In this document: in pieces, positions 1-64,000 of the stretch
Layout: the number at the start of each line of letters is the position of its first letter
Numbering within the stretch: position 1 is the stretch's first letter
Source: Halopiger djelfimassiliensis
GTDB lineage: Archaea > Halobacteriota > Halobacteria > Halobacteriales > Natrialbaceae
Assembly: GCF_000455365.1 (NCBI RefSeq)
Contig: NZ_HG315686.1
Span: forward strand, 592,779-656,778
Length of the DNA stretch: 64,000 bases
Direction of reading: 5' to 3'
Translations under genes and position numbers: made by a program
The notes under the pieces: model-generated
Database searches by the model: none
The model's input: only the letters and a program-made list of their open reading frames with translations
What the model was told of the DNA's origin: nothing

Positions 1-201
1 GAAGTTGGGAAGAACGAAGCAATAGACTTCGAGACGTATACAGAGGTCATCGTGCTTATGCCGGGTGCGGTCATCTCGAAAGGTGGACCGGTACCAGCGG
101 TAGCAGATGGTAGATTCGTACGGAAGGGCACAACATACTGTTCAGATACCTGGAAAGTAGTGGGACCGGAAGCTAGCACAGATACAAAAAAGTGCCTTTG
201 A
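1..201 (+). CDS. C-terminal end of an unknown protein (partial at left edge)
   Basis: Frame 1 is open from the first base to a TGA at 199-201, giving 66 codons with no start inside the likely coding stretch, so this is the tail of a gene that begins outside the window. The translated text looks protein-like (PGAVISKGGPVPAVADGRFV, then Cys residues near the end, stopping after KKCL) and is less acidic than typical haloarchaeal proteins. I do not recognise the family. It is convergent with the lipoprotein gene that ends at 299. The spacer 202-298 is very AT-rich with runs of TATA-like sequence and may hold both terminators. Existence is inferred from frame openness only. Confidence 0.45.
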   Translation, partial: EVGKNEAIDFETYTEVIVLMPGAVISKGGPVPAVADGRFVRKGTTYCSDTWKVVGPEASTDTKKCL

Positions 202-298
202 TGTAATTGATTGTATTTAGGTTATGAGTCCAGAAAATTATTCTTAGCCCGTTATATAATATAAATAATATTGGAACATTATATTGGATGTTAATTTA

Positions 299-1504
299 TT
301 AACCAAACGCAACAAGCCCAGGATCATCAATTGGGAGGAGAATTAATCCGTTCAAAATAACAGGCATGTGATTCTCTGATAATTCAACTGTTTCTTTCCC
401 CCAATTAACATCTCCTGTTTCTGGATCTATTGATATCAATTCTTGGGGTGTATTCCAACCAGTGCTATGTACGGCATAGGAATTCCCATCTGCAAACAGC
501 ATTGCTTCGTTACTCTTCTCTTCTGGATCCCATTCAGCTGCTTTCTCAGCTGTTTCTAGATTGTATGAACGTAATACACCAGTACTAACATATATGTTAT
601 TATCATATATTGTTGGTCTAGACCAGGGAGTGTGATCTAAATCTATGACATCTGATCTTTCTCCGGTTTCAGTATCAATTGAAATGATATTCTTCTCATC
701 GACTGTAAATACCTCTCCATTAATAAGCGGGAAAGTACGGGTCTGACGGTCGTCTCCCCATGATTGAACGTGAGTGATCTGCTCTCTCCAGCTAAAATCG
801 CCGGTATTTCGGTCATAGCCAGCCATTATAAATCCGTCTTTATCTTTGTCTGGTCGTGACCGTACGATAATCTTGTTCTCATCAATTGCCAGTGATTGTA
901 CCGTTTTATCGACCTCAAAGACAAGTTGTTCTTCTCCGTCTTTATCCAAAACAAGGACGCGGTCTTCAAGTCCAGCGTAGATTAGTTCATCGTGGACTCG
1001 AAGAGACTCAACTGATTGATCGTGATTAGTTCTCCAGAGAACATCTCCCTTATCATGATCAAGTGCTTCAACACCTTCACCTGCAACGAAAAGAGCTGCC
1101 TCAGAGACGGCAATTGCTTTTCTATCGGATGTTTCGTGATTCCAAATAGGATCACCATTTGAGAGGTCCACAGCAGTATAACTACTGTGATTGTGACTAA
1201 CGAATGCAGTGTCATTGTAGACAACAGGTGGTTCTACTATTCCCTCAAGTTCAGTAGTCCAGCGTATTTCCGGTTCACCATCGAGACCAGAATGCGGGAC
1301 CGAAAGCCGATTCGCAGCATTATACCGGACCATCGGCCACGGACCGTACTCACCGTCGTCCTCGACGCCGCCCGGCGAAGCGTCGGCCGTCGCCTTGTCG
1401 CCGTCGTCGCTCAACGCGTTACAACCGGCAAGGGTCGCCATCCCAGCAGTCACACCCGCACACGTCGCCAGCCATCGACGACGAGTTTGTCCATGCTCCG
1501 TCAT
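299..1504 (-). CDS. PQQ-like beta-propeller repeat lipoprotein, Tat-exported
   Basis: 401 residues. The N-terminus has a twin-arginine signal (TRRRWLATCAG) ending in a lipobox (LAGC at about residue 28), so the mature protein should be lipid-anchored outside the cell. The body shows repeated blades of the PQQ/WD40-like type: GDPIWNHETSD, EALDHDKGDVLWRT, ISIDTETGERS, ISIDPETGDVNWGKE. Such propellers in haloarchaea usually lack PQQ and act as binding scaffolds; the ligand is unknown. Composition is odd: roughly the first 60 codons (about 1310-1504) are GC-rich like the rest of the window, while 299-1310 is AT-rich with unusual codon use. This suggests an acquired or recombined body. The start at 1504 is fixed by the Tat motif. 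Confidence 0.9.
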   Translation of the reverse strand: MTEHGQTRRRWLATCAGVTAGMATLAGCNALSDDGDKATADASPGGVEDDGEYGPWPMVRYNAANRLSVPHSGLDGEPEIRWTTELEGIVEPPVVYNDTAFVSHNHSSYTAVDLSNGDPIWNHETSDRKAIAVSEAALFVAGEGVEALDHDKGDVLWRTNHDQSVESLRVHDELIYAGLEDRVLVLDKDGEEQLVFEVDKTVQSLAIDENKIIVRSRPDKDKDGFIMAGYDRNTGDFSWREQITHVQSWGDDRQTRTFPLINGEVFTVDEKNIISIDTETGERSDVIDLDHTPWSRPTIYDNNIYVSTGVLRSYNLETAEKAAEWDPEEKSNEAMLFADGNSYAVHSTGWNTPQELISIDPETGDVNWGKETVELSENHMPVILNGLILLPIDDPGLVAFG

Positions 1505-1747
1505 TCATTTACTTATCGGAAATTCTCTCGTGATGAACCCTTCGGACTGACGATTAATCGGTGGACGCGATCGATACACGAACTGGCTCGAGAAAACACG
1601 GGGAAACTGCAGCGGCCGGACTCGAGCCGCGATTGCGGGCCGGGTCGGCGAGGGAACGGCTGGGAGCTGTCGATGGAGGGAGAACCGGCCGACCCGGCTG
1701 GCCGCCGCGGCTCGAGTCCCCCACCCCGAAGGGGTCGAGCCGCGGGG

Positions 1748-1954
1748 CTACTCGCGGTCGCCGTCGTCGCGGTTCATGACCGAGCCGGGCGCGACCCGAC
1801 AGCCACACGGGCCGGCGACGGCGTCGATGGGACCGATGACCGAGACGGTCGCCACGGGGGTTCCACACCGGGGACACTCGGGGACCGACGACTCGTCGCT
1901 CGATTCGCTCGAGTTCGGCGACTCATTGCCGGCCGGGTCGGGTGCGTCGCTCAT
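1748..1954 (-). CDS. Small zinc-ribbon-like protein (CPRCG motif)
   Basis: 68 residues. A first Cys pair sits in PECPRCGTPV and a second in GPCGCRVAPG, the arrangement of the small CPxCG zinc-finger proteins that are abundant in haloarchaea. The N-terminal third is a Ser/Glu/Asp-rich tail that is probably disordered. No partner can be named. The start ATG (1954) overlaps by four bases (ATGA) the stop of an upstream 66-codon open frame (1951-2151), an arrangement used for coupled genes in haloarchaea, but that upstream frame is doubtful. A TATA-like GATATAAAC on the minus strand near 2023-2031 could drive it with a leader of about 45 bases. Confidence 0.72.
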   Translation of the reverse strand: MSDAPDPAGNESPNSSESSDESSVPECPRCGTPVATVSVIGPIDAVAGPCGCRVAPGSVMNRDDGDRE

Positions 1955-2262
1955 CGCACCACCCGCGGGCCATCGACGCTCGGTATCGGTGCTCGAGTGC
2001 GGTACGCCTGCCGTGCGGGACGTTTATATCCCGGTAGAATGTACGCAATCATGGCTTCGAAGCCGCTGCTTGGAAGCCACGTCTCGGGTGTCTCCAGCAC
2101 CCGGGGCATTTCGGCGCATGCCCCCGCGGCGGGTTGGGACGCGACTTCCATGCTACTTGTCGTCGTGATGTGACTTATATCTAACTGTTAGCGCGTGGAA
2201 CGAACCGGTCGGCTCGGTGATCGAACGCGATCCCGTCGCTTCGGTAACGGTGGAGGCGGGGT

Positions 2263-5200
2263 TCAGGCGCGGTCGCTCGAGTCGTCCGGTCCGTCGATCG
2301 CCGGCAGGGTCATCGAGAACGTCGTCCCCTCGCCGGGTTCGGACTCGACCCAGATCCGGCCGCCGTGGCGCTCGATGATCCGCCGACAGAGCGTGAGTCC
2401 GAGGCCGGTGCCGTCGTGTTCCTCGCGGCTGTGGAGTCGCTGGAAGATCTCGAAGATCCGATCGGCATCCGCCGGATCGATGCCGATCCCCTCGTCGCTG
2501 ACCGAGATGACCCACTCGGTACCGTCCCGTTCCGCGGAGACGGTCACGCGTGGCGACTCGTCGCCGCTGTACTCGAGGGCGTTGGCCACGAGGTTCTGGA
2601 ACACCTGCCTGAGTTGGTTCCCGTCGCCGCGAACCCGGGGGAGCGATTCGACCGTGATCTCGGCGTCGGTCTCCGCGATCTGCAGTTCGAGGTCCCGCCG
2701 CACGTCCTCGACAACGTCCCTCAGATCGACCGGCTCGAACGGCTCGCCGCGCGTCTCGACCCGCGAGTACTCGAGCAGGCCGTCGATCATGTCGCTCATC
2801 CGCTCGGCCCCGTCGACGGCAAACTGGATGAACTCCTCGCCGTCCTCGTCGAGCGCGTCGGCGTACCGCTGCTCGATAAGCCCGAGGTAGCTCGTGACCA
2901 TCCGCAGCGGCTCCTGTAAGTCGTGGGAAGCGGCGTAGGCGAACTGCTCGAGGCGTTCGTTCGAGGCCTCGAGTTTGCGCTCGTACTCCTTGCGCTCGGT
3001 GACGTCCTGCACGACGAGCATCCCCGACTGGATCTCGCCGCCGGCCCGGACCGGCAGGGTGTGTGCAAGCAACTCCCGGCCGTGGTAGGTCACCTCGAAG
3101 GACCGTTCCTCGCCCTCGAGCGCGGCCCGGAAGTGAGGTTCGACCTCCGCGAGGAACTCCTCGGAGTACCGCTCGGTGATCGGGCGGCCGATCGCGTCCG
3201 TTCGATCGATCCCGAGTTCGTCGATGAGTTCGCCGCCGGCGGCCGTATACCGCAGGCCCTCGTCGAACAGCGCGACGAGCCCGTTCGGGAAGTTCTCCGC
3301 GAGCGTGCGGTAGCGTTGCTCGCTCTCCTCGAGCCGTCGCCGTCGTTCCTTCCGTTCGGAGACGTCCCGGACGACGCCGACCCGTTCGCGCCCGTTCTCG
3401 TCCGTGGTGAACCCGGTGACGGTCGCTTCGACCGGGACGCGATCGCCCGATTTCGTCTCGAGTTCCGCCTCGACGGTCGAGGTCTCATCGTCGTCCTCGG
3501 CTACTTGCTGGGCGCGTTCCATCGCCGGCTCGTCGGCGACGAGCGAGGCGTGACTGCCCAGTAGCTCCTCGCGATCGTAGCCGGTCAGTTCCGTGTAGGC
3601 CTCGTTGACCGCCGTGAATTCGCCGGCACCGTCGATCGTGTAAACGCCGTCCTCCATCGTTTCGACGAGCGTCTCGTACTTTGCCAGCGCTCGCTCGCGT
3701 TCCCTGTGTTCGGTTACGTTCTGGGACATCGCCATGCCCGCGAAGACCTCGCCCTCGTCGTCCGTGAGCGGGGCCGTGTGGACACGCCAGACCTTCCCAT
3801 CGTATTCGTCCTCGATCACCTGTGACTCGCCGTCGAGGGTACGCTCGAACGCGGTTTCGAGTTTCGATCCGATGGGTTCGGGAAAGACGTCGGTCGGCCG
3901 TTGCCCCTCGAGATCGGCTCCGGACAGCGACAGGTCGTCGAACGCCTTCCCGTCCGCCAGCGTATACTCCAGCTCCTCGTTGTACAGCGTGACGACGCCG
4001 TTGGGGAAGTGTTCGGCGAGGGTGCGGTAGCGTTGCTCGCTCTCCTCGAGCTTTCGAATCCGTTCTTTGCGTTCCGTTATGTCCCGGAAGTACACCGACA
4101 GCCCGGTTTCGGAGGGGTAGGCTTGGATCTCAAGCCATCGATCGAGCGACTCCGAGTACCGTTCCCACGAAACGGACTGCTGAGTTTCCATCGCTTCGAT
4201 GTAGCGTTCGAAGAGATCGGAGCCGACCGTGCCGGGGAACACCTCCCAGACGACGCTACCGATGAGTTCGTCGCTCGAGTAGCCGAGCAGTTCCTTGGCG
4301 TGTTCGTTGACGTGGGTGAACCGCCACTCCTCGTCGAGCGCGTAGAAGCCATCCGAGATGCGACCGAAGATCTCGCGCAACTCGCTTTCGAGTTCGTTCT
4401 TGCGCTGCTCGATCTGGCGTTTGCGCTCCTTGAGCGCCGTAATGTCCTCGGCGCTGGCGACGACCCGTTCCAGGGTGTCGTCGGAGCCGAACACGGGGAC
4501 GGCGTTGACCGAGAGCCACCGCCGTTCGCCCGTCGGCCCTTCGACCATGAGTTCCCGGTCGAAGACCGGTTCGCCGGTCTCTCTGACGTGTGCGGCCGGT
4601 CCTGCGTCGGGACTGAGCGGTTCGGTCGCGGCGTCGTAGACGTCCCATTCCTCTATCAACTCCGTCTCGCCGAGTCCCTCACGGGAAGACAGGCCGAACC
4701 TGTCTTGGATTCGCTGGTTGGCGAGGACGGTCTCGCCGTCGGCGTCTTCGACCGAAATCCCGATCGGGACGGATTTGAGGAGTTTTTCGGTCTGGGCGCG
4801 CTCGCGCTCGAGTTGCCGTTCGTGTTCGATCCGATCGAACGTCGCTTCGAGGCTCGAGGTGACGACGTTGGCGATCGACAGGTTGGCGTCGTCGAACGCG
4901 GTTCGCTGCTGGGAACCGATGAGGACGACGCCGTGGTCGCCGATGGGGAGACAGATCTCGCTGCGGATCGGCGTCTCGGGGTTGTAGACGTCCGGGTCCG
5001 TCGTGACGTCGTCGTGGACGGCCGGCTCCCCGGATTCGAAGACGCGCCAGGCGACGCCCTCGCCGGCCCGGAACCGCGGGATTTCCTCGAACAGGGATTC
5101 GGCCCTCTCGGACCAGCCGGCCGGCTGGAGTTCCTCCGCGTCCGGATCGTAGAGAAAGATACCGTTGATATCGAGCTGGAAAATCTCCTGAATCTGGCGG

Positions 5201-6132
5201 CTCGCCGTCTCGGCGACCGCCTCGCGCGAGTCCCCGGCGAGCCACTCGTGGACGGCCTCGTGCAACCGTCGAAGCTGTGCGACGCGTTCGTGCTGTTCGG
5301 TGACGTCGTAGTACAGTTCGACCCGGCCGCCGGCGTACGGGCCGGACTCGATCGGTCTGCTCCGGTGCTCGAGCCACCGCTTTTCCCCGTCGTCGCCGGT
5401 AACCCGGCACTCGAAGCGTTCGACGTAGCTGTTGTCGTCGTACGTGGCGACGACGGCGTTCGCGAACGCCTCCGGATCGGCCACCCGATCCGTGATCGTC
5501 TCCTCGATGAGTTGGCGCTTGTCACGTCCGAGCACGGCCGCTCGATCGAGACCGAAGTACCGTTCGATCGTCTCGTTGATCCAGGCCACGTCGAACTCGT
5601 CGTCGAGAACGAAGACGCCGACGTCGGCGTCCTCGAGAACGGTCGTCGCCGCTTCGAACGGACTTCCGGTCGCGGACTCGGTCGGCGTCGGCTCGGGTTC
5701 GGTTTCGATTCCGGACTGCCGGCGTTCATCGACAACCCCCACCGCCCCCCGAAACCGCCCGTCGGACCGAACGCCGGTTAACTTGATGACGGCCGGCACC
5801 GGGTTGCCCTCCGCGGTCCGGAGCGACACCTCGAGACGACTGCTGGGACCGTCGTCCCGGGCCGTACGGCGTCGCGGCCGGCCCGCTCCCTCCAGTTGCT
5901 CCGACGCGGCCTCGGAGACGAGTACGGAGACGTGTTCCCCGACGACCTCGTCGCGGCGATACCCCGTCGTCTCGAGGAGGGTATCGTCGACCGCGACGAT
6001 CCGGTCGTCGTCGTCGAGCCGAAACACGCCCTCGTCGATCGTCTCGACGAGCGCCCGACACCACCCGGGTTCCGATCCCTCGGTGTCGCCCCCCCAGAAG
6101 TTCGTGTTCGGTGACTCTGTTCGCTCGTTCAT
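2263..6132 (-). CDS. Multi-sensor histidine kinase: seven PAS domains, one GAF, HisKA, HATPase
   Basis: About 1289 residues and no membrane segments, so a cytoplasmic sensor kinase. Order: PAS (VETIDEGVFRLDDDDRIV), PAS (DADVGVFVLDDEFDVAWIN), GAF (ASRQIQEIFQLDINGIFLYD), PAS (KSVPIGISVEDADGETV), PAS (ISDGFYALDEEWRFTHVN), PAS (YRTLAEHFPNGVVTLYN), PAS (VETMEDGVYTIDGAGEF), PAS (YRTLAENFPNGLVALFDEG), then HisKA with H-box SHDLQEPLR, N-box NLVANALEYS, and G-boxes SDEGIGID and GTGLGLTL. The fifth and seventh PAS units are clearly duplicated. I chose the start at 6132 (MNERTES) because a TATA-like ACTTAT on the minus strand lies about 28 bases upstream; starts at 6141, 6159 and 6180 are possible. No receiver domain; its partner regulator is not adjacent. 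Confidence 0.95.
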   Translation of the reverse strand: MNERTESPNTNFWGGDTEGSEPGWCRALVETIDEGVFRLDDDDRIVAVDDTLLETTGYRRDEVVGEHVSVLVSEAASEQLEGAGRPRRRTARDDGPSSRLEVSLRTAEGNPVPAVIKLTGVRSDGRFRGAVGVVDERRQSGIETEPEPTPTESATGSPFEAATTVLEDADVGVFVLDDEFDVAWINETIERYFGLDRAAVLGRDKRQLIEETITDRVADPEAFANAVVATYDDNSYVERFECRVTGDDGEKRWLEHRSRPIESGPYAGGRVELYYDVTEQHERVAQLRRLHEAVHEWLAGDSREAVAETASRQIQEIFQLDINGIFLYDPDAEELQPAGWSERAESLFEEIPRFRAGEGVAWRVFESGEPAVHDDVTTDPDVYNPETPIRSEICLPIGDHGVVLIGSQQRTAFDDANLSIANVVTSSLEATFDRIEHERQLERERAQTEKLLKSVPIGISVEDADGETVLANQRIQDRFGLSSREGLGETELIEEWDVYDAATEPLSPDAGPAAHVRETGEPVFDRELMVEGPTGERRWLSVNAVPVFGSDDTLERVVASAEDITALKERKRQIEQRKNELESELREIFGRISDGFYALDEEWRFTHVNEHAKELLGYSSDELIGSVVWEVFPGTVGSDLFERYIEAMETQQSVSWERYSESLDRWLEIQAYPSETGLSVYFRDITERKERIRKLEESEQRYRTLAEHFPNGVVTLYNEELEYTLADGKAFDDLSLSGADLEGQRPTDVFPEPIGSKLETAFERTLDGESQVIEDEYDGKVWRVHTAPLTDDEGEVFAGMAMSQNVTEHRERERALAKYETLVETMEDGVYTIDGAGEFTAVNEAYTELTGYDREELLGSHASLVADEPAMERAQQVAEDDDETSTVEAELETKSGDRVPVEATVTGFTTDENGRERVGVVRDVSERKERRRRLEESEQRYRTLAENFPNGLVALFDEGLRYTAAGGELIDELGIDRTDAIGRPITERYSEEFLAEVEPHFRAALEGEERSFEVTYHGRELLAHTLPVRAGGEIQSGMLVVQDVTERKEYERKLEASNERLEQFAYAASHDLQEPLRMVTSYLGLIEQRYADALDEDGEEFIQFAVDGAERMSDMIDGLLEYSRVETRGEPFEPVDLRDVVEDVRRDLELQIAETDAEITVESLPRVRGDGNQLRQVFQNLVANALEYSGDESPRVTVSAERDGTEWVISVSDEGIGIDPADADRIFEIFQRLHSREEHDGTGLGLTLCRRIIERHGGRIWVESEPGEGTTFSMTLPAIDGPDDSSDRA

Positions 6133-6201
6133 CACCAGCATCAGGGCGTTCGGACCCATAAGTCCAGCGCAGAACGTCATCCTCGAGACGACGGCGTGGG
6201 A

Positions 6202-6654
6202 CTACTCGTCCCCACCGTCGGCCAGAACGCGTTCCTCGGGCGACGGCCGACCGGGATGAAGCCCGTAGACGGCGAAGCCGTACAGTACCGTCACCGCCAC
6301 CGCACAGCAGACCGCCGCGCCGGCGATCGCCTCGAGCGCGAGCGGGACGGGCGATCCGGCGACCGCGTCGCTGAGGGCCGTCGCCGCGTCGCTTTCGGGG
6401 GCCGCCACCAGGGCGTAGGGGAGGAAGGTGACGAACGCGAGGGTCCACCATCGCTTCGTCATCAGCCGGAGGCGATCGACGCTGTAGTCACGGACTGCAG
6501 CGGTAACGCAGGCGACCCCGAGGACGGTCAGGAGCAGCGCGGGGACCAGTCGATACGGTGACTCCAAACCGGCATTAACCGCGACGCCGGCGGCGACGGC
6601 GGCGACGGAACCGGGGTACAGCAGGGCGGACGGGAGCGAGAACGGGCGGGACAT
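6202..6654 (-). CDS. Small membrane protein, four predicted helices
   Basis: 150 residues from MSRPFSLPSALL; an in-frame start 24 bases upstream (6678, MTHYRF) is possible. Hydrophobic stretches: PGSVAAVAAGVAVNAG, LVPALLLTVLGVACVTAA, WWTLAFVTFLPYALVAA and AIAGAAVCCAVAVTVLYGFAVYG. The C-terminus is short, charged and probably cytoplasmic. I recognise no family motif. It lies just upstream of the multi-PAS kinase on the same strand with a 69-base gap, so the two could be cotranscribed, but the kinase has its own TATA-like element. Function unknown. Confidence 0.75.
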   Translation of the reverse strand: MSRPFSLPSALLYPGSVAAVAAGVAVNAGLESPYRLVPALLLTVLGVACVTAAVRDYSVDRLRLMTKRWWTLAFVTFLPYALVAAPESDAATALSDAVAGSPVPLALEAIAGAAVCCAVAVTVLYGFAVYGLHPGRPSPEERVLADGGDE

Positions 6655-6881
6655 GACTGCAAAGCGGTAGTGAGTCATTGTACAAAACTCCCGCGAATCG
6701 GCCGCGACCCGATCGCGGGGGTGGTGACCGACTCCCGGTCGCGGCCGACAACAAAGAACGTATTACCGGTGTCGACAAGACGAACGTGAACACGAATGTG
6801 GACGAAACCGAAGGCAAGTCGGTCGCACGCGCGTCCATCCCGCCGCGTCGCCCGGCAGGGGGCGTCCCCGGAGGGTGAGTC

Positions 6882-7292
6882 GTGCAGTTCCTGAAACGAC
6901 TCTGGAAACGCCGCGTGCGGGGGCGACCCGACGGCTATCAGGCGTACGTCTCCCTTCCGACGCGCGACGGACGACCGTTCGGTGAGGTACACGGCTGTAT
7001 CGAGGCCCTCGAGCGGGTCTTCGAGGGTCGTCTCGACGTGTACGCACGGACCAACGGTATCGCGGTGGCGACCGACCGCGTCCCCGCGGCCCAGTTCGAC
7101 GGCGACGCGTTCGAGACAGCCATCGACCGACTCGAGGAGTGTTACGCCGAGACGCACTCGCTGGCGCGACTCGAGAAGTGGCGGCCGGCCGACGGCCGGG
7201 TCGTCAAATCGTACGTCGTCGTGCCGGTCAAGCCGCTCTTTCCCCGCGAACGAGCCGACGACGCGCCGCGTGCTCGCTCGGCCGCCGAGTGA
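6882..7292 (+). CDS. Conserved-looking hypothetical protein, 136 aa
   Basis: Begins with GTG, preceded by a strong Shine-Dalgarno-like GGAGGGTGA about two bases before the start, which is unusual here because most neighbours look leaderless. The protein starts basic (QFLKRLWKRRVRGR) and continues as a mixed alpha/beta sequence ending in a basic/Ala tail. There are no transmembrane segments, no Cys pairs and no recognised catalytic motif. It converges on the TM-helix channel gene with only 11 bases between stops. Codon use and composition match the neighbours, so I think it is real; the role is unknown. Confidence 0.7.
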   Translation: MQFLKRLWKRRVRGRPDGYQAYVSLPTRDGRPFGEVHGCIEALERVFEGRLDVYARTNGIAVATDRVPAAQFDGDAFETAIDRLEECYAETHSLARLEKWRPADGRVVKSYVVVPVKPLFPRERADDAPRARSAAE

Positions 7293-7303
7293 CGATCCGC
7301 CGT

Positions 7304-8116
7304 TCAGGCGTCGCCCGGCCCGGGTTCGGAGCCCGGTTCGCGGTCGGAACGGGCGGAGCGACTCCCGCTCGTCCGGTCGCTTTCTGTCGTGCGTCCGCTC
7401 CCGGCAGCCTCCTCGTCGGGGGTGACGGTGGCCGTCCGGCCCATCCAGCGATCGATGTTATTGGCGACGTAGTCCTTGCCGCCCCAGCCGAACGCGACGC
7501 CCGCGCCGATGGCGACCGCCGCGGCGAGTCCCCACGCGAGTGCCCGCGCGAACACGTAGAGGATGCCCACGTCGATCCCCATCGTATCGAGGCCGATGAC
7601 GATCGCCGTAAAGTAGAGGAACATCCGCGCGCCGTTGGCGAACCAGCTACCGTAGACGGTCTCGGCGGCCGCTTGCGTGCGTTCGATGACGTCACCGATG
7701 AAGTCCGCGACGACGAAGCCGATGACGATGACGAGCAATCCGGCGATGAACGCCGGCAGGTACGCGACGGCCGTCGAGATCCACTCCGACAGCAACTCGA
7801 TCGCTAACGCGTTAGCGGCCGCGAGGATGGCGAGACCGTAGACGAACCACTTCGCGAGCGTTCCGAACGCGCTCGAGACGGCCCGCTCCGTCCCGCCGAG
7901 GATGCGACCCAGCGGCGTCTCGAGGACCATCCGATCGAGTTCGATCCCGTCGGCGATCCGCCGAACGGCCCGCGCGGCGATGCGTCCGGCGATCCAGCCG
8001 ATAAAGAGGATCACCAGCGCACCGATCAGGCGCGGAAGGAACGTCACCAGATCCGCGACTGGGTCCTGCAGCCAGTCGGGCAACTGTACTTGTTGGGCAG
8101 GTTGAAGCTGTACCAT
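7304..8116 (-). CDS. Mechanosensitive-channel-like TM-helix protein (lacks MscS beta domain)
   Basis: 270 residues. The N-terminal half has the conserved TM helix repeats found in MscS-related proteins: PRLIGALVILFIGWIAGRIAARAVRRI and a second copy AYLPAFIAGLLVIVIGFVVADFIGDVI, with further helices AKWFVYGLAILAAAN and LAWGLAAAVAIGAGVAFGWGGKDYV. The GWGGKDYV element followed by a short soluble tail resembles the end of the pore-lining helix, but the cytoplasmic beta domain of true MscS is missing and replaced by a Ser/Arg/Glu-rich tail of about 45 residues. Probably a membrane stress or channel-related protein; ion conduction is an inference. Confidence 0.85.
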   Translation of the reverse strand: MVQLQPAQQVQLPDWLQDPVADLVTFLPRLIGALVILFIGWIAGRIAARAVRRIADGIELDRMVLETPLGRILGGTERAVSSAFGTLAKWFVYGLAILAAANALAIELLSEWISTAVAYLPAFIAGLLVIVIGFVVADFIGDVIERTQAAAETVYGSWFANGARMFLYFTAIVIGLDTMGIDVGILYVFARALAWGLAAAVAIGAGVAFGWGGKDYVANNIDRWMGRTATVTPDEEAAGSGRTTESDRTSGSRSARSDREPGSEPGPGDA

Positions 8117-8716
8117 ATGTTCATCGGTGTCACCTCACGGCGCTTCGTAATTGAGTCCCTATCGAACTGTCGGCAAAGCAACCACTATCGCGCCGTGAAC
8201 CCGCCGCGATTGAAGTGTCCGTTGTCCCGAATTGCGCGGCGACCGAACCGTGACGTATCGATGCCGATCGCGCGTCGCCGGTCGACGTAATCCGACGCCG
8301 ACGAGACGGTATCGCCCCCCGCCGGCTAGCGATAACGGTGTTTTGGCGGCCTCGTTTCGCTCCGTTCGACGCGTCATCGGACGGCAGCGTCAGTTTCGCG
8401 GGCCGCCACCGACCGTAGCTATCGAGTTTCATTCACGACTGCGACCCTGCATAGGCCGGTCGGCCGCGAGCGAGACGGCGCAGTTCCGCGCGCCGAAATC
8501 GGACGATCACGGCCCCCTCTGGGCACTGAAACGCCCCGAGAGATCGGATCCTGACGGAACGCACACACTGGAATCGGTCGCCCGGACGGTCGCTCGACCG
8601 GCGGCCTCCCGGTAACGGTGGATTAGCCGATCACTCCGCAACGGGGCTCGCTCGAGACCGCGCGGTGGTCGGGACCACGGCCCGACGCGTACGAACGCCG
8701 ACGGGAACCCGGCGAA
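8117..8716. other. Gene-poor interval of 600 bases
   Basis: No open frame here has credible composition: those present on both strands are Arg/Ser-rich shadows. No tRNA or rRNA signature and no long inverted repeat were found. The stretch holds the upstream region of the TM-helix protein (start 8116) and the downstream region of the creatininase-family gene (stop at 8717). It could contain an untranslated RNA or decayed sequence, but nothing in it lets me say so. Confidence 0.5.
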
Positions 8717-9508
8717 TTACGCGCCGCTGCCGGGTTGGGGATCGAGGTGTGGTTTCGGCAACAGGTCAGCGAAGGGTTGTGCATCGAGCCACTCGAGCAA
8801 GGCCACGAGCTGGTCCGCCGCGGCCTCGAAGAGTCGCTCACCGATCTCGGGCGTCGCGTCGGTCTGATCGCCGAAGACGCCGTTCGGACTGTTCTCGATG
8901 GAATCGTAGAACGTGGTCGCTCCATGGACGCGTTCCGCGTCGGAATCGAAGACGGCACCCCCGTCGTGGGCCGCCTCGAGTCGATCCTCGCGAACGAGTT
9001 CCTCGGCGATGTGCATGATCATCGCGGTCTCCTTCGGGCCGCCGTGGGGACCGGTGGTTTCGAAGACCGCATCGATCAGGTCGGGGATCGACTCGTCCCA
9101 CATCCACTCGATCGCGTAGGCGGTCCCGTCCTCGTGAAGCCGTCGTCCCACCTCCCGGAGGTGTGAGACGTTTCCGCCGTGGGCGTTGACGTAGACGATC
9201 CGGTCGATCCCGTGGGAGGTGAGGTTGCGCGAGAGGCTCTCGACGTAGTCCCGAAACACCGGCGGTTCGACCCACATCGTGCCGTGGAACTGCCGATGAT
9301 GGGAACTGACGCCGACGGGGATCGGCGGCGTACAGAGGTGTCCGGTCCGGTCGGTCGCCGCACGAGCGAGCGCCTCGGCGATCAGATAATCGGTTCCCTC
9401 GGGGAGGTGTGGACCGTGTTGCTCCGTCGAGCCGAGCGGGACGACCGCGAGCGATTCGGTTGCGGCGTACTCGGCAAGCTCCGGCCAGGAACGGTGTGAC
9501 AGGAACAT
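8717..9508 (-). CDS. Creatininase-family amidohydrolase
   Basis: 263 residues, the usual family length. Conserved metal-site elements are all present: GSTEQHGPHLPEGTD near residues 26-40, VNAHGGN near 107-113 and GPHGGPKETAM near 153-163. The family includes creatinine amidohydrolase, the archaeal formylpyrimidine deformylase ArfB of F420/riboflavin biosynthesis, and MftE peptidase. With no diagnostic neighbours the substrate cannot be chosen; ArfB-like activity is a possibility, not a conclusion. Likely cytoplasmic and metal-dependent (Zn, Mn or Fe). Divergent from nikR. Confidence 0.9.
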   Translation of the reverse strand: MFLSHRSWPELAEYAATESLAVVPLGSTEQHGPHLPEGTDYLIAEALARAATDRTGHLCTPPIPVGVSSHHRQFHGTMWVEPPVFRDYVESLSRNLTSHGIDRIVYVNAHGGNVSHLREVGRRLHEDGTAYAIEWMWDESIPDLIDAVFETTGPHGGPKETAMIMHIAEELVREDRLEAAHDGGAVFDSDAERVHGATTFYDSIENSPNGVFGDQTDATPEIGERLFEAAADQLVALLEWLDAQPFADLLPKPHLDPQPGSGA

Positions 9509-9651
9509 ACTCTCAGGACGGAACGGACACGCAAAACGTTGTCTGGCCGGTCACAACGGACGAAGATCGACCACGATAGTGCCGGTTCGAACGGGTAACG
9601 AAGCCGGAGCGACCGTCTTCCTCGCTGCTCGAGACGCCGACGAACGCGTGG

Positions 9652-9691
9652 TATGATAAGCCTTAATAGCTGACTACTTCGAGTTATTATA
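9652..9691 (+). promoter_or_regulatory. nikR promoter with flanking inverted repeat
   Basis: A TATA-like TTAATA at 9663-9668 lies about 25 bases before the nikR ATG, as for a leaderless transcript. It is bracketed by an imperfect inverted repeat: TATGATAA (9652-9659) and TTATTATA (9684-9691), one mismatch in eight, spacer 24 bases. The second arm overlaps the start codon. NikR proteins bind long, widely spaced dyads such as GTATGA-N16-TCATAC in E. coli; the left arm here includes GTATGA at 9651-9656. Autoregulation is inferred. Confidence 0.45.
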
Positions 9692-10119
9692 TGGCAGTTG
9701 TCAGCGTCTCGATGCCGGACGAACTCCTCGAGCGGCTCGACCAGTTCGCGGACGAGCACGGCTACACCGGCCGCAGCGAAGTCGTCAGGGAAGCGTCCCG
9801 GAACCTGCTCGGCGAGTTCGAGGACACCCGGCTCGAGGATCGCGATCTGATGGGGATCGTCACGGTCCTGTTCGACTACGAGACCACGAGCGTCGAGGAG
9901 CGCATGATGCACCTTCGCCACGAACACGAGGACCTCGTGGCCTCGAACTTCCACAGCCACGTCGGCGACCACTACTGTATGGAACTGTTCGTTCTCGAGG
10001 GCGAACTCGAGGACATCTCGTCGTTCGTCGGCAAGATTCGAGCGACCAAGGACGCGCTGACGGTCGATTACTCGGTCATTCCGGTCGACAGCTTCGATCC
10101 GATCGCACAGGATCCCTGA
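9691..10119 (+). CDS. nikR: NikR-family nickel-responsive ribbon-helix-helix regulator
   Basis: 142 residues. N-terminal CopG/MetJ/Arc ribbon-helix-helix ([17 protein letters not shown], then [17 protein letters not shown]), followed by the ACT-like nickel-binding domain from about residue 60. Candidate nickel ligands are visible in order: His in LRHEHEDLV, then the H-x-H pair and Cys of [13 protein letters not shown], matching the H76/H87/H89/C95 set of E. coli NikR. It should repress nickel uptake or related genes when nickel is bound. No nickel transporter lies in this window, so its targets are elsewhere, possibly including its own promoter. Confidence 0.93.
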
Positions 10120-10161
10120 GCCGGACGACTGACCGAGGGCCGGCGTCCGTCTCGGGTCCGG

Positions 10162-10683
10162 TCACTTCCGGCTTCGCAGGGTGACATACACCAGGCCCGT
10201 GAGACAACCGACCGGGATGGTGGCCCACCACGTGAGCGCGAATCCGACCAGAACGGCGAGTCCGGAGAGTTCGACGGTGGCTCCGATACTCGTGGAAAGG
10301 TCCTTCGTAGCGACCATGGTGACGGCGAGGAGCACGAATCCGACGAGATACGTGCTGATGGTTCCGAGACCACCGACGACGAATCCGGCACCCGACGTCC
10401 GCGCCGGCAAGAGCCGCCATCCAACGGTCCCAACCAGAAACGCCGCCGGAACGACGAACAGCTGTCCCCGCGTCGCGAAGTACAACACCCAGCGGCGTTC
10501 GAGCGCCATGAAGTACACCGACCGGTCGACGGGGAGATGACCGGAGTCGATGAGAACGACCGTGGCCACGTACAGCGTCGTCGCGACGACGGCGGCAATC
10601 ACGGCCGCATAGCCCGCACCGATGTCGCGTCGATCCGTCCCCGGACCGTACCGCTCGTACGTGGTTCGAAGGGCATGCTGCAT
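10162..10683 (-). CDS. Membrane protein of unknown function, about four helices
   Basis: 173 residues. Predicted helices: AAVIAAVVATTLYVATVVLI, LFVVPAAFLVGTVGWRLL, TISTYLVGFVLLAVTMVA and LAVLVGFALTWWATIPVGCL. The N-terminus is charged and cytoplasmic-looking (TTYERYGPGTDRRD) and the last residues are basic. No family recognised. A TATA-like TTATAAAA on the minus strand (about 10701-10708) sits 22-24 bases before the ATG, so transcription is probably leaderless and monocistronic. Convergent with nikR. Confidence 0.75.
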   Translation of the reverse strand: MQHALRTTYERYGPGTDRRDIGAGYAAVIAAVVATTLYVATVVLIDSGHLPVDRSVYFMALERRWVLYFATRGQLFVVPAAFLVGTVGWRLLPARTSGAGFVVGGLGTISTYLVGFVLLAVTMVATKDLSTSIGATVELSGLAVLVGFALTWWATIPVGCLTGLVYVTLRSRK

Positions 10684-10881
10684 ACGCAGAGAGAAGTCGG
10701 TTTTATAACATAACTATTTCGTTGCGTGATGAATGTATTCGTCCGAATAATACCACAACAGCCGATAGCCGGGACGGAATCCGTCGGTCCCGGGCTGGTC
10801 GGGCCGTTCTCGATGGGTAGGTCTGTATGAGCTTCGGTGACGAACGCGTAGTTTTACTGCCGGTCCGTCCGAAGGGGCGGT

Positions 10882-11259
10882 ATGACCTATCGGAAGGTAA
10901 ACTACGAGGACGTCGAGCAGGTCTCGAGCGCGATGCACGTTCTCAGCGATCCCCTCGAGACCGAGCAGGTGGGCGTCACCGTCGCCCGCTGTGATCCCGG
11001 CTGGAAGAGCAAACCTCACGATCACACGGACAACGACCACGAGGAGGTCTACGTCCTCATCGAGGGGAAGGCGACGGTCGTGGTCGACGACGAGGACGTC
11101 GAGATGGAGGCCGGCGACGCCCTCTGGATTCCGCCGGAGTCGACCCGGCAGATCCGCAACGGCGACGCCGAGAGCGCGTTCGTGCTCGTGAGTGCTCCGA
11201 GCATCGGCGACGAGGACGGTGAGGACGGCGACTGGCTGCTGTCGGGGTTCGCCGGATAG
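10882..11259 (+). CDS. Single-domain cupin protein
   Basis: 125 residues. Cupin motif 1 is PHDHTDNDHEEVYVLIEG (two His, Glu, and a third His-type position) and motif 2 is AGDALWIPPESTRQIRNG, where the usual last His of motif 2 is replaced (TRQIRN). Metal binding through motif 1 is therefore plausible but the site may be altered. Small haloarchaeal cupins of this kind are mostly uncharacterised. The C-terminal tail is acidic (GDEDGEDGD). A TATA-like TTTTACT at 10852-10858 is about 27 bases before the ATG, fitting a leaderless transcript. Confidence 0.88.
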   Translation: MTYRKVNYEDVEQVSSAMHVLSDPLETEQVGVTVARCDPGWKSKPHDHTDNDHEEVYVLIEGKATVVVDDEDVEMEAGDALWIPPESTRQIRNGDAESAFVLVSAPSIGDEDGEDGDWLLSGFAG

Positions 11260-11350
11260 CCCGGCCAGAAAATCGGCGGGACGGTTTAGTGTCTCGACGC
11301 CGTCCCTCGAGAGCGGGTGAGGATCGATCTACTCGAAACACCACGCCGTC

Positions 11351-11797
11351 GTGTCGTTCGTCGTCGCGGCCGTACTCGGGTACGCGCTGTCGCCGATCAT
11401 CCTGCTCGGGGACGCCGTCCCGACAGCCCTCGTCGTCCTCTACGGGACGGCCGTCGGCGTGCTCGTCGACCTCGATCACTTCCTGATCGCCAGACTGAAA
11501 ACCGGCCGCTGGGACGCCGTACGCTTTTGTCTTCGAACCCCGTCCGCGGCCGTGGCCGACCAGGGGCGGATCTTCGGGCAGGGTGACGTCGGCATGCTCT
11601 CGCGGCTGTTGAGCCACCTCCTGATCCTCGGCGTCGTCGTCCCGTTGCTGGCGGCCGTCAGCGTCCCGCTGGCGATCCTTACCGGGGCGATCCTGTACGT
11701 TCACCTCGTCTGTGACGTCGGCTGGGACATCCGACGGCTTGATCACCACGTCGACGACGCCACGGACGAGGAGGACCTCGTCCGGGCGCTGCGGTGA
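11351..11797 (+). CDS. Membrane protein with YdjM/DUF457-like features
   Basis: 148 residues from a GTG at 11351. Helices: VVAAVLGYALSPIILLG, ALVVLYGTAVGVLVDLDHFLI, LLSHLLILGVVVPLLAAVSV and AILTGAILYVHLVCDVGWDI. The DLDHF and HLVCDVGWD elements resemble the conserved Asp/His pairs of membrane-bound DUF457 (YdjM-like, putative metal-dependent) proteins. The start is uncertain: the frame is open ten codons further up to a TGA at 11318 and encodes IYSKHHAVVS in phase, which looks like genuine family N-terminus including a His pair, yet no ATG or GTG precedes it. A rare start or a small sequence change is possible. Confidence 0.75.
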   Translation: MSFVVAAVLGYALSPIILLGDAVPTALVVLYGTAVGVLVDLDHFLIARLKTGRWDAVRFCLRTPSAAVADQGRIFGQGDVGMLSRLLSHLLILGVVVPLLAAVSVPLAILTGAILYVHLVCDVGWDIRRLDHHVDDATDEEDLVRALR

Positions 11798-11920
11798 GGT
11801 GTCGGCCGCGGGAACGGCGAGCCATCGATGGCCCGGCGGGCGGTGTCGGATCGCGTCGGGCATAAAAAGCCTAGCCGCTCCGGCACAACGTCGATCCGTT
11901 CGGCATCCGAACCAACGCGT

Positions 11921-13321
11921 ATGACGACGCAGCCTCCAGGCGACACGGACGATGACGGGCGGTTCGATTCCGCTACGGAACGATCGTCAGGGACGGCGGA
12001 CCGACACCCCAACGCACAGCCGCTGCCGCCCGGCCCCGACGGCTACCCGATCGTCGGCAACACCCTCGAGTTCGTTCGCGATCCGTTCGGGTTCTACGAT
12101 GAACTCGAGGAGTACGGCGACGTCGTCCGGTACAGGGTGGCCGGCCGCACGTTCGCCGCGTTGTTTGCTCCGGCGTCCGTCGAACGGGTGCTCGTCGGGG
12201 AACCGAAGCGGTTCGAGCGGTTCCTCTTTTCCGATCTCGGACTCGACTTCGCGCCGGAGGGACTCCTGTTCACCGACGGCGCGCAGTGGCGAACCCAGCG
12301 CCGGGCCATGCAACCCGCCTTTACGATCGATCGGATCCGATCGTACGCCGATGCGATGGTCGACGAAGCCGAACGAACCGCCGAGTCCTGGCGCGACGGA
12401 CAGCCGGTCGCGCTCAACCGGGACTTCTCGGATCTCACCCTCCGAATCCTCTCGAAGGCGCTCTTCGACGTCGATGCCGATCCCGACGCGGAGGACGAGC
12501 CGATCACCCGCGCCGCCAGAGTGATCAACGAACGGGGCGACTCGCGTCGTCTCTCGACGTTCCTTCCCACCTGGCTCCCCACGCCGGCGAACCGCCGGTT
12601 CCGGCGGGCGATGGCCGCGTATCGCGACCGGGTCGACGAACTGATCGCCCGGCGTCGCGCCGATCCCGACGGCGACGATCTGCTGTCGATCCTGCTCCGG
12701 ACCGACGACCTCTCCGAAACCGAGATCCGTGACAACCTGATCACGTTCACGTTCGCCGGCCACGAAACCACCTCGCTCGGCCTGACCTACACCTGCATGC
12801 TGCTGGCCGAGCACGACGACGTCGCCGAAACGCTCCGGCGGGAACTCGAGACGGTCCTGGACGGCGAGCGGCCCCGATTTGAGCACGTGCCGCAACTCGA
12901 GTATACCGAACGCGTTCTCAACGAAGCGATGCGGCTGTACCCGCCCGCGTACGTGCTCTTCCGAAGGGCGACCGAGGACGCCGTCGTCGGCGGGTATCGG
13001 ATCCCGGAGGGGACGGTCCTGTCGCTCCCGCAGTTTCACCTGCACACCGACGAGCGGTTCTACGACGACCCCGAGGCGTTCAGACCCGAGCGCTGGAGCG
13101 AGGACCGCGACCGACCCGAGTACGCCTACTTCCCGTTCGGCGGCGGTCCGCGCCACTGTATCGGCATGCGCTTTGCGACCCTCGAGATGAAGCTCGTTCT
13201 CGCGACGCTGGTCCGCCGATTCGACCTGCGTCTGCTGAGCGATCCCGATCCGGAACTCGCGGTGGGGGCGACCCTGCAACCGGACGAGGACGTCCGGGTT
13301 CGAGTCCGTCGGCGGTCGTAG
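11921..13321 (+). CDS. Cytochrome P450
   Basis: 466 residues, normal for a soluble P450. Diagnostic features: I-helix oxygen-binding motif AGHETTS near residue 280, K-helix ExxR in NEAMRLYPP, PERW meander (FRPERWSED), and the haem loop FPFGGGPRHCIGMRFA with the proximal Cys near residue 414. It should mono-oxygenate a hydrophobic substrate; halophilic P450s are poorly characterised and no ferredoxin or reductase gene is adjacent. I chose the ATG at 11921 over an upstream in-frame ATG (11828) because the extra residues are basic and unlike the acidic N-terminus; a CATAAAAAG element at 11859 could be its TATA box. Confidence 0.95.
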   Translation: MTTQPPGDTDDDGRFDSATERSSGTADRHPNAQPLPPGPDGYPIVGNTLEFVRDPFGFYDELEEYGDVVRYRVAGRTFAALFAPASVERVLVGEPKRFERFLFSDLGLDFAPEGLLFTDGAQWRTQRRAMQPAFTIDRIRSYADAMVDEAERTAESWRDGQPVALNRDFSDLTLRILSKALFDVDADPDAEDEPITRAARVINERGDSRRLSTFLPTWLPTPANRRFRRAMAAYRDRVDELIARRRADPDGDDLLSILLRTDDLSETEIRDNLITFTFAGHETTSLGLTYTCMLLAEHDDVAETLRRELETVLDGERPRFEHVPQLEYTERVLNEAMRLYPPAYVLFRRATEDAVVGGYRIPEGTVLSLPQFHLHTDERFYDDPEAFRPERWSEDRDRPEYAYFPFGGGPRHCIGMRFATLEMKLVLATLVRRFDLRLLSDPDPELAVGATLQPDEDVRVRVRRRS

Positions 13322-13388
13322 CCGGGCACCCACCACCCCGTGCAGCGCAGCCCCCGGCTATATTCGGCTCGCTGTCGACTGACGGGAC

Positions 13389-14543
13389 ATGGACCTGCTT
13401 GACGACAGCATCGTTCCGGAGCACGCCCGCGACGTCAAAGCAGACGCCCGCGAGTTCGCGCGCGAACACATCGAACCGAACGCGACGGCGTACTTCCAGT
13501 CCGGCGAGTACCCACACGACGTGCTCGAGGCGGGACGGGAGGCGAACCTCGTCGCTCAGGACATTCCCGAGGAGTGGGGCGGGCGCGGCCTCGATCTCCC
13601 CCAGTTGCTCGCGATCACCGAGGAGTTCTACCGGGCGGATGCGGGCATCGCCCTGACGCTTCAGCTGGCGAGTTTCGGCTGCGAGATTACCTACGAGTAC
13701 GGCTCCGACGAGCAGTGCGAGGAGTATATCCGGCCGGTCGCCGAGGGCGAACAACTGTCGGGACTTGCCGTCTCGGAACCGGAGACGGGGAGCGATCTCG
13801 CGGGAATGGAAACGCGCGCCGAGCGGGACGGCGACGAGTACGTACTCAACGGCGAGAAGTACTGGATCGGAAACGGCGTCGAAGCCGACTGGGTGACCCT
13901 CTATGCACGAACGGACGACGACGAGGACAACCGGTACGGCAACCACTCGATGTTCATCGTTCCCACCGATACCGACGGCTACGAGGCCGAGCACATCCCG
14001 GAGAAGATGGCGATGCGCGCCTCGAAACAGGCTCACATCGAACTCGAGGACTGTCGAATTCCGGCCGAGAACCTGATCGGAACGGAAGGAGCCGGCTTCT
14101 GGATGCTCGCGGAGTTTTTCAATCAGGGGCGGGTCGTCGTGTCCGGACACGGACTGGGGATTGCCGCGGCCGCCATCGAATCGACCTGGGAGTTCGCCCA
14201 CGACCGCGAGGAGTTCGGGCGGTCGATAACCGAGTTTCAGGCCGTCCAGCACGGGCTCGCCGACATGCTCGTCGCGTTCGAAGGGGCACGGTCGCTCACG
14301 TGGCGCGCCTGTGAGAAAGTCAAAAACGGTGAGAACCCGGGGTACTGGGCGGCCCTCTCGAAGACGAACGCGACGGAGGCGGCGGTCGACATCGCCGAAC
14401 AGGGGATGCAGTTCCACGGCGGCCGGTCGATCCTCGACGAGCGTCGGATCGCCCGCGTCTATCGCGACGCACGGATTCCCGTCATCTACGAGGGAGCAAA
14501 CGAGATCCAGCGAAACCTGATCTACGGACAGGCTCCCCAGTAG
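13389..14543 (+). CDS. Acyl-CoA dehydrogenase
   Basis: 384 residues, full length for the family. Signature 1 SGLAVSEPETGSDLAGMET (FAD and substrate binding) and the C-terminal active-site segment YEGANEIQRNLI with the catalytic Glu are both clear; FGRSITEFQAVQH and QFHGG are conserved as well. It oxidises an acyl-CoA to the trans-2-enoyl-CoA in the cytoplasm and passes electrons to an ETF not in this window. It starts 68 bases after the P450 stop and could be cotranscribed, which may hint that the P450 feeds an acyl-type substrate. Chain-length preference cannot be read. Confidence 0.95.
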   Translation: MDLLDDSIVPEHARDVKADAREFAREHIEPNATAYFQSGEYPHDVLEAGREANLVAQDIPEEWGGRGLDLPQLLAITEEFYRADAGIALTLQLASFGCEITYEYGSDEQCEEYIRPVAEGEQLSGLAVSEPETGSDLAGMETRAERDGDEYVLNGEKYWIGNGVEADWVTLYARTDDDEDNRYGNHSMFIVPTDTDGYEAEHIPEKMAMRASKQAHIELEDCRIPAENLIGTEGAGFWMLAEFFNQGRVVVSGHGLGIAAAAIESTWEFAHDREEFGRSITEFQAVQHGLADMLVAFEGARSLTWRACEKVKNGENPGYWAALSKTNATEAAVDIAEQGMQFHGGRSILDERRIARVYRDARIPVIYEGANEIQRNLIYGQAPQ

Positions 14544-14679
14544 CGTCGGCCGAACGAGGGCGGCAGGCATCGCGATCTCGCCCGGGTCGGTGTCGAAAGA
14601 ACAATCCGTTTCGACGCGAACTGTACTGCAAGACCGCCACCACCGTACCGACGGTGGGGGCAGACAGGACACACCGACT

Positions 14680-16647
14680 ATGAGCCGACCACGGGTTCTC
14701 TGCGTCAGCCGCGACCGATCGACCCGGGCGTCCGTTGCGCTCTCGCTTACGGACACGCCAGTCAACGTCGTCATCGCCCAGCGGTCGGCCGAGGCGATCG
14801 ATCGACTCGAGCGAGAACCGATCGACGCCGTCGTCATCGACGCGAGTACGATCGCGGACGTCCCCGAACTCGTCGATACGGCCGAGTCCGAAGCGCCAGC
14901 GGTGCCGGCGTTCGTCCACTGGGGACACGCCGACGGCGACGACGACTCGATCGCAGTGCTGAGCGAAGTCGTCACCCGCCCGGACGATACCGATTCGGCG
15001 GAACGACTGGCGACGGCAGTAACCGATCGGATCGCCACCGCGCTCGCCGATCCGGACCGGCCCGCCGGGTTCGATCGGACGGAGTCGCCGGGCAATGACG
15101 CCGACGGTCCCGACGTTACCGCGCTCCCGACCGAACTCGAAGAGACCGTCGAGACCGTCAGGTGTCGGCTTGCCGATGTCGATTCGGCGCGGACCGTCGA
15201 ACGAGTCCTCCGCGAGACGTTGACGGCGACCGACCGGTTCGCGTTCGCCTGGGTTGGCGAGTACGATCGCGGCGAGCGGGCGATCGTCCCGTGGCTGACG
15301 GATCCGGAAGCGTCAGCGTGGCCGATGCAACGAACGTTCGACATCGGCTCGGGGGACCAACCCCTGCTGGAGCGAGCGATGCACAGCGAGGACCTCCAGA
15401 CGCTCCAGCAGGTCGCCGACAACAGGGATGTCGTTCCGTTCGGCCAGCGTGCACTCGAGCGGGACGTCCAGGCCGTCGCCGTCGCACCGCTGGTCTCGAA
15501 CGACGATCTGTACGGCGTCCTCGTCGTCTACGCCGAGGAGACCGTCTCGACCGCTGAGCGCGAGACGATCCGTGCGATCGCCGCTGTCGCCTCGCACGTC
15601 CTCGAGACGATCGCCGTTCGCGGGCAACTCGAACAACAGGAACGGACGCTCCACCGGTACGAACGGCTGGTCGAGACGGCCGGCGACGGGATGTACGTCC
15701 TCGACGAATCGGGGCATTTCATGACGGTCAACGACGCGCTCGTGGAGATGACCGGCTACAGCCGCGAGGGGTTACTCGGCGAGCACGCCTCGATCCTGTT
15801 CGACGAGACGGACGTCGAGGCCGGCGAGGAGACGATTCGATCACTGCTCGAGGGCGAAGCGAGTACCGCAACGCTCGAGATGTCCCTCGAAACGAAAGCC
15901 GGTGAGACGATCCCCTGTGAGGCCCAGATCGCGCTTCTCGTCCGCAAGCGGGAGTTCCGCGGTTCCGTCGGGGTGATCCGGGACGTCACCGAGCGGAAAC
16001 GGAGCGAACGGAAACTCCGCAAGCAAAACGAGCGACTCGACGCGTTCGCCCGGATCGTCAGTCACGACTTGCGAAACCCACTGGGGATCTCACAGGGGTA
16101 TCTCGATCTGCTCGAGGACACCGAATCGATGGACCACGTCGAGCACATCCGCGACGGTCTCGATCGGATGGAGTCGATCATCGACGACGTTCTGGCGATC
16201 GCCCGGGACGGAACGTGGGCGGCCGAAACCGAACCCGTCGATCTCGAGTCGGCCGTCACCGACGCCTGGGACCACGTTTCGACGGCGGAAGCGACGCTTT
16301 CGGTCGACGGGACGGCGACCTTCGAGGCCGACAGATCGCGGCTCCTGCGATTGCTCGAGAACCTCTTTCGAAACGCCGTCGAACACGGCGGCGCGGACGT
16401 GACCGTTCGGGTCGGACCGATCGGCTCGAACGGCGAAACGCGAGGCTTTTTCGTCGAAGACACCGGTGACGGGTTGCCCGACGGGATTCGAGAACGCGTC
16501 TTCGACCCGTCGGTTTCGACCGACTCCGACGGGCTCGGCATCGGACTCTGGATCGTCCGAGAAGTCGCGACCGGACACGGATGGTCCGTCGACGCGACGG
16601 AAAGCGAGGCGGGAGGGGCCAGATTCGAGTTTACGGTCGACCGCTAG
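14680..16647 (+). CDS. Histidine kinase: degenerate receiver, GAF, PAS, HisKA, HATPase
   Basis: 655 residues from the ATG at 14680 (upstream in-frame starts give an unlikely basic leader). Residues 1-125 resemble a receiver fold (RVLCVSRDRS, then DAVVIDAS) but keep only part of the acidic pocket and lack the Thr/Lys pair, so phosphotransfer is doubtful. A GAF domain follows (TDRFAFAWVGEYDRG to VLVVYAEE), then PAS (VETAGDGMYVLDESGHFMTVN), HisKA with SHDLRNPLG, N-box LLENLFRNAVEHG, and G-boxes EDTGDGLPDG and GLGIGLWIV. Soluble. It is convergent with the HalX response regulator four bases away, its likely cognate partner. Confidence 0.93.
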   Translation: MSRPRVLCVSRDRSTRASVALSLTDTPVNVVIAQRSAEAIDRLEREPIDAVVIDASTIADVPELVDTAESEAPAVPAFVHWGHADGDDDSIAVLSEVVTRPDDTDSAERLATAVTDRIATALADPDRPAGFDRTESPGNDADGPDVTALPTELEETVETVRCRLADVDSARTVERVLRETLTATDRFAFAWVGEYDRGERAIVPWLTDPEASAWPMQRTFDIGSGDQPLLERAMHSEDLQTLQQVADNRDVVPFGQRALERDVQAVAVAPLVSNDDLYGVLVVYAEETVSTAERETIRAIAAVASHVLETIAVRGQLEQQERTLHRYERLVETAGDGMYVLDESGHFMTVNDALVEMTGYSREGLLGEHASILFDETDVEAGEETIRSLLEGEASTATLEMSLETKAGETIPCEAQIALLVRKREFRGSVGVIRDVTERKRSERKLRKQNERLDAFARIVSHDLRNPLGISQGYLDLLEDTESMDHVEHIRDGLDRMESIIDDVLAIARDGTWAAETEPVDLESAVTDAWDHVSTAEATLSVDGTATFEADRSRLLRLLENLFRNAVEHGGADVTVRVGPIGSNGETRGFFVEDTGDGLPDGIRERVFDPSVSTDSDGLGIGLWIVREVATGHGWSVDATESEAGGARFEFTVDR

Positions 16648-16651
16648 ACGC

Positions 16652-17230
16652 TCAGTCGCTCGATTCGGACTGCAGGTCCTGAAACACGGCGACGAAATCG
16701 TCGTGTGTCGTCAATCCCGCGACCGCGTCGTCGACCCGTGCCTCGAGTTCCGCGACGCGCTCCCGGAGTTCCTGATACTCCTCGTTGCCCGCGAGTTCCC
16801 GCTCCGTTTTCTTGGACTCGAGCAGCGCCTTCTTCGAGACCAGCGAGTAGTACTCCTGAATCTCCGCCTCGTACGTCGCGCGCGTGGTGACGTCTTCGAC
16901 GATCTCGATCAGTTCGTCACGCGAAACCGGCTTGACCAGGTAATCGTCGAATCCCATGTCGATGATGTCGAAGTCGGGATCGACGGCCGTCACCATGACG
17001 ACCTGACAGTCATAGCCCGCGTCTCGGATCTCGGTCAGAACCTCGTCGCCGGACAGGTCCGGCATCCGTCGGTCCAGCAGGACGACGTCGACCGAATCGG
17101 ACAGCTTTTCGAGGGCACCCTCGCCGCTGTAGGCTGCCTCGGCGGACCACTCGGTCTCGAGCCAAGTAGCGAACGGATCCGCGAGTCGTTTCTCGTCGTC
17201 GACGACCAGGATTTCCAGCTCCTCACTCAT
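16652..17230 (-). CDS. Response regulator with HalX domain
   Basis: 192 residues. Complete receiver: ILVVDDEKR (acidic pair), VVLLDRRMPD (phospho-acceptor Asp near residue 52), MVTAVDPD (Thr) and DYLVKPVS (Lys). The last 70 residues form the HalX domain, an alpha-helical coiled region (EAEIQEYYSLVSKKALLESKK, then ELRERVAELEARV). There is no DNA-binding domain, so output is probably by protein contact. A GGAGGGG stretch sits about nine bases before the ATG. Convergent, four bases from the stop of the histidine kinase at 14680-16647. Confidence 0.95.
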   Translation of the reverse strand: MSEELEILVVDDEKRLADPFATWLETEWSAEAAYSGEGALEKLSDSVDVVLLDRRMPDLSGDEVLTEIRDAGYDCQVVMVTAVDPDFDIIDMGFDDYLVKPVSRDELIEIVEDVTTRATYEAEIQEYYSLVSKKALLESKKTERELAGNEEYQELRERVAELEARVDDAVAGLTTHDDFVAVFQDLQSESSD

Positions 17231-17592
17231 GGGCTGACCCCTCCGTTCCCATCATTTACAGCCACGACTCACCAATGGTATCTCTGGTTGATAAATCTCG
17301 TGACCAGAAATCAACCATCCGACGTGTTATTCGATGTATTTCCGTATCGAATAGGTAATTTAACTACTCGATGAGTGTATACGCACATTCTGAGAGGAAG
17401 GTAGCTGGATAAAGCAATCCGACACGGAGTCGATAGAACGCGGGCTGTCAGGTTCGGTTCGCGGTGGTGGTCACGCCGGCGGGCGGTCACCGGCCGGTCG
17501 ATTCGGCGACGGAACTCGCCGACGAACGACCGGGGAGGGTTCCGCCGACTCGAGGGTACCGTCGTCCGCGGCCCGTTTCGGCCAGCTGCGGG
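17231..17592. other. Intergenic interval of about 360 bases, partly AT-rich
   Basis: Upstream of the HalX regulator and downstream of the fused beta-oxidation gene, both on the minus strand. Bases about 17260-17420 are clearly AT-richer than the surroundings and contain several short TATA-like elements, for example GTAAATGAT on the minus strand about 24 bases before the regulator start. No credible open frame was found. I read it as promoter and regulatory DNA of the response regulator plus the 3' region of the neighbouring gene. Confidence 0.45.
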
Positions 17593-19566
17593 CTACTTTC
17601 CTTCGAATTCGGGTTCGGAGTCGCCCATGAAGGCCGTGATTCCTTCCATCAGGTCGTCGGTCGCCATCAGGTGTCCGAACGCGGACGCCTCGTACTCGAG
17701 GCCGGCGTCGGTGTCGTCGCGGCCGGCGAGCATCGCACGTTTCGTGAACTTCTGTGCGATCGGTGGGCCGCCGGCGAGGTCGGTCGCTAGTTCGAGCGCG
17801 CGTTCCTCGAGTTCGTCGTTGTCGACGACGTCGTTGACGAAGCCGTAGTCCGCCATCGTTTCGGCGTCGAAGCGTTCCGCGGTGAAGATGATCTCCTTTG
17901 CACGGCCCTCGCCGACGATGTGTTTGAGCCGCTGGGTCCCGCCCCAGCCGGGAATGAGACCGAGGTTGAGTTCCGGCTGACCGAACTCCGAGCGGTCGCT
18001 TGCGACCCGGAGGTCGGCGCAGGTCGCCAGTTCCATCCCGCCGCCGAGACAGAAGCCGTCGATACCCGCGACGACCGGCATGTCACAGGCCTCGAGTTTG
18101 CCGAACGTGGCCTGCCCCTTGCGGGAGAGTTCCTGTCCCTCGAGCGGGTCGGCACCGCTGCCGGCCATACTCTGGACGTCGGCACCGGCGGAGAAGGCCT
18201 TCTCGCCCGCGCCGGTCAGCAAGATGGCCCGGACCTCGTCGTCGTCCTCGAGGCGGTCGATAGCCGTCGAGAGCTCCTCGAGCAGTTCGGCGCTGACGGT
18301 GTTCATCCGGTGGGGACGGTCGAGGACGACGTGGCCGACCATATCGCCGGGGTACTCGACGCGGATCGTATCGAAGTCGACGCCGTTCTCGTCGCCGGTT
18401 TGTTCGTAGAACCCTCCCTCGTCGGCACGTTCCGCGAGGAACTCTGCGGGCTCGTAGCGGGCCGCACCGGTCTCCTCGTAAGCCTCCTCGAGCACCTCGT
18501 GCAGTTCCGCGAGGCCGTAGTCGTCGACCAGTTTGACGGGGCCGTCGGGGAAGCCGGCACCGAGCTGGACGGCCTCGTCGATCGACTCCGGCGGGGCGAC
18601 GTCGCCGCCGATCAGCTTGGCGACCTCGTTTGCCATCGACGCGAGCAGCCGCTCTTTGACGAGTTCGGACTGTTCGTCGGTCGGGATGTCGACGCCGTCG
18701 CCGTCCTCGTAGTCGTAGAAGCCCTTGCCGGTCTTCTTGCCGAGTTCCTCGTTTTCGACTTTCTCCTCGAGCAGCGGGGCCGGCTCGTAGGCGTCACCCA
18801 GCACCTCGTGCATGTACTCGAGGACGTGGTAGCTGATGTCGTTGCCGACCTGATCGCCGAGTTCGAAACTCCCCATCGGCAGCCCCATGTCGTATTTCGT
18901 CGTCGAGTCGACCTCGGCGATGGTGGCTTCGTCCTCGCTGACGAGCCAGCAGGCCTCGTTCATCAGGGGGACGAGGATGCGGTTGACGATGAAGCCGGGC
19001 GAATCCTTGTGGACGCGGACGGGCGTTTTGCCCATGTCCTCGGCGAGTTCCGCGGTGAGCTCGAGGGTTTCCTCGGCGGTCTCCGCGCCGGCGATGACCT
19101 CGACGAGTTGCATCCGGACCGGCGGGTTGAAAAAGTGCATCCCACAGAACTGTTCGGGCCGCTCGGTCACCTCCGCGAGTTCGGTAATCGAGAGACTCGA
19201 GGTGTTGGTCGCAAAGACCGCGTCGTCGGCGGCGTGTTCCTCGAGTTCGCCGTAGACGTCCTTCTTGATCTCCATCTGCTCGGGAACGGCCTCGATGACG
19301 AAATCGGCGTTACCGACGGCTTCCTCCATATCCACCAGCGGCGTTACCCGTTCGAGGGCGGCGTCGGCTTCCTCCTGTGAGAGCTGGTCGTTCTCGGCGA
19401 GTTTGTTGAGCGACCACTCGATCTGCTCGTAGCCGTTCTGGACGAACTCCTCTTTGATATCGCGCATGTTCACGTCGTAACCAGCCATCGCGGCGACCTC
19501 CGCGATGCCGTGGCCCATGTTACCCGCACCCAGAACTGCGACGGTGTTGATATCGTCCAACTCCAT
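17593..19566 (-). CDS. 3-hydroxyacyl-CoA dehydrogenase / enoyl-CoA hydratase fusion
   Basis: 657 residues. N-terminal NAD-binding dehydrogenase: Rossmann motif LGAGNMGHGIAE (residues 11-22), catalytic segment CGMHFFNPP, HKDSPGFIVNRIL and the C-terminal helical domain to about residue 310. The crotonase domain starts near 400: SAGADVQSM (oxyanion hole), GFCLGGGMELATCADLR and GQPELNLGLIPGWGGTQRL, so both catalytic Glu positions are kept. It performs two consecutive beta-oxidation steps. The domain order (dehydrogenase first) is opposite to bacterial FadB and matches the archaeal crotonyl-CoA hydratase/3-hydroxybutyryl-CoA dehydrogenase type. Divergent from an acyl-CoA dehydrogenase, with 115 bases between starts. 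Confidence 0.96.
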   Translation of the reverse strand: MELDDINTVAVLGAGNMGHGIAEVAAMAGYDVNMRDIKEEFVQNGYEQIEWSLNKLAENDQLSQEEADAALERVTPLVDMEEAVGNADFVIEAVPEQMEIKKDVYGELEEHAADDAVFATNTSSLSITELAEVTERPEQFCGMHFFNPPVRMQLVEVIAGAETAEETLELTAELAEDMGKTPVRVHKDSPGFIVNRILVPLMNEACWLVSEDEATIAEVDSTTKYDMGLPMGSFELGDQVGNDISYHVLEYMHEVLGDAYEPAPLLEEKVENEELGKKTGKGFYDYEDGDGVDIPTDEQSELVKERLLASMANEVAKLIGGDVAPPESIDEAVQLGAGFPDGPVKLVDDYGLAELHEVLEEAYEETGAARYEPAEFLAERADEGGFYEQTGDENGVDFDTIRVEYPGDMVGHVVLDRPHRMNTVSAELLEELSTAIDRLEDDDEVRAILLTGAGEKAFSAGADVQSMAGSGADPLEGQELSRKGQATFGKLEACDMPVVAGIDGFCLGGGMELATCADLRVASDRSEFGQPELNLGLIPGWGGTQRLKHIVGEGRAKEIIFTAERFDAETMADYGFVNDVVDNDELEERALELATDLAGGPPIAQKFTKRAMLAGRDDTDAGLEYEASAFGHLMATDDLMEGITAFMGDSEPEFEGK

Positions 19567-19681
19567 GGTTGAACGTGCAACCGGAACCCGTTTGAACGTT
19601 TCCCTATTCAGGGGAGAAAACTCAAGTTCAGTTTACAGCCGGTTACAAAGGTCTTTATCGTTCCGTTAGGAATGTTTTCAC

Positions 19682-20833
19682 ATGGATTTCGGTCTCTCCG
19701 AAGAACAGCAACAGATTCGCGAGGAAGTCCAGCGGTTCGCCGAGAACGAGATCGTTCCGGTCGCCGAAGAGTACGACGTCGAAGAGAAGTTCCCTCACGA
19801 CGTCGTCGACAAGGCAACCGAGATGGGACTGGTCGGCCCCGCGATCCCGATGGAGTACGGCGGTGCAGGGTACTCGACGCTCGATACGGCGATCATCGCG
19901 GAGGAGCTGTTCTCCTACGACCCCGGCATCGCGCTCTCGATTATGGCCTGTTCGTTCGGGACCGAGGCCATTCAGGCGTTCGGCACCGAAGACCAGAAAG
20001 AACGCTTCCTCGAGCCCGTCGCGAAAGGCGAGAAGATCTCCGGGGCCGCGATCAGCGAACCCGACACCGGCTCTGACGTCTCCTCGGTTTCGACCCGCGC
20101 CGAGAAGGACGGCGACGAGTGGGTGATCAACGGCAACAAGATGTGGATCACCAACGGCAGCGTCGGCGATTTCTTCGTCGTGCTCTGTAAGACAAACCCC
20201 GACGCCGAGGGCCGGTACAACGGCTTCAGCCAGATCGTCGTCGAGGCCGACCGCGACGGGTTCTCCGCCGAGAAGATCACCGGCAAGATGGGGATCCGCG
20301 CCTCCGATACGGCCGAACTCATCTTCGACGACGTCCGCGTCCCCGAGGAGAACCTCATCGGGACGAAAGACGCCGCGTTCATGCAACAGATGCAGTTCTT
20401 CGACGAGACCCGAACCGGCGTCGCCGCACAGGGCGTCGGGATCGCGAAGGGCGCGCTTCGCAACTCCCTCGAGTACGCCGAGGACCGCGAGCAGTTCGGC
20501 AAGTCGATCAGCGAGTTCCAGGCGATCCAGCACAAACTCGCCGACATGGCGACCCAGACCGAGGCCGCCCGGAACCTGACCTACAAGGCTGCCTGGAACG
20601 TCGATCAGGGCAACGACATCACCAAACTCGCCTCGATGGCCAAGGAGTACGCCTCCCGCGTCGCCGTCGAGGCCGCAAACGAGGCCGTCCAGATCCACGG
20701 CGGCTCCGGCTACGTCAACGACTTCCCGGTCGAGCGGCTCTACCGCGACTCGAAGATCACCCAGATCTACGAGGGGACGACCGAGATCCAGAAGAACGTC
20801 ATCGCCCGCGAACTGCTCGGCAAGGGCTTCTAA
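19682..20833 (+). CDS. Acyl-CoA dehydrogenase (FadE/short-chain type)
   Basis: 383 residues. Motifs: SGAAISEPDTGSDVSS, TGKMGIRASDTAEL, FGKSISEFQAIQHKLADM, QIHGGSGYVNDFPVERLYRD and the catalytic loop YEGTTEIQKNVIAREL (Glu). This is a canonical short/medium-chain enzyme and more typical than the one at 13389. It faces the fused hydroxyacyl-CoA dehydrogenase/hydratase; together they would carry an acyl-CoA through three beta-oxidation steps, lacking only a thiolase. A TATA-like TTTATC at 19655-19659 is about 25 bases upstream of the ATG (leaderless). The shared upstream region probably coordinates the pair. Confidence 0.96.
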   Translation: MDFGLSEEQQQIREEVQRFAENEIVPVAEEYDVEEKFPHDVVDKATEMGLVGPAIPMEYGGAGYSTLDTAIIAEELFSYDPGIALSIMACSFGTEAIQAFGTEDQKERFLEPVAKGEKISGAAISEPDTGSDVSSVSTRAEKDGDEWVINGNKMWITNGSVGDFFVVLCKTNPDAEGRYNGFSQIVVEADRDGFSAEKITGKMGIRASDTAELIFDDVRVPEENLIGTKDAAFMQQMQFFDETRTGVAAQGVGIAKGALRNSLEYAEDREQFGKSISEFQAIQHKLADMATQTEAARNLTYKAAWNVDQGNDITKLASMAKEYASRVAVEAANEAVQIHGGSGYVNDFPVERLYRDSKITQIYEGTTEIQKNVIARELLGKGF

Positions 20834-20924
20834 GGAACGGAGGTTTGCTCCGCGGGCCAGCTTCGCTGGCCTCGAAGAGAGTTTCGCCGCGCACGTGCCC
20901 GGCCGTTCTCGCGCCGGCCCCGAG

Positions 20925-21494
20925 TCATCCGTCGCTGTCGCTATCAGTATCACCGTCGTCGCGATCCGTGTCCGTATCCGTTCCCCGCCCGTCGCTGTCG
21001 GAGTCGGTATCGGTGCCGGTGGCATCGAAATCGGTATCACCGTCGTCACTGTCGGAACCGGTATCCCCGTCGTCGGAGTCGGTATCAGTGTCGCCGTTTC
21101 CGACGTCGACGGTCGCTTTCGACCTCGAGACCCCGCCGTCGCTCGAGTGATCCGTATTCGTTCCTGCCGTCGTGGATTCGACGGGCCGATCGGCTGACGG
21201 CGATCCCTCGGCCTCGGATTCGGGCCGCTTGACGCCGCGAATCGGCTCGTCCGTGAGGACGTACAACACGACCGGTGGAACGACGTAGCTGGCGATGGCG
21301 ATCACCGCGAACCACGGATCGACGAACACGAGGATTCCGAAGATCGTCAGCGCCGCCGCCGCGGCCGTGTGGGTCGCGGTATTCGTATAGCTCCGGTAAA
21401 ACGACCACAGCCCCCGGAACCACTGTGTTACTGCTGGAAATACCAGCACCATTATCGGCACGTACGGTCCCCATTGAGAAACCCTTTGTCGCAC
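20925..21494 (-). CDS. Membrane protein with Asp/Ser/Thr/Gly repeat tail
   Basis: 189 residues (a start at 21452, MVLVFPAV, is also possible). The first 85 residues hold two to three hydrophobic helices (VPIMVLVFPAVTQWF, ALTIFGILVFVDPWFAVIAIASYVVPPVVLYVL). The rest is hydrophilic, and its final 60 residues are a low-complexity repeat built from DTDSDDGDTGSDSD-like units. In a haloarchaeon such a tail is probably a hydrated, disordered extension; which side of the membrane it lies on is unclear. The starts of this gene and the HTH_10 regulator are only 19 bases apart (divergent). Function unknown. Confidence 0.75.
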   Translation of the reverse strand: MRQRVSQWGPYVPIMVLVFPAVTQWFRGLWSFYRSYTNTATHTAAAAALTIFGILVFVDPWFAVIAIASYVVPPVVLYVLTDEPIRGVKRPESEAEGSPSADRPVESTTAGTNTDHSSDGGVSRSKATVDVGNGDTDTDSDDGDTGSDSDDGDTDFDATGTDTDSDSDGRGTDTDTDRDDGDTDSDSDG

Positions 21495-21513
21495 GCTCCC
21501 CTAGTAACGGCCA

Positions 21514-22257
21514 ATGAGAGAGTTCGTTTTCGCCCTCGAGTACGAACGGGGCACGAATCCGGTCGCGGACGTTCTCGCGGACTATCCCGACACGTCGGTC
21601 CGCTCGCTGTCGTGTCACGTGACCCCGGATAGCCTCTGGCGGGTCGACCACGCGACCGGGCCTGACGCGGCGCTTGAGGAACTCGAACGGGCCTACGAGA
21701 CGGCTGACTACTTCGCGGACTGTCTGGTGAAAGACGACTGTGGTGCCGACTGTGAGGTCCAGGTACTCGATCGCTCCAACGGGACGCTCGTCGTCTACAC
21801 CTACTGGGAGCGGACGGACGTCTGTACCTCGGTTCCCCACGTCGCACTCGAGTACCTCGGCGAGGGGCTGTTGTTCGAGACCTACCGGGAGGGGCGGCGC
21901 TATCGCTGGCGGATCGTGCTCGGGAGCGACGCGCCGATTCACGAGTTCTTCAACGCACTCGGCGACGAAGTCGGCGAATGCACGGGCATCGAGATGCTCC
22001 GGCTGACGGAGCTCGATCCCGAGCGAACCCACCACGAACCCGTGGACTCGCTGCCGGACGAACAGCGAGACGCGCTGCACGCGGCGGTCGAACACGGCTA
22101 CTACGAGACGCCGCGGCGGATCGAGCTGTCGGAACTGGCCGACCTGCTCGACGTTCCGCGTTCGACCCTTTCCTATCGGCTCCGCCGGGCCGAGGCCAGC
22201 CTCGCGACCGCCTTCGTCGACGAAGAGGAGTCGCTCGAGGCGCTTGCCGGCCTCTGA
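21514..22257 (+). CDS. HTH_10 (Bat-like) transcriptional regulator, Cys-rich sensor domain
   Basis: 247 residues. The C-terminus is a classic HTH_10 domain: LPDEQRDALHAAVEHGYYETPR, then LAELLDVPRSTLSYRLRRAE-type helices. The N-terminal domain is unusually rich in Cys for a haloarchaeal protein: one in SCHV, then ADCLVKDDCGADCEV and TDVCTS, and GECTG further on. Clustered Cys next to a metal-exporting ATPase suggests a metal-sensing site that controls the ATPase, which begins 87 bases downstream on the same strand. The metal and the direction of control are inference. Confidence 0.88.
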   Translation: MREFVFALEYERGTNPVADVLADYPDTSVRSLSCHVTPDSLWRVDHATGPDAALEELERAYETADYFADCLVKDDCGADCEVQVLDRSNGTLVVYTYWERTDVCTSVPHVALEYLGEGLLFETYREGRRYRWRIVLGSDAPIHEFFNALGDEVGECTGIEMLRLTELDPERTHHEPVDSLPDEQRDALHAAVEHGYYETPRRIELSELADLLDVPRSTLSYRLRRAEASLATAFVDEEESLEALAGL

Positions 22258-22293
22258 TTTCGGACGTGCGCTCGGTCCGAGCCGACACCAGAG

Positions 22294-22311
22294 TTGGCGC
22301 ACGCCAAATAA
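22294..22311 (+). promoter_or_regulatory. Palindrome plus TATA-like element before the Zn/Cd ATPase
   Basis: TTGGCG (22294-22299) and CGCCAA (22302-22307) form a perfect six-base inverted repeat with a two-base spacer. The right arm runs into AAATAA (22306-22311), a plausible TATA element about 36 bases before the ATPase ATG. A dyad overlapping the TATA box is a typical archaeal repressor or activator site; the upstream HTH_10 regulator is the obvious candidate ligand. Confidence 0.45.
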
Positions 22312-22344
22312 CCCGTATGGTACACGGGCGATTACTGTAACGTA

Positions 22345-24933
22345 ATGACCGAATCGAAGCCCTCTGCGAGCGAGACGCCGCCCGACACGAGCCGCACGCT
22401 CGAGTTACGGGTCCCCGAGATGGACTGTCCCTCCTGTGCCGGCAAGGTGACAAACAGCGTCGAACGGCTCGAGGGGATCGACGGAACCGATGCGCGGGTC
22501 ACGAGCGGTCGCCTCGTCGTCGAGTTCGACCCGACCCGAACGAGCGAGGCAGCGATCCGCGACCGCGTTCGTGCGGCCGGATACGAGATCGCGTCCGGGG
22601 CGTCGGAACTTGCGGTTTCGGTCCCCGAGATGGACTGTGCCTCGTGTGCGAACAAGATCGAACGCGCACTCGAGGGCGTCGACGGCGTCAGCGAAATCGA
22701 GACGCAGCCGGCGTCGGGCCGCGTCGTCGTCACCGTCGACGGGGACACCGACGCCGAAACGATCGTCGATGCGATCGACTCGGCCGGCTACGACGCGACG
22801 CCGATCAGCGGGGATCGAGAGCCGATGGACGACGACCAGCCGGTCTGGAAGAGCCGACGCGGCGTCACCACCGGCATCGGCGCGGTCCTTGCAAGCGTCG
22901 GCATCCTCCTCGAGTACCTGCTTTCCGGCGTCGATCCGACCCTGTTTTCGCTCGTCGGCCGGAGCTACGAACTCTCGACGGTGCTGTTTATCGTCGCCGC
23001 GGCCGTCGCCGGCGCGCCGATCCTCCGGAACGGCTACTACTCCGCACGAAACCGGAGCCTCGATATCGACTTCCTGATGGGCGTCGGTATCGTCGCCTCC
23101 GTCGCGGCCCATCATCCGTTCGAGGGGGCGATGCTCGCGGTCCTGTTCAGCGTCGCCGAACTGCTCGAGCGGTTCTCGATGGACCGCGCACGCGACTCGC
23201 TGCGGGAGTTGATGGATCTCTCGCCCGACACCGCGACGGTCAAACGCGACGACGGATCCGAGGAAACGGTTCCGGCCGAGGAACTCGACGTCGGCGACGT
23301 CGTCGTCGTCCGTCCGGGCGAGAAGATTCCGGCCGACGGGGTCGTCCTCGAGGGCGAAAGCGCGGTCGATCAATCCCCGATCACGGGCGAGAGCGTCCCC
23401 GCGGATAAGACGGCGGGAGACGAGGTCTACGCCGGAACGATCCCCGACTCGGGGTATCTCGAGGTCGAAGTGACCAGCGAGGCCGGCGAGTCGACGATCG
23501 ATCGGATCGTCCGGCTGGTCGAGGACGCCGAGCGCGAACGGACCAACCGCGAGCAGTTCGTCGATCGGTTCGCTAGCGTCTACACGCCGATCGTCGTGGC
23601 GCTCGCGATCGCGCTTGCGACGCTCCCGCCGCTTCTAGTCGGCGCGTCCTGGAACACGTGGTTCCTCCGCGGGCTGACCCTGCTTGTTATCGCGTGTCCC
23701 TGCGCGTTCGTCATCTCGACGCCGGTCAGCGTCGTCTCCGGGATCACGAGCGCCGCCCGAAACGGCGTGTTGATCAAGGGCGGCCGCCATCTGGAGGCCG
23801 TCGGCGAGAGCGACGTCCTCGCGGTGGACAAGACGGGGACGCTGACCGAGGGCGATCTCTCGGTGACCGACGTCATCCCGCTCGAGGGTGCCGACGAGGA
23901 CGCGGTCCTGCGGCGCGCAAGCACGGTCGAGCGACGGAGCGAACACCCGATCGGACAGGCGATCGTCGGCTACGCCGAGGAACGCGGCCTCGACGGCGAC
24001 GCCGACGTCTCGAACTTCGAGGCGCTGACCGGGAAAGGCGTCCGTGCCGACGTCGACGGAACCACCCACTACGTCGGCAAGCCGGACCTGTTCGACGACC
24101 TCACGGACCTCGATCACGTCCATGCGACGACCGACGGCGGCGTGGCGCTGTCGGAACTGGGAGACGACACGCGGTCCCAGTGTGAGCGCGAGGGCTGTCT
24201 CGACGTGCTGGCCGACGTCGTCCCGGACCTCCAGTCCGAGGGCAAGACCGTCGTGATCGTCGGAACGGAGGACCGGCCGCTGGGCGTAATCGCCGTCGCC
24301 GACCGGGTCCGACCCGAGGCGAAGTGGGCCGTCTCGAGGCTGCAGGAACAGGGGGTCCGCGTCGTGATGCTCACCGGCGACAACGAGGGGACCGCCCGGG
24401 CGATCGCAGCCGAGGTCGGGATCGACGAGTACCACGCCGAGTTACTCCCCGACGAGAAACTCGAGTGGATCCGCCGACTCGAGCGCGGGTCCCGACCGGA
24501 CGAGCGCCGATCCGAACCCCGCGGCGACGCGGACGGGGAGTCCGAGACGGCCAACGTCGCCATGGTCGGCGACGGCATCAACGACGCCCCCGCGCTGGCG
24601 ACCGCCAGCGTCGGGATCGCGATGGGTGCGGCGGGCACCGACACGGCCCTCGAAACTGCCGACGTCGCCCTGATGGGCGACGACCTCACTCGCCTGCCGT
24701 ACCTCTACGAACTCTCGGGGACGGCAACCAGCGTCATCCGTCAGAACATCTGGGCGAGTCTGGCCGTCAAGGCCGTACTGGCCGTCGGCGTCCCCTACGG
24801 TCTCGTCACCGTGATCCACGCCGTCATCATCGGCGATATGGGAATGAGCCTCGGCGTGACGGGGAACGCAATGCGACTCGCCAACATCGAACCCGAAACG
24901 CCCGCGGAACTCGGCGGCCGTACCGACGAGTAA
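22345..24933 (+). CDS. zntA: P1B-type heavy-metal ATPase, Zn/Cd/Pb class (ZntA-like)
   Basis: 862 residues with two N-terminal HMA domains (EMDCPSCAGKV near residue 30, EMDCASCANKI near 95). Then transmembrane helices, actuator TGES, the metal-transport motif ACPCAFVISTPVSV, phosphorylation DKTGTLTEGD, SEHPIGQAI, and GDGINDAPAL. The last helices read LAVKAVLAV, then GDMGMSLGVTGNAMRL; the conserved Lys and the D-x-G segment match ZntA/CadA (P1B-2) rather than Cu-ATPases, which carry YN and MxxxS there. It should export Zn(II), Cd(II) or Pb(II). It probably answers to the Cys-rich regulator just upstream. An inverted repeat after the stop (24937-24963) may terminate transcription. Confidence 0.93.
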   Translation: MTESKPSASETPPDTSRTLELRVPEMDCPSCAGKVTNSVERLEGIDGTDARVTSGRLVVEFDPTRTSEAAIRDRVRAAGYEIASGASELAVSVPEMDCASCANKIERALEGVDGVSEIETQPASGRVVVTVDGDTDAETIVDAIDSAGYDATPISGDREPMDDDQPVWKSRRGVTTGIGAVLASVGILLEYLLSGVDPTLFSLVGRSYELSTVLFIVAAAVAGAPILRNGYYSARNRSLDIDFLMGVGIVASVAAHHPFEGAMLAVLFSVAELLERFSMDRARDSLRELMDLSPDTATVKRDDGSEETVPAEELDVGDVVVVRPGEKIPADGVVLEGESAVDQSPITGESVPADKTAGDEVYAGTIPDSGYLEVEVTSEAGESTIDRIVRLVEDAERERTNREQFVDRFASVYTPIVVALAIALATLPPLLVGASWNTWFLRGLTLLVIACPCAFVISTPVSVVSGITSAARNGVLIKGGRHLEAVGESDVLAVDKTGTLTEGDLSVTDVIPLEGADEDAVLRRASTVERRSEHPIGQAIVGYAEERGLDGDADVSNFEALTGKGVRADVDGTTHYVGKPDLFDDLTDLDHVHATTDGGVALSELGDDTRSQCEREGCLDVLADVVPDLQSEGKTVVIVGTEDRPLGVIAVADRVRPEAKWAVSRLQEQGVRVVMLTGDNEGTARAIAAEVGIDEYHAELLPDEKLEWIRRLERGSRPDERRSEPRGDADGESETANVAMVGDGINDAPALATASVGIAMGAAGTDTALETADVALMGDDLTRLPYLYELSGTATSVIRQNIWASLAVKAVLAVGVPYGLVTVIHAVIIGDMGMSLGVTGNAMRLANIEPETPAELGGRTDE

Positions 24934-24936
24934 CGG

Positions 24937-24963
24937 CCGACGGTTCCCGACCGCTGCCGTCGG
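24937..24963 (+). terminator. Possible hairpin terminator after the metal ATPase
   Basis: CCGACGG (24937-24943) and CCGTCGG (24957-24963) are perfect complements separated by 13 bases, followed by GTTTCGC. Archaeal termination depends mainly on T-tracts, and this one is short, so the call is tentative. The segment 24964-25206 up to the AlkA-type gene shows nothing else. Confidence 0.3.
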
Positions 24964-25206
24964 GTTTCGCTATCGACCCAGCCCGGGTCGCCAGTCGATC
25001 CACCACAGCGTGACTTCGGCAGCCAGCGAGTGGCCGATCGTTCGACCCACGGAGACGCCGAGCAGCCACGGCGGTTTGTCGAGTAGATCGGGAAGTGATG
25101 CGCCGATAACAGCGGTCGCCGACGGCAAGGTAGACGACCGGTTGCATTCGCTGACGGCTACGTTCCTGCGGCCGAAAACTCGGGCCTCGAGTGCTGGCGC
25201 GACCGG

Positions 25207-25824
25207 TCAGGCCTCGTACTCGGCCCAGATGTACCGCGACGCGAGGCTGCGGTGGGGCCGCCACGGCTCGGCGATCTCGCGCATCGCCGTCCGCGGCAGT
25301 TCCTCGCCGTCGTTGTAGAGTTGCTCGATGCCGCGTCGGATCGCGAGATCGCCGAGCGGAAGCACGTCCGGACGCTGTAAGACGAACATGAGGTACATGT
25401 GGGCGGTCCACTCGCCGACCCCCTTGATGCGAGTGAGTTCCTCGATCACCGCGTCGTTCGAGTGCTCGGCGAGCCCGGCCCTCGTGAGATCGCGCGTCTG
25501 AAACGCGCGAGCGGCGTTTCGCATGTAGTCAACCTTCGTCCGCGAGAGGCCAGCCTCGAGCAGTTCCTCCTGGGAGACGGCGAGCACGGACTCGGGCGTG
25601 ATCTCGCCCTCGAGAACGTCGAAAACGCGGTCACGGACGGCGGTTGCGCTCGCCGTCGACAACTGCTGATTGATAATCGAGACACAGAGCCGTTCGTACT
25701 CGTTAGACACCGGCTCGAGCGGCTGTAGCTCGTGACGATCCATCACCGCCGCCAGCACGGGATCGCCACGGAGGACGGACTCGGCGTCGCGGTCGGGATC
25801 GCGACCGGGATCGATATCGGCCAT
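25207..25824 (-). CDS. DNA-3-methyladenine glycosylase, AlkA-type HhH-GPD
   Basis: 205 residues from the ATG at 25824; the upstream extension is basic and unlikely. Segment CVSIINQQLSTASATAV marks the family's substrate-pocket helices. The helix-hairpin-helix is LTRIKGVGEWTAHMYLMF and the catalytic Asp lies in LPLGDLAIRRG. There is no C-terminal Fe-S Cys cluster, so this is not an EndoIII/MutY type. It removes alkylated bases in base excision repair. Its distance from other repair genes gives no further context. Confidence 0.92.
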   Translation of the reverse strand: MADIDPGRDPDRDAESVLRGDPVLAAVMDRHELQPLEPVSNEYERLCVSIINQQLSTASATAVRDRVFDVLEGEITPESVLAVSQEELLEAGLSRTKVDYMRNAARAFQTRDLTRAGLAEHSNDAVIEELTRIKGVGEWTAHMYLMFVLQRPDVLPLGDLAIRRGIEQLYNDGEELPRTAMREIAEPWRPHRSLASRYIWAEYEA

Positions 25825-26084
25825 CGTCCTCGGGTCGTCGGCCCGAACGGACAAAAGCACGTTGCTCGACCACGACGGACCAAGCGACGTTCGCGGCCGT
25901 CCACACCGGACTGTAGCTGCGGTAATCCGATACTGAGCACGCACGGACCCGCTGGAACGGGGGTCGCCGGCGAGTAGCCGCCGGTTACGACGACGGAGGC
26001 GGGTCCGCTCGGTCGGAGAAACGAGAGACTGTGCCCTCGAGACGGCCCCGCCGACTCAAGTAGGGATCGCCCACGATCGCTAGT

Positions 26085-27347
26085 ATGGCAGACAACCCGC
26101 CTGCGGACGATCCCGAGCAGCGGCGAGTAACGACCGATCCGGAACGGATCAGGGAGTGGGCGGAGGCCCGTGACGCCGTCCCCGTCTCGACCCACGGTGG
26201 GGAGGGACACGGCCATACCTTCGCCCAGCGGGACGAACTCGATCCCGGTCAGGACGAACTGTCATGGGACGAGTTCGCCGAGACGTTCACGAACCGGGAT
26301 CTCGTGTTCGTCTACCACGACGCGGAACCGACCGATCGCGGGCTGGGATCGTTCGATATCCTCGAACGCGAGGAGGCGTTCGATCGGGCGGCGCTCGGTC
26401 GCGACGAACTCGAGGCGTCGCTGCGGGAGGGTGAAACGGTCACGACGGAAATCGTCGAAACACAGGTCGTCGAACGCGAGATCGTCGAACGGGATACGAT
26501 CGAGAGCGAAGTCGTCGACAGCGACGTCGTCGAGCGGACCGTCGCGGATTCGGAACTGCTCGAGCGCACCATCGTCGATACGGAGTTCGTCGCCGAGGAC
26601 GTCATCACGGTCACGACCGACGAAACCCGCCTCGAGACGATCGAGGAGATCGAACGCTACACCATCGAAAGTCGGGTGGTCGACGTCGACATCGAGCAAC
26701 ACGACGAGATCGAACGCGAGAAGATCGAGACGGACCTCGACCTCGAAACCGTCCAGCGATCGATCCTCGAAAGCGACGTCGTCGAGTCGGACGTGACGGC
26801 GGACGACGTCCTCGCCGAGGACGTCATCCGGAGCCAGCGAACCGAAGGCGACACCGTCCGAACCGAACTGCTCGAACGGCGTACGCTCGAGGAGGAGGTT
26901 TCGGAACGGACGCGAATGCGGTTTACGCTCGAGGACACCGAACTGCTGGAGTCGTCGGTGATCGGGACCGACGTCATCGAGGGGGAGATCATCGACGTCG
27001 AGGAGTACGGCTCCATCGAAACGACGGGCGAGACCGGCACCCGCGCCGAACCGACCGACACCGGGGCAGAACCAGAGACGCCGACCGTCGACGCCGGTAC
27101 GGTCGAACTCTCCAGAGACGAACAGGGGAAAGCCGTCGTCGACCAGTCCGGCCAGCAACTCGGCATCGTCACGGAGGTCGAAGCCCAGACCGCCTACGTC
27201 GATCCCGAACCCGGATTGGCCGACCGACTCAAGGCGCGGCTTGGCTGGGGCGGCCACGGCGACGACGAGTATCCGATCGATGCATCGGACATCACGGACG
27301 TGACCGACGACACGGTGGTTATCGAACACACGGACGAGCCGGAGTAG
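26085..27347 (+). CDS. Acidic pentad-repeat protein with C-terminal PRC-barrel-like segment
   Basis: 420 residues. Residues 1-80 are a small N-terminal domain (TTDPERIREWAEARDAVP, SWDEFAETFTNRDLVFVYHD). Residues about 117-305 show a five-residue periodicity of two aliphatic residues, then an acidic one, then two variable ones: IVETQ, VVERE, IVERD, TIESE, VVDSD, VVERT, VADSE, LLERT, IVDTE. It fades and returns (SILES, VVESD, VLAED). This differs from the A(D/N)LxX pentapeptide repeat but could build a similar beta-solenoid, or amphipathic strands. Residues 340-415 (ELSRDEQGKAVVDQSGQQLG, then YPIDASDITDVTDDTVVIE) look like a PRC-barrel. No signal peptide. Function unknown. Confidence 0.85.
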   Translation: MADNPPADDPEQRRVTTDPERIREWAEARDAVPVSTHGGEGHGHTFAQRDELDPGQDELSWDEFAETFTNRDLVFVYHDAEPTDRGLGSFDILEREEAFDRAALGRDELEASLREGETVTTEIVETQVVEREIVERDTIESEVVDSDVVERTVADSELLERTIVDTEFVAEDVITVTTDETRLETIEEIERYTIESRVVDVDIEQHDEIEREKIETDLDLETVQRSILESDVVESDVTADDVLAEDVIRSQRTEGDTVRTELLERRTLEEEVSERTRMRFTLEDTELLESSVIGTDVIEGEIIDVEEYGSIETTGETGTRAEPTDTGAEPETPTVDAGTVELSRDEQGKAVVDQSGQQLGIVTEVEAQTAYVDPEPGLADRLKARLGWGGHGDDEYPIDASDITDVTDDTVVIEHTDEPE

Positions 27348-27512
27348 TCGAACGGCCACAACGAGGGCCTGAAACGGCAGTGAACGGTCCCGATCTCTCG
27401 AGAAACGACCGCGACGAGACCGGGATATCTGGGTGCGCTTACCGGGCGGCAGCCGCGTCGCGTACCTCCCACCGCGTGGGTCGGACGCGACTCCGGCCCG
27501 GAGGCGTTCCGC

Positions 27513-29958
<2,446 letters not shown>

Positions 29959-30207
29959 TCACTCGGCTCCGGCCCGTTCGACGATCAGGTAGTCGTCGAG
30001 TCCGCTGATGTACCGGGCAGAAACCGGGATCAGGCCGTCGTCCGTCGTTTCGATGCCGTGTGAGGCGTCGGCGGGCGGCGAGACGTACACCGTTTCGAGC
30101 GCGCCCGTCTCGAGGTTCATCGTCACGTTGTGGACGGTCCCGAGTTTCGTCCCGTCCGATTTCATGACTGGCTTCTCGGAGAGCGTCGATGCGAGGACCT
30201 TCGACAT
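29959..30207 (-). CDS. Small PRC-barrel domain protein
   Basis: 82 residues, essentially one PRC-barrel: MKSDGTKLGTVHNVTMNLETG, then DDGLIPVSARYISGLDDYLIVE. Stand-alone PRC-barrel proteins of this size in haloarchaea include the CdpB cell-division proteins that bind SepF; this protein resembles them in size and fold, but I cannot assign it to that group. No neighbouring division gene. The upstream region has TTTATT/TTTATC elements on the minus strand about 18-31 bases before the ATG. Confidence 0.88.
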   Translation of the reverse strand: MSKVLASTLSEKPVMKSDGTKLGTVHNVTMNLETGALETVYVSPPADASHGIETTDDGLIPVSARYISGLDDYLIVERAGAE

Positions 30208-30274
30208 GGGATTATGTTCGATAAACTGGACAATAAAGTTAGCTTTTCGCCGCCGCAGGAACGGTTCGACGGAG

Positions 30275-31606
30275 TCACTCTTCTTCCGGCGTATCGCCCG
30301 TGTCCCGGTCGATCCGACGGCTGACGTCGACGCGGTAGTTCTCGAGGATGTCCCGTCCGAGCAACACCGGATAGTCCATGTGACTGCGGTCCTCGACGCT
30401 TGCGGTAACGGTATGTTGGTTACCGCCGACGCCGACGACGACGTCGACGACGGGACGGCTCTTTGCGGTCTTGCTGCTTCCGGACCTGATACGCGTGATG
30501 GACTTGATCGGTCCGGCCCCGATGTCGGCCGCGAGCGCGGTATCGATACTCGTTCGCGTCGCGCCGGTGTCGGACTTCGCCAGCACCGACTTCGACCCGC
30601 TGGTTCCCGAGAGGACGACCTCCTCGGTGTAGCCGATCACGGCCGGTTCCGCGTCCGGTTCCGCCGTCGTGACCGGTTGTGCCGTCGGCCGTGAATCGTC
30701 GAGGACCGTCGCGAGGTCCCGGACGCGTTCGTCGTCGACCTCGCCGCCTGCGCGTTCGATCGCGAGTCGCGCGATGTACGGTGCGGGGCTGACGCGGGTA
30801 GCTTCGTAGAGGCCCTTGAATCCCGCGGTCGGGTTCACCTCGAGGACGAACCAGCCTTCGTCGCCCTCGACCAGATCGACGCCGGCGTAGTCGAGGCCGA
30901 CGGCGTCGGCCGCCCGTCGGGCCATCTCGCGGGCCCGTTCGGGAAGGTCTGCGGTCGCGTCCTCGACGCTGCCGCCGAGCGCGACGTTGGTCCGCCAGTC
31001 GTTATCCGGCGCGTAGCGGTACATCGCGGCGATGATCTCGCCGTCGACGACGTAGACCCGCACGTCACGGTGGCGAGCATCGTCGCGGTCGATCAGTTCC
31101 TGCAGGAACGCGTACCGGTTTCCGACCTTCGGGTTCACGGGGTCGTCGGGGCCGACCTTCCACGTCCCGCCGCCGTGAGTTCCGATCGCCGTCTTGTAGA
31201 CGGCTTCCTCGCCGTAGCGGCTGCGAGCGGCGTTTAGCTGGTCGCTGTTGAGCGCCAGCGTGACGTCCGGCGTCCGAACGTCGTTGGCCGCAAGCGTCGT
31301 CGCCGTCGAGAGCTTGTGAACCGCCGTCAACACCGACCCGGGTTCGTTGAGCATCGGCACCAGCTGCGCGAACGTGTTCGCGAGTCCGAGCTCCTCGGCG
31401 GGGTGTTCGGTGTTCGACAGCAACAGCCGGTTCGCGATCACGTCCACTTCCGGCTCGAGGACGACGCTTCCGTCGGTAACGCTGATCGCGGTGTTTTCGG
31501 TCCGGAGCCACGCGGTCTCGTGTCCGAGCGCTTCGACGGCGTTGAGTATCGCTTTCGTTTCCTTGCTCGTGTGAAGACTCAACACCCCGACGGTGACGGA
31601 ATCCAT
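30275..31606 (-). CDS. rimK: RimK-type ATP-grasp ligase fused to RimB-like retropepsin domain
   Basis: 443 residues. Residues 1-290 are a RimK/LysX ATP-grasp enzyme: VHKLSTATTLAANDVRTP, AVYKTAIGTHGGGTWKV, VYVVDGEIIAAMYRYA, GVDLVEGDEGWFVLEVNPTAGFKG. Residues about 320-430 are a second domain matching the RimB / ATP-dependent zinc protease family, which has an aspartic-protease fold: LAKSDTGATRTSID holds the D-T-G triad and LLGRDILENY the closing motif. In bacteria RimK adds glutamates to ribosomal protein S6 and RimB regulates it as a separate protein; here both are one polypeptide. S6 is absent from archaea, so the target must differ. A TATA-like ACTTAT lies about 31 bases upstream of the start. 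Confidence 0.9.
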   Translation of the reverse strand: MDSVTVGVLSLHTSKETKAILNAVEALGHETAWLRTENTAISVTDGSVVLEPEVDVIANRLLLSNTEHPAEELGLANTFAQLVPMLNEPGSVLTAVHKLSTATTLAANDVRTPDVTLALNSDQLNAARSRYGEEAVYKTAIGTHGGGTWKVGPDDPVNPKVGNRYAFLQELIDRDDARHRDVRVYVVDGEIIAAMYRYAPDNDWRTNVALGGSVEDATADLPERAREMARRAADAVGLDYAGVDLVEGDEGWFVLEVNPTAGFKGLYEATRVSPAPYIARLAIERAGGEVDDERVRDLATVLDDSRPTAQPVTTAEPDAEPAVIGYTEEVVLSGTSGSKSVLAKSDTGATRTSIDTALAADIGAGPIKSITRIRSGSSKTAKSRPVVDVVVGVGGNQHTVTASVEDRSHMDYPVLLGRDILENYRVDVSRRIDRDTGDTPEEE

Positions 31607-31701
31607 ACCCTAGCCACACGGCGACGCGAGGGATAAGTATTGCCAGTCAATCGCACTCAAGCTTCCGGGATCGAGCAACGGCGACCGCCGCCGTCACGTC
31701 C

Positions 31702-33171
31702 CTACGTGATCGCCGACCGAACCTCCCGCGGATCGACGAGCCCGCTCGCGACGGCGAGCGTCGCCCAGGTGATCGCACCGAGGCCGATTGCACCGAACAG
31801 CATCACCACGCTCGAGACCAGCGGCGTCACGAGCAGGACGGCGACGGCCATCACGCCGGTAATTGCACAGACGATCCCCATCGAACGGGCGAGCCGATCG
31901 AGATGGAGCGACAGCTCCTGATGGACGATATAGAGGTTTACGGTCACGTACACCGAGTGGGTCGCGACGGTCGCGATCGCAGCGCCGACGACGCCGATCG
32001 TCGGGATGAGCACGAGGTTCAACAGGAAGTTCGCGACGGCCATCGCCCCCTTCGCGACGGCGCGGTCTCGAGCGCGCCCGAGGTAGTCGAGGCTGTCGCT
32101 GGTCAGGTTCGTGATCGCCTGTAACACGATAAACCCCGCAAAGACCTGTAACACGGGGATCGCCCCGGCGTAGTCGCCGCCGAAGATCATCGTGACGAAC
32201 GGCTCCGCGACGATGGCCAGCCCGACCGCCGCCGGAACGTACAGCACCATCGTCTGGGTCAGCGACGTCTCGTAGATCCGGCGCGCCCGCTCGAGCCGAT
32301 CGGCGGCCCGGTGTTCCCCGAAGTTGGGCGAGATCGTAAAGCCGAGCGCTTCGGCCGGGGCGAGCACGAAATCGGATATCTGCTTTGCGAGCGTGTAGAA
32401 GGCGACCGCCGTCGGCGTGAGAAAGACGCCGACGAGGACGGTATCGATCCGTTTGTCCAGCACGTTCGCGCTCCGGGTCGCCGTCAGCGGAACGCTGTAC
32501 TCGAGCAGCCGACGCGAGAGCCCCTCCTCGTACCGGTCGGCCGGTTCGTACTCCCGGTAGAAGCGTTCGTAGAGGATCGTTACCCCGACCGCGGCGGCGA
32601 TCGTGTATCCGACGATGTAGCCGAAAAGCGCTCCGAGCGCGCCGAACCCGACGAGAACGAACGCCACGGCGAACACGAGCCGACAGACGCCGCCGATGGC
32701 CTGAATCGCGGCGCTGTATCCGAGTTCGTTGAATCCCTGAAAGGCGATCTGGGTGAAGCCGTTGAACGAGTTGGCCACGATGTAGATGACCCCCGCCGCG
32801 AGAAACGGTGCTGCACTCGGCTCGCGGAGAAGGGCCGCGATCTCCGCGTGAAAGAGCAACAACACGGCTGCGACGGAGCCGACCACACAGAGCTTGTAGG
32901 CGATCGTCGACCGGAGCAGGTGCGGGATCTGTCCCGGCTCCGCCTCGCCGTACTCGGAGATGTATCGCGCGGCGGACTTTCCCAGGCCGAGATCGGCGAC
33001 AAGCTGGACGACGGACAGAACACCGATCGCCCAGTACAGCGCACCGTACCCGTCGGGATCGAGGAGATACCGCGCAAGCACGAACATCAAAACGGCGCTC
33101 GAACCCATGTAAACGGCTCGAGCGACGAGCGTCGCTTTGAACCCGCGAACGATGTGATCCTGTGAGCTCAT
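31702..33171 (-). CDS. Polysaccharide/lipid-linked oligosaccharide flippase (MOP superfamily)
   Basis: 489 residues starting at MSSQDHIVRGFKATLVARAV; longer in-frame starts add an implausible basic leader. About 14 hydrophobic helices span the whole chain, in the Wzx/RfbX arrangement: paired N-terminal helices, YISEYGEAEPGQIPHLLRST loop, GGVCRLVFAVAFVLVGF, and a C-terminal block ATVATHSVYVTVNLYIVH. Such proteins move lipid-linked sugars across the membrane for S-layer glycosylation or exopolysaccharide. No glycosyltransferases are adjacent, so the exact substrate is open. Confidence 0.92.
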   Translation of the reverse strand: MSSQDHIVRGFKATLVARAVYMGSSAVLMFVLARYLLDPDGYGALYWAIGVLSVVQLVADLGLGKSAARYISEYGEAEPGQIPHLLRSTIAYKLCVVGSVAAVLLLFHAEIAALLREPSAAPFLAAGVIYIVANSFNGFTQIAFQGFNELGYSAAIQAIGGVCRLVFAVAFVLVGFGALGALFGYIVGYTIAAAVGVTILYERFYREYEPADRYEEGLSRRLLEYSVPLTATRSANVLDKRIDTVLVGVFLTPTAVAFYTLAKQISDFVLAPAEALGFTISPNFGEHRAADRLERARRIYETSLTQTMVLYVPAAVGLAIVAEPFVTMIFGGDYAGAIPVLQVFAGFIVLQAITNLTSDSLDYLGRARDRAVAKGAMAVANFLLNLVLIPTIGVVGAAIATVATHSVYVTVNLYIVHQELSLHLDRLARSMGIVCAITGVMAVAVLLVTPLVSSVVMLFGAIGLGAITWATLAVASGLVDPREVRSAIT

Positions 33172-33422
33172 GGTCGGTGACTGTTCGCGCCGTCGGAGCG
33201 AACGGCGACGGCTCGACTCACTCCTCGCAAAACGAAATCGAGCCATTGTAATGCGGTGCCAACAGCTGTAACGCCGGCATACCGCGGCTGAAATGTCGCT
33301 GTACAGTGTGGGTTCAGCACGTCGATCTACTGCCCACGGACGGCGTATAGACACATGGCAACAAATACAATACCGGGTCGTCCTCCGCCGACCGTCCGAA
33401 CTGCTTTGGCCTCGAGACGGGA

Positions 33423-34172
33423 CTAGAGGTACGAGGCGTCCCACCGGGTCGCCTTCCGGCGGTTTCCACAGACGTTACACTCGATCCGACCCATCGCGTC
33501 CATGGCGTTGTCGAGCGAGTCACAGTGGCCACAGAACCAGGCGTACAGCTCCGCTCGCTCCTCGTCCTCGTAGGCGGCGTAGAAGGGTGACCGGGAGCCG
33601 CGTGCGGCCTCCCCGTAGCTCACGTAGACGGTTTCCCCCTCGACCTCGAGTTCGTCGACCGCACCCCAGCCCTCGTCGCCGATCTCGCCCTCGACGTAGA
33701 CGTTCTCGGTGAACGTCTCGTCGCCGATCTCGACCTCACGCTGGCCGGCCTGTTCGAAGCCGTGGTTTCGGTAGAACTCGTTGCCCCCCTCGTTGTCCGC
33801 GAGAACAAATCCCTGAATCCGATCGGCCCCCTCGTCGAGGAGTTTTTCGCGGGTCCGGATGAGCAGTCTGACGCCCGTCCCGTCGCCGCGGGTGTCGGGC
33901 TCGATATGCAGCCAGAGAATCCGACCGGTGCCGTAGCGCTGGCCGATCAGATCGTTCTGCGAGAACCCGACGACTTCGCCGTCGCGTTCGACGACGAGGA
34001 CGAGCGCGTGATCGGCCTCGAGTTCGTCGGTAAACGACTCCCCGTACCATTGTTCGATCGCATCGTCGATGGTGTCCTCCCCGAGGAAGTCCGTGTACGT
34101 CGAACTGAGCGACTGCTGGGCGATCGAACGGATCGCGTCGACGTCTGACTCGGTGGCCTCGCGAATCTCCAT
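33423..34172 (-). CDS. GNAT acetyltransferase with C-terminal zinc ribbon
   Basis: 249 residues from MEIREATESDVDAIR; nine extra residues upstream are possible. GNAT core: VVGFSQNDLI, LHIEPDTRGDGTGVRLL (acetyl-CoA pyrophosphate loop) and GFVLADNEGGNEFYRNHGFEQAG. After residue 150 comes an all-beta segment and then a zinc ribbon with CxxC pairs in WFCGHCDSLDN and IECNVCGNRRKATRW. The ribbon resembles a domain seen in other haloarchaeal proteins of unknown role. The acceptor substrate is not known; the zinc ribbon could dock a protein or nucleic acid. Divergent from the M14 deacylase. Confidence 0.9.
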   Translation of the reverse strand: MEIREATESDVDAIRSIAQQSLSSTYTDFLGEDTIDDAIEQWYGESFTDELEADHALVLVVERDGEVVGFSQNDLIGQRYGTGRILWLHIEPDTRGDGTGVRLLIRTREKLLDEGADRIQGFVLADNEGGNEFYRNHGFEQAGQREVEIGDETFTENVYVEGEIGDEGWGAVDELEVEGETVYVSYGEAARGSRSPFYAAYEDEERAELYAWFCGHCDSLDNAMDAMGRIECNVCGNRRKATRWDASYL

Positions 34173-34329
34173 GGCCGGCGCTACCACGGCATCGTACAAA
34201 ACGTATGCCCACGGGGAGACGCCGTCTCCACCATCGGTCTGGAGCGAGGTTCCGAAAAGCTGGCACGCAACCGTTCACGAGACCGTCGGGGAGGGGAAGA
34301 TTCACATTGCTTCCGGGGGTGAAACCGAT

Positions 34330-35427
34330 ATGAGCGACGACGCCGCGACCGGCGACAACCCGGACGAGATGGCGACAGCCGACGCCATCGACGAGGCGTT
34401 TACGTACGACGGCGGCCGCGTCGATCCCGGCGAATCGGCCAACATCCGGTACGGGATCAGCGAGACGTATCTCGGCGATCCGGTCAGGATCCCCGTCACG
34501 ATTATCAACGGGGCGTCCCCGGGACCGACGGTCTTTCTCTCGGCGGCGGCACACGGCGACGAACTCAACGGGATCGAGGTCGTGCGCGAGGTCGCCCACG
34601 ACTGGGATCACACGGAGCTTCACGGAACGCTGGTCTGTCTCCCCGTGATGAACGTCCCCGGCTTTCTCGCACAGGAACGGTACCTGCCGATATACGATCG
34701 GGATCTGAACCGGTCGTTTCCCGGCCGGGAGGGATCGACGAGCGCCCGACGGATGGCGTACCGAATCTTCACGAACTTCATCGAACCCTGTGACGTCGGG
34801 ATCGACTTCCATACGTCGACGCGTGGCCGAACGAACATGCTTCATGTCCGGGCCAACACGGACGATCCGACCGTCGCCAGACTCGCCAACGCGTTCAGTT
34901 CGAACGTCATCATCGCCGGGGAAGGGCCGTCCGGGACCCTCCGACGGGAGGCGACCGAGGCCGGCGTCCCCACGATCACCGTCGAAATGGGCGAGGCTCA
35001 CCGGTTCCAGCGACGACTGATCGACCGCGCACTGACCGGCGTCGCGAGCGTGCTCGCCGAATTCGGCCTGCACCGGGAGTCGTCGGTCCACTGGCCCGGC
35101 TGGCGCACCGTTATCCACGACGACGACGAGAAAACGTGGCTCCGGGCCGACGCCGGCGGAATCGTCGACATGAAACGCGGCCGCGGAGCCCTCGTCGAGG
35201 AGGGCGACGTGATCTGTACGATCACGAACCCCTTCAAGGAGGAAGACGACATCGTCACCGTCGAGGCCCCGTTTACCGGACTCATCGTCGGCGTCCTCGA
35301 GAACCCGGTAGTCTACCCGGGCAACCCGCTGTGTCACCTCGTCGGTCTCACGTCGGACACCCGAACGGCCCTCGAGCGCGAGCGCAGGACCGAACGTTCC
35401 CGATCGGAGCTTCGTCACAGCGGCTGA
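34330..35427 (+). CDS. Succinylglutamate desuccinylase/aspartoacylase family (M14-type) deacylase
   Basis: 365 residues from the ATG at 34330, preceded by AT-rich bases. Zinc-binding motif AHGDELNG (His, Glu) near residue 77 and DFHTSTRG (third His) near 159; NRSFPGREG and VEMGEAHRF (catalytic Glu region) are conserved. The last 100 residues form a biotin/lipoyl-like beta barrel (ADAGGIVDMKRGRGALVEEGD) as in many family members. It should hydrolyse an N-acyl amino acid or similar amide. In bacteria this family is often encoded beside RimK and RimB genes; here the RimK-RimB fusion is 3 kb away, so a shared pathway is possible. Confidence 0.9.
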   Translation: MSDDAATGDNPDEMATADAIDEAFTYDGGRVDPGESANIRYGISETYLGDPVRIPVTIINGASPGPTVFLSAAAHGDELNGIEVVREVAHDWDHTELHGTLVCLPVMNVPGFLAQERYLPIYDRDLNRSFPGREGSTSARRMAYRIFTNFIEPCDVGIDFHTSTRGRTNMLHVRANTDDPTVARLANAFSSNVIIAGEGPSGTLRREATEAGVPTITVEMGEAHRFQRRLIDRALTGVASVLAEFGLHRESSVHWPGWRTVIHDDDEKTWLRADAGGIVDMKRGRGALVEEGDVICTITNPFKEEDDIVTVEAPFTGLIVGVLENPVVYPGNPLCHLVGLTSDTRTALERERRTERSRSELRHSG

Positions 35428-35527
35428 GGCCCGGCTCCACTCGAGTGTCGGACGGTCGCCGATCGGTGGCCGGGTCGTCGCTCGAGGGACGACCGCCCCA
35501 CCCTCGTCGACCCATCTGACACATAAT

Positions 35528-35555
35528 CTATATAAACGCCCCCGAACCGGTTCGG
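35528..35555 (+). promoter_or_regulatory. sdh operon upstream promoter with 14-bp palindrome
   Basis: CTATATAAAC at 35528-35537 is a strong archaeal TATA box. It is followed after four bases by CCGAACCGGTTCGG (35542-35555), a perfect 14-base palindrome located where a bound repressor would block transcription initiation. A second TATA-like GATAAAAG at 35618-35625, closer to sdhC, suggests two promoters. A weaker dyad CGGGT-N5-ACCCG lies at 35592-35606. Confidence 0.5.
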
Positions 35556-35666
35556 AGATTGTGGCGGGGACGAGTAAACATTCGCCGAAGACGGGTTCGT
35601 GACCCGATCCACGGAGCGATAAAAGTAACTTCTATACCCCCGCGGTCTAACGGTCCACATGAGCGT

Positions 35667-36098
35667 ATGAGCCAGTCTTACAATCGCGGCCTCGTCGAGG
35701 ACTTCGGGCGCTGGAAGGAGTTCTCGGCCGGCATGTGGGCGTGGATCTTCCACAAGTTCACCGGGTGGATGCTGATCGGCTACCTGTTTACCCACATCGC
35801 CGTGCTGAGCAGCGCTATCGGTGCCGCACGGGGCGATACGATGATGTTCGCCGGCGAACAGGTCAACGTATACACAGGCACGATTCAGGGACTCGAGAGC
35901 CTCTTTATCGTTCGGGTGCTCGAGGTCGGCCTGCTCGCGGTGGCCGTCTTCCACATTCTCAACGGGATCCGCTTGCTGATGGTCGACCTCGGCGTCGGGC
36001 TAGAGGCACAGGACAAGAGCTTCTACGCGTCGCTGATCCTGACGGGCGCGATCACCGTCGCCAGCGTCCCGACCTTCCTGACGGGGGTGGGCTTCTGA
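35667..36098 (+). CDS. sdhC: Succinate dehydrogenase cytochrome b subunit SdhC
   Basis: 143 residues, three transmembrane helices: [43 protein letters not shown] and [18 protein letters not shown]. His residues in [15 protein letters not shown] and AVFHILNG are haem b or quinone-site candidates. First gene of sdhCDBA; its stop TGA overlaps the sdhD ATG (TGATG). Eight bases before the ATG a tiny frame, ATG AGC GTA TGA (35659-35670), ends inside the sdhC start codon and could couple initiation. Membrane anchor of complex II. Confidence 0.95.
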
Positions 36099-36463
36099 TG
36101 GCGGAACGGTACTCCTCGTTTACCCCGGGCGGGACCGGATGGCTCCTCCAGCGGATCACGGCGGCGTTTCTCGTCGTCGTTCTCGCGTTTCACTTCTTCC
36201 AGTTGCACTTCGTCACTCACGCCGCCGACGTCACGTTCACCGGCACGCAGGACCGGATGGCGAACATCGGCTACTTCCTGACGATGGTGTTGTTCCTCGT
36301 CGCCGGTACCTTCCACGGCGTCAACGGCGTTTACAACGCTCTGGTCAACCAGGGTCTCGAGGGCACCCCCAAGAAAGTCATGCTCGCGGTCCTAACGATT
36401 GCAGGTGGGGCACTCATCGCGCAGGGAACCTACGTTGCGCTCGTCATGGCAGGGATGATCTAA
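36098..36463 (+). CDS. sdhD: Succinate dehydrogenase membrane anchor SdhD
   Basis: 121 residues with three helices: LLQRITAAFLVVVLAFHFFQLHFVTH, GYFLTMVLFLVAGTFHGVNGVYNAL and LAVLTIAGGALIAQGTYVALVM. His residues in AFHFFQLHFVTH and TFHGVNG match anchor-subunit ligands. The start overlaps the sdhC stop, and sdhB begins two bases after its TAA. It pairs with SdhC to hold the catalytic subunits on the cytoplasmic face. Confidence 0.95.
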   Translation: MAERYSSFTPGGTGWLLQRITAAFLVVVLAFHFFQLHFVTHAADVTFTGTQDRMANIGYFLTMVLFLVAGTFHGVNGVYNALVNQGLEGTPKKVMLAVLTIAGGALIAQGTYVALVMAGMI

Positions 36464-36464
36464 T

Positions 36465-37343
36465 ATGAGCACTCAACAGCAAGAACCCGAGAGCCAGGAG
36501 GCACCGAAAGACCCCGAGATGAAGGGGGCCGAGTCGCCACAGGACCGGCGACTCAAGGAGAAAGAACAGGGGCTTGCCGAGAAAGAAACGGTCGACGAAT
36601 CCGAACTCGAGGGGGAGACGGTCCACATCAAGGTGTTCCGCTACGACCCCGAAGTCGAAGGCAAACAGGAGCCCCGCTTCGACGACTTCCACGTCCCCTT
36701 CGAGAAGGGGATGACCGTCCTCGACGCGGTCATGTACGCCCGCGATGAGTTCGACTCCTCGCTTACCTTCCGACACTCCTGCCGACAGGCCGTCTGTGGC
36801 TCCGACGCCTTCTTCGTCAACGGCAAGCAGCGACTCGGCTGCAAGACCCAGATCTCGGACCTCGAGCAGCCGATCCGCATCGAGCCGCTGCCACATCAGG
36901 AGGTCGTGAAGGACCTGGTCGTCGACATGGACCACTTCTACGACCAGATGCACACCGTCGAGCCGTACTTCCAGGACGAGGACACGCCCGACGCGGCCGA
37001 TCTGGAGGAGCAGCGCCAGAGCCCCGAGAACCGCGAGAAGATCAAGATGTCCTCGCGGTGTATCTGGTGTGGTGCCTGCATGTCCTCGTGTAACATCGCG
37101 GCCGGCGACAACGAGTACCTCGGTCCCGCGGCGATCAACAAGGCCTACAAGTTCGCCATGGACGACCGCGAGAGCGAGGAGATCAAGGAGCATCGCCTGC
37201 GCATCCTCGAACAGGAACACGGCGTCTGGCGGTGCCAGACCCAGTTTTCCTGTACCGAGGTGTGTCCGAAGGATATCCCGCTGACCGAGCACATTCAGGA
37301 ACTCAAGCGGGAAGCAGTCAAGAAGAACCTGAAGTTCTGGTAA
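36465..37343 (+). CDS. sdhB: Succinate dehydrogenase iron-sulfur subunit SdhB
   Basis: 292 residues. A charged N-terminal extension of about 50 residues precedes the plant-type ferredoxin domain, whose [2Fe-2S] ligands are in SCRQAVCGSDAFFVNG and LGCKT. The C-terminal domain carries CIWCGACMSSCNIA and, further on, CQTQFSCTEVCPKDIPL for the [4Fe-4S] and [3Fe-4S] centres. The first 2Fe-2S cluster replaces one usual Cys with Asp (CGSD), as in many succinate dehydrogenases. It carries electrons from SdhA to the quinone. Confidence 0.97.
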   Translation: MSTQQQEPESQEAPKDPEMKGAESPQDRRLKEKEQGLAEKETVDESELEGETVHIKVFRYDPEVEGKQEPRFDDFHVPFEKGMTVLDAVMYARDEFDSSLTFRHSCRQAVCGSDAFFVNGKQRLGCKTQISDLEQPIRIEPLPHQEVVKDLVVDMDHFYDQMHTVEPYFQDEDTPDAADLEEQRQSPENREKIKMSSRCIWCGACMSSCNIAAGDNEYLGPAAINKAYKFAMDDRESEEIKEHRLRILEQEHGVWRCQTQFSCTEVCPKDIPLTEHIQELKREAVKKNLKFW

Positions 37344-37344
37344 C

Positions 37345-39180
37345 ATGTACGAACACGACGTCATCGTGGTCGGCGCTGGCGGCGCCGGCCTCCGTGCCGC
37401 GATCGCAGCGCACGAGGCGGGAGCCGACACGGCTATCGTCTCGAAACTCCACCCGGTCCGCAGTCACACCGGTGCTGCCGAAGGTGGCATCAACGCCGCC
37501 CTTCAGGAGGGCGACGACTGGGAACTCCACGCCTACGACACCATGAAGGGGTCGGACTACCTGGGCGACGCCCCGGCCGTCGAAACCCTCGCACAGGACG
37601 CTCCCGAGGACACGATGCGACTCGAGCACTGGGGGATGCCGTTCTCCCGCGAGGAGGACGGACGGGTCTCCCAGCGGCCGTTCGGCGGCCTCTCCTATCC
37701 GCGAACCACCTACGCCGGGGCTGAGACCGGCCATCACCTGCTGCATACGATGTACGAGCAGGTCGTCAAGCGAGGCATTCAGGTCTACGACGAATGGTAC
37801 GTAATGAACCTCGCGACGACCGACGAGGACGACCCCAACGAACGCGACTGTCACGGCGTCGTCGCCTACGACGTCCAGTCCGGCCAGATTGAAGGGTTCA
37901 AGGCGAACAACGGCGTCGTACTGGCGACCGGCGGTCCCGGACAGGCCTTCGACCACACCACCAACGCCGTCTCCTGTACCGGCGACGGCCACGCGATGGC
38001 CTACCGTGCGGGCGCGCCGCTCGAGGATATGGAGTTCATCCAGTTCCACCCGACCTCGCTGCCGTCGACAGGGGTACTCATCTCCGAGGGCGTCCGCGGC
38101 GAGGGCGGCATCCTCTACAACAGCGAGGGCGAGCGGTTCATGTTCGAGTACGGCTACGCGAACAACTCCGGCGAACTCGCCTCCCGCGACGTCGTCGCCC
38201 GGGCCGAACTCACCGAAGTCGCAGAGGGACGCGGAATCGACGACGAGTACGTCCACCTCGACATGCGCCATCTCGGCGAGGAGCGCATCATGGACCGCCT
38301 CGAGAACATCCTGCACCTCGCGGAGGACTTCGAGGGCGTCGACGGTCTCGTCGAACCGATGCCGGTCAAACCCGGCCAGCACTACGCGATGGGCGGGATC
38401 GAGACCGACGAGAACGGCCAGACCTGTATCAACGGCCTCTACGCGGCCGGCGAGTGTGCTTGCGTCTCCGTCCACGGCGGCAACCGGCTGGGCGGCAACG
38501 CGCTGCCGGAACTGATCGTTTTCGGCAAACGTGCCGGCCGCCACGCCGCCGGCGAAGATCTCGGCGAGGCCGAGATCCGGACCGGCTACGGCGACGATGT
38601 CGAGGACGAAACCGACACCGAGCTTCCGGTCCAACCCGGTAGCGCCGGGCTGGCGGATACCGGCGTCGCCGCGGACGGCGGCGTCACCGCCGATGCGGAG
38701 GGGCTGCTCGAGCGCGCGGTCGAGCGCGAGCGCGAACGCGTCGATCGCCTGATGGACCGCGACAGCGGCGTCCAGCACGCCGAGATCCGCTCGAAGCTCC
38801 AGCAGGCGATGACCGATCACGTCAACGTCTTCCGCACTGCGGAAGGCGTCAAGAAGGCGCTCAGGACCATCCGAGAGTGTCGCGAGGAGTACCAGAACGT
38901 CTACGTCGACGATCCGTCGCGGACGTTCAACACCGACCTCCAGCAGACGATCGAGACGCGGAACCTGATCGACGTCGCCGAGACGATCGCGCTCGGTGCC
39001 CTGGTCCGCAACGAGTTCCGGGGTGCCCACTGGCGACAGGAGAACCAGGTTCGCGACGACGAAAACTGGCTCAAACACACGCTCATCTCCTGGAACGGCG
39101 GCAATCCCGAGATCTTCTACCGTCCGGTGATCCTCGAGGGCGAAGAGAAGACCTACGAGCCCAAAGAGCGCAGCTACTGA
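37345..39180 (+). CDS. sdhA: Succinate dehydrogenase flavoprotein subunit SdhA
   Basis: 611 residues. FAD-binding VVGAGGAGLRAAIAAHEAG at the N-terminus, covalent flavinylation site SHTGAAEGGINAAL (His), substrate-site HPTSLPSTGVL and GEGGILYNSEGERFM, capping-domain RDVVARAE, and CVSVHGGNRLGGNALPELIVFG near residue 380. A Gly/Asp-rich insertion (GYGDDVEDETDTELPVQPG) follows that motif. Last gene of the operon, one base after the sdhB stop. It oxidises succinate to fumarate on the cytoplasmic side, linking the TCA cycle and respiration. Confidence 0.98.
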   Translation: MYEHDVIVVGAGGAGLRAAIAAHEAGADTAIVSKLHPVRSHTGAAEGGINAALQEGDDWELHAYDTMKGSDYLGDAPAVETLAQDAPEDTMRLEHWGMPFSREEDGRVSQRPFGGLSYPRTTYAGAETGHHLLHTMYEQVVKRGIQVYDEWYVMNLATTDEDDPNERDCHGVVAYDVQSGQIEGFKANNGVVLATGGPGQAFDHTTNAVSCTGDGHAMAYRAGAPLEDMEFIQFHPTSLPSTGVLISEGVRGEGGILYNSEGERFMFEYGYANNSGELASRDVVARAELTEVAEGRGIDDEYVHLDMRHLGEERIMDRLENILHLAEDFEGVDGLVEPMPVKPGQHYAMGGIETDENGQTCINGLYAAGECACVSVHGGNRLGGNALPELIVFGKRAGRHAAGEDLGEAEIRTGYGDDVEDETDTELPVQPGSAGLADTGVAADGGVTADAEGLLERAVERERERVDRLMDRDSGVQHAEIRSKLQQAMTDHVNVFRTAEGVKKALRTIRECREEYQNVYVDDPSRTFNTDLQQTIETRNLIDVAETIALGALVRNEFRGAHWRQENQVRDDENWLKHTLISWNGGNPEIFYRPVILEGEEKTYEPKERSY

Positions 39181-39272
39181 CGCGACTATCGATTTTCGGG
39201 TCGCTTCGACAACGGTAGCGACGCCGTCGCATCAGCAAAGCTAAGGGCGACGACGCGCTATCGTGGGTCGGT

Positions 39273-40577
39273 ATGTTATTGTCGGGGACGGTCGTCGCTG
39301 ACGCTGCAACCGTGCTTGACGACGGTGCGGTCGTCGTCGAAGACGATCGGATCGTCGCCGTCGGGGACCGGACGACGTGTCTCGAGCAGTATCCGGACCA
39401 CGAACGCGAATCCTACGACGTGCTCGCGCCGGGAACGGTCGGTGGCCACGTTCACTCCGTCCAGAGCCTGGGTCGGGGCATCGCCGACGACACCGAGTTA
39501 CTCGACTGGCTCTACGAGTACGTGTTGCCGATGGAGGCGTCGCTGTCGCGAGACGGGATGCGTACCGCGGCCGAACTCGGCTATCTCGAGTTGATCGAGA
39601 GCGGAACGACGACCTGCATCGATCATCTCTCGGTCGCCCACGCCGATGCGGCGTTCGAGGCGGCCCGTGATCTCGGCATCCGCGGCCGATTCGGAAAGGT
39701 CCTGATGGACAAGGAGGCACCGCCGGGACTGCTCGAGGATACCGAGGCGGCGCTTGCAGAGAGCGAGCGTCTCATCCGTCGCTATCACGGTCTCGACGAC
39801 GGTCGGATCCGGTATGCCGTGACGCCCCGGTTCGCGGTAAGCTGTACCGAGGCCTGTCTGCGCGGGACGCGGGAACTCGCCGACGACTACGACGGCGTGA
39901 TGATCCACACCCACGCGAGCGAGAATCAGGGCGAAATCGCAACCGTAGAGGACGAAACCGGCCGCCGGAACATCCACTGGCTCGACGAGGTCGGATTGAC
40001 GGGCGAGGACGTCGTGCTTGCCCACTGCGTCTGGACCGACGAGAGCGAGCGGGAGGTACTCGCGGAAACCGGCACCAACGTGACGTATTGTCCGTCTTCG
40101 AACATGAAACTGGCAAGCGGCGTCGCCCCCGTGCTCGACTATCTCGACCGCGGGATCAACGTCGCGCTGGGTAACGACGGGCCGCCGTGTAACAACACGC
40201 TGGACCCGTTCACGGAGATGCGACAGGCTACGCTCCTCCAGAAGGTCGACCACCTCGAGCCACAGGCGCTGCCGGCCCCGACGGTGTTCGAAATGGCGAC
40301 GAGAAACGGGGCGAAGGCCGCCGGGTTCGACCGCGTCGGAAAACTCCGCGAGGGATGGAAAGCCGACATCATCGGCCTCGAGACGGACCTGACACGCGCA
40401 ACGCCGCTGCACGACGTTCTATCACACCTCGTGTTCGCCGCCCACGGCGACGACGTCCGGTTTACGATGGTCGACGGCGAGGTGTTGATGCGCGACGGTG
40501 AGATCCTCGTCGCGGACGCCGAAGCGATCCGGGAACGGGCCCGGGAGTTCGCGGCCGAACTGAACGCGGCCCCCTGA
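39273..40577 (+). CDS. Amidohydrolase, cytosine-deaminase/SAH-MTA deaminase type
   Basis: 434 residues. Metal-dependent TIM barrel: first His pair in GGHVHSVQ, then MIHTHASENQGE, LAHCVW and catalytic Asp in GNDGPPCNN. The stretch ELLDWLYEYVLPMEA is typical of the chlorohydrolase/SAH-MTA/8-oxoguanine deaminase branch. A C-terminal beta-sandwich (KADIIGLETDLTRATP) completes the fold. Likely deaminates a purine-derived substrate; S-adenosylhomocysteine, 5'-deoxyadenosine and 8-oxoguanine cannot be told apart here. Stands alone after sdhA. Confidence 0.92.
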   Translation: MLLSGTVVADAATVLDDGAVVVEDDRIVAVGDRTTCLEQYPDHERESYDVLAPGTVGGHVHSVQSLGRGIADDTELLDWLYEYVLPMEASLSRDGMRTAAELGYLELIESGTTTCIDHLSVAHADAAFEAARDLGIRGRFGKVLMDKEAPPGLLEDTEAALAESERLIRRYHGLDDGRIRYAVTPRFAVSCTEACLRGTRELADDYDGVMIHTHASENQGEIATVEDETGRRNIHWLDEVGLTGEDVVLAHCVWTDESEREVLAETGTNVTYCPSSNMKLASGVAPVLDYLDRGINVALGNDGPPCNNTLDPFTEMRQATLLQKVDHLEPQALPAPTVFEMATRNGAKAAGFDRVGKLREGWKADIIGLETDLTRATPLHDVLSHLVFAAHGDDVRFTMVDGEVLMRDGEILVADAEAIRERAREFAAELNAAP

Positions 40578-40619
40578 CGGGATGGTTCGACGGTTGTCGT
40601 CACGGCAGCCGTCGATCGG

Positions 40620-40814
40620 TCAGAACCCGAGCGCATCGAGAACGTCAACGCTGCGGTCCGCGGCACGAACCAGTTTGTACCCGAGATAGATCCCGACGAT
40701 CCCCATGAGGCCGGGTAACTCCGGCGGGGCCGGAATCGGGACTTCGAACAACGCAAAGAACACACCGGTGAGTGCTCCGGTCAGCAAACCGAGCACGACG
40801 AGTTCGAGATTCAT
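40620..40814 (-). CDS. XapX domain small membrane protein
   Basis: 64 residues, starting MNLELVVLGLLTGALTG. Two hydrophobic segments (VVLGLLTGALTGVFFALF and GLMGIVGIYLGYKLV) joined by PIPAPPELPGL match the XapX family of small membrane proteins, whose function is unknown. The ATG at 40814 is preferred over a much longer basic open frame. Convergent with the amidohydrolase, 42 bases away. Its upstream region points towards the small HTH gene at 40973, so the two are divergent. Confidence 0.85.
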   Translation of the reverse strand: MNLELVVLGLLTGALTGVFFALFEVPIPAPPELPGLMGIVGIYLGYKLVRAADRSVDVLDALGF

Positions 40815-40972
40815 ACCGATGAGCGGAGCGGCGACGGCAAAAGCACACTGGCTCCGAGGTCGCCCGCTCCCGAACGCAACGCGAAACCGACACCGAAACC
40901 CGCTGCCCACGGCTGATTTTCGACATCTGACGACACTCAGTTTTAATATCGTCGAATAACTGATGATCGGGT

Positions 40973-41197
40973 ATGGATACCGACGGGCAGGCACGCACCG
41001 CAGTATCGATCCCGAGCGACATCGAGTCGGCACAGGCGAAACTGGTGTACCTCTATCTCTCCATCCGACAGGGCGCGTCCGCCGACGACATCTGTACGGC
41101 CCTCGAGTTATCGAAGGGAACCGTCCTCTCGATTGCGGGCACGCTTCGGGAGCGTGGGCACCTCGAACGAACGGATACCGGTTTCGCCCTCGCTTGA
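40973..41197 (+). CDS. Small helix-turn-helix protein (winged-helix, TrmB-like)
   Basis: 74 residues. Almost the whole chain is one winged helix: SAQAKLVYLYLSIRQGASADDI, CTALELSKGTVLSIAGTLRERGHL and a short wing ERTDTGFALA. It fits single-domain TrmB/MarR-like regulators common in haloarchaea. TTTTAATA (40941-40948) sits 28 bases before the ATG, an excellent leaderless promoter. Target unknown; the divergent XapX gene is the nearest candidate. Confidence 0.88.
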   Translation: MDTDGQARTAVSIPSDIESAQAKLVYLYLSIRQGASADDICTALELSKGTVLSIAGTLRERGHLERTDTGFALA

Positions 41198-41225
41198 ACC
41201 CTCCGCGCCGCTGAAAAACCGATCT

Positions 41226-42041
41226 TCAGAGTTCGATCCGTTCGACCAACTGCTCGTGGTTCTCGTTCGTGTTGACCGCGACGATTCTGATCTCGTCCTC
41301 GAGTCCCGAGTTTCGGAGTTTCGCCTTGAGCAGATTGTCGACCTGATAGACGCCGGCGGCGTTGGTCATCGCGATTTCGACCATCACGGGGGCCGTCTCG
41401 CCCTCGTGTAAGGAGACGCGACTGATCGCCTGACTCGAGAGGGTGTTGATCCCGCGGCCGCCGTGCTCGTAGGGAATCCGCGAGCGCCCGCTTTCCATAT
41501 CGAGGGCGTCGGCGACGCGGATGATGCCGGCTTCAGTCGTCAGCGGCGTTTCGGCCGTGTGATGACAAAGGATCGCGTGCAGGATCTCGCCTTTCATCCG
41601 GACCGTCTCGGCGAGATCGTAGAACTCGGGGAGAAGTCGGTCGAGAACGTCGGCGGCAAGCGGGATCGAGTAATAAACGTGCTCGTCACGGTGGACGACG
41701 TGTCCGATGTCATGCAGGGTCGCCGCGAGCGCGATGATGACCGACTCGTCCTCCTCGGCGAGTCCCTGTTCGCGCGCGCCGTTGAAATCGACGTTGCTCG
41801 CCTTCAGCAGGTCGTACAGACAGAGCGCCCGGTTGCGAACGATTTCGATGTGTTTGGTGCCGTGATCGTTGTAGCGCATCCGGTCGACCGCGTTGACGTT
41901 CTGGGCCTCGAGATACGTCTGGATCTCCTCGTCGTCCTCGATAAACTCGAGGACGGCGTTCAGTTTCTCATCGGGAAATGCATGGGTCTCGTCGGGGGAG
42001 TAGACGCGATAGCCGCGTTCGTCGCCGGCAGAATCGCTCAT
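41226..42041 (-). CDS. HD-domain phosphohydrolase
   Basis: 271 residues from MSDSAGDERGYRVYS; longer in-frame starts are basic and not credible. Metal-binding residues of the HD fold: HGTKHIEIV, the HD pair in TLHDIGHVVHRDEHVYYS, HAILCHHTAE and the terminal Asp in RVADALDMESGR. Residues 190-270 form a C-terminal beta-rich extension (RVSLHEGETAPVMVEIAMTNA). Could act on nucleotides or cyclic nucleotides; substrate undetermined. Convergent with the small HTH gene, 28 bases apart. The peroxiredoxin gene lies 61 bases upstream on the same strand. Confidence 0.9.
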   Translation of the reverse strand: MSDSAGDERGYRVYSPDETHAFPDEKLNAVLEFIEDDEEIQTYLEAQNVNAVDRMRYNDHGTKHIEIVRNRALCLYDLLKASNVDFNGAREQGLAEEDESVIIALAATLHDIGHVVHRDEHVYYSIPLAADVLDRLLPEFYDLAETVRMKGEILHAILCHHTAETPLTTEAGIIRVADALDMESGRSRIPYEHGGRGINTLSSQAISRVSLHEGETAPVMVEIAMTNAAGVYQVDNLLKAKLRNSGLEDEIRIVAVNTNENHEQLVERIEL

Positions 42042-42102
42042 ACTGGAACGTCGGGGGCGGGCTAAAAAAGGGCTGCGACGGCAGCCGTTCGAACGGCCCG
42101 GT

Positions 42103-42582
42103 TCAGGCGGCTGCGTCGACGGCGTCCTCGACCTCGTCGTAGTCGGGTTCGACGCCGGGATCGTCGCTGACCCATGCGTAGGTGATCTCGCCGTCGCCGT
42201 CGACGACGAATACGGACCGCTTTGCGACGTCGTAGACGCCGAGATCATCGAAATCCATCTCGAGGCCGTACTCGGCGACGATCTCACGGTTGAGGTCGCT
42301 GATGAGTCCGAACTCGAGGTCGTTCTGGGCGCGGAATTCGTTGAGCGTAAACGGGGAGTCCCGGCTGATGCCGTAGACGGTCGCATCGAGGTCCTCGAAC
42401 GCCGCGAGTCGGTCCTGGAACGTACACATCTCGCTCGTACAGACCGACGTGAACGCGCCCGGGAAGAACGCGAGAACGATCGGTGCCTCGTCCTCGAGGC
42501 GCTCGGAGAGCGTGAACGATTCGATATCGCCGTTTGCAAGCGGTGCGGTGAAGTCTGGTGCGGAATCGCCAGTCGTTGCCAT
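42103..42582 (-). CDS. Peroxiredoxin (AhpE/BCP-like)
   Basis: 159 residues. Peroxidatic Cys in FFPGAFTSVCTSEMC with the P-x3-T-x2-C pattern; a second Cys five residues later could be resolving, as in BCP-type enzymes. DSPFTLNEFRAQNDL and LISDLNREIVAEYGL are conserved family helices. It reduces H2O2 and organic peroxides using a thiol donor and complements KatG. The short spacing to the downstream HD phosphohydrolase suggests possible cotranscription. Confidence 0.94.
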   Translation of the reverse strand: MATTGDSAPDFTAPLANGDIESFTLSERLEDEAPIVLAFFPGAFTSVCTSEMCTFQDRLAAFEDLDATVYGISRDSPFTLNEFRAQNDLEFGLISDLNREIVAEYGLEMDFDDLGVYDVAKRSVFVVDGDGEITYAWVSDDPGVEPDYDEVEDAVDAAA

Positions 42583-42748
42583 CGTCGCCACCTTACGTGC
42601 AAGCGGGAAAGACAGTTTCGTTCGCGGACGGGTCGGTCGAGAACCGGTGGCGACTCGAGCAGTCGCGGCTCCGTCGGTCGAGTCGCCGCTATCCAGTGGA
42701 ACCGGGTCATCGGCAAATCCGGAAGTCGACGGTGCGTTTCGCTCGCCG

Positions 42749-43465
42749 TTAGAGTCGCACCGCCGGATCGTCCTGAATGATGTCCGGTGCGTTGAGCACC
42801 GTAACGAGCTGTCCACCCGAAGCCAACGAGAGCGTGAGTTCGACCGAGTCACCCTGCCCGAGGAGATCCGGCTGCTGGAGATCACCGCTTCCGTCGACGA
42901 TGAAATCGTTATCGGCTGCGGGATACTCCCCGAGGAGAATGACGATCTCGATCCGATCACTCTTTTGAGTGAGTATCTCGCTGTCGCCGATCTCACTTTT
43001 GATTTCCCTAGTGAAGAAGACGTTGTCCTGTTCGTTTTCCGCCGGTTCGAGTTCGTCCGTCGCAGGGAGGCCGTCGACGGTAAACGAATCGACTTCCGAG
43101 TGGAGGAGCGTGACTTCTTCGTCCGAAAGATACTGGATCGATGTCCGATTGAGGTCGATATCGTCGGCACCGGGACTCTTCTGGACGGTCATTCCGATCC
43201 GATAGATTTCGTCGTCGTCGGCACCGGTGGCGTTGACGTTGTCGTTGCCGCCGATCGTCTCGCCGATAGCGGACACCACCTGAATTTGATCGGCGACCTG
43301 TGCCGTGCTCTCTTCGCCGGTTGCCTCTGCCTGTGTCTGGAGGAAGCCAGCCGTATTGATCAGTACGCCTGCCGCAATAGCGGCGACCAGCACCATCGCG
43401 ATGAACACGATGAGCGTGCCGATCCCCACTTGACCGCGATCGTCGTCGGTATCTCGTGCAAACAT
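42749..43465 (-). CDS. Archaellin (flagellin) major filament protein
   Basis: 238 residues from MFARDTDDDRGQVGIG; six more upstream residues are possible. The class III signal DDDRGQVGIGTLIVFIAMVL ends with PibD cleavage after Gly, before QVGIG. The hydrophobic helix AAGVLINTAGFLQTQAEATG is the conserved archaellin N-terminus. The C-terminal part is acidic, with ELTLSLASGGQLVTVLNAPDII typical of the last strand region. Structural subunit of the archaellum. No other arl genes are in the window, so it is separated from its assembly cluster. The TATA candidate CTTTAAA (minus strand, about 43561-43567) gives a leader of about 70 bases. Confidence 0.95.
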   Translation of the reverse strand: MFARDTDDDRGQVGIGTLIVFIAMVLVAAIAAGVLINTAGFLQTQAEATGEESTAQVADQIQVVSAIGETIGGNDNVNATGADDDEIYRIGMTVQKSPGADDIDLNRTSIQYLSDEEVTLLHSEVDSFTVDGLPATDELEPAENEQDNVFFTREIKSEIGDSEILTQKSDRIEIVILLGEYPAADNDFIVDGSGDLQQPDLLGQGDSVELTLSLASGGQLVTVLNAPDIIQDDPAVRL

Positions 43466-43966
43466 ATTAGTTTCGCAGAACATCCACCATACCGGACGTT
43501 CCTGTGCAGATTGCGGTAGCGCTTCTAATACTCTTATGGCAGATTTTCCGATCGTATCATTTTAAAGACCATATGAGCGGCCCGATCATGACGCTCTCTC
43601 TGCACTCTTCCCTGATAGAAGGGTTCGAGCACTCGCGTACATTTCAGACACTTCATACAAGAACGCAAACCGGTGTTCGAACTCACCCGACCCTTTCCCA
43701 TAACAATAGTATCATATTACCAATCCGGGGTAATCGAGTACGGCAAGGAGGCACCGTCGTTCGGCCGAACGTCCGACGAGAGAGCAAGCGTTCGTTCGTG
43801 GTCGTGGCTTCGAAGGCGCGACAGCTCCAGCCCTGTGTCGACAGCACAGCCGGTCTTGCAAGCCGTTTCGAGACAGGTGTCGTTCTCGAGCGGACTTTCA
43901 CCGCCTCTTGCGTAACTAAGTGGTCCAAAAAGGTTATAATTGCCAGCGGGTAAGCCACGCATAGAG
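43466..43966. other. Divergent intergenic region between archaellin and tatA
   Basis: About 500 bases holding two divergent promoters. For the archaellin the best TATA is CTTTAAAATG on the minus strand near 43562. For tatA it is GGTTATAATT at 43932-43941, about 30 bases before its ATG. The middle (43600-43900) is less GC-rich than the window average and shows no credible gene; frames crossing it are basic. A regulatory or decayed segment is likely. Confidence 0.5.
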
Positions 43967-44272
43967 ATGGTAGCCGAAATCGCACCGCTGTTCGCCCCGA
44001 TTCCAGGGGGTCCGGAACTTCTGATCATCCTGTTCATCGCCATCTTGCTGTTCGGGGCAAACAAGATCCCGAAACTGGCACGGTCGACCGGCGAGGCCAT
44101 GGGTGAATTCCAGAAGGGACGCGAAAAGGTCGAAACGGAACTCGAAGAAATGCGCGAATCGGGCGACTACGACGACCTCGACGAGAACGAGGACGACGAC
44201 TTCGTCGACACGGAGCCGGTCACCTCCGAGGGGAGCGAAACCGAAACCGAGACGGAAACGGAAACCAACTAA
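43967..44272 (+). CDS. tatA: Twin-arginine translocase subunit TatA
   Basis: 101 residues. One N-terminal transmembrane helix (GPELLIILFIAILLFGANKIPKL), the hinge FGANKIPKL and an amphipathic helix ARSTGEAMGEFQKGREK, all typical of TatA/E. The rest is a very acidic tail (DLDENEDDDFVDTE, then a Glu/Thr repeat ETETETET). It forms the transport channel of the Tat system, the main export route in haloarchaea, which the lipoprotein at 299-1504 would use. TATA box at 43932-43941. A T-rich stretch after the stop (44276-44282) may terminate it before the tRNA gene. Confidence 0.95.
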   Translation: MVAEIAPLFAPIPGGPELLIILFIAILLFGANKIPKLARSTGEAMGEFQKGREKVETELEEMRESGDYDDLDENEDDDFVDTEPVTSEGSETETETETETN

Positions 44273-44285
44273 GACGGTTTTTCCG

Positions 44286-44358
44286 GGGCGTGTGGCCTAG
44301 CGGACAGGGCAGGAGGTTCCTAACCTTCTGATCGTGGGTTCGAATCCCGCCACGCCCG
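44286..44358 (+). tRNA. tRNA-Arg (anticodon CCT)
   Basis: 73 bases fold as a cloverleaf: acceptor GGGCGTG pairs with CACGCCC, the T-arm is GTGGG-TTCGAAT-CCCGC, and the anticodon stem GGAGG pairs with CCTTC around the loop TTCCTAA, giving anticodon CCT (reads AGG, Arg). CCA is not encoded. No intron is visible. It lies 14 bases after the tatA stop and is followed by repeats of its own 3' end. Confidence 0.95.
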
Positions 44359-44379
44359 TGCAGCGAACGGAGTGAGCGA

Positions 44380-44393
44380 CCGCCACGCCCGTT
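44380..44393 (+). repeat. Partial copy of the tRNA-Arg 3' end
   Basis: CCGCCACGCCCGTT repeats the last 12 bases of the tRNA (44347-44358) plus two. Only 22 bases separate it from the tRNA end. It reads as a short att-like or duplication remnant. Confidence 0.6.
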
Positions 44394-44474
44394 ATTGTGC
44401 CGAGCGACGACGAGGCCGATAACGGATCGTACGGGATTCGAATAAGAGACCGGCGAGCGAAGCGAGCCGTTCGC

Positions 44475-44498
44475 GTGGTTCGAGTCCCGCCACGCCCG
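44475..44498 (+). repeat. Second copy of the tRNA-Arg T-arm and acceptor end
   Basis: The T-arm plus 3' acceptor half of the tRNA (44334-44358) recurs at 44475-44498 with one deleted base and one A-to-G change. It is followed by GTTTTTC, a T-tract. Between the copies, GGGATTCGAA (44433-44442) is an inverted T-loop fragment. The pattern fits an att site or repeated integration scars at a tRNA gene; no integrase is left. Confidence 0.65.
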
Positions 44499-44597
44499 TT
44501 TTTCTGGAGCCGCGACGAGTACTGTCACCGGAGCCATCGGCCTCGGGAGACAATCGCACAACGGAAGGAGACTGCCGAGACTCGAGTCCCGGGCGTC

Positions 44598-45842
44598 TCA
44601 GCGTCCACCAGCGCCGCGGTCCCGCGTCGGCTCGCCGAATCGAGTCACGGGCTCGAGTTCGTCGCGGTCGACGTCCTCGAAGGCGGCGCGCGCGATGACC
44701 CGACGGTGGACCTCGTCGGCCCCGTCGACGATCCGGAACTGTCGCACCGATTCGTAGAAGTCGGACAGCGGGAGGTCCTTGCCGATCCCGTTCGCACCGC
44801 AACACTGGACCGCGAGGTCGATCGCGTTCTGGGCGACCGACGCCGTGAACACTTTGCACATCGAGACCGGAACGCGGGCGTCATCGCCGGCGGTGATCCG
44901 ATCGGCCGCGTCGCGGATCGCCGTCCGGGCGACGTGCAGTCGCGTCTCGGCGTCGGCGATCCGATGGCGGAGCGATCCCTGCTCCGAGAGCGTCGAGTCG
45001 AACCCGCGGCGTTCGCTGAGGTAGGCCTTTGCGATCTCGAGTGCCCGTTCGGCCATCCCGGCGTAGCGCATGCAGTGCGTGAGCCTGGCGGGACCGAGTC
45101 GCTCCTGGGCGTGGTGAAAGCCCCTGTTGCGCTCGCCCAGGAGATGTTCGTCGGGAACGCGGACGCCGTCGTACCGGATCTCGGCGTGGGAAACCCCGCG
45201 GTTACCGCCGCCCATGTGCGGAATGTCGCGGACGACCTCGACGCCGTCGGCGTCGGCCGGGACGAGAAAGAGCGAACACCCGTCGTAGGGATGTGCCTCC
45301 GGGTCGGTCCGGGCGAGGACGATCAGAACGTCGGCCTCGATACCCTGTGTCGTCCACCACTTGTGGCCGTCGATGAGCCACTCGTCGCCGTCCTTTTCGG
45401 CAGTGGTGCGGATCATCGTCGGGTCCGATCCGGCCCCCTGCATCGGCTCGGTCATCGAAAACCCGGACGCGAGTTCGCCGGCGACCAGCGGCTCGAGATA
45501 GGTTTCTTTCTGGAGGTCGGTCCCGACGAGTTCGAGGAGGTGCATGTTGCCTTCGTCGGGGGCGTCGACGCGCATCGCCACCGGACCGAGCAGACTGCGT
45601 CCGGCTTGCTCGAACGCCGGCAACGCGTCACGAAAGTCAAGCCCCATGCCGCCGTATTCCGCGGCGATCTGTGGCGCGTAGACGCCGTATTCGCGGGCCG
45701 CATCGCGTAGCGTCGCGACCGTCCCGCTCGAGACGGCCATGCCGCCGGGACGCTCCCGCTCGAGCGGGAGGATGACTTCTTCTAGCAGCGCACGAGCGCG
45801 GTCGGCGACGTCCTGTGCGCGATCGGAGTCAGGGTATCGCAT
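44598..45842 (-). CDS. Acyl-CoA dehydrogenase (divergent, ACAD11-like)
   Basis: 414 residues starting MRYPDSDRAQDVADRARALL. The N-terminal helical domain, SGFSMTEPMQGAGSDPTM (substrate/FAD motif), the beta domain DGHKWWTTQGIEADVLIVL and the C-terminal helices LHVARTAIRDAADR and AVQCCGANGIGKDLPLSDFYESVRQFRI are clear. The end reads RIVDGADEVHRRVIAR, so the usual YEGTxE loop is replaced by DGADEVH, which is normal for the ACAD10/11 subgroup. The motif EPMQGAGSDPT also deviates from EPxxGSD. Substrate probably a long or branched acyl-CoA. Confidence 0.93.
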   Translation of the reverse strand: MRYPDSDRAQDVADRARALLEEVILPLERERPGGMAVSSGTVATLRDAAREYGVYAPQIAAEYGGMGLDFRDALPAFEQAGRSLLGPVAMRVDAPDEGNMHLLELVGTDLQKETYLEPLVAGELASGFSMTEPMQGAGSDPTMIRTTAEKDGDEWLIDGHKWWTTQGIEADVLIVLARTDPEAHPYDGCSLFLVPADADGVEVVRDIPHMGGGNRGVSHAEIRYDGVRVPDEHLLGERNRGFHHAQERLGPARLTHCMRYAGMAERALEIAKAYLSERRGFDSTLSEQGSLRHRIADAETRLHVARTAIRDAADRITAGDDARVPVSMCKVFTASVAQNAIDLAVQCCGANGIGKDLPLSDFYESVRQFRIVDGADEVHRRVIARAAFEDVDRDELEPVTRFGEPTRDRGAGGR

Positions 45843-46021
45843 ACGAACACTCGCCGCTGGGACACGGTAGGTGGCGTGTCCCGATCCCATCTGAAGGGAT
45901 ATCGGGGAAGATACTTGCCACTGTATGTAGAATATCTTTGTTTGGCTTACAGTGTTTCAGACAACGGGTGCTGAGCAGTGAAACGGAAACCGGGGACACC
46001 GTTTTCCGGCCGTCGGAACGA

Positions 46022-46789
46022 CTACCGGGCCGTCCAGCCCCCGTCGACGGAGAGACACGCGCCGGTAACGAAACTGGCCGCATCGCTCGCCAAAAACACG
46101 ACCGGGGCCGCGATCTCTTCGGGATCGGCGAACCGTTCGAGGGGAGTCCGGTCGAGGATCGATCGACGGAGTTGCTCGTTCGCTTCGATCTCCGCAGTCA
46201 GGTCGGTCGAGACGTATCCGGGTGCGACGGCGTTGACCCTGACCTCGGGTGCCCAGTCGATGGCCATGCTTCTGGTAAGTCCGACCAGTCCGTGTTTCGA
46301 TGCGACGTAGGGGTGTTGTCGCGGCAGGCCGACCAGTCCGCCGACGCTTGCAACGTTGATTACGGCACCGTCGTCGCTCTCGTGAAGCCGGTTTGCCGCC
46401 GCGGTCGTTACCTCGTACGCTCCCGCGAGGTTGACATCGAGGACGCGGTCGAGGCTCTCCGTCGTGACGTCTTCCGGCGGACCGAGGGCATCGGCCGGGT
46501 TGAGACCGGCGTTGTTGACGACGATATCGACGGCACCGAACGCATCGTCGGCACGCTCGACGACCGTGGCGACGTCGTCCGGGTCGGTCACGTCGGCGGT
46601 GACGGCCACCGAGTCACCGCCGTCGGCTTCGATCGCCGCCGCGACCGCGTCGATCTCCGGTGTCGTTCGTGCCGTCGGAACGACCGCTGCTCCGGCGTTT
46701 GCGAGTTCGACGGCGATCGCACGACCGATACCGCGTCCCCCGCCAGTGACGACCGCAACGCGGCCGTCGAGATCACAGAGGTCGGACAT
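46022..46789 (-). CDS. SDR-family oxidoreductase (FabG-like)
   Basis: 255 residues. Classic short-chain dehydrogenase: TGGGRGIGRAIA (cofactor), NNAGLNPAD, catalytic Ser in NVASVGGLVGLP and Y-x3-K in PYVASKHGLVGL, VAPGYVSTDL, and C-terminal FVTGACLSVDGGW. The cofactor loop after beta2 (PTARTTPE) lacks an Asp, so NADP(H) is more likely than NAD(H). Possibly linked to the nearby acyl-CoA dehydrogenase on the same strand 180 bases downstream. Substrate unknown. Confidence 0.93.
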   Translation of the reverse strand: MSDLCDLDGRVAVVTGGGRGIGRAIAVELANAGAAVVPTARTTPEIDAVAAAIEADGGDSVAVTADVTDPDDVATVVERADDAFGAVDIVVNNAGLNPADALGPPEDVTTESLDRVLDVNLAGAYEVTTAAANRLHESDDGAVINVASVGGLVGLPRQHPYVASKHGLVGLTRSMAIDWAPEVRVNAVAPGYVSTDLTAEIEANEQLRRSILDRTPLERFADPEEIAAPVVFLASDAASFVTGACLSVDGGWTAR

Positions 46790-47122
46790 CCGTTTCGGTC
46801 ATCAGTGCCACCGTCGAGGATATCAAGCTATCCGTGACCACTTCCTGTCGGCAAACCGGTAGTCATTACCGAGGATCGATCGAGCCGCCGAGTCGGTCCT
46901 CGAGAGCGGCCCACTAGTAGGATACTTGAGTAGAAAGCCGGCTCCAGCAGCGACCGCCCTGCCGTCGTCACGTCCGACGAACTCCGCCAGCAATACCGGA
47001 TACAGGTCGGGTTCTGCCGGAACACGCCGGAACTGAAAATCGAAATCAACCGTCGAAGGTATTCCGAATCTGTCACGACCTGATTATCAGATATGGTAAT
47101 GAGTGGATGAGTTTTTTGAAGG
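46790..47122. other. Intergenic region upstream of the pilus operon
   Basis: 333 bases between the SDR start and the pilus ATPase start, thus divergent. The right end is AT-rich and includes CTGATTATCAG (47080-47090), a palindrome with arms of five bases, about 55-65 bases before the operon start. No credible gene. The pilus operon promoter should be here, but I see no outstanding TATA box. Confidence 0.45.
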
Positions 47123-47143
47123 GTGAATGATAGCGTAAATGCA

Positions 47144-50100
47144 ATGGCTATTGACGAGGCCGACCAGTCGGATGCCGGGCAGTTTTCCGAGGGCGAGGCG
47201 TCTGAACCTGGGTCGGAGGGCGAGCGTTCCCATGATGCGACCGCCGATTCCGATCCCGGCGCTCGCGTCGGCGAGTACACGTGGGAAGACTTCATGGAAG
47301 AGTACGGGCACGGCGACGAAGTATCGGCGCTGTATTCGGACGACTCGGGGACGGCCGGGGCCGACGACCAGCTCGGACTCGATACCGACGAGTCCGTCGG
47401 GCCGACGGTTCCGACCGGTGACGACTGGACTCGCGTCGAGTTCGACCCCGAATCGTATCTCGGATACCATCCCGACGAACTACGTGACGAGTGTCTCAGC
47501 GTCGCCGGAACACACGCCGACGTGCTCGAGAACGTCTTTCTGGAGTACGTCGACCCGGAGACGACGCCGGTCGTCAAGGACGTCTGGACCTGGGAACACT
47601 ACAAGTGGGAGTACTATTACGACGAAAACGGGGACCGGCCGCGGGACGAAAACGGCGAGGTCGTTCCCCACGACAAGGAGGACGCGCTCGGGTTCGATCC
47701 GGACACGCTCGAGGACCGGCTCTCGATCGCCGACGATATCGCGATGGAGCTCGACGACGTCGTCGAGGAACGGACGGTCAACGTACAGGAGGACCTAGAC
47801 GAGGACGAGTTCTTCTCGACGGCCGACGGTAACACGACGGTCACCAATCGGTACGACCTCGAGAAGGCCGTTCCCCTCGAGAAGAAGAGTCACTTCCAGG
47901 AGATGGAGCGCTACTGGGTGAACAAACCCTACGCGTGTGTCGTCATTTTCCACTCCGAGAAGGAAAACGAGAAGAAATACTACATGATCGAGCCGTATCT
48001 GAACGAGATCGAGTTGGAACTCCAGGAGTTCCTCTCGGGCAAACTCAGGACGGCGATCAAGTACTCCGACGAGGGGATCAAGGAAAAGGCAAACGAGGAC
48101 GGCCGGCGGACGGTTATCGAAGACGAAACCCGACGGCTACTGAAACGGTATGACCTCTTCGAGAAGACGTCTGGAAGTACGAGTGCGGGGCTTCTCGAGA
48201 CCGTCCGAACCCTGTTCGACGATTCCGACGGCGAGCAGGACGAACCCGGGCAACGACAACTCGAGGGGATCGAAGTACGTCCCGAGCCGATAATCCTCGA
48301 TGAAGATCCGGATACGTTATCCGAATATCAGGTCGAGAAGTTGCTCTACCTGCTCAAGCGGAACTTCATCGGCTACGAACGGATCGACGGAATCAAACAC
48401 GACATCAACGTCGAGGACATCTCGTGTGACGGGTACAACTCGCCGGTGTTCGTCTATCACTCCGACTACGAACAGATCATCACGAACATCTACCACGGCG
48501 AGGACGAACTCGACGACTTCGTCGTCAAACTCGCCCAGCGCTCCGGAAAGGGCATCAGTAAACGGCTTCCGCAGGTCGACGCGACGCTCCCCGATGGCTC
48601 GCGCGCCCAGTTGACGCTCGGACAGGAGGTCTCCGACCACGGGACAAACTACACCATCCGTCAGTTCAAGGACGTTCCGTTTACGCCGATCGACCTCATC
48701 AACTGGAACACGTTCAGCCTCGACGAGATGGCGTTTCTCTGGCTCTGCATCGAGAACCACAAGAGCCTGATCTTCGCCGGGGGTACCGCGTCCGGGAAGA
48801 CGACATCGCTGAACGCCGTCTCGCTGTTTATCCCCTCGAGCGCGAAGATCGTCTCCATCGAGGACACCCGCGAGGTCGAACTGCCCCAGCGCAACTGGAT
48901 CGCAAGCGTCACACGACCGTCGTTCTCCGACGACGAACAGGGCGACGTCGACGAGTTCGACCTGCTCGAGGCCGCACTGCGCCAGCGGCCGGACTACATC
49001 GTGATGGGTGAGATCCGTGGCGAGGAGGGGCGGACGCTGTTTCAGGTCATGTCGACCGGGCACACGACCTACACCACCTTCCACGCCGACTCCGTCGACG
49101 AGGTCCTCAAGCGGTTCACGACGGATCCGATCAACGTCTCGAAGACGATGTTTACCGCGCTGGATCTGGTCTCGATCCAGACCCAGACCCGCGTGCAGGG
49201 CCGGAAGGTCCGTCGGAACAAGTCCCTGACCGAGATCAACCACTACGAAGCCGAACACGACGAGATCAACGTTCAGGACGTCTACCAGTGGCAGGCCGAG
49301 ACCGACGAGTTCCTCAAGATGGGGGACTCGAACACCTTAGAGGAGATCCAGTTCGACCGCGGATGGAGCAAGGAAAAACTCGAGGAGGAACTGTTCAAAC
49401 GAGAGGTCATCCTCGCGTATCTCATCAAGAACGGACTCAACACCTACGCCGAGGTCGCTGCGACGGTCCAGGCGTTCATCAACGATCCCGATACGATCCT
49501 GACACTCATCGCCAACGGACAACTCGAGGAAAGTCTCGAGGACCTCCGGGAGATGGAGAGCGTGCTGATCGACGTCGACCAGGAAAAGGAGGAACTGGTT
49601 CCACGTCCGGAGGCGACGAGCGAGACCTACAACCTCTCGATGGACATCCTCGAGCGGGCCGAGGAGTCACTGTTCGAGGAGTACCGGGGCAAGACGCCCA
49701 GCGGTCTCGCGAGCGCACTAGGTGGCGTCGAACAGGAGGATCCGATCGAAGTCGAAGGCGACGACGATGAGTCGTTCGATTTCGCAAACGACCTCGACGA
49801 GGGGATCGACGACGAGTGGGAACTCGGCGGCGACACCCAGACGTTCACGACCGGCGACACCGACAGCGACGAACCGGCGTGGCTCAGCGACGACAGCGGG
49901 TTCGATATCGGCTCCGGTATCGACGGTCCGGAGCCGTCGGGAACGGAAGCGATGGCCGGAGCCGACGGCTCGAGTGCTGAACTCGTCGCAGGTGACGGAA
50001 CCGAAACCGAAGCCGAGGCCGGGTCGGCCGACTTTGACAGTGCCGGACCGGATTCGAGCGAGATGTCGGAGTCTGCGCCGGAGATCGGCGCTGGTGCCGG

Positions 50101-50971
50101 GTCAGCGGGCGGCGAAAGCGATGGTCCGATGGCCTCGAGTCCGGCCGACGCCAGCGAGCCGGCCGACGCCGGAAGCGGGGACGATCCCAAGGTGTTCCCG
50201 TCCGACGATCCCGAGGAAGCGGAGTTCGGAGGGCTGTTCGACGACATGGGCGAGACGCTGGACGAGATCGAGGCCGACGACGAGAACGCCGAGACGAGCG
50301 AAGAGCCGCCCGAAACCGGAAGTGACCGCCCCGGTATGGATGACGCGTTCCCGGACGACGAACTCGACGCAGTCTTTGATCCCGATCCAATGCCGGAATC
50401 GTCCGACGATGAGGTCGCCGATGAAGACGAATCCACTGCGTCGTCGGCTACGGACGAAAGCACTCCAGCGTCCGAAGACGGCGACGAATCGTCCGCCAAT
50501 GCGGTCTCGGGTTCGGAGCCGTCCGCAACCGAGATCGACGCTACCGCGGGGGAGTCGGCTGACGTCACCGAACGGACACGGGAACCACCGACGATCGACG
50601 TCGGTCATGACCCCGCGACCGATAAGTCGGACGCCAGTGGCACGACCGACACCGAAACCAGCGAGGACGACGCGTTCTCCGACGATGCACAAACGGCGGA
50701 CAGTCCAGACGACGGACCGCCGGTGACCGACGACGTGGCGGAGTCGGAAACGGACACCGACGAATCGGACGATACGTCGATATTCGGCGATGCGTCGGAG
50801 CAAGTCTTCAGCGACGACTCCGAGACGACCTCCCAGGAGTCCGGAGTGACGGACGATTCCACCGGTGAGTCCGAGCGTAACGAAGGGACCACCGACGACT
50901 CGATATTCGAGTCCGACGACGACGGAACCGGTCTCTTCGAAGATACCAGTGACGAGGATACCGACGCATGA
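47144..50971 (+). CDS. pilB3: Type IV pilus assembly ATPase (PilB3-like) with long acidic tail
   Basis: About 1275 residues from the ATG at 47144 (a GTG at 47123 adds seven). The GspE-type core: Walker A GGTASGKTTSLNAV near residue 545, Asp-box EDTREVELPQRNW, Walker B RPDYIVMGEIRGEEGRT and His-box GHTTYTTFHADSVDEV. Residues 1-100 and from about 865 to the end are highly acidic and low-complexity (Asp/Glu/Ser/Thr), a 400-residue disordered tail (for example DDTSIFGDASEQVF). The ATPase drives pilus polymerisation with the TadC-like protein that follows, whose ATG overlaps the stop (ATGA). This pair is the conserved PilB3/PilC3 system of haloarchaeal adhesion. Confidence 0.94.
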   Translation: MAIDEADQSDAGQFSEGEASEPGSEGERSHDATADSDPGARVGEYTWEDFMEEYGHGDEVSALYSDDSGTAGADDQLGLDTDESVGPTVPTGDDWTRVEFDPESYLGYHPDELRDECLSVAGTHADVLENVFLEYVDPETTPVVKDVWTWEHYKWEYYYDENGDRPRDENGEVVPHDKEDALGFDPDTLEDRLSIADDIAMELDDVVEERTVNVQEDLDEDEFFSTADGNTTVTNRYDLEKAVPLEKKSHFQEMERYWVNKPYACVVIFHSEKENEKKYYMIEPYLNEIELELQEFLSGKLRTAIKYSDEGIKEKANEDGRRTVIEDETRRLLKRYDLFEKTSGSTSAGLLETVRTLFDDSDGEQDEPGQRQLEGIEVRPEPIILDEDPDTLSEYQVEKLLYLLKRNFIGYERIDGIKHDINVEDISCDGYNSPVFVYHSDYEQIITNIYHGEDELDDFVVKLAQRSGKGISKRLPQVDATLPDGSRAQLTLGQEVSDHGTNYTIRQFKDVPFTPIDLINWNTFSLDEMAFLWLCIENHKSLIFAGGTASGKTTSLNAVSLFIPSSAKIVSIEDTREVELPQRNWIASVTRPSFSDDEQGDVDEFDLLEAALRQRPDYIVMGEIRGEEGRTLFQVMSTGHTTYTTFHADSVDEVLKRFTTDPINVSKTMFTALDLVSIQTQTRVQGRKVRRNKSLTEINHYEAEHDEINVQDVYQWQAETDEFLKMGDSNTLEEIQFDRGWSKEKLEEELFKREVILAYLIKNGLNTYAEVAATVQAFINDPDTILTLIANGQLEESLEDLREMESVLIDVDQEKEELVPRPEATSETYNLSMDILERAEESLFEEYRGKTPSGLASALGGVEQEDPIEVEGDDDESFDFANDLDEGIDDEWELGGDTQTFTTGDTDSDEPAWLSDDSGFDIGSGIDGPEPSGTEAMAGADGSSAELVAGDGTETEAEAGSADFDSAGPDSSEMSESAPEIGAGAGSAGGESDGPMASSPADASEPADAGSGDDPKVFPSDDPEEAEFGGLFDDMGETLDEIEADDENAETSEEPPETGSDRPGMDDAFPDDELDAVFDPDPMPESSDDEVADEDESTASSATDESTPASEDGDESSANAVSGSEPSATEIDATAGESADVTERTREPPTIDVGHDPATDKSDASGTTDTETSEDDAFSDDAQTADSPDDGPPVTDDVAESETDTDESDDTSIFGDASEQVFSDDSETTSQESGVTDDSTGESERNEGTTDDSIFESDDDGTGLFEDTSDEDTDA

Positions 50972-53022
50972 GTCTGCAGACTGACGACAGCGGCGGAACC
51001 GGCGTTGCGAGTAGCTCCGATACCGTCGGTGATACCTTCTATCCACTCTACGATCGCCTCTTCTCGGAGGACAGCGAGTTCGTCGCCGACGTCGAAACGA
51101 AACTCAACCAGGCCCGGATGACCGATACGGTCGAACTCTATCTCTCCCGGGCGCTCGGGATCGGTTTCATCAGCGGCCTCGCACTCTGGTTGATCGGGGT
51201 CCTTCTGGGCTATGGAATTTTCGCCACCGGACTCGTTCAGGTCGACGCAATCCTCGGCTTTCCAGTCGGTAACGAAACGCTTCTCGAGATCATCGAAATG
51301 CTTCGGGTGCCGGTACTCGTGCTGTTTACCGGGCTCGTGTTCGGATCGATCGGGTTCGCGATCGGGTTCGGTTCGCTCGTCGCGATTCCGTATTCGCGTG
51401 CGTCCGCTCGCAAGCGCGAGATCAACATGTTGCTTACCGACTCCGTCTCGTTCATGTACGCCCTGTCGGTCGGTGGCCTGAACCAACTCGAGATCATCGA
51501 AGCGATGGCCCAGGCCGATGATACCTACGGCGAAGTCTCGCGGGAGTTCCAGAGTATCGTCAAGGAGACGGAGTACTTCGACATCGACTACCGGACTGCG
51601 ATCCGGAAACAGGCCCTCGAGACCCCAAGTGACGAACTCTCGCAGTTCCTGACGGACATGCTCTCGATCGTCAACAGCGGCGGTGACATGGAGAGTTTCC
51701 TCGAGGACAAGAAGGAAAAACACATGCGCACCGCAAAGCAGGAACAGGAACTCACCCTCGAGACGCTCGAGTTGTTCGGGGAGATGTACATGACGCTGTC
51801 GCTGTTTCCCCTCTTATTGATTATCATCATGGTCGTCATGCAGATGATCCCGGATGCGAGCGTGACGAATAATATGCTCTATATGACCGTTTACGGCCTG
51901 ATTCCGTTGATCGGGGTTGGATTCCTCGTTCTGGTGTCGACGGTCAAACACGACGAGCCCGGCGACGGCTACCTTTCGGCCGGTGAAGCAAACCGCATTC
52001 AAAGTGCCGACGAACAGGGGCTGCTCAACCTCGGTCTCGTCGAGCAGTTTACTGGGACCTACAGTGTCTTCGATCGAATCAAGAACCGCGAGGGGACACA
52101 CGAGACGATCGAGGTCCTGAAGCGTCCACACATTTTCTTCCGAGACAACCCGCTGTATATCCTCGCGTTGACCGTTCCAACGGCACTTGTCGTCGTTGCG
52201 ACGGCGATGGTAACCGGTTCGGCACCGACCTCGGTCGATGGGATGATGGCGAATGCGGTCTGGGGGACGTTCGTCTACCTTTACATCCCGCTGTATATTA
52301 TCGCCGTCCCGCTGGCGATCTTCAGGGAGTGGAACGTTCGGCACAGAAACACCGTCGTCAACCAACTTTCGGAGAACCTCCGGAAGCTTGCGAGTGCGAA
52401 CGATACCGGAATGACGTTGCTCGAATCGTTCAAGGCCGTCTCCGACACGACCAGCGGCAAATTGGCCAGGGAGTTCGAGATGATGCACACGAAGGTCAAC
52501 TACGGGATGAGCCTGAAGGAGACGCTCATCGAGTTCAACAACAAGTACCACATTCCCCGGCTTGCCCGGACGACCCGGCTGATCACCGAAGCCCAGGAGG
52601 CGTCGAACCAGATCACGGACGTGCTACGAACGGCTGCACGTGCGAGCGAAAACCACGACGACATCGAGCGGGAGCGCAAGTCCCGAACCCGGATGCAGGT
52701 CGTGATCATCGTGATGACGTTCATGACGGTGCTGGCAGTGATCGCGATCCTCAAGACGCAGTTCATCGATACGATGGCCGGACTTGATGCCGGCAGCGGT
52801 GCTAGCGGGAGCGAAGCAACCGGCGAACTCGCAGAGGCCGACCTCAGCGAGAACACCGATATCGAGATGCTGTCGATGCTGTTCTTCCACGCCGTCACCC
52901 TGCAGGCGATCATCTCCGGGGTCATCTGTGGGTATATCCGGGATGCGGACATCCTGAGCGGTCTGAAGTACTCGGTCGTCCTCGCGACGATCGCGCTCGT
53001 TGGCTGGACGTTGGTGGCATAA
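50968..53022 (+). CDS. pilC3: Type II/IV secretion F-domain membrane platform (PilC3/TadC-like)
   Basis: 684 residues. Two T2SF repeats: VSFMYALSVGGLNQLEIIEAMAQ to SFLEDKKEKHMRTAK, and LRKLASANDTGMTLLESFKAV to ASENHDDIERERKSR. Membrane segments: ALGIGFISGLALWLIGVLLGY, VPVLVLFTGLVFGSIGFAI, MYMTLSLFPLLLIIIMVVM, YGLIPLIGVGFLVLVS, LYILALTVPTALVVVATAMV, FVYLYIPLYIIAVPLAIF and C-terminal helices. It anchors the ATPase and the growing pilus at the membrane. The start overlaps the ATPase stop by four bases; the next gene starts one base after its TAA. Confidence 0.95.
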   Translation: MSLQTDDSGGTGVASSSDTVGDTFYPLYDRLFSEDSEFVADVETKLNQARMTDTVELYLSRALGIGFISGLALWLIGVLLGYGIFATGLVQVDAILGFPVGNETLLEIIEMLRVPVLVLFTGLVFGSIGFAIGFGSLVAIPYSRASARKREINMLLTDSVSFMYALSVGGLNQLEIIEAMAQADDTYGEVSREFQSIVKETEYFDIDYRTAIRKQALETPSDELSQFLTDMLSIVNSGGDMESFLEDKKEKHMRTAKQEQELTLETLELFGEMYMTLSLFPLLLIIIMVVMQMIPDASVTNNMLYMTVYGLIPLIGVGFLVLVSTVKHDEPGDGYLSAGEANRIQSADEQGLLNLGLVEQFTGTYSVFDRIKNREGTHETIEVLKRPHIFFRDNPLYILALTVPTALVVVATAMVTGSAPTSVDGMMANAVWGTFVYLYIPLYIIAVPLAIFREWNVRHRNTVVNQLSENLRKLASANDTGMTLLESFKAVSDTTSGKLAREFEMMHTKVNYGMSLKETLIEFNNKYHIPRLARTTRLITEAQEASNQITDVLRTAARASENHDDIERERKSRTRMQVVIIVMTFMTVLAVIAILKTQFIDTMAGLDAGSGASGSEATGELAEADLSENTDIEMLSMLFFHAVTLQAIISGVICGYIRDADILSGLKYSVVLATIALVGWTLVA

Positions 53023-53023
53023 G

Positions 53024-53578
53024 ATGTCCCGCAAACGATCTTCCGGACGGAACCGAACGCGTCGCCCGCGAACGATCACGATATCCGTCCGCCCACGGGC
53101 CCAGACCACGCAGGATTTCGCGGTCGGGATCGGCGTGTTCATCCTCGCGGTCGCGTTCGTTTTCTCGTTTGTGCCGTCGTTGATCACGCCCTTTGACTCA
53201 CCGGCCAGCGGCGCGGAGACGGCACAGGCCGACCGGCTCGCGGATCGGATCGTCCACAACCTGTCGGCGTCGACGCAAGCGACAAACGAGATCAACGGGA
53301 CCGAGTTCGACGCCCGATACACGGAGACGGACCTGAGCGACGAACTTGGACTTCGATCGAGCGGAAGCGACGACGTCGTTTTCGATCATGTGAACGTCTC
53401 CGTCGAGACGTTCGACGGCGAGACGATAAACAGCACCGCGTTAGCCGGTGGCCAACGGTACGCGAATCAGTCGGCGGCAAGTGCGGCACGGATCGTCACG
53501 GTCGACGAGGGTAACCGGGACATGATCGACGACGGCGACTGTGCTCCCGCGTGTCGACTCGTCGTGAGAGTCTGGTGA
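53024..53578 (+). CDS. Pilin-like protein 1 of the pilus operon
   Basis: 184 residues. A basic N-terminus (SRKRSSGRNRTRRPRTIT) precedes one hydrophobic helix QDFAVGIGVFILAVAFVFSFV, the class III layout of prepilins, although the cleavage site is not clear-cut. The extracellular part is Asp/Ser/Asn-rich with potential N-glycosylation sites (NLSAST, NVSVET, NQSAAS) and ends in CAPACRLVVRVW, a Cys pair that could form a disulfide. Probably a minor pilin or assembly component. Family belongs to uncharacterised haloarchaeal DUFs. Confidence 0.85.
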   Translation: MSRKRSSGRNRTRRPRTITISVRPRAQTTQDFAVGIGVFILAVAFVFSFVPSLITPFDSPASGAETAQADRLADRIVHNLSASTQATNEINGTEFDARYTETDLSDELGLRSSGSDDVVFDHVNVSVETFDGETINSTALAGGQRYANQSAASAARIVTVDEGNRDMIDDGDCAPACRLVVRVW

Positions 53579-53582
53579 TATT

Positions 53583-54230
53583 ATGAAGGAAACATCACTT
53601 ACGGCTTCGGATCGCGGACAAGCATACACGCTTGAAGGGTTCATCGGGGCGATGGTCGTCCTGATGGCCGTTCTGTTTGCCCTTCAGTCGCTGGTTCTGA
53701 CGCCGACGTCTGCGGGCCTTGCCGACCGATCGGTTCAGTCGCAGATCCAACAGGAGGCACAGGATAGTCTCGTGGTCGCGGCCGAAGACGGCGACCTCTC
53801 GGAACTGCTTCGGTACTGGGACGAAAGCGACAACTACTCGAACTTCGTGAACGCGACCGATCACGCCGCCGACGGTGAAGATCCCACATACAGAACGTAT
53901 TCGGATACATCCCTCGCCAACGAATCCGAGTTCGGAACGATACTGAACGAAACGTTCGGGAAGAAGGCCTGGGACTACAACGTCGAACTCCACTACACGA
54001 ACGGGAGTGACTTGGAAAAGCGGTCGATCGTCTATCAGGGCGGCCCGCCGTCGGATGCGCTTACGGTGAGTTACGTCGTCACGCTGTACGACGACCAGTA
54101 CGTGCAACCGGGTCGTGGGACGACACTCACACAGGCTGCCAAAGAGGGTGAGCCGGCCATTCCACCGGCGGACAACGCCGGTCCCAATCCCGTCTACAAC
54201 GTCGTGGAGGTGCGATTGATCATATGGTAA
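53583..54230 (+). CDS. Pilin-like protein 2 with DRGQ cleavage site
   Basis: 215 residues. SDRGQAYTLEGFIGAMVV contains a typical PibD processing site after RG, followed by the helix MVVLMAVLFALQSLVL. The mature domain is Asn/Thr-rich with several N-x-S/T sequons (NFVNATD, NESEF, LNETFG, TNGSDL) and ends in VYNVVEVRLIIW, a motif shared in spirit with the previous protein's RLVVRVW. Starts four bases after the previous stop; its stop overlaps the next ATG. Likely a pseudopilin. Confidence 0.87.
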   Translation: MKETSLTASDRGQAYTLEGFIGAMVVLMAVLFALQSLVLTPTSAGLADRSVQSQIQQEAQDSLVVAAEDGDLSELLRYWDESDNYSNFVNATDHAADGEDPTYRTYSDTSLANESEFGTILNETFGKKAWDYNVELHYTNGSDLEKRSIVYQGGPPSDALTVSYVVTLYDDQYVQPGRGTTLTQAAKEGEPAIPPADNAGPNPVYNVVEVRLIIW

Positions 54231-55063
54231 GCGATCGACACTCCCGAGACCGACCCCGTGGCCAGGTGATCCTCATCGGCGCGATCACGCTGGCGTTTAT
54301 CATCCTCGGTATCGTCGTCGTCTTCAACGGCGTCCTCTACACCGAAACCATCTCCTCGAGTTCGACGAGCCACAGTACAGCCGACGCGACGATGGCGGTA
54401 CAGGAGCTCGACCAGGGGATTGGGGGGATCGCCCATCAGAAGAACATCAATAGCAGTTACGACTTCGACGATGCGGTCGACGAGTTCTCGGACCGCTACC
54501 GCAATACGACGGTGAACGCGCAACCGGTCGCTGCGGCGGTCACCGATGCACGCACCGACGAGAGAGCGAGAGTCGCTACCGGCGATCTCTCCGCGATTGA
54601 GTCCAATCCCGGGAACAACGCTTCGGTCGAGGACCGAAACGTAGGACACCTGCTGGTGACCCTCGATCCGGACGGCGGCCGCGTCACGGTCACGACCAAC
54701 GAGTCGGGGACCGAAGAGAGCGTCGACATCGAGGCGACAGGGGGCGACATCTACGTCGACGGGACACGGGTCGCGGACGCACCGGCTCGAGTCGACCCCG
54801 TCACCGGCGAAATAAACGATTCGGCCGTGTCAGGGTCCGGACTCGATATCATCGATCCGACAACGGAGTACGACGAGGTCGAACTCGAGGTCGGCTCTGG
54901 CATGGATGGAGAGTACGAACTCGTCGCGAAGGACGACACGTCCATCAACGGCGTCGCTGACTCGATAGCCATGTGGTCGGTTGAGATCGATACCACTTAC
55001 GAGTCAAACGACGTTTCGTACGAGCAAACGCACACGGTCGACATCTACGGTGATCGGACATGA
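54224..55063 (+). CDS. Pilin-like protein 3
   Basis: 279 residues. RPRGQVILIGAITLAFIILG is a class III signal with RGQ followed by one long helix (to VVVFNGVLY). A serine-rich linker (SSSSTSHSTAD) leads to a large extracellular domain with beta-strand pattern (GGRVTVTTNESGTEESVDIE) and sequons. Overlaps the preceding gene by seven bases and the next by four, so the set is certainly cotranscribed. Largest of the five, possibly a tip or adhesive subunit (inference). Confidence 0.85.
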   Translation: MVSDRHSRDRPRGQVILIGAITLAFIILGIVVVFNGVLYTETISSSSTSHSTADATMAVQELDQGIGGIAHQKNINSSYDFDDAVDEFSDRYRNTTVNAQPVAAAVTDARTDERARVATGDLSAIESNPGNNASVEDRNVGHLLVTLDPDGGRVTVTTNESGTEESVDIEATGGDIYVDGTRVADAPARVDPVTGEINDSAVSGSGLDIIDPTTEYDEVELEVGSGMDGEYELVAKDDTSINGVADSIAMWSVEIDTTYESNDVSYEQTHTVDIYGDRT

Positions 55064-55539
55064 TCGATCGCGACGAGCGAGCGATGTCGATCACGGTCAC
55101 GCACGTCCTGACGATCGGGATCACGACGATCCTCATCGCGACGCTGCTTACGAGTGCCGGCGGATTGCTGGACACCGAAACGGAGCGGTCCGCCGATCGA
55201 TCCCTCGAGACGATCGGCGAGCGGATCGCGGGGGAGATCGAAAGCGTCGATCGGATCGCGGCCGATGGCGACGCCGAACACGTCAACGTCACCGCCGAGC
55301 ATCCGAAGACGGTTGCAAACGCGGGGTATCGCGTCGAGTTACGGGAAAACTGTGATACCGCATTGCTCGACGGAACGGACTGTCTCAAACTGACCGCGAG
55401 CAATGGCGACGTGGACGTCTACGTCCCGGTCGTGACCGAAGAACTCCCCCTCGAGCCGGGCAGTTCGGCACACGGCGGGACGATCGAGATCTACGTGACC
55501 GATGCCGACAGGATCGCGATCCGGGGTGTAAACCGATGA
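55060..55539 (+). CDS. Pilin-like protein 4
   Basis: 159 residues. DERAMSITVTHVLTIGITTILIATLLTS is an N-terminal helix after a charged RA start, similar to archaeal pilins that begin RAVS. A short heptad stretch (DRSLETIGERIAGEIESVDRI) follows, then a beta domain with two Cys (NCDTALLDGTDCLKL) that may be bridged. Linked by ATGA overlaps to both neighbours. Minor pilin by context. Confidence 0.83.
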   Translation: MIDRDERAMSITVTHVLTIGITTILIATLLTSAGGLLDTETERSADRSLETIGERIAGEIESVDRIAADGDAEHVNVTAEHPKTVANAGYRVELRENCDTALLDGTDCLKLTASNGDVDVYVPVVTEELPLEPGSSAHGGTIEIYVTDADRIAIRGVNR

Positions 55540-56291
55540 GACGAACTGAGTCACGATCGGGTGCTGGAGAGAAGTGGGACGACCGTGCGGTCTCGGATGT
55601 CATCGCCTTTATCCTCGTGTTCGCGATCATCCTCTCGTCGGTCGCAGTGCTGTCGATGACGGGCTTTCAGGCGATGGAAGACTATCAGGAAACCGAACAG
55701 CTCAGAAACGCCGAACGGGCGATGACCGCCCTGTCCGAGAGCTTCAACGACGTCATTCGGTACGACGGAATTGAGGAGCGGAAAGGGGAACTGGCCTTAC
55801 GGGAAGGGACCGTCACGACCGGTAACTCCGGAACGAAGCTCAACGTCTCCGTCGACGGCGAGCCCATCGGGACGAAGGACGGGTTTTCGCATCTGGGCAA
55901 CGATGCGGTCGATCTCGGCGAGTTCAGGTACGAATCCGGCTCGGACACGATCGCATACGACGGTGGAGCCGTCCTCCGGGAGAGCGAAACCGGCAGCGTC
56001 GTTCTCAAGGATCCACACCTGAAGTACAGCGAAGAAACCGATACCGCGATGATCTCACTCGTGAAAGTCGACGCGGTCAACCGATCGATTCAAAGCAGCT
56101 CGCAACTCGGGTTCGAAATAACCGTCACGGACCGCACGAGTGTCGTTTACACCGACGCCGATGTCGCGATCACGCTCGAGGACGGCCCCGAAGCCTGGGA
56201 GCGGATCGTCGAACGCGAGGGCTGGGACAGCGGTCACGACGACGTCGATCGAGTCGTAATCACCGTTGTGACCGTCGATGTCGGGCAGTAA
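55536..56291 (+). CDS. Pilin-like protein 5
   Basis: 251 residues. DDRAVSDVIAFILVFAIILS matches the RAVSxVI start of archaeal type IV pilins very closely, with cleavage expected before AVS or within DRA. A helical stalk (FQAMEDYQETEQLRNAERAM) and a long beta-rich domain (SVDGEPIGTKDGF, TGSVVLKDPHLKYS) follow; the C-terminus ends VVITVVTVDVGQ. Last gene of the operon, convergent with the degenerate-nuclease gene seven bases later. Likely a pilin-like subunit. Confidence 0.87.
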   Translation: MRRTESRSGAGEKWDDRAVSDVIAFILVFAIILSSVAVLSMTGFQAMEDYQETEQLRNAERAMTALSESFNDVIRYDGIEERKGELALREGTVTTGNSGTKLNVSVDGEPIGTKDGFSHLGNDAVDLGEFRYESGSDTIAYDGGAVLRESETGSVVLKDPHLKYSEETDTAMISLVKVDAVNRSIQSSSQLGFEITVTDRTSVVYTDADVAITLEDGPEAWERIVEREGWDSGHDDVDRVVITVVTVDVGQ

Positions 56292-56298
56292 CGGGATA

Positions 56299-57543
56299 CT
56301 ATTCCCAGTCCCCGGTCACCATTGCCCGTAATCCCGCACGGGACGACAGCGCCTCGATGCGGGCGGCGTGGGCAGCGGCGTCGCCACCCGTCTCGAGATA
56401 GTAACCGTTCGAGAGTTGTTCGGGAGCAGTCATCGGCGACCCGTCGGCGGCGACGGGGTCGTCGTTCAGGACGGTAGGGCCGTCGTCCGGGTTCCACGGA
56501 AGGGTCACGCCGGAGAGGCCTCGATCGAGGAGGTATTCGACGGCGTGGACGAGCGCCTTGCGTGACGACGAATGGCCGATTGCACCGATCGACCCGCGTT
56601 CGTTGAAAAACCGAACGACGTACTCGCCGGTTTCGTCGCGATCAGCGTCGGCATCGTGATCGGTATCCGTCGCGTGGGTGTCCGTCGTCCCGTCGTGGTC
56701 CGTGTCACGCTGTCCGGACCCGGTTCGGGAATCGGTTTCGGCGGCCTCCGCGGTCGACCCGCCGTTTCCGTCGCGGCCGGACCGTTCGGGCCCGGAACCG
56801 TGCCGGTGAGTCGAGTCAGGAGCGTCCTTCCGGCCCGCGGTGTTCTCGTCCGTGATCTCCGACTCGGTAAACGCAAACGAAACGTCGTCCCGACCGGCAA
56901 CGCGTTGCCCGTCATCGCCGGCAAACGAGACGATGAGTCGATCGAGAAAGCGATCGGCGGCGCTCTCGAACTCGTCGACGTAGACGTCGCCGCCGTCGGA
57001 CACAGCCGTGAGCTGCTCGACGATCGAATCGACGAGGGTCCCTCGCTCGAGCGCCAACTGGCGGGCGACGAACGGGCGGGAGTGGCATTCGAGGCGTTGG
57101 CCCACCGTCGCACGCGAGTAGTGCCCGATCGATGTCTCGTGGTCGGGAAGCGACGGGAGCCGACAGGCGACCCGGTCGGCGTCGGTCGTGCCGGCAAGCA
57201 GGAGGAACTCGCGGCCGTTGGTGTAGATCGCCCGATCGACGCCGGTCCAGGCCATCGCCTCGAGCAGCCCCGTCGCACGGGACCGGTCCAGCGACGTCCC
57301 GTAGGGTTCGACGGCGACGAACAGCGCGGGAACCGTATCGACACCGAGGACGTACTCCAGCCGGGTCCCCTCGACGGTCGGCTCGCTCGGATACGAATCC
57401 GCGTGGACATCCCAGCCGAGCGTCTCGAGGAACGGATCGACGAGCCAGGCGCGCGTTTCCCGCATGTCCGTCGGCGGCGACGACTCGATCAGTGCCCTCG
57501 AACGGGCAACGAACGTCCGGAGGTCAGGCCGAGGCATTTCCAC
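56299..57543 (-). CDS. HsdR-N-like (degenerate nuclease fold) protein with acidic linker
   Basis: 414 residues. Residues 20-130 resemble the N-terminal type I restriction nuclease domain: RAWLVDPFLETLGWDV, RLEYVLGVDTVPALFVAVEPYG. In active relatives the last stretch reads FVEVK; here it is FVAVE, so the catalytic Glu/Lys pair appears lost. A helical middle part follows, then a His/Asp/Thr-rich linker (about residues 225-300, with DTDHDGTTDTHATD). The C-terminal domain (EYVVRFFNERGSIGAIG, SNGYYLETGGD, RAMVTGDWE) is unassigned. Convergent with the pilus operon; probably a non-catalytic nucleic-acid binding or regulatory protein. Confidence 0.75.
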   Translation of the reverse strand: MEMPRPDLRTFVARSRALIESSPPTDMRETRAWLVDPFLETLGWDVHADSYPSEPTVEGTRLEYVLGVDTVPALFVAVEPYGTSLDRSRATGLLEAMAWTGVDRAIYTNGREFLLLAGTTDADRVACRLPSLPDHETSIGHYSRATVGQRLECHSRPFVARQLALERGTLVDSIVEQLTAVSDGGDVYVDEFESAADRFLDRLIVSFAGDDGQRVAGRDDVSFAFTESEITDENTAGRKDAPDSTHRHGSGPERSGRDGNGGSTAEAAETDSRTGSGQRDTDHDGTTDTHATDTDHDADADRDETGEYVVRFFNERGSIGAIGHSSSRKALVHAVEYLLDRGLSGVTLPWNPDDGPTVLNDDPVAADGSPMTAPEQLSNGYYLETGGDAAAHAARIEALSSRAGLRAMVTGDWE

Positions 57544-57640
57544 TAGATATGCGACGGCCGGTCATGTAACGTCCGGTTAGTTTTCGCGTCAGGTGAACGG
57601 CAAGGACGAGAGCGCTGAGTCGAGAGATGAGTACGGTTGC

Positions 57641-57655
57641 AACCGGAACCCGGTT
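57641..57655 (-). terminator. Possible terminator hairpin of the chemotaxis operon
   Basis: AACCGG (57641-57646) and CCGGTT (57650-57655) form a hairpin with a three-base loop, 27 bases past the cheR stop on the minus strand. No long T-tract follows, so the assignment is weak. Confidence 0.3.
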
Positions 57656-57681
57656 CTTGGCCCGGGGCAGCGCTGTTTTCG

Positions 57682-58512
57682 TTAGTCGTCACCGTTCAGG
57701 TCCTTTTGATCCCGCTGATAGATGCGGAGTCGCGCATCACGAACGGTAAAGGCCGACTTGAGGTTCGGCGGGATCGTTTCCGCCTTTCCGATGACGAGGT
57801 AGCCGCCCGGACGGAGCGACTGTGCGATCGTCCGTAGCATCGACTGTTTGTATTCGTTGTCGATGTAGATAAACAGGTTGCGACAGACGACGAGGTCGAA
57901 TCCGGATTTGGGATCGTCGTTGATCAGGTCGTGGCGCTGGAAGGTGACGTTTCGTGTCACCGGATCGGCGATCCGGTAGGTGCGACCGTCCTCCTCGACG
58001 TACTGCTGATAGTGATCGAGAAAGGAGAGCTGGTCGCCGATGTCGACGGTCCGTGGCTCCTCGTAGACGCCGCCCCGGGCCGTCTCGAGCGCCGGTTCGC
58101 TGATGTCGGTCCCAAGGATGCGAACGGTGGCGGCGTCGATTTCGGGATCGTCGTGGGCGAGCATCGAGAGCGAGTAGGGTTCGCGGCCGTCCGCACATGC
58201 GGCACTCCAGATGCGGACCTCGTCGGACTCGTCGTTCTCGGCGAGCAGTCGCAACACCGATCGGATCCCCGACCAGACATCGGGATTCCGGAAGAACCCG
58301 GTGACGTTGATGCTCATCGCGTCCAGCAGCGCTTCCTGCTCGTCCGGATCGGCTCGCAGCGTTTCGAGATACTCGGCGTAGGTCTCGTTCCCGGTGCGAC
58401 GCATCCGCGAAGAGACGCGCCGGTCGAGGTAACTGTCGTTGTAGTGGCTCGTCGCGAACCGCAGCTCCTCCTCGACGAAGGTCACCAGTTCGTCGAAGGC
58501 ACCGTCGGTCAC
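57682..58512 (-). CDS. cheR: Chemotaxis protein methyltransferase CheR
   Basis: 276 residues. N-terminal helical domain with SSRMRRTGNETYAEYL, then SAM-binding WSAACADGREPYSLSMLA, GTDISEPALETARGG and VVCRNLFIYIDNEYKQ. It methylates glutamates of transducers to set adaptation. The SAM motif has AACADGREPYS rather than CSTGEEPYS, a mild variant. Last gene of the chemotaxis operon: its ATG overlaps the cheD stop (ATGA). Confidence 0.96.
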   Translation of the reverse strand: MTDGAFDELVTFVEEELRFATSHYNDSYLDRRVSSRMRRTGNETYAEYLETLRADPDEQEALLDAMSINVTGFFRNPDVWSGIRSVLRLLAENDESDEVRIWSAACADGREPYSLSMLAHDDPEIDAATVRILGTDISEPALETARGGVYEEPRTVDIGDQLSFLDHYQQYVEEDGRTYRIADPVTRNVTFQRHDLINDDPKSGFDLVVCRNLFIYIDNEYKQSMLRTIAQSLRPGGYLVIGKAETIPPNLKSAFTVRDARLRIYQRDQKDLNGDD

Positions 58513-59030
58513 AGCTCCGTCACTCCGTTACCCTCGTCGCCGCTGGAACTCTTCACGACGAGCGTCCCCGTTCCGGGCGTGAACTCGACGGTCCGTCCCC
58601 GTTCGCCGCCGACGTCCTCGGCGACGAGCGGAACGCCGAGTTTCTCGAGTTCGGTCCGTGCTGCAGCGATGTTTCGCTGTCCAACGCCGTCACCGAAGCT
58701 ATCGAACTCGAACATATCGCTCCCGCCCGCGATTTTCGCCTCGACGGACGTATAACTTGCTCCCCGTTCGACCATCCGCCGAAGCAGCGCCCGAATCGCC
58801 GTATCCGCGTACTTGCCGGGTTTTCGCTCGCTGTTTTCGGCCGCGTCGCCGTCCGGCAACATGGAGTGTGCGAGTCCGCCGATCCCGGTTTCGGGATCGT
58901 ACAACGCGATCGCGAGACACGACCCGAGTCCGTAGGATTTGAGCGTATCGTCGCCCTCGCTGACGGTCAGTTCGGAGATGCCGACCTGCACCGGCGTTGG
59001 TGCGCCCGGTTCGGTTCCGTAGGTCTTCAT
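58509..59030 (-). CDS. cheD: Chemoreceptor glutamine deamidase CheD
   Basis: 173 residues. Catalytic Cys in GLGSCLAIALYD, His in GGLAHSMLPDG, and KIAGGSDMFEFDSFGDGVGQRN, all standard for CheD. It deamidates receptor glutamines and binds CheC. Overlaps cheC2 upstream and cheR downstream by four bases each. The N-terminus MKTYGTEPGAPTPV matches the ATGA overlap at 59030. Confidence 0.97.
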   Translation of the reverse strand: MKTYGTEPGAPTPVQVGISELTVSEGDDTLKSYGLGSCLAIALYDPETGIGGLAHSMLPDGDAAENSERKPGKYADTAIRALLRRMVERGASYTSVEAKIAGGSDMFEFDSFGDGVGQRNIAAARTELEKLGVPLVAEDVGGERGRTVEFTPGTGTLVVKSSSGDEGNGVTEL

Positions 59031-60313
59031 GCCTTATCGATTTCCTGAAACTCGGCGGTCGTCGGCGTCTCCTCGATCCGATCGACATCGAGGTCGTTCA
59101 GCGCCCGCTCGAGGTCCGATTCGTCCGGAATCGCGTAGATCTCGCAGTCGAACTCCCGTCCGTCGGCGACGACGACGGTATCGAAGACGAACGCGAACTC
59201 CTGGTCCTCTCCGAGCTGGATGATGACGGGATCGACGGCGGCAGCACCGATGTCGTGGATGAACTCCGGCGTCGAGTGGTCGATCGTCGTATCCAGGACG
59301 TTCGCCCACCCATCGAGGAACCCGCTTGCCATGATGTTGCCGAGTTCCTTGATGGCGCTTTTCCCCATCTCGTCGAACGACGTTCCCTCGTCGCCGCCGG
59401 TGCCCGTCGGCACCATCGCGTCGACGATCTCTCGGGCCGACGCCTCGTCGAACAGAAACACCAGATAGCCGCTTGGAAGCCCGTCGAACTCGAAGGCGAC
59501 GCCGACCAGTTTCTCGTCGGAGACCTGCTCGGGAATCGTCTCGAGCGAGACGAAGTTGAGTCGACGGATCTTGACGCTCGTATCGATCCCGGTAAGCGTC
59601 GTCGCCGTCTTGGCGACCTCCTCGGCACCGCGTTCGGCCATCCGATCGAAGCCATCGAGTTTGTCGTACTCGATACCGTCGCTCGTTCGCAGTCGCTCGA
59701 GAAGCGTCGACATCGACTCCCGTTTCGGGAAGAGGTAGTGACAGAACCCGATCTCGGTACCGACGGTCTCGATCTGGCTCTGGAACAGCAACGCCAGATC
59801 GTCGTCACCCGGCGCTTCGTCGATGTCGTCGAAGAACGGTTCGGCCGACTGGCCCTCGACGAACTCGGGCGTCGAGACGTCGATGACGGTTTCGAGGACG
59901 TCCGCCCAGCCATCGATGAAGCCGCTGTTCATGATGTGTCCGACCTCGGTCGCGGCACTGCGGGCCATCTCGTCGAACTCGTCGAACTCGTCGGTCGCGT
60001 CGGTCTCCGTGTCCAGTTCGGACTCGGGGCCCGATTCCGCGAGCAACGTTTCGACGATCCGAAGCGCGCTTTCGCGTTCGAACACGATGATCGAGTACCC
60101 CTCGATCGCCCCCGTGAGTTTGACTCGAACGCCGACTTTCGCCTGCGAGTCGTCGAAGTCACGCCGGATCTCCCGGCCGCGCATGAAGTTGAGCTTCGTG
60201 ACACCGACCCGGGTTTCGACGTCGGTCATGTGTGTCAGCCGGCCCGCAGCTAACCCGGCGCCCTCACGAGCCATTCGGTGGAACGTTCCGAGTGCATTGA
60301 CGTCGAGTTTCAT
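59027..60313 (-). CDS. cheC: Tandem (double) CheC protein
   Basis: 428 residues made of two CheC units (about 1-205 and 215-420), joined after an acidic insertion (ESELDTETDATDEFDEFDE). The CheY-P phosphatase motif S-x3-E-x2-N-x22-P is intact in the second unit (SAIKELGN, then P after 22 residues) but in the first unit the Asn is replaced by His (SAATEVGH). The first-helix equivalents carry no clear motif. One unit may therefore hydrolyse CheY-P while the other binds or regulates. The start overlaps the cheC1 stop. Confidence 0.94.
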   Translation of the reverse strand: MKLDVNALGTFHRMAREGAGLAAGRLTHMTDVETRVGVTKLNFMRGREIRRDFDDSQAKVGVRVKLTGAIEGYSIIVFERESALRIVETLLAESGPESELDTETDATDEFDEFDEMARSAATEVGHIMNSGFIDGWADVLETVIDVSTPEFVEGQSAEPFFDDIDEAPGDDDLALLFQSQIETVGTEIGFCHYLFPKRESMSTLLERLRTSDGIEYDKLDGFDRMAERGAEEVAKTATTLTGIDTSVKIRRLNFVSLETIPEQVSDEKLVGVAFEFDGLPSGYLVFLFDEASAREIVDAMVPTGTGGDEGTSFDEMGKSAIKELGNIMASGFLDGWANVLDTTIDHSTPEFIHDIGAAAVDPVIIQLGEDQEFAFVFDTVVVADGREFDCEIYAIPDESDLERALNDLDVDRIEETPTTAEFQEIDKA

Positions 60314-60915
60314 GCGGTCTGAACTTCGATTCCGTTGATCATTTCGACGAACTCTTCCAGGTCGGGGAACGCGTAGATTTCGGCCTCGATCTGATAGCTC
60401 GGGACGGTCAGATCCGAGTCGAAAAAGAGGGCGAGATCGTCACCCCCCAGCCCGACGGTCCGGGTAACGATGTCCCCGGCCGATGCGTAGACCAGTTGCG
60501 GCGCAGCCGTATCGATAGCACACCCGAGCACGTCGGCCCAGCCGTCGATAAAGCCGCTTACCATCATGTTCCCCATCTCCTCGACGGCGCTTCGGGCCAT
60601 CTTGCCGGAGACGTCGGACATGTCCTCGACCACGTCGTTGAGCATGATCGCCGTGATCTTCTTGGCGCTTTTCTCCGGGAACAGGACGAGGATGTGTCCG
60701 TGGGGCTCGTTGAGAAGCCGGACGCGGACGCCGACCCGTTTCCCGGGTTCGAGCTGGGCCTCGATGTCGTCGACGTCGATGAAGTTGGTCTTCGTCACCT
60801 CCATCTGTGCGTCCTCGCCCGTCAGCTTGCTCATGTTGTCGGCGACGCCGTTCGTCCCGACTTTCGCCATTTCGTTTATGAAGCTCAACTTTCGAATATC
60901 GACCATCAGCGTCAT
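60310..60915 (-). CDS. cheC: Single-domain CheC phosphatase
   Basis: 201 residues (a start at MVDIRKLS, 60906, is possible). One CheC unit: SFINEMAKVGTNGVADNM, VRVRLLNEPHGHILVLFPEKSAKK, and the second-site motif SAVEEMGN followed by Pro after exactly 22 residues. The first-site Asn is replaced by Lys (NEMAK). So it keeps one of the two possible active centres. It dephosphorylates CheY-P and binds CheD. It lies 31 bases after cheA and overlaps the next gene by four bases. Confidence 0.95.
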   Translation of the reverse strand: MTLMVDIRKLSFINEMAKVGTNGVADNMSKLTGEDAQMEVTKTNFIDVDDIEAQLEPGKRVGVRVRLLNEPHGHILVLFPEKSAKKITAIMLNDVVEDMSDVSGKMARSAVEEMGNMMVSGFIDGWADVLGCAIDTAAPQLVYASAGDIVTRTVGLGGDDLALFFDSDLTVPSYQIEAEIYAFPDLEEFVEMINGIEVQTA

Positions 60916-60946
60916 GAATTCCTCCGTATGTGTAGGTGTGAGTCGG

Positions 60947-63900
60947 TCATAGTGTCGTCACATCCAGAATGTTGACTACTTTGCCGCGTCCGCGGACCGT
61001 CGCCCCGCCGAGACCGGGAATGTCGCCCATAAAGCCCTCGAAGGGCTTCACGACGACCTCCTGCTGGCCGCGAACGGTATCACAGTGTAACGCGACCGGC
61101 CGGACGTCCTCGCGGATCCGGACGACCATGCCGTCGGTGACCGCTGCTTCGGGGTCGTCAGCCGCGATCTCGAGCGTCTCGGCGAGCTGGATCACCGAGT
61201 ACGATTCGTCGTCCGGCAGCGTGAGTTCGCCGTCGACGGACTCGAGTTCCGTGGCCGGGCCAACGTCGGCGACAGCCGTCGTCGGGATACCGAACTCCTC
61301 GCCGCCGCTTTCGATGAACAGGACGTCGTCGATCGCGATCGATACGGGAACGGTCATCGTCACCGTCGTCCCGTCACCCGGATCGCTGTCGATCGAAACC
61401 GTCCCGTCCAAGTCCTCGATCGTCCGTTTGACGACGTCCATCCCGACGCCCCGGCCACTGACGTCGGTGACTTCGTCGGCCGTCGAGAGGCCGGGGTGAA
61501 AGACCAGTTGCATGGCCTCGTCGTCGTCCATCTCGGCCGCCTCGTCCTCGGAGAGAACGCCGGCCTCGATGGCTTCCGACCGGAGCCGATCGGGATCGAG
61601 ACCGCTGCCGTCGTCCGACACCGTAATCGTCACCTGATCGCGCGAGCGGGTCGCGGTGACTTCGACCCGACCCTCGCGGTCCTTGCCGTCGGTTTCTCGC
61701 TCTTCGGGCGGTTCGATCCCGTGGTCGACGGCGTTGCGAACGAGATGCACCAGCGGATCGCGGATCCGATCGAGAATCGTCCGATCGAGTTCGACGGTTT
61801 CGCCGGTCATCTCGAACGCGACCTCCTTGCCCTGATCGCGGGCGATGTCTCGAACGACACGCGGAAGCCTGTTTGCGACCGTCTGCAAGGGGACGAGCCG
61901 GACGTCCATCACGGTCTCTTGTAGATCCCGCGTCAACTCCTCCAGATCGTCGAGTTCCGCTTCGATCGCCGCCAGCTCCCGCTCGACGTTCGACTCGACC
62001 TCGTGGCGGAGCCGAACGCGGCTCGTAACCAGCCCCTCCACGAGGTTGAGCAGGTCGTCGATCTGTTCGACCCCGACCCGAACCGACTGAATGTCGTCCG
62101 TTTCGTCGTCCGTTTCCCGGCGCTGGTCGCGTTCGGGAACGGTAATGTCCGGAATCTCGAGGGTCGGCTCTTCGACAACTCTCCGTTCCTCGGATCCGCC
62201 GTCCTGATCGGCCGTCCCGTCGGTTTGGCCGATCCCCGACTCGTCACCCGAGGCGGAACTCGAGTTGGCATCGAAGCCGGAAAACCCGTCGCTGGACTCG
62301 GGTTCGGTCCCGAACGCGTCGGGTTCGCCGAGGGGTTCGTCCTCGATATCGTCGAACCCGCCTTCGCCGAAGGCGTCTTCGAACGAGTCGTCGGCCGTGT
62401 CGTCAACGTCGATGGAGCCGTCGGCGGTATCCTCGTCCTCGATCGAATCGGACGGTTCCTCGGCCGGCGGCGCGGAATCCGCGGCCTCGGTCGGCTCCGT
62501 CGGCAGTTCCGCGTCCAGCTCGGGTTCGGGTTCCGCGGCCGACTCGTCGTCGAGACCGCTGCTGAAGTCGGCGAACTCCGTCGTCTCCTCGAAATCGGTT
62601 TCGAACTCGTCGGCGTCGTCGAAGCCGTCCTCGGCATCCTCGACCGGAGAGACAGGACCGGAGTCCGCGTCGGCACCGAAGTCATCGTCGACATCCTCGA
62701 CGGGCGAAACGGGACTGGATGTCGCGTCCGCGTCGTCGCCGAAGCCGTCGTTGACGTCCGTCTCCGGCGAAAACGCCGCGGCATCGACGGGCTCCGCGGC
62801 CGTGAACTCGTCCGTCGTCTCGGCCGTATCCGTGTCGACGCCCGATTCGGAAGCAGCCGTTTCCGAGCCGGTCACGTCGGCGTCAGCTTCGGTGCCACCG
62901 GCGTCCTCCGGCGTGGGCTCGTCGACACCGTCGTCGACGTCCGCTTCGGCCCGCCCAGCCGATTCGACGGCGTCGGCTTCCGGCTCCTCGAGAGCCGCCG
63001 GTTCGTCCGCCGGGTCCGGGTCGGCGACGCTTGCCGTCTCACCTTCAGTCGAGTCGGTAGCCTCGTCCCCGAACAAGCCGTCATCGTCGTCTTCCAGCCA
63101 GCCGTCATCGTCGTCCTCGAACCAGTCGACAGCCTCGTCCTCGAACGAATCGTCAGTCGGCTCGTCGACCGCGGGCGCAGTCGCTTCAGCCTTGGTCGAC
63201 TGTGTCGCGTGGTCTGTCGTGGCCGGTTTGTCGTCGCGTTCGTCCGGCTGGTCGTCGATTGTCTCTCCGTCAGGACCGGCATCGACCGACGCGTCCTCGT
63301 CGCTCACGTCCGATGAATCGACCAGGATGTCGTCGATTTCCTCATCCGACGGCTCGGCTTCCTCGAGGAACGCACCGTCGTCGGCGTCGATGTCGTCGCC
63401 GAGGAGTTCGTCCATGCCGACCTCGTCTTCCTGATCGAACTCGTCGAACTCGAGTTCCTCGAGCTCGTCCTGCAGTTCGTCGAACCCGACGGTGTCGACT
63501 TCCGCTTTGAGTTCTTCGAAGACGGCTTCGGCATCGTCGACATCGTCATCGTCCGCGCTGGCGTCGGTACCAGCCGTTCCGTCGTCGGACGGCGTCCCGT
63601 CAGGGGAGCTATCGTCGCCGGCGGCCGGCTCAGTCGTGCTCTCGGCCCGTCCGGTCGACGGCTCCTCGCCGAGGTCCGACTCGAGGCCGAGATCGATATC
63701 CTCCTCGTCCTCGAGGAGGTCGTCGAACGAGCCGGCATCGCCCATATCCTCGAACGCATCGAGGTCGTCGTCCTCGACTTCCTCGACCAGTTCGTCCAGA
63801 TCGTCGAACTCGTTGAACTCGTCGAGTAGTTCGTCGACCTCGAGGTCCTGGGCTTCGTCTGGCGAAATATCGGCACCCGGAACCTCCGCACCCGTTCCGG

Positions 63901-64000
63901 AAAGCGTTCCGGCGGCGTTTGCGGTTCCGGAACGCTCCGCGTCGTCGGCCGCCGCAACCGCTTCGAACTGGTCGGTGACGTCAGCGATTTCGAACTCGGC
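60947..64000 (-). CDS. cheA: Chemotaxis histidine kinase CheA (N-terminus outside the window)
   Basis: The frame is open to the right edge, so at least 1017 residues are encoded here and the HPt (P1) domain lies beyond 64000. Residues of the visible part: a very long acidic Asp/Glu/Ala/Ser/Thr stretch of about 630 residues, then the dimerisation helices (VGVEQIDDLLNLVEGLV), HATPase (HLVRNAVDHGIEPPEE, SDDGSGLDPDRL, VSGRGVGMDVVKRTI) and a CheW-like C-terminal domain (DDVLFIESGGEEFGIPT, GRGKVVNILDV). Signals from transducers set kinase activity. First gene of the five-gene set visible here. The acidic linker is far longer than in bacterial CheA. Confidence 0.96.
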   Translation of the reverse strand, partial: AEFEIADVTDQFEAVAAADDAERSGTANAAGTLSGTGAEVPGADISPDEAQDLEVDELLDEFNEFDDLDELVEEVEDDDLDAFEDMGDAGSFDDLLEDEEDIDLGLESDLGEEPSTGRAESTTEPAAGDDSSPDGTPSDDGTAGTDASADDDDVDDAEAVFEELKAEVDTVGFDELQDELEELEFDEFDQEDEVGMDELLGDDIDADDGAFLEEAEPSDEEIDDILVDSSDVSDEDASVDAGPDGETIDDQPDERDDKPATTDHATQSTKAEATAPAVDEPTDDSFEDEAVDWFEDDDDGWLEDDDDGLFGDEATDSTEGETASVADPDPADEPAALEEPEADAVESAGRAEADVDDGVDEPTPEDAGGTEADADVTGSETAASESGVDTDTAETTDEFTAAEPVDAAAFSPETDVNDGFGDDADATSSPVSPVEDVDDDFGADADSGPVSPVEDAEDGFDDADEFETDFEETTEFADFSSGLDDESAAEPEPELDAELPTEPTEAADSAPPAEEPSDSIEDEDTADGSIDVDDTADDSFEDAFGEGGFDDIEDEPLGEPDAFGTEPESSDGFSGFDANSSSASGDESGIGQTDGTADQDGGSEERRVVEEPTLEIPDITVPERDQRRETDDETDDIQSVRVGVEQIDDLLNLVEGLVTSRVRLRHEVESNVERELAAIEAELDDLEELTRDLQETVMDVRLVPLQTVANRLPRVVRDIARDQGKEVAFEMTGETVELDRTILDRIRDPLVHLVRNAVDHGIEPPEERETDGKDREGRVEVTATRSRDQVTITVSDDGSGLDPDRLRSEAIEAGVLSEDEAAEMDDDEAMQLVFHPGLSTADEVTDVSGRGVGMDVVKRTIEDLDGTVSIDSDPGDGTTVTMTVPVSIAIDDVLFIESGGEEFGIPTTAVADVGPATELESVDGELTLPDDESYSVIQLAETLEIAADDPEAAVTDGMVVRIREDVRPVALHCDTVRGQQEVVVKPFEGFMGDIPGLGGATVRGRGKVVNILDVTTL

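Follow-up and report, generated by a model that had tools for sequence, protein, structure and literature searches.

The protein described here carries a new, undescribed repeat domain and belongs to a conserved haloarchaeal family, for which we infer a putative function. Its gene lies in a 64,000-nucleotide stretch of the Halopiger djelfimassiliensis genome (the window), where an open reading frame with an ATG start encodes 420 amino acids (Table 1). From N- to C-terminus, the protein consists of an N-terminal domain, a domain of five-residue repeats (pentads), a linker and a PRC-barrel. It is very acidic, in agreement with the initial annotation of this DNA. Hydropathy analysis of all 420 residues revealed no membrane segment (maximum 19-residue Kyte–Doolittle mean 0.93), and because it lacks one, the protein is most likely cytoplasmic. 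An open frame of 365 codons overlaps the gene on the opposite strand (window 26262–27359, −) and is probably a GC-rich mirror artefact.

Table 1. Features of the repeat gene and its product (window coordinates).
Feature	Position	Strand	Residues	Basis and remarks
Whole gene	26085–27347	+		ORF; pI about 4.05; homologues found
N-terminal domain	26124–26324	+	14–80	alignment A4, hhalign
Pentad block A	26433–26711	+	117–209	hh(E/D)xx; paired hydrophobics where residue number ≡ 3,4 (mod 5)
Predicted hairpin turn, block A	26595–26618	+	171–178	AlphaFold2 strands and homologue insertions
Phase-slip segment	26712–26750	+	about 210–222	poorly predicted, pLDDT about 30
Pentad block B	26751–26993	+	223–303	paired hydrophobics where residue number ≡ 2,3 (mod 5)
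Variable acidic/Gly/Ala/Thr linker	27009–27101	+	309–339	low conservation, pLDDT <40
C-terminal PRC-barrel-like domain	27102–27323	+	340–413	Pfam PRC, Foldseek

Five-residue periodicity of the central domain

The initial annotation had described a five-residue repeat in this protein and proposed hydrophobicity autocorrelation as a check. Over residues 113–310, the autocorrelation showed a clear peak at lag 5 (0.475, z 6.5), which exceeds all of 2000 shuffles (top value 0.25). Further peaks stood at all multiples of five up to lag 40, with troughs between them; values were 0.417 at lag 10, 0.407 at lag 20 and still 0.32 at lag 40. In the shuffles, the maximum across lags 1–40 had its 99.9% point at 0.29. 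Fourier power at a period of five residues (72°) reached 20.1, whereas the 99.9% maximum of the shuffles was 10.8. The claimed repeat, spanning residues ~117–303, is borne out by these measures and by the runs of pentads described below, and the lag-5/10 pattern was present in all 72 homologues tested.

Hydrophobic residues occupy two adjacent positions in each pentad, with beta-branched residues at the paired sites, and V, I and L together make up 30% of the repeat in a fixed register. A strict pentad was defined as [VILTFM][VILTAFM][ED]xx, or hh(E/D)xx in short. It occurs 19 times in total, nine of them consecutively and without a break at residues 123–167 (IVETQ VVERE IVERD TIESE VVDSD VVERT VADSE LLERT IVDTE); in 2000 shuffles, the longest run was 3 and the highest total 15. 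The unbroken run comprises exactly the pentads that had been quoted beforehand. The accompanying estimate of 30 or more units holds if pentads are counted by hydrophobic periodicity, which gives about 37, but not for strict units. When averaged over the family, the phase shifts by one residue at about positions 210–226, and this slip separates block A of the repeat from block B.

At the DNA level, Tandem Repeats Finder reported just two short 15-bp arrays in the repeat region. A DNA-level tandem array is ruled out by the lack of a long one, and the repeat is a protein-level pattern.

Family conservation, end domains and genomic setting

A genome scan recovered nine named relatives with 53–67% identity in Natronorubrum, Haloterrigena, Natrinema and Natrialba. 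Near-full-length copies occur in about half of 125 sampled Natrialbaceae genomes, and more distant members (31–46% identity) in six or more other haloarchaeal families. Tallies across the whole phylum are underestimates, with few candidates scored per genome and more distant members counted as absent. The Halopiger genome itself has one copy, and seven other matches span the PRC end only. In total, 110 distinct haloarchaeal sequences were collected, all 110 of which carry the N-domain, the pentads, the linker and the PRC-barrel in the same order.

Mean top-residue frequency across the 110 sequences was 0.70 for residues 116–170, 0.67 for 179–206 and 0.57 for 227–308, compared with 0.66 for the PRC domain, 0.61 for the N-domain and 0.32 for the linker (residues 309–338), where 19% of the alignment is gaps. 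The first pentad block is thus no less conserved than the PRC domain. Because residues 116–170 score 0.70 against 0.32 in the linker, the repeat reads as a constrained domain and not as filler; judged by its conservation, it is under constraint like a folded domain. The blocks are nearly constant in length among Natrialbaceae orthologues, and orthologues at 65–70% identity keep that length, whereas an expanding tandem array varies. The protein represents an undescribed, vertically conserved haloarchaeal family and not a compositional accident. A viral origin was rejected, as no relatives were found in phage records or in either of two viral-contig scans.

In the N-terminal domain, W25 and W61 are invariant (alignment A4), and no Pfam or NCBIfam model matched. 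The domain is homologous to an unnamed Sinorhizobium protein of ~93 amino acids (QND37136.1; hhalign prob 98.9, E 3.8e-17). Unlike the haloarchaeal protein, this bacterial protein stands alone, with neither pentads nor a PRC-barrel; its gene is surrounded by genes of stress type, for UdgX, glutathione S-transferase and trehalose synthesis. The stand-alone form (L100:5974–6255, +), which has no Pfam or NCBIfam name, is found on just over 170 plasmids, most of them from Sinorhizobium and Rhizobium. A 269-aa haloarchaeal protein (L099:1468–2277, +) combines the same domain with a Lamin Tail Domain (PF00932, E 1.6e-17), and because of this fusion we regard the N-domain as a mobile module.

The last ~75 residues belong to the PRC-barrel fold, as profile and fold matches support. 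The Pfam PRC model (PF05239) matched the window domain with E 0.0024 and 18.3 bits, below the curated cut-off of 21.2, and matched 11 of 26 family members (best E 2.7e-5). Foldseek with the predicted model returned reaction-centre H subunits (prob 0.97–1.00) and RimM (3h9n, 0.99), although with weak E-values (0.04–0.15) and r.m.s.d. 4.5–8 Å. A PF05239 profile match and a compact beta-barrel, the two marks of the superfamily, were both found, and the PRC-barrel-like end proposed initially is upheld. The C-terminal end shares its fold with the PF05239 proteins RimM, reaction-centre H and haloarchaeal CdpB1/CdpB2. It differs from them as a divergent subfamily, in which the window protein scores under the Pfam cut-off and which has a conserved PGLTDRIKAxLGWG stretch, and as just one of three modules in its protein.

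The flanking reading frames, which we take from their sequences and established family knowledge to be a heavy-metal P-type ATPase, an AlkA-like DNA glycosylase and KatG, accompany the repeat gene in all nine named loci (L001 to L009). The same set occurs in one further locus (L120), and two more divergent Natrialbaceae keep part of it. Loci from the other families sampled have different neighbours, with occasional regulators (HalOD1, HTH-CBS proteins). In the window, AlkA is divergent and katG convergent relative to the repeat gene, so these genes are neighbours by descent and do not form an operon; the orientation of AlkA varies among the nine loci. The proximity to katG noted in the initial annotation is real in the window, where the two genes adjoin, but the linkage is limited to one Natrialbaceae clade and involves no shared operon. 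A functional link with katG was rejected on the same grounds, the block being missing in the other families sampled.

The separate PRC gene that had been reported nearby is present at 29959–30207 (−), upstream of katG. It encodes a stand-alone PRC-barrel protein of 82 amino acids (Pfam PRC 1.1e-6), and a relative occupies the same place in only one (L005) of the nine loci. We claim no special pairing between the two genes, the homology being weak (hhalign prob 20.8, E 0.0011).

Relation to known repeats and predicted fold

Pentapeptide-repeat proteins (PF00805 and related families; Qnr, MfpA, RfrA) likewise have a five-residue period over many contiguous units. They are recognised by at least eight contiguous pentads of A(D/N)LXX / [STAV][DN][LF][STR][G], and we took the 2006 and 2019 consensus from the literature (PMC8145042). 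The haloarchaeal repeat contains no exact match to either consensus, and its four-of-five matches to the 2019 consensus are not above shuffles (best run 2). No Pfam pentapeptide family matched at E ≤ 10, nor did any Pfam repeat family. Consensus mismatch and absent Pfam match rule out a classical pentapeptide repeat, as the initial annotation had maintained. The two motifs, [STAV][DN][LF][STR]G and hh(E/D)xx, also differ in the spacing of their hydrophobic residues, which stand at i and i−2 in pentapeptide repeats and next to each other here.

The structure of the full-length chain was predicted with AlphaFold2 from a ten-sequence alignment. The best model had a pLDDT of 60.6 and a pTM of 0.28, and the other four had pLDDT values of 46.6–54.5. 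Strands were predicted at residues 134–170 / 173–204 (pLDDT about 83) and 257–283 / 286–313 (about 77), with residues 200–255 poorly resolved; their pairing was deduced from how the elements follow one another in the model output and not from coordinates. The isolated repeat reached a pLDDT of 44.5 and included a spurious-looking helix. The prediction, although of low confidence, thus shows long beta-hairpins where the right-handed quadrilateral beta-helix of pentapeptide type would have coils. Of the beta-solenoid envisaged in the initial annotation, the beta-rich character is favoured, the coiled form less so.

A coiled coil or amphipathic helix, which had been named as a possible contrary outcome, was not seen in the sequence periodicity (power 0.0 at 100° and 103° vs 20.1 at 72°). 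Disorder appears unlikely given the conservation of the repeat, and the models point most likely to a beta-rich extended fold. Insertions of 40–100 residues in many distant homologues sit at the predicted first turn (alignment A2), a position consistent with the loop of a hairpin. Pooled mean-field covariation (110 sequences, Neff 75) gave no clear ridge for either hairpin or solenoid; only isolated covarying pairs, 156–187 among them, are compatible with the first turn.

Many members of a distant subfamily (L051–L057, L073, L075, L078, L083, L085; alignment A2) carry a CxxC (ECTxC) around window residue 163, just ahead of the insertion. It might have a metal-binding or redox role in that subfamily; the same alignment shows that it is missing from the window protein.

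Searches of solved structures gave only weak matches to phage tail sheaths (E 0.026), which were taken as chance. Foldseek matches to pore proteins, complement and gasdermin among them (prob mostly 0.1–0.4; one gasdermin 0.75, CETP 0.57), were dismissed as generic long hairpins (r.m.s.d. 13–36 Å) with no functional sign; matches to viral folds were equally weak.

Two other accounts of the repeat were weighed. In one, the pentads coil into a new beta-solenoid, an acidic rod with three or four pentads per turn. The exact five-residue period over 180 residues with one slip and the beta-branched residues at the paired sites speak for it, as does the fact that known five-residue-per-side repeats are solenoids (PMC8145042). 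We nevertheless consider it unlikely: the hydrophobics are adjacent and not at i and i−2 (Fourier power over the whole repeat region falls to 1.6 at 144°), AlphaFold2 gives hairpins instead of coils, the large insertions concentrate at one turn, and the 110 sequences show no excess covariation at separations of 15 or 20. Of the two beta models, the predictions would favour the ribbon over the solenoid. The other account, that haloarchaeal amino-acid bias has produced an intrinsically extended or low-complexity acidic linker without a fold, is in our view rather improbable. Haloarchaeal proteins are generally acidic, the repeat region contains 33% D+E against 9% K+R, and the isolated region is not confidently folded; yet such a linker would not be expected to hold V, I and L in a fixed register, to be conserved far above the true linker or to keep a constant length between orthologues. 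That the repeat is a new beta fold of exact five-residue period with adjacent hydrophobics, either a long ribbon that stacks on itself or a solenoid of a new kind, is a possibility that we hold tentatively. Such a fold would be the core of the three-module protein throughout the Halobacteria and would belong to none of the Pfam repeat families.

Proposed role and significance

Our leading proposal, held at slightly less than even confidence, is that the protein acts as a soluble three-module adaptor or scaffold with an acidic beta-ribbon as spacer and the PRC-barrel as docking end, perhaps in stress physiology. The N-module would be a small globular domain that is also made as a stand-alone bacterial protein. 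The middle would form a rigid, highly acidic, beta-rich extended domain of about 37 five-residue units in two registers, folded most likely as long antiparallel beta-ribbons. A flexible linker would join it to the PRC-barrel, which may dock on a partner protein, and the whole would hold the N-domain partner and the PRC partner apart or together. We favour an adaptor because two end domains with stand-alone relatives flank a constrained, acidic, presumably beta-rich spacer and a linker.

PRC-barrels dock on proteins, as RimM does on S19, and bacterial DUF2382–PRC proteins of the YsnF type are stress proteins. A docking role has precedent in Haloferax, since the PRC-barrel proteins CdpB1 and CdpB2 stabilise the divisome (PMC12186497). 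A Sphingomonas gene encoding a PRC-barrel protein is recorded as having a target site for EcfG, the general stress sigma factor (PMC6599016); together with the DUF2382–PRC proteins, it makes a stress role plausible by analogy. Against the stress idea, the neighbouring genes on which it rests vary across families.

The resemblance to DUF2382–PRC proteins could be read more literally, with the family as their haloarchaeal counterpart. These proteins (PF09557, YsnF/AvaK type) too combine a charged, valine/glutamate-rich repeat with a PRC-barrel, and the niche would be open, since none of 116 haloarchaeal genomes contained DUF2382, which was detected in both controls, Bacillus subtilis and Deinobacterium. 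We find this reading very unlikely: the Pfam search gave no PF09557 match in the window protein, which carries an additional N-domain, and the likeness is one of analogy and not homology. It is highly improbable that the repeat acts as a DNA mimic to bind a DNA enzyme, as the pentapeptide proteins Qnr and MfpA do. Although residues 117–310 carry a net charge of −45 in a regular array and a DNA-repair gene (AlkA) adjoins in one clade, high acidity is normal in the haloarchaeal lineage, the protein does not belong to the Qnr or MfpA family, and its neighbours change from family to family.

To our knowledge, period-five repeats have so far marked a single fold, the pentapeptide beta-helix. A conserved protein that keeps this period but spaces its hydrophobic residues differently would represent a second solution and would contribute a structural class adapted to molar salt. 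It would also unite in one protein two orphan modules, the N-domain that is widespread in bacteria and the divergent PRC-barrel of archaea.
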